Below, piece by piece: positions 1-37,454 of a DNA stretch of 37,454 nt. The notes under the pieces were generated by a model that saw only the letters and a program-made list of their open reading frames with translations, was not told the DNA's origin and searched no databases. The DNA is taken from positions 1-37,454 of IMG/VR virus record IMGVR_UViG_3300050343_000059. The stretch is one strand, 5' to 3'. The DNA is from a virus. Each line of letters starts with the position of its first letter. The first letter of the stretch is position 1. The position numbers and the translations under genes are program-made.

Positions 1-124
1 CTTTAGCCTGGAAATAGCCTTTTCTGTCTTTTTTGATTTTAGTTATAGCTGCAGAATAAGGTAAGGATTTATTCTTAGCAAAATTTTTAATTATATTGTT
101 AATTTCTAATTTTCGGTCTTTCAT
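1..124 (-). CDS. Unknown 68-aa protein, N-terminal part (continues across the window ends)
   Basis: The ATG is at 124-122, preceded by an AAGGGG ribosome-binding site. Forty-one lysine-rich codons run to the left edge, leaving one base. That base plus the last two bases of the window form a codon, and the frame stays open from 37454 down to a TAA at 37372, giving 68 aa. The product is basic with no recognised domain. It sits in the leftward early operon between the replication-type HTH gene (249-653) and the gene at 36951-37385, whose ATG overlaps its end. Function unknown. Confidence 0.7.
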   Translation of the reverse strand, partial: MKDRKLEINNIIKNFAKNKSLPYSAAITKIKKDRKGYFQAK

Positions 125-248
125 TAGATACACCCCTTGCCAGACCTCAAATATAGAAATTCGTATATAGATATATATATTAGTTCTATATTAAGTATCG
201 TTTTCAATACACCCAAATTAAGTTTTCGATACTCCCAAATGTTAATAA
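125..248. repeat. Iteron-like repeats plus AT-rich tract; candidate replication origin
   Basis: Two imperfect 19-bp direct repeats lie at 200-218 and 222-240 (GTTTTCAATACACCCAAAT and GTTTTCGATACTCCCAAAT, 17/19 identical, 22-bp period). An inverted pair AGTATCG (194-200) / CGATACT (227-233) brackets them, and an almost pure A/T tract lies at 145-195. The region directly follows a gene for a replication-type HTH protein. Phage origins often lie in or beside the initiator gene, so this is inferred to be a binding site or origin. It could instead be a promoter/operator for the gene starting at 124. Confidence 0.4.
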
Positions 249-653
249 TCACTTAATAACCTTTGGTATGTTGATAATGTTGGGATAACTTAAAGCTCTA
301 TCCAAGTTGCGTTTGTGTCTATTTTTAGACAAAGATATTTTTCTTCGTTTGTTTAAATTGTGTTGGATATATTCTTGCATGGTTGGTTTATCAAAAACAT
401 AATGGCAAGTTCCATTGTCAATTTGCTTTCTGGCCATAAGTCCAAATAAGGAGAGTCGGTCAAGGTGTGATATAAGTTTGGCTTTAGTTTTAATGCCTGT
501 TCTAATCATCAAATACTTATGGGATATTCTGCACCCTCTAGGTGCATTTTTAAAAGACTTACAGATAATATAGATTAACTTTTCATGTGAGTTTAAAGCT
601 CTATTGTTAAGCAAGTCCTTATCTATCTTTTCAAAATATTTAATCTTATCCAT
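249..653 (-). CDS. Helix-turn-helix replication-type protein
   Basis: 134 aa. The N-terminal part (about residues 1-80) has the pattern of winged-helix domains in phage replication initiators of the O/DnaD-like HTH_36 type: a start resembling KIKYFEKIDKDLL, then RISHKYLMIRTGIKTKAKLI as the recognition helices, and a following wing. The C-terminus is basic. The ATG overlaps the stop of the upstream zinc-ribbon gene, so the two are translationally coupled. Iteron-like repeats lie just past its stop. A role in starting phage replication is inferred from fold and position. A transcription regulator is the alternative. Confidence 0.55.
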   Translation of the reverse strand: MDKIKYFEKIDKDLLNNRALNSHEKLIYIICKSFKNAPRGCRISHKYLMIRTGIKTKAKLISHLDRLSLFGLMARKQIDNGTCHYVFDKPTMQEYIQHNLNKRRKISLSKNRHKRNLDRALSYPNIINIPKVIK

Positions 654-804
654 TTAATTGTTTCTCTTTTGGTAAATAAACATCAACATGAGCATTACAT
701 TTTGGACAAGATAAATTACTAACAATACTATAATCTTCATTTTCATCTTCAATATCATGGTCGCCACCCCATATTAATTCTGTCTTACAATGCCAACAAT
801 TCAT
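646..804 (-). CDS. Small zinc-ribbon protein
   Basis: 52 aa. It begins MNCWHCKTELIWGGDHD and later has CPKC, so two CxxC knuckles frame an acidic middle. This CWxCxxELIWGGDHD pattern recurs in small phage proteins of unknown role. Its stop overlaps the start of the HTH gene at 653, and its own ATG overlaps the stop of the gene at 801-956. It probably binds zinc, perhaps in a regulator or protein-protein contact; the exact job is unknown. Confidence 0.65.
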   Translation of the reverse strand: MNCWHCKTELIWGGDHDIEDENEDYSIVSNLSCPKCNAHVDVYLPKEKQLNG

Positions 805-956
805 TTAATTTCCTTTTGTAATTCTTTTTCAATTTGGCTCATAGGTTTTCCAAGCACATACAAAGCATAATGATCGCAGCAATAATATTTACTTGCCTCT
901 TTCAAATCTGCCTCCTTATCGCAAACACAACATTTTTTTTTAGGATCTCCATACAT
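801..956 (-). CDS. Small Cys/His-rich protein
   Basis: 51 aa, read from ATG at 956-954, just inside the stop of the previous gene. Residues CCVCDKEADLKEASKYYCCD followed by H give a CxxC ... CCxxH arrangement able to bind zinc. It overlaps the next gene by an ATGA junction, which supports a real coupled gene. Family not recognised. Confidence 0.55.
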   Translation of the reverse strand: MYGDPKKKCCVCDKEADLKEASKYYCCDHYALYVLGKPMSQIEKELQKEIK

Positions 957-958
957 AT

Positions 959-1474
959 CTAATTCCAAGTGCTATCCTTTAATAAATTTATTGGTGTTAA
1001 TTTTTCAGGTGGTATGGAATAACAAAATGGTCGGTCAAGTCCGAAAGTTGTTTTCCATTGTTCCTGTCCAAGTACATAAGTTGAATTAACAAAACCTAAA
1101 ATTTTAAACTTAGGTGCTTCATCAATAACTAAAATATAAAATTCGCCTGGCTTTGCTTTAGGTCTAATGATTAAAGAATTATTATTATTATTTTTTGGAA
1201 GCTGCGTTCTTACTTGCAACTTTAAATCTTTAAAAACTAAATCAGGAACACCCCCAACATTACAATGATATTCAAATTTTGAACAATTTAAAAACTTTGC
1301 TGTTGCAACCTCCCCCATAGCACCAGATATGGACTTTGCCATTTGGTCATTAAGAGAACCCTTATAATTATATCCCCAACTCTCCTTATGCTTTTTAGAC
1401 TCTAAGCAACGCAAAATTCCTAAATGAGCTGCTGATTGCATTTCATAAAGATCAAGATTGACTTCGTTATTCAC
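959..1474 (-). CDS. PD-(D/E)XK-like nuclease-fold protein
   Basis: About 171 aa. A GTG start at 1474 is preferred because AAGGGGG lies just upstream; a TTG at 1480 is possible. The motifs GAMGEVATAKFLN (E55), VPDLVF (D78) and LQVRT (87-90), then a beta strand (SLIIRP) and FYILVID, match the order of a restriction-endonuclease-like core, with Q-V-R in place of E-x-K. Similar GEVA...D...QVRT proteins are common in marine phages and uncharacterised. The changed catalytic triad leaves nuclease activity uncertain. It overlaps the upstream gene's stop. Confidence 0.5.
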   Translation of the reverse strand: MNNEVNLDLYEMQSAAHLGILRCLESKKHKESWGYNYKGSLNDQMAKSISGAMGEVATAKFLNCSKFEYHCNVGGVPDLVFKDLKLQVRTQLPKNNNNNSLIIRPKAKPGEFYILVIDEAPKFKILGFVNSTYVLGQEQWKTTFGLDRPFCYSIPPEKLTPINLLKDSTWN

Positions 1475-1706
1475 TCTCAACCCCCTTTAAAACGCAGTAT
1501 TGAAGCATTACGACCCTATTTTTGTAGGTATAAAACCCAAAAGGTAGGTCATTTTGACCAAAATAAGGGTTATCCACCCATTTTGTATGTGTTTCTATTG
1601 CTTTTTCGCAAGAATTAATGTTTTTTAATTCAAATTTTGGGACTTTTACTAGGTCTATCTGTCCATCATTTGTGATTACCCCAAAAATTAAAACTAATAC
1701 TTTCAT
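1467..1706 (-). CDS. Small unknown protein with hydrophobic N-terminus and two cysteines
   Basis: 79 aa. A short hydrophobic start (MKVLVLIFGVI) is followed by a charged body with single cysteines near residues 33 and 71, a spacing that could form a disulphide if exported. It is the first gene of the leftward early operon and overlaps the next gene. No family could be named. Confidence 0.5.
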   Translation of the reverse strand: MKVLVLIFGVITNDGQIDLVKVPKFELKNINSCEKAIETHTKWVDNPYFGQNDLPFGFYTYKNRVVMLQYCVLKGVESE

Positions 1707-1856
1707 AATCTCAAGATTTGTAGTGAGGCAAATCAGTTAAAAACTATGCACTTTTTTATTAGTAAAGCAACCCATTTAATCACTTAGAAATTAATTTAAT
1801 ATGAAAGCAATATTTAGTTGACTAATACCAGATAAATGAATACAGATTGAGAACAA
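1707..1856. promoter_or_regulatory. Divergent early promoter region with shared operator-like motif
   Basis: This 150-bp gap separates the leftward early operon from the rightward recombination operon. It holds TTAATTTAATATGAA (1791-1805, repeated at 34460), a TTGACT box (1818-1823), the motif TAATACCAGA (1823-1832) and AGATAAATGAAT (1830-1841, repeated at 36296). The same pieces occur upstream of the other rightward units, so a common phage regulator is inferred. The precise -10 boxes are uncertain. Confidence 0.55.
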
Positions 1857-2609
1857 ATGAATAATATATTGAATAAAAAATTTATAGAAGTTGCTGCTAA
1901 ATCAGGATATAATTCTGACTTTATAGAGAGCTATATGATTAAGAAAGAATTAACAGCTAAAGGTTTTACATTTAGAAGATCAGCTTTAGATCAATTATTA
2001 AAAAAAAATAGTAAAAAAATTTCTGATTTTATAAGAGATACTTACCTACCCAAAGAGCAAAAAAATAAATTTGCACAAATTTCAAAAATATTAAATCCAA
2101 AAAAAAATGCACCTAAATATTTTACAGAGAATGATTTAGCTTTTGATTTATCTCATTGGTTTAATAGTTTTTCAAATGGAGATGTATTGGTTTCACCAGA
2201 ATACTTTATAGGAGATACTGTTGAAATTCCTGTTATTGGATCATTATTTGGTAATGGACAAGTGCGTTTGCATAAAGGTAGAGAAATAACTAAAATAAAT
2301 ATTCACCCTAAATATGCTAATTGTCATGCAATAGAATCACAAATAGGATCATCAAGAGGTTATATGAGATTATTTGTTCCATCAAAAAATATTTGTCATT
2401 TAGCAAATAATAGATTTGGTTTTGCTCAAGATAAAAAATCTAAAATTATTTGGTGTGGATATATAGAACCTCAATCAAATGGCAAATATAATATTTTAGA
2501 TAAATCTTATTCAACTGGAAAAACTTATGGAGCTTCAGTTGAAAATATTAGTTTATCTTGGTCAGTAGAAATAAAAGCTGAGTATTATCCTACCTTTTAT
2601 AATAATTAA
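1857..2609 (+). CDS. Unknown 250-aa protein, first gene of rightward early operon
   Basis: ATG with only a weak GAGAAC ribosome site. The first 75 residues are helical and lysine-rich (possible DNA-binding segment). The middle and C-terminal parts are beta-rich and aromatic-rich (motifs GNGQVRLHKGRE, SSRGYMRLFVPS, WCGYIEP). No transmembrane segment or catalytic motif is visible. It lies between two copies of the operator-like motif (1823 and 2606), so it may be controlled separately from the exonuclease genes. It could be an early host-takeover or exclusion protein; this is a guess from position. Confidence 0.6.
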   Translation: MNNILNKKFIEVAAKSGYNSDFIESYMIKKELTAKGFTFRRSALDQLLKKNSKKISDFIRDTYLPKEQKNKFAQISKILNPKKNAPKYFTENDLAFDLSHWFNSFSNGDVLVSPEYFIGDTVEIPVIGSLFGNGQVRLHKGREITKINIHPKYANCHAIESQIGSSRGYMRLFVPSKNICHLANNRFGFAQDKKSKIIWCGYIEPQSNGKYNILDKSYSTGKTYGASVENISLSWSVEIKAEYYPTFYNN

Positions 2610-2649
2610 CACCAGATTAATTTAGTTGACTTCAGATTAACTATACATT
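2606..2649 (+). promoter_or_regulatory. Operator-like motif and promoter before the exonuclease gene
   Basis: TTAACACCAGATTAA at 2606-2620 is a near-palindrome (TTAA...TTAA arms) matching the motif shared with 1823, 7460, 34501 and 36327. CAGATTAA occurs twice 20 bp apart (2613, 2633). TTAGTTGACT (2622-2631) is identical to 1814-1823. The downstream gene starts at 2664 with no strong ribosome site. Confidence 0.45.
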
Positions 2650-2663
2650 ATTGATTTGTTTAT

Positions 2664-3572
2664 ATGGCAAATCATTTAAAAATAATTGGTGAAGCATATC
2701 AAAAGTTTAATGACACAAATACATCTGTGTCTGCTAACAAAGAACCCCACTCATTAAGAGCTTTTAAAAGATATAAATTAAATTCAGAACAAAGAAATAA
2801 ATGCACTAATGCGTCTTTAACTTTAGGCACACTTGGACATGATATTTCAGAAAAAGCTATTGTAAAAAATTTATCAGTTGAAGAATGTATTGCTGATAAA
2901 GAAATTCAAGACAAAATAAAATCCTATGTAACTGTTGATATGAAAGACCAAATGAAGTTTGAATTTGGTATTAAATTTTTAAAAGATATATGTCAAAACC
3001 ATATAGAAAATATTAAAGAACTACCTAAACAAAAATGGCAAACTGAAATTGAGCATATTAAATGGATAGATCCAATTAATGTTCCATTTAGAATGTTTAT
3101 AGATTTAACAGGCGATACTCATATCAATGATTTAAAAAACAAATTTCCAACAGTTAAATATGCACCATTAAAAACAAAACAAACAAAAGAAAATCCTAAT
3201 AGAATTGGTGATTGGACTTGTTCGCACCCTAAGATCGACCAAAGAGCTTTTACAGGAGATTTAATGCAAATTGCCTTGTACTCACACACAACAGGATTAA
3301 AGCCATCATTAAGTTATGCAAGTGCAACAGATAGAATTTTATTTACTGAAAAAAATTGTGAAGAACTACAACCAGAAAATTTAAAAAGAAATTTACAAGA
3401 ATTGATTGCCTATGAGATTGCATGGGAGAAAAAATTAAAAGCTGCCAATGGTTCAGTTGATGAATTGTTATGGCTAAATATCCCTGACTTTAGCGAAATT
3501 CGTAAAGGAAGTTTTTGGTGGAACTCAATCCCACAAGAATACATGGAGGATTATTTAAAAACTTATGTCTGA
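2664..3572 (+). CDS. RecB/Cas4-like PD-(D/E)XK exonuclease
   Basis: 302 aa. The family order is visible: GTLGHDISEKA (H59, E63), FIDLTGD (D147), INDLKNK (D156-x-K158) and QIALY (Q202, Y206), the QxxxY motif typical of RecB-type nucleases. Such proteins degrade one strand of linear dsDNA and feed a partner annealing protein. The neighbour at 3750 looks like that partner, so the pair probably serves phage recombination or replication. Specific subfamily uncertain. Confidence 0.7.
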   Translation: MANHLKIIGEAYQKFNDTNTSVSANKEPHSLRAFKRYKLNSEQRNKCTNASLTLGTLGHDISEKAIVKNLSVEECIADKEIQDKIKSYVTVDMKDQMKFEFGIKFLKDICQNHIENIKELPKQKWQTEIEHIKWIDPINVPFRMFIDLTGDTHINDLKNKFPTVKYAPLKTKQTKENPNRIGDWTCSHPKIDQRAFTGDLMQIALYSHTTGLKPSLSYASATDRILFTEKNCEELQPENLKRNLQELIAYEIAWEKKLKAANGSVDELLWLNIPDFSEIRKGSFWWNSIPQEYMEDYLKTYV

Positions 3573-3753
3573 TACAGGAATAATTATACCCCTGAAAGAA
3601 AGAGTTAGAGATTTGGAAACTATTAATGAAGCTCATCAAAAAAAGAATGGTCAGCTTAGACAAGAGATCCAGGACAAGGATAAATTAATTAAAGAACTTA
3701 CAGAAAAAATAAATAACCCAACAAAGAAAATGAGAGAACAAGGAGAACTATGA
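3565..3753 (+). CDS. Short coiled-coil protein
   Basis: 62 aa, almost entirely heptad-like charged helix (LKERVRDLETINEAHQKKNG and onward). It overlaps the exonuclease end by 8 bp and the next gene by ATGA, so all three are coupled. It may be an adaptor between the nuclease and the annealing protein. This is inference from position only. Confidence 0.55.
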   Translation: MSDTGIIIPLKERVRDLETINEAHQKKNGQLRQEIQDKDKLIKELTEKINNPTKKMREQGEL

Positions 3754-4412
3754 TTGAGAGAAGTTTAAGAGATGCAATTCAAGAATTTAAGTCTGGTATA
3801 AAAAAAAGTGATTTTATTAAAGTAAAAGGTAATAAAGATTATTTAAGTGTTCCATATAGAGTTAATTTCGTAAGAGGATATTTTGGAGAAAGATTACAAA
3901 TATTAACTGAAAGCACAGAACTTTCATCAGGTTCATTTAAATTTGTTTCAAGCATCATATTAGATGGCAAGTGTATTAGTAATGGTGAGTCAAAACAGAT
4001 GCACACTAAAGAAAAAGATTTTGAGAAAAATCAATCTGTGAGTATTGGTAGAGGACTTTCTTTTGCTGGGTTTATGGGTTCAGAAGTTGCAACAGTAGAA
4101 GAAATGCAAGAATTTATTAGAACAGATGAAACTTTTGATGACAAAAAAGAAATTGTAAAAGCTACTCCAAAATTAAAAACAGATACAAAACAAAAATTAA
4201 CAGTACAAGAAATGGCAGATCAATGGATAGAAGTATTAAAAACAACTGCCGAACACTCTAAAACACTTGGTCAATTTGAAAATAATTTAAATGACTTGCG
4301 TAAAGAGTATCTTGAGGAACTTCAAACAATATGGGGAGATTTAATTCAACAACAAAGAATTGAAGATTCTTACATTTCACTACAAAAACAAATCAACAAT
4401 AGGAAACAATAA
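3750..4412 (+). CDS. Probable single-strand DNA annealing protein (Rad52/Erf-like)
   Basis: 220 aa. An N-terminal mixed alpha/beta core (ERLQILTESTEL, FKFVSSIILDG) is followed by SIGRGLSFAGFMGSEVATVE (near residues 91-112), which resembles the GRAL..AGF...ASxEEM signature of phage annealing proteins. A lysine-rich linker and a helical tail follow. The neighbouring exonuclease and coiled-coil genes fit a two-part recombinase. Family assignment by pattern only. Confidence 0.55.
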   Translation: MIERSLRDAIQEFKSGIKKSDFIKVKGNKDYLSVPYRVNFVRGYFGERLQILTESTELSSGSFKFVSSIILDGKCISNGESKQMHTKEKDFEKNQSVSIGRGLSFAGFMGSEVATVEEMQEFIRTDETFDDKKEIVKATPKLKTDTKQKLTVQEMADQWIEVLKTTAEHSKTLGQFENNLNDLRKEYLEELQTIWGDLIQQQRIEDSYISLQKQINNRKQ

Positions 4413-4413
4413 T

Positions 4414-4632
4414 ATGAGTGATTACGATAATTCAGCAGCACTTTGGAAAAGACAAGCAAGAGATACTGATGTAGCTGGTAAAAAATACCCACACTACAAT
4501 GGCAACATAACTGTTGGTGGAAAGAAAATGAATTTAGCTGCATGGCTAAACACAGAAAAAACCAAAGAGGGACAACCAGATATTAGTTTAAAAATTTCTG
4601 AGATTGTTGCTAAGGAAGATGCACCATTTTAA
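4414..4632 (+). CDS. DUF736-like small protein
   Basis: 72 aa, starting at ATG 4414 behind AGGAAAC. The layout NSAALWKR ... HYNGNITVGGKKMNLAAWLN ... PDISLKISEI matches small beta-barrel-like DUF736-type proteins found in phages and plasmids. The reading frame extends upstream, but the ATG at 4414 has the ribosome site and fits the family start. Position in a recombination operon suggests a DNA-associated role. TAATG junction with the next gene. Confidence 0.6.
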   Translation: MSDYDNSAALWKRQARDTDVAGKKYPHYNGNITVGGKKMNLAAWLNTEKTKEGQPDISLKISEIVAKEDAPF

Positions 4633-4925
4633 TGTCTGAAAGTATTAACCCAAATCATTATAAAAAAAGTATCGAAACTTATGATGCTATTACTAGCCAG
4701 TTATCTCCAATGGAGGTGATTGGCTATCTTAGATCACAAATTATGAAATACACAATGAGAATGGGTGAAAAGCATGATGGAACAATTGATGCCTGTATTA
4801 TGGATATAGGTAAAGCCGATTGGTACACAAACAAATTATTAAAATATTTAAATGATTTAAAAAAAAATAAATCATTTATTGGTGAGCCTGACAATGTTGC
4901 CGAACTATTTAAGAAAGATAATTAA
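4632..4925 (+). CDS. DUF3310 (SaV-like) protein
   Basis: 97 aa. INPNHYKKSIETYDAI, then a helix pair, then KYTMR and KADWYTNKLLKYL: the N-terminal NPxHYK and C-terminal KAxWYxxxL signatures of DUF3310. The family is frequent in phages and sometimes annotated as nucleotide kinase, with no firm function. TAATG overlaps on both sides. Confidence 0.75.
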   Translation: MSESINPNHYKKSIETYDAITSQLSPMEVIGYLRSQIMKYTMRMGEKHDGTIDACIMDIGKADWYTNKLLKYLNDLKKNKSFIGEPDNVAELFKKDN

Positions 4926-5224
4926 TGAAGAATGGAAATGGACATAAATATATCTATTTAAGTGAGCCTAAACTCAAGACACTTAAATTTATTACAAAGT
5001 ATATAGAAAAGCATAACTTTTCTCCTACTTTTGCTGAGATAAGTAAAGCTCTTAAATGGAGCAGAGCAAGGTCTGGCAAGATAGTATCAGAGTTATATGA
5101 CTTAGGGTTTATCTCTAAAGGCATCAATGCTCACAGAAAAATTGAAATGACTACTGAACAAATGGGATCAGTTGCCAATCTAAATGTAAATAAATCATAC
5201 CCAGTACAAGAAAGTTTAGCATGA
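4925..5224 (+). CDS. LexA-type winged-helix DNA-binding protein without peptidase
   Basis: 99 aa. KTLKFITKYIEKHNFSPTFA, EISKALKW, then SELYDLGFISKG reproduces the LexA DNA-binding domain (PTxAEI turn, recognition helix, LxxxGxI wing). The S24 autoprotease half is absent. It may bind SOS-box-like or phage sites without being cleaved in the SOS response. It lies just upstream of the XRE gene in the same operon, so it is a plausible lytic/lysogenic switch component. Confidence 0.65.
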   Translation: MKNGNGHKYIYLSEPKLKTLKFITKYIEKHNFSPTFAEISKALKWSRARSGKIVSELYDLGFISKGINAHRKIEMTTEQMGSVANLNVNKSYPVQESLA

Positions 5225-5442
5225 GTGTATTTAAGGAAAGTTTTTTTGAAGCAAGTTTTAAAACAATAGAAGAATTCGATAGTGCAGAAGTTGCTTCTGC
5301 AAAATTGAATGTTAGCGATAATGCTAACTTAGAGATTATTGACATAAAGTTAAACAAGTCATTAATCAAAACCAACAACGATAAGGAGTTAGATAATGCA
5401 ACTAACGAACAGCACAGTAAGACTTTATCAAAAGCTGAATGA
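5221..5442 (+). CDS. Unknown 73-aa acidic protein
   Basis: ATGA overlap with the LexA-like gene supports translation. The product is acidic and helical in the first 45 residues, with no recognised motif. Its last 47 bases overlap the next gene in a different frame. Confidence 0.45.
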   Translation: MSVFKESFFEASFKTIEEFDSAEVASAKLNVSDNANLEIIDIKLNKSLIKTNNDKELDNATNEQHSKTLSKAE

Positions 5443-5584
5443 TCTTCATAAAAATATTATGAAGTCTGTTGATACAAGAATGTGTGTGCATACATATAAC
5501 GATTATCTTGAGTATAAACAATTGGTAAGAAGAATTGTTGCCAATCAAAACTCAGATGCAGTTATTCGATATAAAGAATTATAA
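5396..5584 (+). CDS. Unknown 62-aa protein
   Basis: A good AAGGAG ribosome site lies ahead of the ATG. The protein is mostly helical and basic (LYQKLNDLHKNIMKS, YLEYKQLVRRIV). No family recognised. Last gene before the gap leading to the XRE repressor. Confidence 0.5.
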   Translation: MQLTNSTVRLYQKLNDLHKNIMKSVDTRMCVHTYNDYLEYKQLVRRIVANQNSDAVIRYKEL

Positions 5585-5657
5585 TTAATTCTTAGTGTAT
5601 TAAAAGTTGTAAAAAAAACTGTAGGCTACTTGTCGCTAAAATTTAAGGAGAAAGAGA

Positions 5658-6002
5658 ATGAGCAGAGCATTAGATAAGATATACAATAAAACAATTGGAC
5701 AAAAGATAAGAGAAGCAAGAGAAAATAATATTATTTATATTACCAATGGTGATACAGCAGTTCCTAAAAAGAAACTGACCACCCAACAAAGATTAGGAAA
5801 AGCACTAGGTGTAACTTTCCAACAAATACAAAAATATGAGTCTGGTCATAATGGAGTAAGTTCTCTTAAACTTATTCAGATCAGCAATTTTTTTAATAAG
5901 CCACTTGATTACTTTACAAGTGATGCAACAGAATTATTGGAGAAAGTTAGACCAACCGATAATAGCTCAGTTAAAGTTTCTGAGTCCCTTGAAAATGTCT
6001 AG
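5658..6002 (+). CDS. XRE-family helix-turn-helix repressor candidate
   Basis: 114 aa behind AAGGAG. IGQKIREARE (helix 1), then an inserted stretch of about 16 residues, then LTTQQRLGKALGVTFQQIQK and YESG (helices 2-3) as in Cro/CI HTH proteins. No peptidase domain follows, only a short charged tail. It is the best candidate for the lysogeny repressor and is closed by two hairpins. The extra loop between helices 1 and 2 is unusual. Confidence 0.65.
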   Translation: MSRALDKIYNKTIGQKIREARENNIIYITNGDTAVPKKKLTTQQRLGKALGVTFQQIQKYESGHNGVSSLKLIQISNFFNKPLDYFTSDATELLEKVRPTDNSSVKVSESLENV

Positions 6003-6011
6003 CATAAAATT

Positions 6012-6090
6012 CAATCAAGCCTAGTGAACTTGATTGTGTTTGTTTGATGAAACAAAGGGTGGATTTGTTAGCTCCTTGTCCACCCTTTTT
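6012..6090 (+). terminator. Tandem hairpins ending the rightward early operon
   Basis: Hairpin 1 is CAATCAAG (6012-6019) / CTTGATTG (6029-6036). Hairpin 2 is AAAGGGTGGA (6054-6063) / TCCACCCTTT (6079-6088), followed by more T. The second is a classic intrinsic terminator just past the XRE gene. Confidence 0.75.
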
Positions 6091-6092
6091 AT

Positions 6093-6269
6093 ATGTACTT
6101 TATAATATTTAAAAATAAAAATAATATCCTTACTTCCTATTCTAACCAAATATTTTCCACAGAAGCTGAAGCAACTGATTATGGCCAGAGAAGTCTTAAA
6201 AGAAAAGATGTCTGGCAAGTCGTTAGATACAACTCCGAAAACTACGATAAGTATTGGTATAAAAACTAA
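6093..6269 (+). CDS. Unknown 58-aa protein convergent with the integrase
   Basis: ATG at 6093 directly after the terminator. The second half looks protein-like (FSTEAEATDYGQRSLKRKDV, then W-Q-V-V-R-Y and Y-D-K-Y-W). Its stop overlaps the last bases of the integrase gene on the other strand. No ribosome site is obvious and the true start may be internal. Function unknown. Confidence 0.45.
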   Translation: MYFIIFKNKNNILTSYSNQIFSTEAEATDYGQRSLKRKDVWQVVRYNSENYDKYWYKN

Positions 6270-7435
6270 TTCCAATTGTAATTGCTAGTTTGATGATCTG
6301 AGTATTTTACAGAGTCTTTACTTGTAGCATATTTCTTAATGTAATTTGTATTGATAAACTTTAAATCAAGATCCCCCATGTGTGTAGCAAGATCAAATGG
6401 ATTTGTGTACTTACCTTGATAGCACCAATAAGATACGTTCCAATGTCTAAAAAAATAGGTCTTTCTGGCCACAGGGAGCTTCAGATTTAACGATTCAACT
6501 GCTTTGTCTAGGCAAGTAATCATATTCTTTAAATCATGGAATTTACCCTTAGAATTAAGAAAGATACATTGTTGATCTTCAGGTAGAGTATTCATGTAAT
6601 CTATAAGCTGATCTTTTAATGATGCACTTATCTCAAGCTCTCTATAACCAGCTTCTGTTTTAGGTGGTGCTAAACCCTTTTTATAATCCACAGAATTAGT
6701 TACCTCAAATACTGGTATATTTCTTTTAAAGTGAAAGTTTTTTCTTTGTGCAGCTCTTGCTTCACTAGGTCTGCAAGAGGTTTCTGCCATTAACTTAAAC
6801 ATTAATTGGTATGGCTTAGAGGGTATCTTAGAGATAATAGTTTTGATTTTATCAAAGTTCCATTCCTCAAAGTCAATCTTGCCTGACTTTTTCTTCTTTG
6901 GAGCATCTTCTTTTTTAAAAAATGTAGCAGTTTTAAATACATTAACTTTAAATGGATTTGTTTCTGCCATGCCAACTTGTGTGTCATATATTCTAGCAAA
7001 GGTATGAAAGATTTTCTTTTTATATTCAAAATCTAAATCATCAATCTTTTTAATAAAGTCTGCTATATACTCTACATCAACTTTAGTTAAATCTACATCA
7101 CCACAATGCTTTTCAATATGCTTATAATGTTCTGAGTATTCTTTAAATGTAGTCATACTAAATCCAGTAGTAGGCTCATTGGCTCTTGATTTACATTTCT
7201 TAGAATAAACATTCCAGGCATAAGATAAAGGAACTGAAATAATTACATTCATATTTTTAGGATTTATATTTCCAATCCTTAATAATATTTTTTCAGCTTC
7301 TTGTTCTAGCCATTGTTTGTTTGGACTTTGTATTACTTTTTTCTTACCTTGATCTTTATATGTAAATGTATGTGCTTTATGTTTCTTACCTTTAACATCT
7401 ACCCATGTTCTTTTGCCTAGCTTTATTTTGTTCAT
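6266..7435 (-). CDS. int: Tyrosine site-specific integrase
   Basis: 389 aa behind AGGAGATAAG. The N-terminal part (about 1-60) looks like an arm-binding domain, 95-175 like a SAM-like core-binding domain, and 190-380 is catalytic. Visible active-site residues: R222 in ETSCRPSEARAAQ, K259 in PPKTEAG, R330-H331 in YFFRHW (Tyr327 where many have His), H353 in THMGD and the nucleophile Y365 in NTNYIKKY. It sits beside a tRNA-Asn attachment core at 7676, so it should recombine phage and host DNA there. Confidence 0.93.
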   Translation of the reverse strand: MNKIKLGKRTWVDVKGKKHKAHTFTYKDQGKKKVIQSPNKQWLEQEAEKILLRIGNINPKNMNVIISVPLSYAWNVYSKKCKSRANEPTTGFSMTTFKEYSEHYKHIEKHCGDVDLTKVDVEYIADFIKKIDDLDFEYKKKIFHTFARIYDTQVGMAETNPFKVNVFKTATFFKKEDAPKKKKSGKIDFEEWNFDKIKTIISKIPSKPYQLMFKLMAETSCRPSEARAAQRKNFHFKRNIPVFEVTNSVDYKKGLAPPKTEAGYRELEISASLKDQLIDYMNTLPEDQQCIFLNSKGKFHDLKNMITCLDKAVESLNLKLPVARKTYFFRHWNVSYWCYQGKYTNPFDLATHMGDLDLKFINTNYIKKYATSKDSVKYSDHQTSNYNWN

Positions 7436-7459
7436 CTTATCTCCTATTTATTTGTTTTC

Positions 7460-7500
7460 TCTGGTATTAATTATATTAATACTTTGTTATCAAATGTCAA
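7460..7500 (-). promoter_or_regulatory. Integrase promoter overlapped by the shared operator motif
   Basis: On the minus strand a perfect TTGACA (7500-7495) is followed 19 bases later by a perfect TATAAT (7475-7470). Immediately downstream is TTAATACCAGA (7470-7460), the motif shared with the early promoters. A protein bound there would cover the start of int transcription, so repression of int is inferred. Confidence 0.65.
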
Positions 7501-7516
7501 AGAGAATAAAATGGTA

Positions 7517-7559
7517 TATGTTTCTTATTTGTTTCATTCCATGTTGCCTCTATGTTGCA
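7517..7559 (+). repeat. attP arm-type repeats, integrase-proximal side
   Basis: Copies of YATGTTKCY: TATGTTTCT (7517-7525), CATGTTGCC (7540-7548) and TATGTTGCA (7551-7559). The last two are 11 bp apart, one helical turn. Placed between int and the tRNA core, they look like binding sites for the integrase N-terminal domain. Confidence 0.6.
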
Positions 7560-7675
7560 CTCACAAATAGAAAGACAAAAAAAATTCAACTTATAAGGAA
7601 AAGTACAGGCAAAAAAAAAGTTGGCTTAAACACCAAACTGATGTAAAAGCCAATTGTTAATTCGTTTTTTAATAT

Positions 7676-7720
7676 TCCTCGGTAGCTCAGTTGGTAGAGC
7701 AGTTGACTGTTAATCAATTG
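7676..7720 (+). other. attP core: 5' half of tRNA-Asn (anticodon GTT)
   Basis: 45 bases read as acceptor strand TCCTCGG, D-arm GCTCAGTTGGTAGAGC, and anticodon arm GTTGACTGTTAATCAAT with GTT at 7709-7711. The sequence then leaves the tRNA pattern: no variable loop, T-arm or 3' acceptor follows. This is not a working tRNA gene but a copy of the host gene's 5' half, beside the integrase. After integration the phage would provide the 5' half of the rebuilt tRNA gene. Confidence 0.85.
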
Positions 7721-7749
7721 TCTTACCACCAAAACACCATATACTATCT

Positions 7750-7784
7750 TATGTTTTGTATCTTCATGTTTCCTATATGTTTCT
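7750..7784 (+). repeat. attP arm-type repeats, distal side
   Basis: TATGTTTTG (7750-7758), CATGTTTCC (7765-7773) and TATGTTTCT (7776-7784); the last two are again 11 bp apart and in the same orientation as the other arm. Further GTTTCC copies on the opposite strand lie at 7813-7827. Confidence 0.6.
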
Positions 7785-7853
7785 GATAACATTAAATATA
7801 ATGATAATCATTTGGAAACAGGAAACAAGAGTTATTTTTCCCACCTCAAACCC

Positions 7854-7887
7854 ACTAGCATAAAGCTAGTCTGTCATATTAATGACA
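7854..7887. terminator. Two hairpins after the late operon
   Basis: ACTAGC (7854-7859) / GCTAGT (7865-7870) and TGTCAT (7872-7877) / ATGACA (7882-7887) lie just past the stop of the last leftward gene (7898) and before attP. Neither has a T run on the minus strand, so termination is only likely by position. Confidence 0.4.
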
Positions 7888-7897
7888 ACCTATTCTG

Positions 7898-8065
7898 TTA
7901 TGATCTTGCTGTTTTTGCTGATCTCTTAATAGCTGCTTTGGTTACATAACCAGATTTACCTTTTTTAATAGGTTTCTTTCCAGCTTTTCTTCTTTTATTT
8001 GCGTAAAAATAAAGTCCCTTTTTTGCAACTTTGCCAGACTTAGTTTTGTGATAACCTTTTTTCAT
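7898..8065 (-). CDS. Very basic 55-aa protein
   Basis: Starts at ATG 8065 behind AAAAGGAAAA. Rich in Lys, Gly and Tyr (KKGYHKTKSGKVAKKGLYFY, later KRRKAGKKPIKKG). Similar tiny basic proteins accompany phage late genes and may bind DNA or RNA or be packaged in the virion. It overlaps the upstream gene by 26 bp. It is the last gene of the leftward late block. Confidence 0.6.
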   Translation of the reverse strand: MKKGYHKTKSGKVAKKGLYFYANKRRKAGKKPIKKGKSGYVTKAAIKRSAKTARS

Positions 8066-8243
8066 TGTTTTCCTTTTCTATTAGTTTTTTATAATCGTCT
8101 TTTCTCATACATTCATAATGAGCTTTGTCCCCACCATGAAAAGCAACAAAAGATTCTGAGTTAGTCATTTCTTTTTGGCAGTATCTACACTTGCCAATAT
8201 TGATTAAAATTATGCTTGGTTTTTTCCAAATTTTATTTTTCAT
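8040..8243 (-). CDS. Small zinc-binding protein
   Basis: 67 aa from the most likely ATG at 8243; an in-frame extension to 8297 exists. GKCRYCQKEM ... AHYEC gives a CxxC plus HxxxC set expected to hold a zinc ion. The pattern is common in small phage proteins. No ribosome site is clear, so the start is uncertain. Confidence 0.5.
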   Translation of the reverse strand: MKNKIWKKPSIILINIGKCRYCQKEMTNSESFVAFHGGDKAHYECMRKDDYKKLIEKENNEKRLSQN

Positions 8244-8362
8244 ATTTTTTGTAAAAATCCCAAAAAGGATTTTGTTGTCGCACCTATTCTGTAACACCCT
8301 AAAATTTTGTTGCTCTACTTTTTAATAAAAACTTTTTTTTTAAAATTTTTAAAAACCCAATG

Positions 8363-8371
8363 TGGTATAAT
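8363..8371 (+). promoter_or_regulatory. Extended -10 promoter for the isolated rightward gene
   Basis: TGGTATAAT (8363-8371) is a perfect extended -10 element 28 bp ahead of the ATG at 8399. The -35 side is A/T runs without a clear box, as expected for this promoter type. It is an independent promoter opposing the late operon. Confidence 0.65.
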
Positions 8372-8398
8372 GGGTAAATAAAAAAAATAGGAGGTTAA

Positions 8399-8677
8399 AT
8401 GAAAAAAATAAATAAGCCTATAGAATCTAAAGACATTAAAATGAATGTTGATAGACTTCAAAGATTACAGATAATTCCAAAATGGAGTCATAAATTTATA
8501 GGTTTTCATAATCAAAAAGAAGTAGTGTCAATAATTGATAAAGATAAAGTTACTGCTGAACACAAATGTAAAGAGTTACTTTTAAATTATTTTCATCAAA
8601 TAACACCAGGATTAACTAAAATGCCATTAGAATATTATAATGGTGTAGTTGCTTATGTTGGTGAAAAAATTGATTAA
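8399..8677 (+). CDS. Unknown 92-aa protein with its own promoter
   Basis: Preceded by GGAGGTTAAATGA, exactly the ribosome-binding cassette used in the micro-gene array at 35.3-35.5 kb. Soluble, basic and helical, with no motif recognised. It is a lone rightward gene embedded in leftward late genes and is closed by a strong terminator, the layout of a phage moron that could be expressed in the lysogen. Confidence 0.7.
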   Translation: MKKINKPIESKDIKMNVDRLQRLQIIPKWSHKFIGFHNQKEVVSIIDKDKVTAEHKCKELLLNYFHQITPGLTKMPLEYYNGVVAYVGEKID

Positions 8678-8687
8678 TTAAATAAAA

Positions 8688-8713
8688 TAAGGCGATCAGA
8701 AATGGTCGCCTTA
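8688..8713. terminator. Bidirectional terminator with GAAA loop
   Basis: TAAGGCGATCA (8688-8698) pairs with TGGTCGCCTTA (8703-8713), one G-T wobble, closing a GAAA tetraloop. It lies between convergent genes and forms the stop codon of the leftward one. A/T tracts on both sides suit termination in both directions. Confidence 0.85.
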
Positions 8714-8962
8714 ACAAGCCCACTTTCTTAGAGCTTTATTAATTCTGCTATTAGGATCTCTAGCAGTCTTGGCAGAAGTTAATTTTTTCTTCATGCCTTT
8801 CATGCGTTTGCAGAAATTCTTTCTTCTTTTGCTAGTCTTAGATTTAGTAGGAGCTTTTAAGTTTCCTCCTGTAGCTCTATTGTAGGATCTTCGACCTTTA
8901 GCATTAAGTCCACCAGATTTAGATTTACCAGCTTTTCTTTGCCATGCTGCTGTCTTTGCCAT
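8711..8962 (-). CDS. Basic DUF6321-like protein
   Basis: 83 aa. It begins MAKTAAWQRKAGKSKSGGLN and continues with AKGRRSYNRATGGNLKAP, then KSKRRKNFCKRMKGMKKKL and a C-terminal SRINKALRKW. This layout is typical of small highly basic phage proteins placed under DUF6321. Charge suggests nucleic-acid contact. Its ATG overlaps the stop of the gene upstream. Confidence 0.65.
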   Translation of the reverse strand: MAKTAAWQRKAGKSKSGGLNAKGRRSYNRATGGNLKAPTKSKTSKRRKNFCKRMKGMKKKLTSAKTARDPNSRINKALRKWAC

Positions 8963-9186
8963 TATGCTTTAACCTTTTCTTTAATATCTTCAGTACAAAT
9001 AAATTTTATGTAAATTTTATTATCATTAACTTTTAAATGACCAAGTTCTTCTAATTTTAAAATAGATTCTTGATTACCAGCTAACATACATGAGTAGCCA
9101 TCAGAGAATAAGTCAGGGTATCTGTAAGGTGGTAAGCAAGTGTTTGCTACAGCAGAACACATTATTAAATTAAGAACATAGTTCAT
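8962..9186 (-). CDS. Small probably exported protein with conserved cysteines
   Basis: 74 aa. The first residues (MNYVLNLIMCSAVANTC) resemble a short signal or lipoprotein-like segment. A body follows with YPDLFSDGYSCM and KIYIKFICTED. Similar small Cys proteins sit by lysis genes in marine phages. It could act in the periplasm during lysis, but that is not proved by the sequence. Confidence 0.55.
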   Translation of the reverse strand: MNYVLNLIMCSAVANTCLPPYRYPDLFSDGYSCMLAGNQESILKLEELGHLKVNDNKIYIKFICTEDIKEKVKA

Positions 9187-9546
9187 TTATTTCTTCTTAA
9201 TTTTATTCATGGTTGTTACACCAAATGATGCACCAACTATTGTAAGAATAATGTACCAAAACATAGGATCTGCAAACTCAAGTATCTCCCAACCTCTTTG
9301 CATAGCATCTTGAGTAAAAGGTATGAAATGACAAGCCATTAAAACTGTAAAAAAAATGACTAACCATTCATCTTTAAATGAATTGTCTTGTTGTCTTATT
9401 TGTTCTACAGAAATTGTTTTAGCAGCTTCTATCTCTGCTGCTCTTATAATTTTAGTTTTCTCTGCTTTGTGGCTCAAATGTGAGGAAACTTTATTGATTG
9501 CCATTTTTGTCAGAGGATTGTTAAATAATTTTAATAAATGTATCAT
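9187..9546 (-). CDS. Holin-like membrane protein
   Basis: 119 aa from ATG 9546, which overlaps the endolysin stop. A basic helical N-terminus is followed by two hydrophobic helices (WLVIFFTVLMACHFIPF and MFWYIILTIVGASFGV) and a KIKKK tail. Size, topology and position beside the M15 peptidase fit a holin, perhaps of the GTA-holin-like group. Not confirmed by a diagnostic motif. Confidence 0.6.
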   Translation of the reverse strand: MIHLLKLFNNPLTKMAINKVSSHLSHKAEKTKIIRAAEIEAAKTISVEQIRQQDNSFKDEWLVIFFTVLMACHFIPFTQDAMQRGWEILEFADPMFWYIILTIVGASFGVTTMNKIKKK

Positions 9547-10028
9547 GCTTGTACTTTTCCATCTTTCCACTTCATGTCAGGCAAACCATTAGAATATTTT
9601 TTGCCGTCATAAGTTAAGACTTGTTTTCTGTTAGATCCTTTTTCATTGTAAGAAACATGAACCCAACCCCCACTAGGATTTTCAGGATCATAAAATTCTA
9701 AAATTAGTTGGTCAAAGTCCACATTGTTTTCTAACCAATAAGCTATTTGAATATTTGGTATTCCAGGTATTTCAAAATCTACTGCCTGACCTTTTGCATG
9801 TTGGCTAGTTTTTTTAGAACCAATAGCTTCGCAAAGTTCCTCAGACCTATAACCAGATGTTATAATTAATGGCTTATCAAACTTGGCTCTTACAGGCTCA
9901 AGTATTTCATAAGCTACATCTTCTAAGTTTTTAATATCACCAGAACCAGGCTCATTACTGATGCCTTTTCTAGTAGCAGTCATAGACTTAGTAAATTCTT
10001 CTAATTTAAAATGTTTAGATAGTTGCAT
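9543..10028 (-). CDS. M15-family peptidase endolysin
   Basis: 161 aa from ATG 10028. A metal-dependent D-Ala-D-Ala/L-Ala-D-Glu type fold is shown by SGYRS (58-62), SQHAKGQAVD with zinc ligands H77 and D84, and GWVHVS with H124. It would cut peptidoglycan cross-links to release virions. No signal peptide, so it needs the adjacent holin-like protein. Confidence 0.85.
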   Translation of the reverse strand: MQLSKHFKLEEFTKSMTATRKGISNEPGSGDIKNLEDVAYEILEPVRAKFDKPLIITSGYRSEELCEAIGSKKTSQHAKGQAVDFEIPGIPNIQIAYWLENNVDFDQLILEFYDPENPSGGWVHVSYNEKGSNRKQVLTYDGKKYSNGLPDMKWKDGKVQA

Positions 10029-10033
10029 AATTT

Positions 10034-10252
10034 TTAACAAACACAGTCATCACAAACACAAACATCACCATCATAATGATGTAGATGAAATTCTGCTTTA
10101 CAATGACAGTTACAATGGCAGTCTTTACACTTTCTTTTTTTTCGTTTTTTTTTCTTTAATTTTTGACCAACATCAAAAGTCAAAACATCTTCAACTTTTT
10201 TTGTCATGTCATCTAACCAACCAAAAAATTTATAAATTAATTTGTCTATCAT
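10034..10252 (-). CDS. Protein with lysine run and Cys/His-rich tail
   Basis: 72 aa. An amphipathic start (LIYKFFGWLDDMTKKVED) is followed by KKKKRKKRK and then a C-terminal third packed with Cys and His (CKDCHCNCHC, HLHHYDGDVCVCDDCVC). It should bind several metal ions. It lies in the lysis group and overlaps the upstream gene by ATGA. Function unknown. Confidence 0.6.
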   Translation of the reverse strand: MIDKLIYKFFGWLDDMTKKVEDVLTFDVGQKLKKKKRKKRKCKDCHCNCHCKAEFHLHHYDGDVCVCDDCVC

Positions 10253-10461
10253 TCTAAAATTAATTTCTTGATTGAGTATGAGCCATCAATGTTTTTCTCT
10301 AGCTCTGCTTTAGATTTAATACATCTATATTCAACATTGTCAGAAACATTCCTGTTAGCAACCCTCTTACCTTTAAGGCATGAGCTTAAATCTTGCTGTA
10401 ATCTTGCTTCTTTAATTTCGTTATTGACTAGCATTAATAGAGCTATAACTATTTGTTCCAT
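10249..10461 (-). CDS. Small protein with hydrophobic N-terminus in lysis group
   Basis: 70 aa. MEQIVIALLMLVN is a short hydrophobic start, then a charged segment with two cysteines (SSCLKGKRVANR and VEYRCIKSKAELEK). This resembles small exported phage proteins next to endolysins. It could be a spanin partner of the coiled-coil protein upstream; this is inference. Confidence 0.5.
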   Translation of the reverse strand: MEQIVIALLMLVNNEIKEARLQQDLSSCLKGKRVANRNVSDNVEYRCIKSKAELEKNIDGSYSIKKLILE

Positions 10462-10826
10462 TAGTGTGTGCCATTTCTAAGTTTATCTATTACTTTTTGT
10501 ATTGATATGATTTGTTCTTTAAGATGATCTATATTGACCTTGTTATATCTTGATGCTTCAATTTCTTTTTCTATAGATTCAATTTGTCCAGCAAGATGTT
10601 CTATTAACATATACATCTCTAAGTTCTTAGGTTCTTGTTCTGCTTTTTTTAAAAGATCAGCAGCAAAAAGAGTGTCTGCTGTTTCTAATGAACTAATCCT
10701 ACTTGTGAGATTTGCCCAACCCATAACTGCTCCACTAACAACAATGATGATGCCAATTAAATTAGCAAGGGGTAGCTGTAATTTAGACTCTGAACTAACT
10801 CTAATTGTATCAATATCTTTTTTCAT
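10461..10826 (-). CDS. Membrane-anchored coiled-coil protein (spanin-like candidate)
   Basis: 121 aa. One transmembrane helix (LANLIGIIIVVSGAVMGWA, about residues 21-39) is followed by a long coiled coil (SRISSLETA; then IEHLAGQIESIEKEIEASRY to the end). This N-in, single-helix plus coiled-coil design matches inner-membrane spanins or XhlA-type proteins. Adjacent to endolysin and holin genes. Confidence 0.55.
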   Translation of the reverse strand: MKKDIDTIRVSSESKLQLPLANLIGIIIVVSGAVMGWANLTSRISSLETADTLFAADLLKKAEQEPKNLEMYMLIEHLAGQIESIEKEIEASRYNKVNIDHLKEQIISIQKVIDKLRNGTH

Positions 10827-10904
10827 TTAATAACCTATTGGTGAAACACAAAAAGTAAGTCCTAAAAACATTAAGATTAAAATTCCTGTAAAATAGTAAT
10901 TCAT
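10827..10904 (-). CDS. 25-aa membrane micro-protein
   Basis: GGAGCTAACT ribosome site, then MNYYFTGILILMFLGLTFCV and a short tail. One hydrophobic helix; its TAA overlaps the next ATG. Small single-helix proteins are frequent in phage lysis regions. Too short for family assignment. Confidence 0.4.
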   Translation of the reverse strand: MNYYFTGILILMFLGLTFCVSPIGY

Positions 10905-10917
10905 AGTTAGCTCCATA

Positions 10918-11256
10918 TTAATTTCCATGATCTACCATGAGTAATTCAATACCCATTTGTTTTTGTAATTTTGTTCTTGATCTGCCAATTCTTTGAATTG
11001 TGCCATCTTTATTTCTTTTAGTGCGATAGGTGTTTGTCTTAACATCTATCAATCTAATAGTTTGTCCATCATGGCTAACTGCCACTAGGTCAAAAGGACA
11101 TTGAGGATCACAAGATTTACTTATGTACCAACCAGCTTTAGTTAAATTAACTATCTCCTGGTATTCTCCGATTGTGCCTTTGATGTGTGTGTTTAACTTA
11201 GCAGATTTGTTAATAGGCTTAACAAGCTGCTTAGACTTATTGTTGCGATCACCCAT
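10918..11256 (-). CDS. PD-(D/E)XK nuclease, resolvase-like
   Basis: 112 aa. TIGEYQEIVNLTKAGW (E31), CPFDLVAV (D56) and LIDVKTN (D71-V-K73) form the intact E/D...D-x-K core of small Holliday-junction-resolvase or PDDEXK nucleases. It sits in the late operon next to internal virion genes and may trim or resolve replicated DNA before packaging. Overlaps the upstream gene by 64 bp. Confidence 0.7.
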   Translation of the reverse strand: MGDRNNKSKQLVKPINKSAKLNTHIKGTIGEYQEIVNLTKAGWYISKSCDPQCPFDLVAVSHDGQTIRLIDVKTNTYRTKRNKDGTIQRIGRSRTKLQKQMGIELLMVDHGN

Positions 11257-11399
11257 AATAATTTGTAAATATTATTAACCTTGATGTCCAAGTGAGCTAA
11301 GTGATTGTCTTTGATTGTGTCTATTTTTTGATGAATAAGTTTTGTTTCGCCTTGTAACTTAATTATGTCCTGTGAATTTTTTTGAGATTGAGTAGTCAT
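11193..11399 (-). CDS. Short coiled-coil protein with C-terminal membrane helix
   Basis: 68 aa. The first 45 residues are coiled coil (KLQGETKLIHQKIDTIKDNH), the last 23 hydrophobic (LLWVIATISLSSLLSLLTNL). This is the XhlA-like layout of small phage membrane proteins. It may support holin action or anchor a nuclease. Not certain. Confidence 0.5.
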   Translation of the reverse strand: MTTQSQKNSQDIIKLQGETKLIHQKIDTIKDNHLAHLDIKVNNIYKLLWVIATISLSSLLSLLTNLLS

Positions 11400-11401
11400 A
11401 A

Positions 11402-13864
11402 TTAATTTTGTCTTAGCAATTTTAATATTTCTTCAGTTTTATCTAAATCTCTATTCTCTTGTATAACTGGTCTTTGTTCTACTCCAGTTGTAATAGCACC
11501 AGCAAAACCAGTAATGTTTGGTAATTGATTAATTTCTAAGGCTTCCATGACCATATTTCTAGCAGAATTGTTAGCACTTGCTTTAGCAAGATTATCAAAT
11601 CCAAATCTAGTAAATAGCATGGTTTGTATTCCACCCAAATTATATGCAATAACTCCCAAACCTGATCTTGCAGTAGAAGATCCAACAGCATCAATTAAGG
11701 TAGATGCAGTTCTTGATGGATTTTTTAAAATTTCTGGTGTTAATGTTTTTTGTAATTCTTTACTAAATTCTATTAAAGCTTTTTTTTCATTATTTGTATA
11801 AATAATATTACTTATATTTCTACCACTACCATTCATTGAATCATTAACAGATTTTATAAATAATTGTGGATCAAAAGTTTCTTTAATACCATCTTTTCTA
11901 AAACCTGAACTTACTAATCTTAAAAAAGCACCATCTTTTAAAATTTCAAAACCATCTGATCCTTTTGGAAAAAGTGATTCCATTTTTTTTAAAACTTCAA
12001 CAGATTTATTGGAATATGCTTTTCCTGTACTTGCATTTCCATATATCCAATTTGCAATTTGTTCTGGAGTATATTCACCTCTAGTAACATTTTGAATAAA
12101 CTCACCACCTCTATCTTTTATTTTTCCACCTTTTTTTAAAATGTTTTGTGGTTCAAACATTTCACTATATTTTCTTTTTTCACTTCTAGCTAATTTTATA
12201 GCATTTAAAACCCCATCATCACCATTAGCTAATCCTTTTTCAATAGTGTCTTGCATAAAATCGTCATATTGATTTTTTATAACAAACAATGCTCTACGAT
12301 CAGTTGCATCTTTAGCGACTGAAATAAAATTATTAATTCTTTTTCTTTCGTTTTCTAATTCTTTTAATGTAATTTTTGTTAATTTTTTTTTACTTTGTGT
12401 AAAAGGTTTTGTAAATTTTTCTAATTGTATTAAAGATTTATTTGCTATCGGTGCAAAAGAAGAATCAGGAATTGCACCTATTCCAAATTCACTATCTTCT
12501 AAAGCATTTTTAATATTTTTAACAAAGTTTTTCATTACTGGTGCTTTAAAAGAACCATCAAAATCAATAGCTTTATATTTTTGAGAAACTAAATTTGCTT
12601 GTTTTGTTTCTAATTCTTTAATTAAGTTTGTTAAAGTAGTAACAGATTCATCTTCTGCAACTTTAGTTCCAGGTTGTGCTTGTGTAGAAATGTTTTTATC
12701 TTTAATAAGTTTATTTCTAAAATTATTTAAATATTGTAATGATTGTTTAATTTGTATTTGATCTTGATTATCAATTATTGCTTTAGCCTCAGTACCATAA
12801 GCACCCTCTCTCATCATTTGTATTTGTTTCAACATACCTTTATCATTTAAGGCTTGTGCTTTCCAAAGAGAGATACCAAATTGATTAGCACCTACTAATT
12901 CTTTTGCTAAACTAGGATCAACACCATCTTCAAGTGCTTGTGCAAATTCTTTTAATATTTGAGAATTAGTATTACCTAAATCAATTTCATGTTTTTTTGC
13001 TAATTTTTTTGTTTTGTCAGTAATAATACCCTTACTATTTAAATACAAACCTTTGCCACTAAAGATATTTAATTGGCTAACGGACATAGATCCAGGTAAT
13101 AATGGATCAATAACTTGTTTAGTTACATATCCTGTAGCTTTTTTTATAGGCTCAATTGTAAATCTTGATAAAAATCTACCTACTGGTTCACCAACCATTC
13201 CACCAACAAATGATATAGCTGCTTTATCTTTTTCTATTCCTTGTTCAGAACCCATGACTGTTGTTGCAACTACATCTTGAGCTGCACTTGTTCCAGCAGC
13301 CATTGTACCTTGAGCTAAACTTTTTTTAAAAATTCCTCCACCAATTTTTTTTGTTACAAATCCAGCACCAGGAATATATTGTAAAACTTGTGAGGTTGTT
13401 TGTGTTACATCTTGAAAAGATATACCAGGCTTATTTAGATAAACAGTTTGTCCACCATTAATTTTCGGAAATGTTAAAAGGACATTATTAAATTTATCTT
13501 TTGATGAAATAGTATTAGGAACTATATTTTTAATCATATCCATTTGAGCATCTAGAGATGGAGTTAAACTTAAAGCTACAGCGATAGATGTGTTTTTTCC
13601 AATATCACTTTGACCATTTTGATTTAAAATATTAATTTCACCAATTTCTTTAAAATCTTTAAACTCAGTTCTAGCATCACCAGAAATATATTTACTAAAA
13701 AAACTATTATCAGGTTTTAAATTTTGTTTTTTTTCTGATTGTTTATTAATTTCATTAATAATTTTAGGATCACTTACTATTGAACCATTTTGAATATTGT
13801 ATTGTTTTTTTAAATCTTCTTCTTCAATAGCTCTTAGAATATTAGCATCAGTTACAACTTCCAT
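11402..13864 (-). CDS. Large internal or DNA-ejection-type virion protein
   Basis: 820 aa, intact. It is rich in Asn, Lys and Gln with long helices. A glycine/alanine-rich hydrophobic zone at about residues 165-235 (for example AQGTMAAGTSAAQDVVATTV) could cross membranes. In podoviruses such large proteins at this place after the tail genes are internal core or ejection proteins. No lytic transglycosylase signature is visible. ATG overlaps the upstream stop. Confidence 0.55.
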   Translation of the reverse strand: MEVVTDANILRAIEEEDLKKQYNIQNGSIVSDPKIINEINKQSEKKQNLKPDNSFFSKYISGDARTEFKDFKEIGEINILNQNGQSDIGKNTSIAVALSLTPSLDAQMDMIKNIVPNTISSKDKFNNVLLTFPKINGGQTVYLNKPGISFQDVTQTTSQVLQYIPGAGFVTKKIGGGIFKKSLAQGTMAAGTSAAQDVVATTVMGSEQGIEKDKAAISFVGGMVGEPVGRFLSRFTIEPIKKATGYVTKQVIDPLLPGSMSVSQLNIFSGKGLYLNSKGIITDKTKKLAKKHEIDLGNTNSQILKEFAQALEDGVDPSLAKELVGANQFGISLWKAQALNDKGMLKQIQMMREGAYGTEAKAIIDNQDQIQIKQSLQYLNNFRNKLIKDKNISTQAQPGTKVAEDESVTTLTNLIKELETKQANLVSQKYKAIDFDGSFKAPVMKNFVKNIKNALEDSEFGIGAIPDSSFAPIANKSLIQLEKFTKPFTQSKKKLTKITLKELENERKRINNFISVAKDATDRRALFVIKNQYDDFMQDTIEKGLANGDDGVLNAIKLARSEKRKYSEMFEPQNILKKGGKIKDRGGEFIQNVTRGEYTPEQIANWIYGNASTGKAYSNKSVEVLKKMESLFPKGSDGFEILKDGAFLRLVSSGFRKDGIKETFDPQLFIKSVNDSMNGSGRNISNIIYTNNEKKALIEFSKELQKTLTPEILKNPSRTASTLIDAVGSSTARSGLGVIAYNLGGIQTMLFTRFGFDNLAKASANNSARNMVMEALEINQLPNITGFAGAITTGVEQRPVIQENRDLDKTEEILKLLRQN

Positions 13865-14895
13865 TACAATGCTCCTATTCTAATTACAGTTCCATCTTTT
13901 AATTTTCTATATTGAACACCACCAATTTCATAAACTTGTTTTTCTTCATAAAGACCACTTCCCTCATTTGACATTTTACGCATATCTTCTAAAAATTCTT
14001 CAGTTACAACAGGATTATCTTCTTTCCATTTACTTAAAAATTGTTGAAATGATAAATTTCCATATTGAGTTTCACCTTTATTTTTAAGTCTTCCATAATC
14101 AGATTCCCATTGATTTGCAAGTTCTGCAACTTCTATATCTCTTTGAGCAAGATTTTTGTTAACAGTTGACAACATTTGTATTCCCTCTGGTGTCATTGAT
14201 AAACCAGGTGATGTTTGTGAAAATGTTTGAAATTCTCTATCAGATATTGCACCTTTTGTTTTTTGAGTTTTATCTAAAGTAAATTGTACTTGTAAAACTT
14301 CTAAGGTTTCAGCACTTGCAACACCATCTCTTAACCCAACATTTCCATTGGCATCAGTTTTAGTTATCCAATCTGTATTGATACCTAATCTTTTTCCAGC
14401 TTTTGCTAAAGATAAAAGTTGTTCACCAAAAGCACCACTATTAACATTTTGGGATAAAACACTTACAAGATTATATCTTCCAATATTTTCTTGTGCTGTT
14501 GCTGCTTTTTCATTTAAATCACCTATATATTGTGCATCTGCTGCACCTCTTTTCTTATCGTATTCTGATTCATATTTATCACCTAAAACATTTTTAATAT
14601 TAGTTGTATTAGCCTTTTTTTCTTGAGGAATAAATCTTTCAGGATTTTCAGCAATTTGTTTATCAGTAACAAAAACTAAATTATTTTTTCCTGTAGATGT
14701 ATCAATCGAAGTATCAACAGCTGCTTTTGTTTTTTGAGCAGTAGGAGTAAATGCTTTTTTAAGTTGACCAGCTTGAACTAAAGCTGGAAATGCTGCTGCA
14801 CCTAAACTTTTGCCTTGCGAACCTTGTTGTAATAATCCAGCTGCAAATAAAAATTCTTCGTCTTGTAATAGTCCTTTTAAGTTAAATGGTGGCAT
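13864..14895 (-). CDS. Probable internal virion protein, helical
   Basis: 343 aa, intact. An N-terminal glycine/alanine helix (FAAGLLQQGSQGKSLGAAAF) is followed by charged helical segments and a short beta-like C-terminus (IGGVQYRKLKDGTVIRIG). It shares overlapping stops and starts with both neighbours. Likely a second internal or ejection protein. Family not identified. Confidence 0.5.
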   Translation of the reverse strand: MPPFNLKGLLQDEEFLFAAGLLQQGSQGKSLGAAAFPALVQAGQLKKAFTPTAQKTKAAVDTSIDTSTGKNNLVFVTDKQIAENPERFIPQEKKANTTNIKNVLGDKYESEYDKKRGAADAQYIGDLNEKAATAQENIGRYNLVSVLSQNVNSGAFGEQLLSLAKAGKRLGINTDWITKTDANGNVGLRDGVASAETLEVLQVQFTLDKTQKTKGAISDREFQTFSQTSPGLSMTPEGIQMLSTVNKNLAQRDIEVAELANQWESDYGRLKNKGETQYGNLSFQQFLSKWKEDNPVVTEEFLEDMRKMSNEGSGLYEEKQVYEIGGVQYRKLKDGTVIRIGAL

Positions 14896-16154
14896 TATAT
14901 TAGTCCTTGTTCAGTTAGTTCATCAAAAAATGGATTGGCAGATGTCATACTTCTTGAATAATTGTCATTGAAAGTATTGCCATAACCATATTGTTGATTG
15001 TTTGGTGTTAAGTTTAGTGATTGTGAAATTTTATTTTTAGCAGCATTGTAAGTGTCCATGTATGCAGATGATACTCCTAGATTACTACCCATGTTTGCAA
15101 AGTATTGATTAACCATAGATGGTTGTTGTTCTGTTCCACCAATAATATTGGAAGCTAAAGGTGTTAATTGATTTACAGCATCTCTTTCACCTTGACTAGT
15201 ATTACCAGTTAGATAACTATTACTATAATTAAAATCACCAGAACCATCAGGATTATATTTTATAGTAGATCCTGTATAACCTAACAAATCCATAGCTTTA
15301 TTATTTTTATAATTATCAGTAACTCCTCTAAAGAAAGTTCCTAATACTCCTCCTGATTTAGCTACTGTACTTAATGGTGTATTTTTCAAATCACTTTCAA
15401 AAGTTTTAGCAACTTCATCAATATTACTTGTGTACTTACTATATTTAGTTTGATCCAAAATTGAGTTTAAAGAACCATCTAAATTATCAATAACAAACTG
15501 ATCTTCAATTCCATCAACATTAGTTCCAACTAAATCGGAGTTTGATATAGCTTTTAATCTTCCTAAAAAATCTGTTTTATCTTTATCAGGTACATTTGGA
15601 TTATCTAGGTAAGCACCAATATTTGATGTTTGATAATCAACTGCTGGAATAACTCCCCCAGTTTGTGTTAAAGCAAATTCTCCAGTTTCATCATTATAAA
15701 AATTGGATTCTATTTTACCAATACCAGTATATGCTTCTGTTTCATAATCAAAATTACTTGTAGGTGTTACTCCTGGAGGAGAAACTGGTGTGTTTGATCC
15801 TTGAAAACTTGCACCACCTCCTGTGCTTGATCCAAAATTATCATTACCATCATTACCACCACTATCCATTGTAGAAGATACATCACCACCTGATCTGTTT
15901 TGTCCAGGATCAGTTGATCCAAAACCATCATAACTTAATAGACCAGATGCACCTACATTTGGCTTTCCATTTTTTAATGAGCCATGCAAGTTAGCATCAA
16001 GCAATAAACCTTTTTCAGCTTCTGTAATATATGCAAGTTCAGTTGATGGACTGTCTTTAGATGACTTCCAATATTTAGGTGCTTTAACTTCCTCAGTTTT
16101 ACCAAGATAGTTTCTAACACCACCTTGCATTACAAACTTGTCGTCTAATAACAT
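14895..16154 (-). CDS. Glycine/serine/asparagine-rich probable virion protein
   Basis: 419 aa, intact. Residues about 75-125 are low-complexity Gly/Ser/Asn/Asp (GGNDGNDNFGSSTGGG). The rest is acidic with a helical region near 240-300. Position between tail and internal proteins suggests a structural role. No enzymatic motif. Confidence 0.45.
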   Translation of the reverse strand: MLLDDKFVMQGGVRNYLGKTEEVKAPKYWKSSKDSPSTELAYITEAEKGLLLDANLHGSLKNGKPNVGASGLLSYDGFGSTDPGQNRSGGDVSSTMDSGGNDGNDNFGSSTGGGASFQGSNTPVSPPGVTPTSNFDYETEAYTGIGKIESNFYNDETGEFALTQTGGVIPAVDYQTSNIGAYLDNPNVPDKDKTDFLGRLKAISNSDLVGTNVDGIEDQFVIDNLDGSLNSILDQTKYSKYTSNIDEVAKTFESDLKNTPLSTVAKSGGVLGTFFRGVTDNYKNNKAMDLLGYTGSTIKYNPDGSGDFNYSNSYLTGNTSQGERDAVNQLTPLASNIIGGTEQQPSMVNQYFANMGSNLGVSSAYMDTYNAAKNKISQSLNLTPNNQQYGYGNTFNDNYSRSMTSANPFFDELTEQGLI

Positions 16155-16162
16155 TGATGTCC

Positions 16163-16273
16163 TTATGTAATTATTGAAATAACAAATAGAACACCAAGAA
16201 TAATAATATACTTAGATGTATTGTTATCTATATCTGTTTTTAAATCGTAAATTAATTTATTTATTTTATCCAT
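16163..16273 (-). CDS. 36-aa single-helix membrane micro-protein
   Basis: MDKINKLIYDLKTDIDNNTS then a hydrophobic helix (YIIILGVLFVISII). Placed in tandem with another single-helix micro-gene. No strong ribosome site. Real but weakly supported. Confidence 0.4.
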   Translation of the reverse strand: MDKINKLIYDLKTDIDNNTSKYIIILGVLFVISIIT

Positions 16274-16277
16274 TTTA

Positions 16278-16373
16278 TTATAAAATTATTGCAATTATTA
16301 AAATAACAACAGCTACTGCTATTGCTTTCTTATGTTCTTTTACAAAATGTGGAATGTGTTGTTGTATTTTCAT
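16278..16373 (-). CDS. 31-aa single-helix membrane micro-protein
   Basis: GGAGGATTATTATA precedes the ATG, which overlaps the upstream stop. MKIQQHIPHFVKEHKKAIAV then a hydrophobic tail (VVILIIAIIL). A basic head and hydrophobic tail suggest an inner-membrane peptide. Function unknown. Confidence 0.45.
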   Translation of the reverse strand: MKIQQHIPHFVKEHKKAIAVAVVILIIAIIL

Positions 16374-17064
16374 TATAATAATCCTCCTAATAATGCTCCA
16401 CCAATAGCACCCCCTATTCCTGGAAAAATCATATTACCTAACATAGCTCCACCAGTAGCTGATGTTAGTCTATTAGGATCGGTTTGTGAGCCTGTTGAAC
16501 TGGAAAACCTGATGCAATAGGATTACAATGTTACTATATTGTTGTAAAGCCTCAAAAGGAGCCATGTTTCTTTGTCTTTCAATATTTTCTAATTCAGCAC
16601 CAACTTTGTAAGTCCTGGTGTAGCAGAAGCTATACCTAATTGTCTTTGTCTTTCTCTTTCGTATTGGTCAAAAGCTAAAGGTAATGCTTCTTGAGTAATA
16701 CCAGATAAGATTTGTTGTTGGTTCATAGCAGATCCTGGTGTTCTACCAGCTCCACTAAATTCAGAGTTTATAGCAGTTGCAATCTGATTTGCTGAACCTT
16801 GTAGCATTGGAGATAAAAAAGGATTTAAATATTTACCAGATAAAGTATCAGCTAATTGTTGTTGGCAGCATTTGCCATAACTTCTTGTTTGCTAGTCCTG
16901 TCTGTTGTTTGTTGTCAGTTGGTGCAACATATCCTGATGCTGCTACTCCTTGATTATATAAATTACCAGCTTCAGATATAATGTTGATTTAATGCTGGTT
17001 GTGCTGGTGCGTATGGATTAACTCTTGATTCTGTTCCACCACCAGATGATCCTCCGAATGACAT
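16373..17064 (-). CDS. Virion-associated protein, frameshifted
   Basis: Full span about 230 aa from MSFGGSSGGGTESRVNPYAP to a C-terminal glycine-zipper tail (IGGAIGGALLGGLL). The frame breaks near 16985, 16856, 16606, 16517 and 16496. At three of these, restoring one base in an A or T run (A-A-A, T-T-T) rejoins the frame. A middle part (SGAGRTPGSAMNQQQILSGI and QYERERQRQLGIASATPG) resembles DNA-injection or tail-associated proteins of podoviruses. The tail suggests membrane insertion. Breaks look like sequencing errors. Confidence 0.5.
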
Positions 17065-17066
17065 AA

Positions 17067-17510
17067 TTATTTATCCTCTTTGTTTGTTATTTGTTTTTCA
17101 AGAACAACATGAGTTGGTTTGTAATCAAATTGTTCCATAATTCTTTGCCAACCTTTTCTGGCAATTAATTCCATATTTGTGCAATCGTTTTTCAAAGCAA
17201 AATCTTCTAGCACACTAATAAGATGCTGCCATTTTTGTCTGTGTCTGCCTGTAACAATAAAGATGTTACAAGACTGTTTTAATTTTCTTTTAACTATTTC
17301 TGTAACAACAACTCCATAATATTTTTCTATTGTTGCTTCTTTATCTTTATCCCAAACTACCCATAACTGCATTTTGCTTTGTTTAATTGTGTCATAAACA
17401 AATTGTGCATCTGTATGATTGCCAGAGTAAGATAGAGCTTCGCTAATATCTTTTTTAACTAAAGACCAAACATCATCTAAATTAGATGATGGAATATTGA
17501 CTAATTTCAT
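17067..17510 (-). CDS. GNAT-fold-like virion or host-range protein
   Basis: 147 aa, intact. LWVVWDKDKE, YYGVVVTEIV and CNIFIVTGRH strands, then LEDFALKNDCTNMELIARKG and a closing YKPTHVVLEK, follow the order of an acetyltransferase-like fold seen in podovirus internal protein A (T7 gp13 type). Catalytic acetyltransferase activity is not evident. Overlaps the next gene's stop by one base. Confidence 0.5.
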   Translation of the reverse strand: MKLVNIPSSNLDDVWSLVKKDISEALSYSGNHTDAQFVYDTIKQSKMQLWVVWDKDKEATIEKYYGVVVTEIVKRKLKQSCNIFIVTGRHRQKWQHLISVLEDFALKNDCTNMELIARKGWQRIMEQFDYKPTHVVLEKQITNKEDK

Positions 17511-17839
17511 TATGTAATATTTAAGTAACTAATACCAATGTGAACTGAGTCTGTTGAGCTAACTGTTGCTTTTAGTTGATCTGAATTTTCTAATACCAAT
17601 GGTACTGTTAAAATTTCAACTGAACTATTAGCTGCAAGTGATTGTGTTTTTAATATGGTAAATTCTGCATTACTTGCAGAGCTATCCAAAACATCTAGTG
17701 AAAATGTTGGAGTATTACCAGTATTATTAGTAACTCTAATTGATTTTATAATTAAAGTTTCTTTTGATGAAGCTGTTAAAAGTGATGTTTCACTAGCTGA
17801 TGCTAGAGCAACTCCTTTAAATTTATAAGTGTTAGCCAT
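17510..17839 (-). CDS. Beta-rich small virion protein
   Basis: 109 aa. Alternating hydrophobic strands (ETLIIKSIRVTNNTG, SVEILTVPLVLENSD, SVHIGISYLNIT) indicate a beta-sandwich. It resembles the 108-aa protein at 21887-22213 in size and pattern and may be a paralogous tail or head fibre base. Coupled to both neighbours. Confidence 0.5.
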   Translation of the reverse strand: MANTYKFKGVALASASETSLLTASSKETLIIKSIRVTNNTGNTPTFSLDVLDSSASNAEFTILKTQSLAANSSVEILTVPLVLENSDQLKATVSSTDSVHIGISYLNIT

Positions 17840-18113
17840 TATTTTTTAGGGTGAGCAACTTTAACTTTTTTAATTGTTTGGTAAAAATCATAAAATTTAT
17901 GTTGTAATTCAGTATTGTGATCCATTGTATGCCATAGCATATCTAGTTGATCTCCAATGCTAGGATAAGCTGATTTTCTTTGAGATACATAAGCTGGTGT
18001 TGGAACTATATTAGCTTGTGCTTCTGCAAAAGCAGCTTCTTCAGCATCTCTTTGTGCTTCTTCTTCTGCTGTAAAGGAACTATATTTCCATTTATATTGT
18101 GATGTCTTGACAT
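17839..18113 (-). CDS. Tail-fibre-assembly-like small protein, frameshifted
   Basis: About 92 aa from ATG 18113 behind AAAGGAG. Adding one A in the AA at 18106-18107 joins the start to the open frame (MSKTSQYKWKYSS). An alanine/glutamate helix and the C-terminal motif RKSAYPSIGDQLDMLWHTMD resemble phage fibre chaperone or XkdW-like proteins. A second protein with the same motif lies at 20779-21103. It follows the triplet of fibre-like genes. Confidence 0.5.
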
Positions 18114-18140
18114 AATTATTTATACTCCTTTTGTTAATTG

Positions 18141-18756
18141 TTAAGCAATACCATAAAGGCAAATATCTCCAGCATCTATGTTGCCACTTTCCATCTTAAA
18201 CTGAATTGCATCGATAGCTGACTTGTAGTATTAAAATATCCAGCAATATATGCGTTGTAACTAAAATCATCTTTATTATAAATTTGAGTAGTACAAATAA
18301 AATGCTTTACAAAAGTTGATGATGATGGATTAAATAGATGCAACATACCAACACCACATTGGTCGTTGTCAGCACCCATGTGTCGCATTAATCTTTGAAA
18401 GCCTGTTCCTTGTGCTAAATCTGAATCTGTATAATAACTAACTCCAGCATCATTATCTGCTTCATTATGATAAGCTTGAAAATAAGTAGTTGTTTTTGTT
18501 ACATTGTAATTAGAGCCACTATCTATTGAACCATTAAAACCAAAATGACCATCTGCACTTCCATGTATATTTTAAATGTAAATAATATTCCTTATAAGTA
18601 TTATCAAGACAACTGAACTTGCACCATCAACAAAAGATAAAGTTGCAGAAGATGATGCTGTTAGCTTTTTAATAAATGTCATACTGCCTAATCCTGTTAT
18701 AGAACCAAAAGCAGTTGCGTTCTTTACACCATTATTTTTAATTTAACTATGCTCAT
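18141..18756 (-). CDS. Fibre-like virion protein, tandem paralogue 1, frameshifted
   Basis: Span about 205 aa. It starts MSIVK at 18756; one A is missing soon after. Recoverable pieces match the two genes upstream: TASSSATLSFVDG, HNEADS, LFNPSSSTFVKHFI, AGYFNTT and a final GDICLYGIA. The three genes share a plan of beta-rich repeats and are probably surface or tail fibres. The breaks are not shared between copies, which supports sequencing error. Confidence 0.5.
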
Positions 18757-19378
18757 TAACTATCCTTAATTCCATAGAGTTTAATTTTGCCACTATCAAT
18801 ATTACCAGATGACATTTTAAACTGTATTTCATCAATAGCTGATGTTGTATTAAAATACCCAGCTATAAAATCGTTTTGACTATAATCACTATGAACATAA
18901 TTATTTGAAACAGATATAAAATGTTTAACAAAAGTTGTAGATGATGGATTAAATAAATGAAGATAACCACTTTACATTGGTCATTATCGTTACCTATTCC
19001 ACTATTTAATGCTTGAAAGCTTGTACCTTGTGCTTGATCTGCTCCAGTATCATAACTAATGCAGCAGCACTATCTGCTTCATTATGGTATGCTGAAAAAA
19101 AAGTTGATGTAATAGTTTCATTATAATCCAGAGCCACCAGAAGCATTGGCTTGAAAACCAAATGTTACATTATTAGTTGCTGGGTGCATATTAATAAACT
19201 CAAACTTATAAATAGGATATGTGCTATCCAAGACTACTCCATCACTTCCATCTACGAATGACAATGTTGCTGAACTACTAGCAGTTAAAGTTTTAATATG
19301 TGTTAATGCTCCACTTGGTATTGAAGAAGCAGAGGTTACAGCACTTATGCTATTGTTGTTATACTTAACTAACGCCAT
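18756..19378 (-). CDS. Fibre-like virion protein, tandem paralogue 2, frameshifted
   Basis: Starts MALVKYNNNSISAVTSASS at 19378 and ends SSGNIDSGKIKLYGIKDS at 18756, about 207 aa. Central features: IKTLTASSSATLSFVDGSDG, FINMHPATNNVTFGF, SAYHNEADS, and NPSSTTFVKHFI. Breaks near 19125, 19060 and 18970. Start and stop overlap the neighbouring copies, so the three form one translational unit. Confidence 0.55.
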
Positions 19379-19972
19379 ATAATTTTATTACTCCACTATC
19401 TATGTTACCAGATGACATCTGGAATCTAACTGCATTGATTACAGATGTTGTATTTATATATCCAGCAGTATAACGATTAACTATTTGTCACCCTCATCAT
19501 AAATATTAACATTTGCAATAAAATGTTTTACAAAAACTGTTGAACTTGGATTGAAATAGTTGCATAGTTCCAGCACCACTTTCATCATTACCATCTCCAA
19601 CATTAACCATTAAATTATTGGATTTGTGTTCCTTGTGCTAAGATCTGTTCCTGTATATAAGTAAAAGCTGTTACTGAATCTGCTTCATTGTGTAAAGCAT
19701 AAAATGCTGTTGTAGTTTTTGTTAATCCATAACTAGAACCACCATCTAGAAGAAAACAAAAATCAAATTCAGTATTGTTTCCAGATGGGTGTATGTCATA
19801 AAACTTAAACACATAGCTGTCATATAGTATCATCTATTCCAGATGTAAAAGATATTGTAGATGAGCTTGATGCAGTTTGTGTAGAGATAAGGTTTAATGC
19901 TCCACCACTTAAACCACTTGGTTTAGTTGTGATTGCTGATAAGGAGTTGTTGTTAGCAAAGTTAAGAGCCAT
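19365..19972 (-). CDS. Fibre-like virion protein, tandem paralogue 3, frameshifted
   Basis: ATG 19972 behind GGAG. About 202 aa: MALNFANNNSLSAITTKPSG, TASSSSTISFTSGID, FKFYDIHPSGNNTEFDF, YALHNEADS, a final MSSGNIDSGVIKLYGVS. It is the first of three tandem copies. Breaks near 19830, 19620, 19560 and 19490. Confidence 0.55.
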
Positions 19973-19973
19973 G

Positions 19974-20271
19974 TTATGCTCCTATCAATGCTTTAATTTC
20001 TTCTTCAGTTAATCCTAAGTCTTTTAGTTTTTGTTTGCCAGATGCTTTTTTAGTTTCTGCGTTTGCTTCAGCATCTTTTAATTCTTGTATCTTTGCATTT
20101 ACTTCTGCTTCAGTTGGCATAGTTGCACCATCTTTAATAATTTTAATGTATTGGTATTGCATACGTTCAGAGTTAGGAATTTTATTTCCATCACTCATCT
20201 TCTTTTTTCCAACCATACCAATCGCCACCATTAAAAGTTTGTAATGCGTCTTGTAAATAATCTCTATTCAT
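19974..20271 (-). CDS. Small tail-associated protein, probably frameshifted
   Basis: A start at 20271 (MNRDYLQDALQTFNGGDWYG, then W-K-K) runs into a stop at 20191. From 20198 another frame gives MSDGNKIPNSERMQYQYIKI to the end. Two lost A bases in the A run at 20205-20212 would fuse them into one protein of about 99 aa, ending LTEEEIKALIGA. Alternatively there are two genes, 26 and 74 aa. The sequence suggests a fibre accessory protein. Confidence 0.45.
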
Positions 20272-20283
20272 TTTATGTATCTC

Positions 20284-20775
20284 CTAATCTAACAAACATA
20301 AATGATGTAAGGTTTGAAAAAGCAAACCACTACCACCACTTATCTTCCTCATTTGATGTATCTGTTAAAAATGTTGTAGCATGACCATCATAAGCTTTTA
20401 GTGTCCTGGTTGCTGTTAGCAATTATCATATAAATTCCTTTAGCAGAAAGTGAAACTGATGTATCATTTACTTCTAAATTGCATCACTAGGTACACCAAG
20501 ATCAAGAACATTACCAAGTATCTGAATAAAATCTATAACATCTCCTGTAACTAGATTTGATAGCAAAAGGTAATTGTAGAACCAGATACAGTAAAATGAA
20601 CTTCCAGGTTTTTGTAAAATGTACCATTTAAAGATACAATCATGTGATTAGCACTTTCTGGAGATACATTTACTGATCCTACTTGCATAGTGTATGCAGC
20701 TTGACCATTGACTACTGATATTGCATCACAAATCTTGAAAGTTTCCTATTGTTGGTTCTTACCTATATATGCCAT
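20284..20775 (-). CDS. Tail fibre-like protein, frameshifted
   Basis: Starts MAYIGK at 20775 and then continues in other frames: GQAAYTMQVGSVNVSPESAN, HMIVSLNGTFYK, SFTVSGSTITF, NLVTGDVIDFIQILGNVLDL. This string is characteristic of short phage fibre domains (beta-sandwich with GDVIDFI..LG). At least four breaks. About 165 aa if restored. Confidence 0.6.
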
Positions 20776-20778
20776 TCA

Positions 20779-21103
20779 TTAACCTTTTGGATTTGCGTCT
20801 TTAATTGATTTAATTCTAGCTTTCCAAGCATCTATATCTTTATAGATTTCGTCTAGCTGTTCTCCAATATCACCATAAGCAATACGTCTTGTACTTCTTA
20901 CTTTATTGGCTTCTTCTGTGTTAGCTGAAGTTTCTTGTGCTGATAATTGTGCGTCAGTTGGTTGTGCAATATCTAAATTCCACTCCTTAATGTAAGCACC
21001 ATTGCCATCACTATCGTCTTGCAACATAACATCTTTGTAAAATCTACTTTGAAACACCATTTGCTTCGCAGTATGATTTTATTTTTGTACTTAGTTGTGC
21101 CAT
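20779..21103 (-). CDS. Tail-fibre-assembly-like small protein, frameshifted
   Basis: ATG 21103 behind GGAGG: MAQLSTKIKSYCEANGVSK, then a break; two added A bases (near 21047 and 21036) restore DFTKDVMLQDDSDGNGAYIK and the rest. The C-terminal RRIAYGDIGEQLDEIYKDID is the same R..Y..IG(D/E)QLD motif found at 17839-18113. About 108 aa. Likely assists folding of the adjacent fibre. Confidence 0.55.
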
Positions 21104-21115
21104 AGTTTGTCCTCC

Positions 21116-21877
21116 TTATTTTCCATTTACCACCAGGTTTGTTCCAGAATTTTGATACACTTTTGCTCTTAAATTATCAGATGAACCATTCATCTGAGCA
21201 ATACATGATGTTTGTACTCTAAATGAATTACCACCTTTATATGTATCAAGCACTATTCTAAATTGTGATAAAACAGTTGAGGTGTCATTTTTCCAAATAC
21301 TAAGTTTTATTTGATCCCAATCTGCAGTAGTGTAACCACTTACAGTAGCAGATACATAATATTTTCCAGAAGTTGTTGGAGTAAAAATTCCAGTTGAATT
21401 ATCGTAATTAGAAGCAGTATCGTAATCTTCAACATCATAAACTAAAGTTGTTTCTGTTCCACTAGAAATATTTAAAGATGCGTTTCTATAAGCTAAAAAA
21501 TTAGGAGTATTAGTTCCACCAGCGACAGCAAATGTATTATCACCTCTTAAAAATGTAGTAGAATTTTTTGTACCAGTAGCAGTTAGTTGAGATAAACCAA
21601 CAGATGCGTTTGGTGGATTTACTGTTTGAACAGCTTTACCTAAATACACACAGTACATATCATCAGATGATGCAGTAGCACTTGTTAGTGTCAGACTTGT
21701 GCCAGATGCAGAATATGCAGTTGTAGGCTCTTGTCTTACAAAGTTAATAAATAATGCTAACTCATTTGCATTAGCAACTTTATGATCCAATGTGTAAGAT
21801 GTAGTTGCACTTGTACTAAAGTCTTGCTTAGCAAAACTTGTGTAACTTAATGCTGGTTGATTTCCTATAAAAGGCAT
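21116..21877 (-). CDS. Tail fibre with C1q-like C-terminal domain
   Basis: 253 aa, intact. The N-terminal third (MPFIGNQPALSYTSFAKQDF ... VRQEPTTAYSASG) is a domain common to marine phage fibres. A linker with TTFLRGDNTF follows. Residues about 150-250 (GIFTPTTSGKYYVSATVSGY, KLSIWKNDTS, RVQTSCIAQM) look like a C1q/TNF-type jelly roll, usual for receptor binding. Preceded by its own good ribosome site. Confidence 0.7.
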   Translation of the reverse strand: MPFIGNQPALSYTSFAKQDFSTSATTSYTLDHKVANANELALFINFVRQEPTTAYSASGTSLTLTSATASSDDMYCVYLGKAVQTVNPPNASVGLSQLTATGTKNSTTFLRGDNTFAVAGGTNTPNFLAYRNASLNISSGTETTLVYDVEDYDTASNYDNSTGIFTPTTSGKYYVSATVSGYTTADWDQIKLSIWKNDTSTVLSQFRIVLDTYKGGNSFRVQTSCIAQMNGSSDNLRAKVYQNSGTNLVVNGK

Positions 21878-21886
21878 TTATTTCTC

Positions 21887-22213
21887 CTATGAACTGATTG
21901 CGTCTACTGTTGATACCCAAACATCTAAAGATGAAGCTGTATCTGATATAACTTTTAAAGCATCACTAGCTTGAACTACAAATTTAGCTCCACCATCTAA
22001 TACTTGTAATGATGAACCACTTGGTATTGGTGCATCTTTAATTAAATAAATATCGTTTGAACCATCATTGATATATACAGATGCTACAACAGCTGATGTT
22101 GTTACATTTGAAACTGATATACCAACTACTGTATCGTAACTGTCAGCAGTAAATAAAGTTGCTGCTGATGTTCCTACATCGTTGCTTGTGTATCTTCTAA
22201 AGTTTTGTGCCAT
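21887..22213 (-). CDS. Small beta-rich virion protein
   Basis: 108 aa, intact. MAQNFRRYTSNDVGTSAATL, then VVGISVSNVTTSAVVASVYI and DALKVISDTASSLDVWVS give a beta-sandwich. Such proteins lie beside fibre genes in many marine podoviruses. Comparable to the protein at 17510-17839. Confidence 0.6.
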   Translation of the reverse strand: MAQNFRRYTSNDVGTSAATLFTADSYDTVVGISVSNVTTSAVVASVYINDGSNDIYLIKDAPIPSGSSLQVLDGGAKFVVQASDALKVISDTASSLDVWVSTVDAISS

Positions 22214-22222
22214 TTTTTCTCC

Positions 22223-23981
22223 TTAAAGTGCTATTGCCATAGCGATTGCAAATCCAGCTGATGCTGCATCTATGTTTGTTAATTGACTACCATCTACAGC
22301 TGGTAATTTTGCTGAACCATCTAATTGCACTACATTGTTTGCAGAAGTTCCAACAGTTTTTGTAGAAGCTGTTCCTAATCCTGAAATTTTAGTATTAGCA
22401 ATAGAATTGACTGCTAATGTAATATTTCCTGATGAAGTAATGGTGTATTACCAACTGTAAATTCTCCAGCACCACTATCAGCTACACCAACAGATGTTAC
22501 TGTTCCAGAATTACTTGGTGTAATTACAGTATAAGTAATTGAAGTTGAACCAACTGATCCTGTATTATCAGTAGTACATAAAAATATTTTATTATCATTT
22601 GTTGAACCTTGATTAACTACAACCATTCCACCAGATAGTTCGGCAATACTATCATGCTCAGGATCTCTTGATGCAGCACCACTTGATACTGCTAAGTATA
22701 ATCCATTTTCACTAGCTGTACTTTGATCTTTAACTAAAACTCTATCACCAGCAACAAGGGTAACACCATCAATAGTATCACCAGCTTCTAAACCATTTGT
22801 TAAATTTACATTTGCTGTAGTTGCACATTCGGCTATCGTTCTAGTTCTAAGTCCAGCAACAGCTTGATCTACATAATTTTTAGTTGCAGCATCTGAACTA
22901 GCAGATGGAGATCCAAGTCCTGTTACAGCTCCACCAGATATTGAAACATTGTTTGCAGCTTGTGTTGCAATTGAACCTAATCCTAAAGAGGTTCTAGCAG
23001 TAGCACCAGACTCTGTTACAAAGTTTGATCCATCACCAACAATAAAATTACTGTCAGTTGGTGTTAGTCCAGCAATATCAGTTAATTGTGCATCACTAGT
23101 TTGTTTTGCATCTAGCTGAGTTTGAATTGCAGATGTAACTCCATCTAAATAACCAAGTTCAGTTGTTGTTACATCACTAACTTCTACTTTACCTGAGCCA
23201 TTAGATTGTAATGCTCTTGATGCAGTTAAGTCAGATGATGCTATAGTTGATGCACCACCAGTTATTGTTGCTTGTTTTGAATCTATTTGTGTTTGTACTG
23301 CACTTGTTACACCATCTAAGTAACCTAATTCTGTTGAGGTTACATCTGATACTGCAATCTTTTGTGAGCCATTAGATATTACTGCTCTGTCAGCAGTTAA
23401 ACTTTCAGTATCAATAGTAGAAGCTGATCCTGTAATAGTTGCTTGTTTAGCATCTAATTGAGTTTGGATAGCACTTGATACTCCATTTAAGTATTGAAAT
23501 TCTGTGTCTGAAATTGTTCCATCTGCAATTTTAGTTGCAGCAATTCCTGTAGGTATAGAGTCATTAGTTTTTGATAAAGCACCAACATAAACATTAGTAA
23601 TAGCTTCACTAGCTAAAGAACCACTATCCCAAGTAACATTGACTGTTGTGTTTGTAGAAAAAGATGAGCTTGAGATTGTTCCAAAAATTGTACCAGGTGT
23701 TGATGCTGTTAATTTAATTCTTCTTCCAGCATGATAAACAGAAGTTACATCAGCACCATTAATTGTAAAAGAAGTTCCAGATGCATAAGCAGCAGTGTAA
23801 GCACCTGAACCATCACCATATTCAACCCATTGTGCATCATTAAACCAATCTCTAGTATTCTTCATCAATGCTCTAATTGCATTGTTCAAATTACTAGGTA
23901 GCATACCCTCAGTACATCAATACCATTTAGTGAAGTGTTACTTGCTTGTGTTGTTGAATAATCTTTTATGTTTGTTGTCAT
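22223..23981 (-). CDS. Long repeat-bearing tail fibre, frameshifted at both ends
   Basis: About 585 aa. GGAGCAAC ribosome site, MTTNIKDYSTTQASNTSLNG; one base is missing near 23905, and two near 22440. The N-terminal domain has ALMKNTRDWFNDAQWVEYGD. Three repeats of (E)LGYLDGVTSAxQTQxDxKQ follow, then a module with ATKNYVDQAVAGLRTRT and GLYLAV. The C-terminus ends AGFAIAMAIAL. This is a trimeric fibre built from short beta/coil repeats, the probable main receptor-binding shaft. Confidence 0.75.
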
Positions 23982-23988
23982 GTTGCTC

Positions 23989-24135
23989 CTAATTCATAAA
24001 CCAACTAAAAGCCTTATCGCTTTCAGTATTGTTTTTATTAATTAATGTATTTACAGCTTCTTCAACTTGTCTTTGAAAAAACTCTTGTGTTTCAATTGAA
24101 TATCTAATGTTATCTATATCAATTTTATCACTCAT
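23989..24135 (-). CDS. Small helical protein between tail tube and fibre genes
   Basis: 48 aa. MSDKIDIDNIRYSIETQEFF then QRQVEEAVNTL and a short tail. ATG overlaps the stop of the tail-nozzle gene. It may be a fibre-to-tail connector. Not recognised. Confidence 0.5.
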   Translation of the reverse strand: MSDKIDIDNIRYSIETQEFFQRQVEEAVNTLINKNNTESDKAFSWFMN

Positions 24136-25613
24136 TATCTTGATCCACCTTGACTTGCAGTTAAATCAATTCCTTGTGCATTAGTCCAAATACTTTCTGC
24201 TGGTATTTTTACATTTGCTCTAAAATATCTACCACTTTGTCTTACAGGATTTATCCCTGTGTCATTCATTGAACTTGATGCAGAGTAGTAACAGTATCTG
24301 CTAATTTATCTCTAGTCTTAATAGTTACATTTGCACTTGCATCTACAATTGGTCTAATACCAGTTACATTTGCTCTAAGACCTGGAAATATCTCATTTCT
24401 TTTGTTTCAAGTTCAGCTTCTAAAGTTTTTCCAGAAAAAATTGCTGCTTTAAAATTTTCATCTATTGCACCAAGATACAAATGTCCTGTTGTCCAAAATG
24501 CTGTATCAAGTGAAATATTAATATTATCTAAGTTTTCAGAAATAATATCCATTAACTCAACTGTGTTTGCTACTACGAATTGTTTAAAGATTTGTGATGC
24601 TTTAACTTTAGCAACTGACCATTTTTGAGTTACATAATTGTAAATCAGTAGTTTATCACAAATACCAGTAGTATTTGGATTATCTTTACTTGGATATAAC
24701 CAAATCGCTAAAGTATTAAATGGATCTACTGCTGCTGTAATTCTATCTGTGTATGCTTTGTTTAAATCAAATCAAAAAATCTATTTACTTTTTCAGCTCC
24801 TATCGGCAAAACTTGATCGCCATTGATTTGAAAAAATCCATCTGATGCATAAAAGAAAACTTGTCTGTTGTCTTGGCAAACTGTTTGTCCATAAACAGCA
24901 CCTCTATTTGGAGATATAACTGAAAATCTAAATACAACATTTCCACCTACAAAGTCCATTCTTACTATTTGATCTTCTCTAAAAACATAACCAACCTCAC
25001 CAGAAGTTATGGCCACAACTTGACCACCTGATCCTGGTAAGTCTTGAGTATCTGATGAACTAACACCAGCTTCCCAAGTTGAAATATCGTTAATTCCTGA
25101 CCATGCAACTCTGTTCTTTGCATTTTCTATATTACCAGTTACTAAAAAATCTCTGATAACACCTGAAACTTTAAACTTAGCTGGTACTGTTCCTATCCAC
25201 TAGATGTTGCTAATGATTGTAATGTTGCAAAGTTAGTTGAAGTACCCATTAAATAATACATGGGAGGATTAACTCCATTACTTGCAACTACATATTGTCC
25301 AAACTGTGTAAAGGTAAAAAAATCTGTATCACCACCTGATATGGTTAAACTTCCTTTTACACTAGTAAAAGTACCAGATGTTAATTTATAAATATTGTCT
25401 TTTGTTCCAACAAAAGTAAATACTGTATTTGTATTATCTCTAAAACTACCAGCACCTTTGCATTTTGTGTTACATTAGATGCACCACTATAAGCAACTAA
25501 ACCTTTAACTGGTTTGTAACTTGATTGTGCATGATAAACATTGTTGCTACAGTTGCACCAGGATTTAAATGATCTGGTTGGTCTGGCAACCATTCACCAA
25601 AAGGTAATTGCAT
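24135..25613 (-). CDS. Tail nozzle/hub protein (tubular B or stabilisation-like), frameshifted
   Basis: About 495 aa from MQLPFGEWLPDQPDHLNPGA at 25613 to SQGGSR at 24138, with breaks near 25545, 25460, 25200, 24770, 24395 and 24285. Typical of podovirus nozzle proteins: N-terminal NPGAT..NVY, a WSG(I)NDISTW segment, then VRMDFVGGNVVFRFSVISPN and VFFYASDGFFQING. It would form the tail tube end below the adaptor. Confidence 0.65.
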
Positions 25614-25625
25614 ATTTTTTTCCTA

Positions 25626-26279
25626 TTATAAAGTTGAAATAAATGGAGAAGCTACTGTGTTCATCACCTCTAATTTGTAAAGGTGCACCACTATATTGAT
25701 CTTCTCTGTCATTTAATTCTAATCGTTCCATAGCAGTTGCATACATTTGTTGCCATTGTTTGAACTTGCTGAGGATTAATACCACCTAAAAAATTAGCAG
25801 CATGAAATAAAGAACCATACAAATAAATTGCTGGGTGTGTTGTTAAAATATAATTTGTTGTAGTTGTATCTGATAAAGCATCAAACTTTTTATAATAATT
25901 TATAAAAGCTGTGTAAGTTGCATCTGGTTTTGGAGAAAATCTAAATGTATCTCCTAAAATTGTAAATGAGTTTGGCAAACCAGTTGTAGATGTTCCAACT
26001 GTGCTATCCATTTGTGATGGAGTTGTATAAGTAAAGGACTTTTAGTATTACCATTTAAAATATAAAAATCTCTTACTTGTAAAAAACCTGTAGGCAAAGC
26101 TTCTGTTTCACTATCAATAGTAAAACTTGTTTGAGCTATCATTTTTCTAACTCTTAATTTAGAGTTAAAATCAGCTTCTGTTAATTTAATAAAATCATCT
26201 GCTATCTCAGTTGTTAAATCTGATCTGTTTAACCAGTTAGCTATGATGCTTTTAAGTCTGAATAATTTGTTAGTGCCAT
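25626..26279 (-). CDS. Head-tail adaptor (tail tubular A / SU10-adaptor-like), frameshifted
   Basis: About 217 aa from MALTNYSDLKAS at 26279. After one missing base it runs IANWLNRSDLTTEIADDFIK ... MIAQTSFTIDSETEALPTGF ... INYYKKFDALSD ... YLYGSLFHAANFLGG. This is the pattern of podovirus adaptor proteins that sit between portal and nozzle. Breaks near 26245, 26035, 25765 and 25660. Confidence 0.7.
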
Positions 26280-26619
26280 TAAAATTTCCTGATGATGTTC
26301 TAAAATATCTAAATCAGAACTATTTAATTTTTCTCTTAATATTTTTTGTTGAACATCTTTAGGTAATTCAAACCAATTACCTTTGTTTTGATCTTTGTGA
26401 TATTCTTTTGTCCAAATCTCAAGAACAATTGTAGGGATAGTTGCTATTCTTTTTAATCCTTTATCAGGACTATAACCATCATTTTGATTATATAATCTTT
26501 TATTATTTTCTAAAATTGGCTTGAACATCTAATGATCTTTTTTGAACAACACCATCTTTACCATTATCTAAAAAAGTTTCTGTAATATTTTTATTTATTT
26601 CTTCACTAATTTTTCTCAT
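26277..26619 (-). CDS. Unknown neck-region protein, frameshifted
   Basis: About 115 aa. MRKISEEINKNITETFLDNG, then after a shift LYNQNDGYSPDKGLKRIATI, a helix ending KEYHKDQN and a final YFRTSSG. The stop-start TAATG joins it to the adaptor gene if one base is restored near 26290. Conserved location between decoration and adaptor genes in related phages is likely, but function is not known. Confidence 0.5.
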
Positions 26620-26753
26620 CTACGACCTTGACCTAAATATCTGTTTTGTTTTTTTTGTCTTTTCTCTGATTTGTTTTGAGATTTTTTATGAACCCCTCTT
26701 CTTTTAGGTGGTTTATCTCTAGGTACAAAATGAACAAACTTTTGTTTAGCCAC
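26616..26753 (-). CDS. 45-aa highly basic protein
   Basis: GTG start at 26753 sharing bases with the upstream TAG. MAKQKFVHFVPRDKPPKRRG (GTG read as Met), then Lys/Gln/Arg-rich sequence to QGRR. Probably binds nucleic acid or the acidic capsid interior. Too short for the usual length filters but coupled at both ends. Confidence 0.5.
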   Translation of the reverse strand: MAKQKFVHFVPRDKPPKRRGVHKKSQNKSEKRQKKQNRYLGQGRR

Positions 26754-27030
26754 TAAGCACCCATTTCAGTTACATAAACATTGTAGATGAACCATGAAAC
26801 ACAGCAATCTTTTCGCCAGGAGAAACTTTAATAATTTCAACTTCACCAGATGGTAACAAAGCTGATGTTGCACTTGCAGTAGGTGAAGCACCTAACACAA
26901 AATGAAAATTAGCTGATCCAACAATTCTTACATAATAAGTTTGTTCACCAAATGCAGCAGATGCAGTTGATGAATTGTTTGTATTCAGTTTTTGAGTTGT
27001 TCCTGGTCTTAAAGCATAATTATATGACAT
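26753..27030 (-). CDS. Small structural protein, one frameshift
   Basis: About 91 aa. MSYNYALRPGTTQKLNTNNS, YYVRIVGSANFHFVLGASPT, then EVEIIKVSPGEKIAVFHGSS. One added A near 26785 converts the tail to NVYVTEMGA and a stop that overlaps the next GTG. A beta-rich fold fits a head decoration or neck protein. Confidence 0.55.
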
Positions 27031-27143
27031 TAATATTTTCCTTTTTTACTTTTTACTTTTTTGCCTTTTTTCTTTGCAAAGGCTTTAGCTTTTTTCATTC
27101 CACTTTTTGTGTATGAAAACTTTTTTTTTCCTACCATTGGCAT
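27030..27143 (-). CDS. 37-aa lysine-rich micro-protein
   Basis: MPMVGKKKFSYTKSGMKKAK, then AFAKKKGKKVKSKKGKY. Nearly half lysine. Similar K-rich peptides sit near the capsid gene in marine phages and may bind DNA in the head. Its TAA overlaps the next ATG. Confidence 0.6.
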   Translation of the reverse strand: MPMVGKKKFSYTKSGMKKAKAFAKKKGKKVKSKKGKY

Positions 27144-27169
27144 AATTTATTTCCTTTTATTAATTGGTA

Positions 27170-27206
27170 TTTGTGGGGAAGTATCGCTAGACAAGATCCC
27201 CACAAA
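27170..27206. terminator. Long hairpin downstream of the decoration gene
   Basis: TTTGTGGGGA (27170-27179) pairs fully with TCCCCACAAA (27197-27206). It lies right after the 113-aa gene. No long T run on the minus strand, so it may be a partial terminator or RNA-stabilising stem setting protein ratios. Confidence 0.55.
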
Positions 27207-27214
27207 ATTTGTAA

Positions 27215-27556
27215 TTATCTTCTAATAACAAAAGTTATTTCCATTTTAGAAGCATTTGTTGAACCACCATCTGTGATACATTCAATAGTTCCATCTTCTT
27301 CAACTCTGTTTGCAGCAGTTGGTTCAGCAGTTGCTACTCTACCAGCAGATCCAGAAGCCACATGACTTATAGCTCCACCAGTTACTGCAACACCACCTAT
27401 TTCAAAAGAGATAGCTGCTGTTCCTGTAGTAGTTGCTTTGTTGTGTGTAATAATTTTAATTATTCTTCCACCATCAGGTACACAAACAAAAGTTGATGAT
27501 GCTGTTGATACATCTGGAATTGCAGATGTTATAAAATAATCGTTAAGTGTTCTCAT
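27215..27556 (-). CDS. Probable capsid decoration protein
   Basis: 113 aa, intact. MRTLNDYFITSAIPDVSTAS, then FVCVPDGGRIIKIITHNKAT, AISFEIGGVAVTGG and a closing KMEITFVIRR: a compact beta-barrel. Position directly downstream of the capsid gene and flanked by hairpins suggests an abundant head protein. Confidence 0.6.
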   Translation of the reverse strand: MRTLNDYFITSAIPDVSTASSTFVCVPDGGRIIKIITHNKATTTGTAAISFEIGGVAVTGGAISHVASGSAGRVATAEPTAANRVEEDGTIECITDGGSTNASKMEITFVIRR

Positions 27557-27630
27557 GTTATTTTCCTTTTTGATTGCTTCGTTCCGTCATTGACTTCAAA
27601 GACCAAACAAAATTGTTAATTTAGTATTGA

Positions 27631-27648
27631 TGGGGGATTGCTCCCCCA
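27631..27648. terminator. GC-rich hairpin after the capsid gene
   Basis: TGGGGGA (27631-27637) / TCCCCCA (27642-27648) with a 4-base loop, a striking GC block in AT-rich DNA between the capsid stop and the decoration gene. It lacks a T tract on the minus strand; an attenuator or mRNA-stabilising stem is likely. Confidence 0.6.
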
Positions 27649-27658
27649 CCAAATTTTA

Positions 27659-28619
27659 TTATGATGTAGTTAGATCGAATACTGCACCACTTGCTTTTTC
27701 GTTTTTAGAAACAAGTGTGTATTCTGCTAACATAGCTTTTTTCTCAGCATCACCAGTTTTTGCAAGATCCATAAGTTGGAAATCTCTTAAAAAGGCAACT
27801 GCCCACATATCAGGTTGTAGTACAAAACAATCTCTTGATCTTGAGAATCTGTTAGGTACAACTGTCATAGCTCCGAAATCACTTTCGTAAATGTCACAGC
27901 ATTAACAAGTCTTTTGTCTTCTGCTGAAGTCATTTTAGTTGAGCCACCAGTAAATCCTGATAGTTTTTGTTTGTTGAAAGAACCAAGCATAATCATTGAT
28001 GGATCTCCACCCTCATCCCAACATTGTTTTACAACGTCTTTAAGTTGAGCTTCAGTAAAGGCTCTTTGAGTTCCATCAGTTCTAGCTGTACCTGGAGTAT
28101 CAACACTTGATACTTGACCATTAGCACCAGAAGTACCAACTTTGTAGATGCTTGAATCCAAGAAGCTAAGCCAGATAATTTTCTAGCAGTTCCTGTAGCA
28201 CCAGCAGTACCAGTTTGGTTTGCAAACATAGAGTAGTTTCCATATCTCTTTTAAGTTCTTTTGAACTTTTAGAGATTTGGTAAGCTAATTCATTGTTTCT
28301 ACCAGCTTTATTTACTGCATCTTGAGTACCAGAAACTACAACAGCTTTTCTTGAAATCTGTGTTGTGGTTATTGATTCTTGCAGTTGGTGAAACAGCTCC
28401 AAAGCTAATTTCATCACCCTCAATATGGTGATTGTTACTTGCTGCTGCTGCTAGAGCATCAGTTTGCCACTCATGTAAAACACCAGTTGCTTTTTCTTTT
28501 CCAATTGTACTGACATAAAAGGAGTATCTGTCGGAGAGATATTATAGATAATATCAGATAAATCTTCTCTATCACCAATCGCTTGCATACGTTTGAAACG
28601 TATTACTTACTATTGCCAT
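27659..28619 (-). CDS. Major capsid protein (SU10-like), frameshifted
   Basis: About 320 aa from MAIVSNTFQTYA. Restored text: DREDLSDIIYNISPTDTPFM, LHEWQTDALAA, ISRKAVVVSGTQDAVNKAGR, AYQISKSSKELKRDMETTL, DEGGDPSMIMLGSFNKQKLS, and PDMWAVAFLRDFQLMDLAKT. This order is that of the SU10/DUF5309-type HK97-fold capsid proteins. Breaks near 28590, 28510, 28385, 28230, 28155 and 27880. It forms the icosahedral shell. Confidence 0.8.
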
Positions 28620-28641
28620 AGTTATATCCTTATTGTTGAGG

Positions 28642-29676
28642 TTATTTGTTGTTAATCATATCTAAAAAAACATCTTGAGCAGCTTTCATACTGCCAGATT
28701 TTTTTAGACGACTAAACTTTTCTCTCCTCAATTTTAAGTTAGCTTCAGATTTGCCTTGCTTAACACCTGATGAAAAAGGTTTGCTAGGTTTAGTAATCTT
28801 TTTCGCAATATTCGGTTTTGAATTTTGCATATTTCGATACTTCATAGCATCATTAACCAACATCACTATTCTATGATCGTACACTTGAGCAACTTCTTGG
28901 TCGTTAAACCCATAATTGCCAAAGTGTGCTTTTCATATTAGCTTTTAAACTTGAAGCCTTTACTAGGATCAGAAAATTCAGGCATCTTAGATACTAATTT
29001 TCTTTGTTGATCTTGTAAAAATCCATCAAATTGTTGTTTTTGTTCTGCTTGAGTTTGTTGAATAGATTGATTTAAAGCATCTTGCTTTTTCTTCAACTTT
29101 GTTCAACTCTTGCAGCTTCTGTTGGATCTTCTTCATACAGTTTATCTAAATCAGCAGAATTAATTTCTGAATTTAGTTCCTGTTGAGCAGCAGACAATCT
29201 CTGATTCAACTCATTGAGTTTTTGAGAATAGTCTTGTCTTTGCTTTTCAGACTCAGATTGAAATTGTTTTCTCTGATTAGAAAGTTCTTCAGTCTTTTGT
29301 CTATAGTCAGCATCTCTTGAGTAACCATTTCTCAACTCATCAAGGGTAACTTCTAATTCTTGACCAGCAACTTTAACAGTATAAGATGGTGGAATCTTTG
29401 TTTCTCTTGAGTATCAATTTGTTCTTCGTCTTGAGATACATCTTGCTCCGAAACTTCTTCTTCTTGTGATTCAGTTTCTTCGCTTATTTCCTGTTCCTGT
29501 GGTTGATCTTTCAGAAGATTCCTCATTTTGTGGTTCAGGAGAATTTTGTTCAATTTCTTCTTTTGGTTCTTCAGCTTTAGCTTCTTGCTTAGGCTCTAAT
29601 AAACCATTATTGCTTTTTGTGCTTTTTGCAAATCAGTTTCAGATCCTTGTAATGGGTTGCCTTGATTGTCTGACAT
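28642..29676 (-). CDS. Scaffolding protein, frameshifted
   Basis: About 345 aa. MSDNQGNPLQGSETDLQKAQ; an acidic Glu/Gln-rich zone (QEISEETESQEEEVSEQDVS); ELEVTLDELRNGYSRDADYR; a long coiled coil (QRKQFQSESEKQRQDYSQKL); and a basic C-terminus (KLRREKFSRLKKSGSMKAAQ). Acidic-coil-basic order immediately upstream of the capsid gene is that of podovirus scaffolds. Breaks near 29605, 29530, 29390, 29095, 28945 and 28915. Confidence 0.75.
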
Positions 29677-29734
29677 TGTGTTTCCTTTTAAGTTAAGCTC
29701 CTCTTATGAGGTTGGCTTATCCTAACCTTTTTGA

Positions 29735-30024
29735 TTAGAATTTTTTTTTTTGATTTTTTCTATAATCTTCTAACTGTTTAGAAGCTAGTTTTCCTGTATC
29801 AATCATTTCTAATAAATTTTGTTCTACCTTGTTGACCACATTGTAAGCTAACCAAAGTTTTTCTCTAGCATCTGTTTCTATTGCACCAGTATTAAATAAA
29901 CTTTCTGAATATAAAGTTCTTAGTTTATCAAAACTTTCTTTTAATAAAGGATCTTGAAATAATCTTTAGCTTTGTTCGCTTGGGTCAATTCCTGGTTGAG
30001 CTTGTCCTGTTCGCTGTTGTCCAT
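29735..30024 (-). CDS. Unknown 96-aa helical protein, one or two frameshifts
   Basis: Starts MDNSEQDKLNQELTQANKAK at 30024; one added A at the break near 29968 leads into RLFQDPLLKESFDKLRTLYS and EKLWLAYNVVNKVEQNLLEM. A second adjustment in the long A run near 29741 gives the stop. FxDPLLKE...REKLW proteins occur between portal and scaffold in marine phages. Role unknown, perhaps a connector accessory. Confidence 0.5.
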
Positions 30025-30029
30025 CTAAA

Positions 30030-32153
30030 TTACTCAACTTGTTGTTCTAGTTTGTCTGATGATTGTTGTGCAGCAAAAAGTTTTATTTCTATTTGATGTT
30101 ACTAATTTTTCTAAATCTGCATCTGCTTTAATTTTAGCTGCATCAAGTTGAGTATTATATTTTAGCTCCATTTCTTTAATCTTAGTTTCAAAACCTAATA
30201 GCATTCTGCTGTTTGCTTTTAATTTTTTAGCTTCTAATTCTAGCTCTGCAAGTTTTCGTTTTTCTTCAGATGCAATTCTAGTAAATTCTATTTTCTCAAT
30301 TGGTGTTGGTGGAGGTGGAGGACTAGGTTGAACCATTTCTTTACCTTCATCTGGATTAACAAAATAATTTTCAACATTTTTAAGTCCAGCATTTTCAATA
30401 ATTTTTGCAAAGTATTATAAATATTTTTTAAAGCTAACCATTGGATATTCTTTGACCACCTTGTAATTGAAATGCTTGTAATTGTCTTTGTAAAATATTA
30501 TTTAACATAACAATTTGTTGATCTTTAGAACCAGCACCTAAACCAACTGTTAATTGAAATATTATATCTGTTTTTCCATTCAGTAGGTTTAACTGGTACA
30601 AATTGATTATTTAATTCTACAATTCTTTCTTTGTCTTGATACTTAAAGTAAGCTCAAATATTCTTTTAAATAAATCTTTAACACCAGTTTCAGCAAATAC
30701 TCTAGCAATTAATTCCATTCTCATTTGAGATTGGCTCATTAAAGTATTTACACCAGTTGCAGTTTTATTTAAGTGCATCTGCATCTAAACCTTGTGAATA
30801 TCTTGTAATACCAGTTCTAGTTTCTCTAACTGTGTCTAAGTATTCTAATAATGGAAATGCTTGTTGTGAAATCGTTTGGATTGCATTGGCAGCATAACTT
30901 GACTTGGTGGTTGTTTAGTTCTAACCACACCACCTGGTCTTGAAGTAAGTAGGTCATCCAAGTTGACCATTCCATCCATAATAGCCACTCTGTTATTATT
31001 AGTTAAATACATATTATCTAATAACTGACGCATAACAGTTGATTTAACTAACTGAACATCTTCTACTAATTCTGAAACTGATCTACCATAAAATCTGTGT
31101 GGCATTGGAATTGGAGTTAAAGAACAGAAAGGAATAAAATCGCAAGGCATATTTTCTAAAATAACATTTGCGTTTCCACCAGCTACAATTACTTTTCTAA
31201 GTTCTGCAATACCATCGCCATCCATATCAATTTTAACATAGCACTCATAAATTTCTATATCTTGTGTACTCTCATCTGGAGCATCATTTATTGGACTTTC
31301 ATCTATATCAGCAAACCTTGCTAATCTTTCATCATTAATAAAGTAACAGTATTTTGAGTAGGAAGATCATCTATAATATCTCTATCAAAACCCATTTGAA
31401 TTAAATCGGATCTAGTTTTTAAAACTCTGTGTGCAACAAAATTGCATCTTCAATACTTTTGCTGATCTTTGAATTAAAAATTCTTCAGGTGGTATATTTT
31501 CTATTTTAACTTTACCAGCTTTTAGTTCTTTTAATAATACAATTATATAGTTTAGGTGTTGGTATATCCAACATTCTTGACCTTGTGCTTCGGCTAATTG
31601 CTTTTATTTGTTCTAAGTTGTTCTTTTGCTTTTTCATCAACAAAACTTTCTTCTTCAACAACTTCAACATCATCATTATCAATTAATATTTGATATTCTT
31701 GTTCGTTTAAATTTTCGTAAGTTTCTTGCTCAACCTTTTCACTTTCATCCCAATAAACTTTTACAATTCCATTCTTTTCAATTAACGCATCTTTAAACCA
31801 GGTATATAAAATTGAAAAACCATCATTATCTTTGTTAAAAATATAATTAATATAGTTAGTTGCTTGTTCTGCAAGTGCTACATCTTCTGCTTTTACTGGT
31901 TCACACTTAACTACTTGATCTGATGCTGTAAAAATTTTAAGTAGGTTTGGCAAGATGGTTTCAACAGTGTCAGCAACATCTGTACTAACCACTTGTGATC
32001 TACCATCAATCTCAGTACCTAATTTTCTCCCATGTAATATTCTAAAGATTTTTTTCTTTGAGCTGATAGGCACCACCCATATAACCCATAGAGTTATTTA
32101 TCTCTTGACCAAAATATGTTTTTTAATTCTAATTCTGTTACTTTGTCTGCCAT
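30030..32153 (-). CDS. Portal protein (P22-like), frameshifted
   Basis: About 705 aa from MADKVTELELK. Recognisable segments: LGTEIDGRSQVVSTDVADTV (the R-S-x-V-V-S-x-D motif near the N-terminus), FSILYTWFKDALIEKNGIVK, MDGDGIAELRKVIVAG, FIPFCSLTPIPMPHRFYGRS and VKSTVMRQLLDNMYLTNNNR. The C-terminus has a proline run (PSPPPPPTP) and a coiled-coil tail. These fit P22-type portals that form the 12-mer DNA gate. At least ten breaks. Confidence 0.8.
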
Positions 32154-32154
32154 A

Positions 32155-33417
32155 TTAAACTATATAATTTGTTTCGACTGGTACTTCTTTTTCCCAATCA
32201 CTAACTTCTACACCCTCACCTACTATTCCAGTTCTAAAAGCATCAGCACAATGACTTGCATAGTTGTGCATTGGTTTATTTCTAAAACATTGATTTTTGT
32301 CATCCCATCTTTTTTGATAAGCTTTTAAATTCTCAAGAGCTTTTTGACATTTATTTTTGTCAAACCAACAATTAGGAAGTGCTTTTCTTACAGCTTCAAT
32401 CCCATCTTCAATAGATAGTTTTGGTGCTACTTCAAAAGCAATACCTAATTCTAAAGCACTCTCTAATCTTGATTTACCAAATTACCTATTTCTCTAACTT
32501 TAATATCATGGGGAGCTATATGCTTTGAATACTCATATTCTTTTCTATTAATGACATCTACATAGTGATCTAAACCCTCACCAGCATTTTCATAATAATC
32601 TATTAATCTATCTCTCCTTTATACCTTTGCACAAACCATATCGCTGTGCTGTCATTTAAGCCCAAATCCCACCATGTTTCAGTATCTAGGTTTCATCATA
32701 CAGATTGATCTGTAATTCTCCCTGTGACTCTAATCTTTCTATTAAAGCACCATAATAAGAGCCTGTGATAGCAGCTTGAAAGAACATTCAAATTCTTGTT
32801 CGTATAAATCTTTGACATCATTTGCTTTGCAGCAGTTAATTCTTCAGGATCTAATATGTTTGTTTCACTAGCTTTAAATAAACCAGCATACCAATCTTTA
32901 TTCTTCTTAGCTTTTGGTATAATTGATAAGAAGTAATTTCTACCTTTTGGTGTTCCAATAAATACACACCACCCTTTTCGGTCTGCCAAAGCTGGTCTTA
33001 TGACTTCAGGAAATATAGTAGGTTTAATGATTGTGTTTCGTCAAATACACAACCATCTAAAAATATACCTCTTAGAGCCTGATCGTTCTCAGCTCCAAGA
33101 ATTGTAATCCTTGCACCATTGGGTAGATCGCATCTTAATTCTGACTCATTAAATTTAGTTCCAGGTATTTTACCAGCGAACTGTTTAATATAATCCCATG
33201 CTGTTGCCTTACCTTGTTTAAAGGTAGGAGATATAAAAGCATATCTTGGGTTTGGCAAAGGACAAGTAAGTGCTGCTTTAATCATTTGATTAATCATCAT
33301 TACTGTCTTTCCAGCTCTCCTATGAAGAACTAAAACACTAAATCGGTGCTTATCGATTTTTTTGTGCAAAAAATTTTGTAATTCTCTTGGCTTATATGGA
33401 ATGACTATTTCTGGCAT
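32155..33417 (-). CDS. Terminase large subunit, frameshifted
   Basis: About 420 aa from MPEIVIPYKPRELQNFLHKK. ATPase: Walker A-like HRRAGKT (32-38), Walker B VFDE (124-127), later WCVFIGTPKGRNYF. Nuclease half: DLGLNDSTAIWF, then LIDYYENAGEGLDHYV, HDIKVREIG and a final ASHCADAFRTG. It pumps DNA into heads and cuts it. Breaks near 33025, 32825, 32775, 32690, 32620 and 32480. Confidence 0.85.
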
Positions 33418-33435
33418 TTTTAAAACAAAACCCCC

Positions 33436-33627
33436 CTAATGTACTGTAACTCCTTGAGGTACATTTAATAGTTGTTCAATGCCAAAGTCTTCCATGATGT
33501 GAGTTGAGAAGTATCTACATTCTCTAAGATCGTTAAAGCCACCAAAGTGAACAACAACAGAGTTGCTGCTTTCCATAATGTAAATTACTGCTGAGTAGCC
33601 TTTTTCTTTGTCGTCAAATTCCATCAT
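33436..33627 (-). CDS. Small conserved-looking protein; frame open upstream to about 33715
   Basis: From MMEFDD: 63 aa with SAVIYIMESSNSVVVHFGGF and CRYFSTHIMEDFGIEQLL. Upstream the same frame stays open for about 30 codons and reads like protein (RHTHQIKYRWLVNIDGTYTQ) up to a TAG near 33720, behind a GGGGG tract, but has no ATG, GTG or TTG. Either a start is lost through a base error or translation begins at ATG 33627. It sits between the terminase genes. Confidence 0.55.
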   Translation of the reverse strand: MMEFDDKEKGYSAVIYIMESSNSVVVHFGGFNDLRECRYFSTHIMEDFGIEQLLNVPQGVTVH

Positions 33628-33715
33628 AAAAAATCCTTGATCTAGTTGTGTGTAAGTCCCATCAATATTAACAAGCCACCGATATTTAATTTGGTGTGTA
33701 TGTCGTTTAAAAACC

Positions 33716-33967
33716 CCCTAAAAGCTCACAAAATAACCAATAAACAAAAGCATTTGATTGTTAATCAATTGGTATTGCTCAATTAATATTGTTTTTACTT
33801 ACTTTTTAAATCTCATGTTGCTTTGGTGTTGCTTAGTTAATCAATAACTAATGAGATCCTTAACATTTTGGCAAATCTGCCAGTAAATCTTTATAAATGT
33901 ATCGTATAAATTTGTTTGTATCAGTTGAATAATTTAACTAATAAACCCTGTAATCATTAAACAATTC
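33716..33967. other. Non-coding spacer with att-like and palindromic elements
   Basis: No gene seen. It holds TTGATTGTTAATCAATTG (33754-33771), 17/18 identical to the anticodon part of the attP core. CATGTTGCT (33814-33822) and GGTGTTGCT (33825-33833) follow with the 11-bp spacing of the attP arms. TTAGTTA (33833-33839) / TAACTAA (33845-33851) is nested in TCTCAT (33811) / ATGAGA (33851). A packaging or recombination site beside the terminase genes is possible. Confidence 0.4.
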
Positions 33968-34375
33968 TTATTGCTGCCATTTAATCTCTATTGGTTTATC
34001 ACCACCATTTAAAGTTAATTTTGTATCTTTTCCATACCTAACTGGAGATAAAACAGAGCTTAACCACTTTGCGTTGCTTTGCATTTCTTTAATTAAATGA
34101 GCAAATGGCAAACTATTGTCCATCTTGCCAGAATTTTCTAATGTATTAATAGACTCCATTAATTTATCTTGAGCTTCTGCAATAACCATTTCAATGCCAA
34201 TCTTTTTACAAGTGTAATATTGATCTTGTAATTTTTCATTGTCTTTTAATTTTTGGCTAAATGTTGGCCAACTTACCATTTCAGGATCTTTGCATATTTT
34301 CCTTATGCTTTCACCATTACAGAGTCGTTCTAATATTCTTTTTTCTATTGTCTTATTATATCTTATATTTGCCAT
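33968..34375 (-). CDS. Terminase small subunit
   Basis: 135 aa, intact. The N-terminal HTH (KRILERLCNGESIRKICKDP then SWPTFSQKL) is the standard DNA-recognition part of small terminases. A central helical oligomerisation region and SPVRYGKDTKLTLNGGDKPI at the C-terminus match the family. It recognises the packaging site and recruits the large subunit. First gene of the leftward late block. Confidence 0.8.
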   Translation of the reverse strand: MANIRYNKTIEKRILERLCNGESIRKICKDPEMVSWPTFSQKLKDNEKLQDQYYTCKKIGIEMVIAEAQDKLMESINTLENSGKMDNSLPFAHLIKEMQSNAKWLSSVLSPVRYGKDTKLTLNGGDKPIEIKWQQ

Positions 34376-34403
34376 AGTTTATAATCGTTCTAATGTAGTT
34401 AAG

Positions 34404-34421
34404 TGTTGCATAATTGCAACA
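34404..34421. promoter_or_regulatory. Palindrome before the late operon
   Basis: TGTTGCA (34404-34410) and TGCAACA (34415-34421) form a perfect 7-bp inverted repeat with a 4-base centre, about 30 bp upstream of the small terminase ATG. On the minus strand a TATAAA-like box follows at 34383. A dimeric regulator of late transcription could bind here. Confidence 0.5.
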
Positions 34422-34459
34422 GTATTTAATTCTCTTTATAGTTGTTTCTTTGATATTAA

Positions 34460-34515
34460 TTAATTTAATATGAAGTTATCATTTTGTTTGCATATACTAT
34501 TTAATCTGGTATTAA
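34460..34515 (+). promoter_or_regulatory. Shared early regulatory module before the micro-gene array
   Basis: TTAATTTAATATGAA (34460-34474) repeats 1791-1805 exactly. TATACT (34493-34498) is a possible -10. TTAATCTGGTATTAA (34501-34515) is a near-palindrome with TTAAT/ATTAA arms and is the reverse complement of the motif at 1823 and 2606. It should control the rightward array starting at 34558. Confidence 0.55.
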
Positions 34516-34557
34516 TTAACTCATGTTCAAATTAACTAAAATAATAAAGGAGATAAA

Positions 34558-34923
34558 ATGAAATTGCATCATACAAAGTATAAAGAGAATTATAAAAAAT
34601 ATATACTTTCAACTATTGAAACTGGCTTAAATGATGAGCCATTAAAAACAGATCAAGATAAAATTAAATATATTTTTGATCGTTTTAATTCTGAATATGG
34701 GTTTATGATTAATAGAGTCGGTAAATATAAAGCCATGTCTGAATGGTTATCTGGTTTGGCTTTAGATATAGAATTTTATTATTCTGATATAGTTGATCTA
34801 GCCATTAAAATGGGTTCAATAGATTCTAATCCAAATGACAAACTAAAAAATAAAGTTGAGCAAGGCTATTTTGATTTTATGGCTAATATCATTTTGGGAT
34901 TTGAGCCAAAGGAGGTTGCATGA
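34558..34923 (+). CDS. Unknown conserved-looking 121-aa phage protein
   Basis: AAGGAG ribosome site. DKIKYIFDRFNSEYGFMINR, then KAMSEWLSGLALDIEFYYSD and FMANIILGFEP: an all-helical protein of a type widespread in marine phages, some with the label queuine-tRNA-ribosyltransferase-like but no catalytic motif here. First gene of the array and likely expressed early. Confidence 0.6.
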   Translation: MKLHHTKYKENYKKYILSTIETGLNDEPLKTDQDKIKYIFDRFNSEYGFMINRVGKYKAMSEWLSGLALDIEFYYSDIVDLAIKMGSIDSNPNDKLKNKVEQGYFDFMANIILGFEPKEVA

Positions 34924-35171
34924 GTAAATATTTTGCAGAATTTGAAACAGAAACCAAAGTAATAGATGTAAAAAGATTAAAAAGCTCTTTTTGTGGAAAT
35001 CCAAAATATGAATTTAATTTTAATGATGTTGGACTCTTAACGACTCCAGCTAATGCTGGTTGGGTTTATGGATTTTCAACTAATACTTTTTTAAATAAAA
35101 ATGTATCAATTAAATATCATATTACAAAGACAGGAAGATATATTTTGGATTCTATAAAGGAGGTAAAATGA
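34920..35171 (+). CDS. Unknown 83-aa protein
   Basis: Starts within GGAGGTTGCATGA, overlapping the previous stop. KVIDVKRLKSSFCGNPKYEF, then GLLTTPANAGWVYGF and a closing KYHITKTGRYILDSI suggest a small beta-barrel. A widespread but uncharacterised phage pattern. Confidence 0.6.
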   Translation: MSKYFAEFETETKVIDVKRLKSSFCGNPKYEFNFNDVGLLTTPANAGWVYGFSTNTFLNKNVSIKYHITKTGRYILDSIKEVK

Positions 35172-35335
35172 ATATTTATCAATTAAATAAATTAATCCTA
35201 AAATTAGAGTCTGAAAACAATTTAACTAATAATGAATTAATTGAATTTTATAAAGTTAAAAGAATTGAATTAATTGGTCAAATAAATTCAGAGCTAAAAA
35301 AAAATATCAATAAATTTTTTAAGGAGGTTAAATGA
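35168..35335 (+). CDS. 55-aa helical micro-protein
   Basis: ATG at 35168 in GGAGGTAAAATGA. MNIYQLNKLILKLESENNLT, then YKVKRIELIGQINSELKKN: two helices, probably a small coiled coil. The last codons contain the next gene's ribosome site. Confidence 0.55.
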   Translation: MNIYQLNKLILKLESENNLTNNELIEFYKVKRIELIGQINSELKKNINKFFKEVK

Positions 35336-35511
35336 AAAAATATGAAATTGTTTATGGTTTGAACTCTCAAATTTTTAATTCAAATCAACAAACTTTAGCA
35401 CAAATTTATTTTTGTGAAGCTAAAAACAAAGATCAAGCAATTCAATCATATTGTAAAAATTATGATGAAAAAATATTTAGTATGATTGAAGAACCAATGG
35501 AGGTTAAATGA
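35332..35511 (+). CDS. 59-aa micro-protein
   Basis: MKKYEIVYGLNSQIFNSNQQ, then YFCEAKNKDQAIQSYCKNYD. The layout strand-then-helix with EAKNKDQAI recalls small ferredoxin-like-fold phage proteins. Coupled at both ends by GGAGGTTAAATGA. Confidence 0.55.
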   Translation: MKKYEIVYGLNSQIFNSNQQTLAQIYFCEAKNKDQAIQSYCKNYDEKIFSMIEEPMEVK

Positions 35512-35639
35512 TAACGATTAGATGTAATAATTGCGAAACACTCTATGAAGAATATGAAATTAATATTGTTGAATGTACAGAATGTAAAACTGATCAATAT
35601 TTAATGCAGTTAGAAAGTGAGCAAGATAATGAAGAATAA
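35508..35639 (+). CDS. 43-aa zinc-ribbon micro-protein
   Basis: MITIRCNNCETLYEEYEINI then VECTECKTDQ: two CxxC knuckles separated by 16 residues, a minimal zinc ribbon with an acidic tail. Probably a protein- or nucleic-acid-binding regulator. Confidence 0.55.
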   Translation: MITIRCNNCETLYEEYEINIVECTECKTDQYLMQLESEQDNEE

Positions 35640-35814
35640 AGATATAAATATTTATAATCTATTCTCTGCAACCTATAAAAGGAAAATCTTTTCTTTTATT
35701 GGTTTCGGTGAATTATCACTAATGCCTAAGCTTAATAGGCCTATAAGGCAAATTTCAAATATATATCAATTTCCAATTAAATCGTACTACAACCAAAAAA
35801 GGAGGGTTAAATAA
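35629..35814 (+). CDS. 61-aa basic protein
   Basis: ATG 35629 (a GTG at 35617 is in frame). MKNKDINIYNLFSATYKRKI, then FSFIGFGELSLMPKLNRPIR and a basic tail. No ribosome site at the start; its own end carries GGAGGGTTAAATAATG for the next gene. Moderately supported. Confidence 0.45.
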   Translation: MKNKDINIYNLFSATYKRKIFSFIGFGELSLMPKLNRPIRQISNIYQFPIKSYYNQKRRVK

Positions 35815-35993
35815 TGCAATCAAAAACGGATCATATCTATTCAACTGCTATTGCTTATGCTTGTTATAAAAGTGGAGCAAAAAGAGTTGATGATAATTTA
35901 TTAAAAAGTATGTTTAAAGATTTATGCTTATTATCTGATGAATATGCTTTTGACTACAAACAAGAATTAAAAAAAATATTAAAGGAGGGTTAA
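35814..35993 (+). CDS. 59-aa helical micro-protein
   Basis: Strong GGAGGG ribosome site. MQSKTDHIYSTAIAYACYKS, then GAKRVDDNLLKSMFKDLCLL: helical, no motif recognised. TAATG junction with the previous gene. Confidence 0.55.
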   Translation: MQSKTDHIYSTAIAYACYKSGAKRVDDNLLKSMFKDLCLLSDEYAFDYKQELKKILKEG

Positions 35994-35996
35994 ATA

Positions 35997-36155
35997 ATGA
36001 GTGAAATAACAGATAAAGACAGAGAAACTAAAAAAGAGCTTATTGAGTCTATTCAATCAATATTAAATGCAAATAAAGATAATGATTATTGCTGCCAATA
36101 TTGGTTATCTGACATGATTAAGCAGCAATTTAAACTACATGAAATACATGATTGA
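35997..36155 (+). CDS. 52-aa acidic helical micro-protein
   Basis: GGAGGGTTAAATA precedes the ATG. MSEITDKDRETKKELIESIQ, then DYCCQYWLSDMIKQQFKLHE. Last gene of the array, followed by a hairpin. Function unknown. Confidence 0.5.
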   Translation: MSEITDKDRETKKELIESIQSILNANKDNDYCCQYWLSDMIKQQFKLHEIHD

Positions 36156-36170
36156 AATAATAATAATTGC

Positions 36171-36191
36171 AGAGATTATAATGATCTCTTT
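36171..36191 (+). terminator. Weak terminator after the micro-gene array
   Basis: AGAGAT (36171-36176) / ATCTCT (36184-36189) followed by TTTG and A/T-rich DNA, 16 bp past the last stop. A modest stem; probable intrinsic terminator by position. Confidence 0.5.
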
Positions 36192-36205
36192 GTATTTAAT
36201 TAATC

Positions 36206-36272
36206 AATAAGACCTAAATCTATAACTAGAAAGAAAGAGAGAGATAAAGATATTGAAGAAATAGGTCTTATT
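36206..36272. repeat. Perfect 11-bp inverted repeat enclosing a purine-rich loop
   Basis: AATAAGACCTA (36206-36216) and TAGGTCTTATT (36262-36272) flank 45 bases that are mostly A and G. No reading frame of note. It could be a structured RNA, a terminator of larger form, or a protein-binding site. Its first arm lies 50 bp after the array's last gene. Confidence 0.5.
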
Positions 36273-36282
36273 ATGATTCAAA

Positions 36283-36391
36283 TTAACTTAATATGAGATA
36301 AATGAATGAAACACAAAATTAAGTTATATTATACCAGATTTAGTACATTAATTTTTAATATTGTCAAGATATAGTGTTGCAAAAATACAAT
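36283..36391 (+). promoter_or_regulatory. Third copy of the regulatory module plus promoter for the YkgJ-like gene
   Basis: TTAACTTAATATGAG (36283-36297), AGATAAATGAAT (36296-36307) and TTATACCAGATTTAG (36327-36341) echo the pieces at 1791-1841. A promoter TTGTCA (36361-36366), 19-bp spacer, TACAAT (36386-36391) follows, about 60 bp before the gene start. Confidence 0.5.
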
Positions 36392-36452
36392 AAAATAAAT
36401 TTATTTTGTGAAGTCGTTGAAAATAACACAACCTACGGATATTTATATATAT

Positions 36453-36980
36453 ATGCACAATAAACCAAAATCATGTGGAGATTGCACCCTTTGTTGCAAA
36501 TTACCTGAAATAAATGATTTAGAATATCACAAAAAATCATTTAGCTATTGTAAAAACTGTAATTTATCAAAAGGAAATTGTAATATTTATGAAAATAGAC
36601 CTATAACTTGTAAAACCTTTGAGTGTTTTTATTTAGAAGATAAAACAGATTTAAAACCAAATGATGTTGGTTTTTTTATATTTGCAGAGCAACACATAAT
36701 ATTTGAACATGGAGAACAAAAAATTAGAACTATTTATTGTGAAAAAAATAGACTTAAAGATTTAATAAACAATTTAAACAAAGATAAAAAGATTAAAGCA
36801 TTAATTAATGATGGTTATGCTTTCCATATTAGATATGATGAAAATGATAAACATATTAAAATATATGATCCAAAAGCATTTGGAGAAAATTTAGTATTTA
36901 TGCACAAAAATTGGCCAATAAAAAAACAAAATGAAGTAATAAATAAATTTTCACTTCAAGAAATAAGCTCTACCTTTTAA
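36453..36980 (+). CDS. YkgJ-type cysteine-cluster protein (UPF0153-like)
   Basis: About 175 aa from ATG 36453; a GTG frame from 36408 is less likely. SCGDCTLCCKLPEI, then YCKNCNLSKGNCNIYENRPI and TCKTFEC give the CxxCxxCC...C..C...C...RPxxC series of the YkgJ family, thought to bind zinc or an iron-sulphur cluster. Host-type gene at a phage locus, with its own promoter and operator-like motif; likely an accessory gene. Its 3' end overlaps the convergent gene by 30 bp. Confidence 0.75.
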   Translation: MHNKPKSCGDCTLCCKLPEINDLEYHKKSFSYCKNCNLSKGNCNIYENRPITCKTFECFYLEDKTDLKPNDVGFFIFAEQHIIFEHGEQKIRTIYCEKNRLKDLINNLNKDKKIKALINDGYAFHIRYDENDKHIKIYDPKAFGENLVFMHKNWPIKKQNEVINKFSLQEISSTF

Positions 36981-37385
36981 ATGATAAAGTTTTAATAACT
37001 CATAGAGTGCATTGTAATATTTAATTCTGCATTGTTCATGGCTAATAGGTAAAAAAAACCTTTTTAACTGCCTAAATGATCGTTTATATGGAAAATTCCT
37101 TAATGAGATGATGTCCCTATCCTTTTCACTAGCCTTAACTAATAACAATATACAAAACTCATAGACTTGTAATTGTTCACCATTAAGCCTAATTTTCATT
37201 TTAGGTTTATCTTCACCCTTATAAGAGTCTTTATCCTTACCAATGCCATATAATCTATCTATGAGAGTAAACATCTCTGTACGTCTATTCTTCATATTTA
37301 ATGGACTAGGCATATATCGTTCAACGTATGTTGCAGTTTGGAAATAATTATCTAATTGATCTACTGTTAATTTAGTCGGTATCAT
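36951..37385 (-). CDS. Unknown 144-aa protein, end of leftward early operon
   Basis: MIPTKLTVDQLDNYFQTATY; a basic middle; QLQVYEFCILLLVKASEKDR, then SLRNFPYKRSFRQLKRFFLP and CRIKYYNALYELL. The C-terminal half has the shape of a helix-turn-helix with basic recognition helix (DUF6362-like is possible). ATG overlaps the stop of the 68-aa gene that crosses the window ends. Might act in replication or regulation. Confidence 0.5.
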   Translation of the reverse strand: MIPTKLTVDQLDNYFQTATYVERYMPSPLNMKNRRTEMFTLIDRLYGIGKDKDSYKGEDKPKMKIRLNGEQLQVYEFCILLLVKASEKDRDIISLRNFPYKRSFRQLKRFFLPISHEQCRIKYYNALYELLKLYHLKGRAYFLK

Positions 37386-37454
37386 TTTCTGCTATATCCT
37401 TTAAATATTGTTGGAATCTGTCTGTTGATAGTGATTTTTGTTTTTGTTTAATGT
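37372..37454 (-). CDS. Unknown 68-aa protein, C-terminal part (begins at position 124)
   Basis: Entering from the right edge, the frame set by the first 41 codons at 124-2 and the split codon (1, 37454, 37453) remains open for 26 more codons (IKQKQKSLSTDRFQQYLKDI then AENDTD) to TAA at 37374-37372. The end overlaps the start of the next gene in a usual phage ATG/stop arrangement. This joins the two window ends. Confidence 0.7.
   Translation of the reverse strand, partial: IKQKQKSLSTDRFQQYLKDIAENDTD

Follow-up and report, generated by a model that had tools for sequence, protein, structure and literature searches.

The viral genome analysed here (the window, the whole stretch of 37,454 nt, an IMG/VR virus record) has, besides its attP, a second att-like element in the spacer between its terminase genes. 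Comparison across its relatives indicates that this element is a candidate integrase-binding site under selection, which resembles the attR half of an attachment site and is not a relic. The terminase large subunit of the window is related to those of the HTVC010P-type pelagiphages, and the viruses that have the spacer site are uncultured kin of phages infecting SAR11, an ocean bacterium. Binding of the integrase at this distant packaging/late locus is highly probable.

Integrase and attP

The integrase is a 389-residue protein of the tyrosine-recombinase type, encoded on the minus strand at 6266..7435 (PHROG integrase, E 9e-21). It matches integrase profiles, and R222, K259, R330 and Y365, which make up the catalytic R-K-R-Y set, are invariant in nine relatives. 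Tyrosine recombinases usually have two active-site histidines; judged by motif position, not by structural alignment, Tyr327 and Asp355 appear to occupy these two places.

The attP core is the 5' half of a tRNA-Asn(GTT), 44 bp up to the anticodon stem-loop, on the plus strand at 7677..7720. The 18 bases at 7703-7720, which the original prediction took as an anticodon core, are the anticodon stem-loop end of this half tRNA. The P-arm pair lies distal from int at 7765..7783 (minus strand, GAAACAT with a period of 11 bp), while the P'-arm pairs are on the int side at 7519..7558 (minus strand, pairs at 7540-7558 and 7519-7535). In the relatives, the order read from the DNA is P-arm pair, tRNA-Thr(TGT) or tRNA-Asn(GTT) core, terminator-like hairpin and P'-arm pair, and both kinds of tRNA core are present within one integrase clade; the core of the class C attP was not identified. 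Since attP carries the 5' half of a tRNA, the host tRNA would, after integration, have its 5' half and its promoter region supplied by the phage. No full tRNA was found beside any integrase, and a prophage search found no integrase relatives in contigs of sequenced bacteria. In relatives that seemed to lack an attP, the terminase-spacer site was considered as the real attP and rejected, because a tRNA-Thr attP lies farther upstream of int.

The terminase spacer and its surroundings

The spacer that holds the second site is 340 bp long (33628..33967, minus strand), and its position and length are kept in relatives (319-346 bp in most). It is bordered by the gene for the terminase small subunit (TerS, 33968..34375, minus strand), which is Sf6-like (PF20901, E 8e-14), and by orf63 (33436..33627, minus strand), a conserved ORF between the site and TerL that is present in 80/80 loci with both terminase genes and has no match in Pfam or PHROGs. 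The N-terminal piece of the terminase large subunit (TerL) is at 32998..33417 on the minus strand, and its frame breaks further on in the window. All three genes run on the minus strand, with orf63 preceding terL.

Several other features of this region were observed. Many structural genes at 24000-33000, and terL at 32696-33417, are split into short ORFs that are open in relatives, where the terL frame has 422-442 aa; the broken frames look like indel errors of assembly. The records compared were assembled from metagenomes, the window with its broken frames among them. The distance from terS to terL is about 720 bp longer in L032, L057, L042, L012 and L101; the added stretch lies after orf63 and before terL and suggests an inserted gene. 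Two copies of a G-run with T after it (GGGGGGTTTTG in many relatives) lie on the minus strand, one at 33712-33725, some 45 bp past the core of the terminase spacer, the other at 33428-33437 between orf63 and terL. The element is kept in relatives whatever their arm class, and is possibly a packaging or terminator element. In G054, a record of 39394 bases, the first 25 bases repeat at 38035, probably reflecting a terminal redundancy of about 1.36 kb.

Core and arm pair of the spacer site

The core of the spacer site, TTGATTGTTAATCAATTG at 33754-33771 (minus strand CAATTGATTAACAATCAA), is identical to the attP core (7703-7720) at 17 of 18 positions, exactly as originally predicted. When one mismatch at most is allowed, the attP core is found at these two places only in the window, and in 0/100 dinucleotide shuffles. 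The inverted repeat TTGAT-N5-ATCAA inside the spacer core spans 33754-33768.

Counted from the core start at 33754, CATGTTGCT is at 33814 (+60) and GGTGTTGCT at 33825 (+71). Together they form the arm pair (33814..33832), which on the minus strand is a direct repeat, GCAACAC-CAAA-GCAACAT, with an 11-bp period. These repeats are of the same kind as the window's own attP arms, with which they share 13/14 bases (p=0.004 from shuffles), and they fit the window's own integrase clade and no other. The pattern TGTTKC-N5-TGTTKC occurs four times in the window against an expectation of 0.04; three of the occurrences are in attP (7519, 7542 and 7767) and one is in the spacer (33816). On the minus strand, the first arm is 66 bp from the core in attP and 65 bp in the terminase spacer. 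The predicted offsets of +60 and +71, against +62 and +73 in attP, are therefore right within 1 bp, and the arm-core distances and the 11-bp period bear out the proposal that core and arm pair have the same geometry at both sites. The combination of core and arm pair is rare in shuffled sequences, a control suggested along with the prediction, and the element was sought and found in relatives that have an attP. The observation holds, with more behind it than was first claimed.

The order and orientation of the two elements are those of the P side of attP. Since the unit consists of a P-arm pair and a core without a P' arm, it resembles attR. It is not a full attP (POP'): in all records scanned, the terminase spacer has one arm pair only, its centre is not the tRNA-derived one of attP, and no tRNA sequence was found in the flanks of the spacer core. 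In the terminase spacers, an inverted repeat of core type stands about as far from the arms as the core does in attP; it is doubtful in class E (G048), where the arms are present and no clear core was found.

Spacers of relatives

Terminase spacers were compared in 80 IMG/VR loci with terS, orf63 and terL in order, which give 65 distinct spacers, the window's included. Their common layout is a tandem 7-mer pair with a period of 11, about 50-65 bp on the core TTGAT-N5-ATCAA, and then the G-run. A perfect 7/7 pair with this period, sought upstream of the core with no sequence class assumed, is present in 51/65 spacers, and a core score of at least 9/10 is reached in 54/65, against 3% of shuffles. 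Both together occur in 46/65 spacers, many of them interrelated and so not 46 independent events, compared with 0.03% of dinucleotide shuffles. Further tandem pairs (AGATAAATAAAAGATAAATA and TATAAGT, period 11) are seen in the spacers of L065/L068 and L077/L081, and suggest that there are additional integrase clades; no attP was found for these.

Co-variation with the integrase

In the records that hold both an integrase and a terminase spacer, the attP arms fall into distinct types according to integrase clade (five to six clades): GCAACAT/GAAACAT in A, the clade of the window, GAATACA in B, TATACC in D, TATACT in F, GATAAC in E and ACATAG in C. When all arms were scored against all spacers, each phage's terminase spacer matched the arms of its own clade at 12-14 of 14 positions and those of other clades mostly at 8-11, the arms of clades F and D being too similar to tell apart in this scoring. 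The own-clade match is significant against shuffles in 9/10 cases; the exception is G055, whose arms are too degenerate to score and whose degenerate TATATTGATTAGATACA, 62 bp from its core, is compatible only. Across 17 records, arm-class patterns are restricted to attP or the terminase spacer, and none of the wrong clade occurs except for D-type P' arms in the attP of clade F. In G011, G016 and G017, whose contigs do not include attP, the spacer is of the class that fits the integrase gene or fragment present.

Arm-core distances follow the integrase as well. They are, for attP and spacer respectively, 55 and 54 bp in clade B, 65-66 and 64-65 in A, 64 and 62-63 in D, and 63 and 62 in F, so that the spacer distance equals that of the phage's own attP minus about 1 bp. 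In the integrase tree, records cluster by spacer arm class. A single arm class sits beside terminase small subunits that are 33% to 100% identical to the window's, and the possibility that TerS dictates the arm class was rejected because one class spans this whole range. As the site varies together with the integrase from one family member to the next, it would be a maintained working site, a second landing pad for the integrase. The arm class thereby gives a putative sequence code that ties orphan terminase contigs to an integrase clade.

Cassette exchange and genomes without an integrase

The arms and core of L007 (class A) and L010 (class B) differ, while the ends of their spacers are near-identical (60/60 and 44/44). 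L022 and L034 likewise have near-identical flanks around a swapped A/B arms-core cassette. In both pairs the swapped segment stops at the right end of the core, and this boundary delimits the functional unit as the stretch from arm pair to core.

Two comparisons with integrase-less genomes are informative, the isolate HTVC106P and the contig G009, the other isolates being without a comparable terS spacer. HTVC106P has no annotated relative of the integrase, and tblastn found none; both arm pair and core are missing from its spacer. In G009, no integrase was found by profile or tblastn across 17 kb on the terS side; its spacer has no arm pair and does have a core-like sequence. The HTVC106P spacer (L120:35240-35600) also contains two DnaA-box-like 9-mers, TTATACACA and the reverse complement of TTATCCACA, and is perhaps a replication origin; the window has one DnaA-box-like 9-mer, located outside its terminase spacer.

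Orientation and central bases

In every genome that shows both sites, attP and the terminase-spacer site are directly oriented. Recombination between direct repeats would yield two circles, of 11.4 kb and 26 kb, and no inversion, so that inversion of the genome, one of the roles originally suggested, was rejected. In 8/8 genomes, one to three of the seven central bases of the spacer site are unlike those of the phage's own attP (4-6 of 7 shared); in the window the difference is one base. The overlap identity needed for recombination of attP with the spacer site is thus found in 0/8 genomes. A search of IMG/VR with exact patterns, which gives a weak negative, found no junctions between attP and the spacer site. 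Because the centre never equals that of the own attP and no junctions were found, a binding role is favoured over recombination with attP. The suggestion that the integrase splits the genome therefore looks unlikely, while that of a decoy or regulatory integrase site, among the roles first offered, is the one that the comparison of sequences tends to support.

Possible functions of the site

The spacer site lies just ahead of orf63, terL and the structural genes, and beside terS, a position that suggests control of late/packaging genes or of terminase access. In headful phages, the neighbourhood of the terminase small gene is the usual place of pac. Gating of the late/packaging operon by the integrase through this site is the most likely of the roles considered, at about even odds. 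A bolder reading goes further and is put forward tentatively, with slightly less than even confidence: the integrase would double as a gatekeeper of packaging/late genes by means of a dedicated, non-recombining, attR-like operator beside the terminase genes, which co-evolves with it and is swapped as a cassette. In gating, the N-terminal domain of the integrase would grip the arm pair and its core-binding domains the inverted repeat, so that a stable complex like that of attR would form on the spacer. Since the central 7 bp are unlike those of attP, this complex would not be meant to recombine with attP. As long as integrase is abundant, the complex would block late/packaging transcription or the access of terminase, and the decision to integrate would thereby be coupled to a restraint on packaging. 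An operator of this kind must match its integrase, so the pair, about 10 kb apart, would co-evolve, and the operator would be exchanged when integrases are. No sigma-70-like promoter was found on the terminase strand of the spacer; a roadblock or a packaging block would therefore be needed, and promoter overlap is unsupported. A point against gating is that the spacer core is complete with both half-sites, which is more than a simple operator needs.

The retention of both half-sites speaks for the main rival, in which the integrase recombines the spacer site with itself (ter x ter) and so circularises terminally redundant genomes or resolves concatemers or dimers, like Cre-loxP in P1. The centre would then have to match only itself and may differ from that of attP. 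The Sf6-like TerS of the window is of a headful type, with pac usually near terS, and redundant ends could both carry the site. However, isolates of this phage group have their own nuclease and single-strand-annealing genes, which would make such a function redundant, and lambda-type tyrosine integrases poorly recombine two identical P-arm half-sites. We consider this rival unlikely, if still a serious competitor.

An accessory or titration site, which would sequester integrase or influence attP recombination from afar, in the manner of Mu's internal activation sequence, also fits the arms and core, the absent promoter and the match to the integrase. It leaves unexplained the constant position exactly between terS and orf63-terL, and is rather improbable. 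Splitting of the genome by recombination of attP with the spacer site, into an 11.4-kb circle with the integrase, early genes and terS and a 26-kb structural circle, would agree with the direct orientation, the matched arms and, in the window, a centre one base away from that of attP; yet tyrosine integrases require overlap identity, and with the mismatched centres in 8/8 genomes and the lack of junctions this outcome is very improbable. A relic of an older attachment site (as originally suggested) or chance in AT-rich DNA is the least probable of all, since even with an AT-rich spacer and a core that by itself is a near-palindrome it is contradicted by the frequency of the layout in spacers as against shuffles, by arms that track integrase specificity in at least five clades, and by precise cassette swaps.

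Comparison with known systems

The spacer site shares with attR and attP of tyrosine integrases (lambda Int type, tRNA-targeting) the P-arm direct repeats, the core inverted repeat, a conserved arm-core spacing and integrase-specific arms. It is unlike them in being 11 kb from int, between terminase genes, in having no P' arm, and in a centre that matches neither attP nor the tRNA. In phage P1, the recombinase site loxP is close to pac, and in this nearness to the packaging locus the two systems are alike; Cre, however, has no arm sites and loxP is not matched to an attP.

IntS of prophage KplE1 represses its own promoter, which is overlapped by its binding sites in attL (PMC2951348). There, as is proposed for the spacer, integrase binding sites serve regulation, but in KplE1 the site concerned is the attachment site proper and the gene is int, whereas the spacer site is separate and ahead of packaging/late genes. 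The integrase of Tn916 was proposed to act at oriT, away from att and where DNA export starts (Rocco and Churchward 2006, as cited and questioned in PMC9371924 and PMC6499999). Tn916 differs in being a conjugative element with a relaxase in place of a terminase; the result is contested, and the parallel drawn with it is one of described function. The HTVC010P-type pelagiphages (HTVC010P, HTVC106P and Polarivirus skadi) resemble the window in terminase and genome plan; the isolates examined differ in having no detectable relative of its integrase, and HTVC106P in a spacer without such a site.

Comparative genomics thus points to a second DNA target of an integrase that is conserved, remote from attP and located at the packaging locus; no integrase-bearing member of this marine phage group was in the isolate collection searched. 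The question whether integrases regulate outside att sites becomes testable. If occupancy by the integrase holds packaging back, a single protein would let a temperate phage tie its integration decision directly to late functions.
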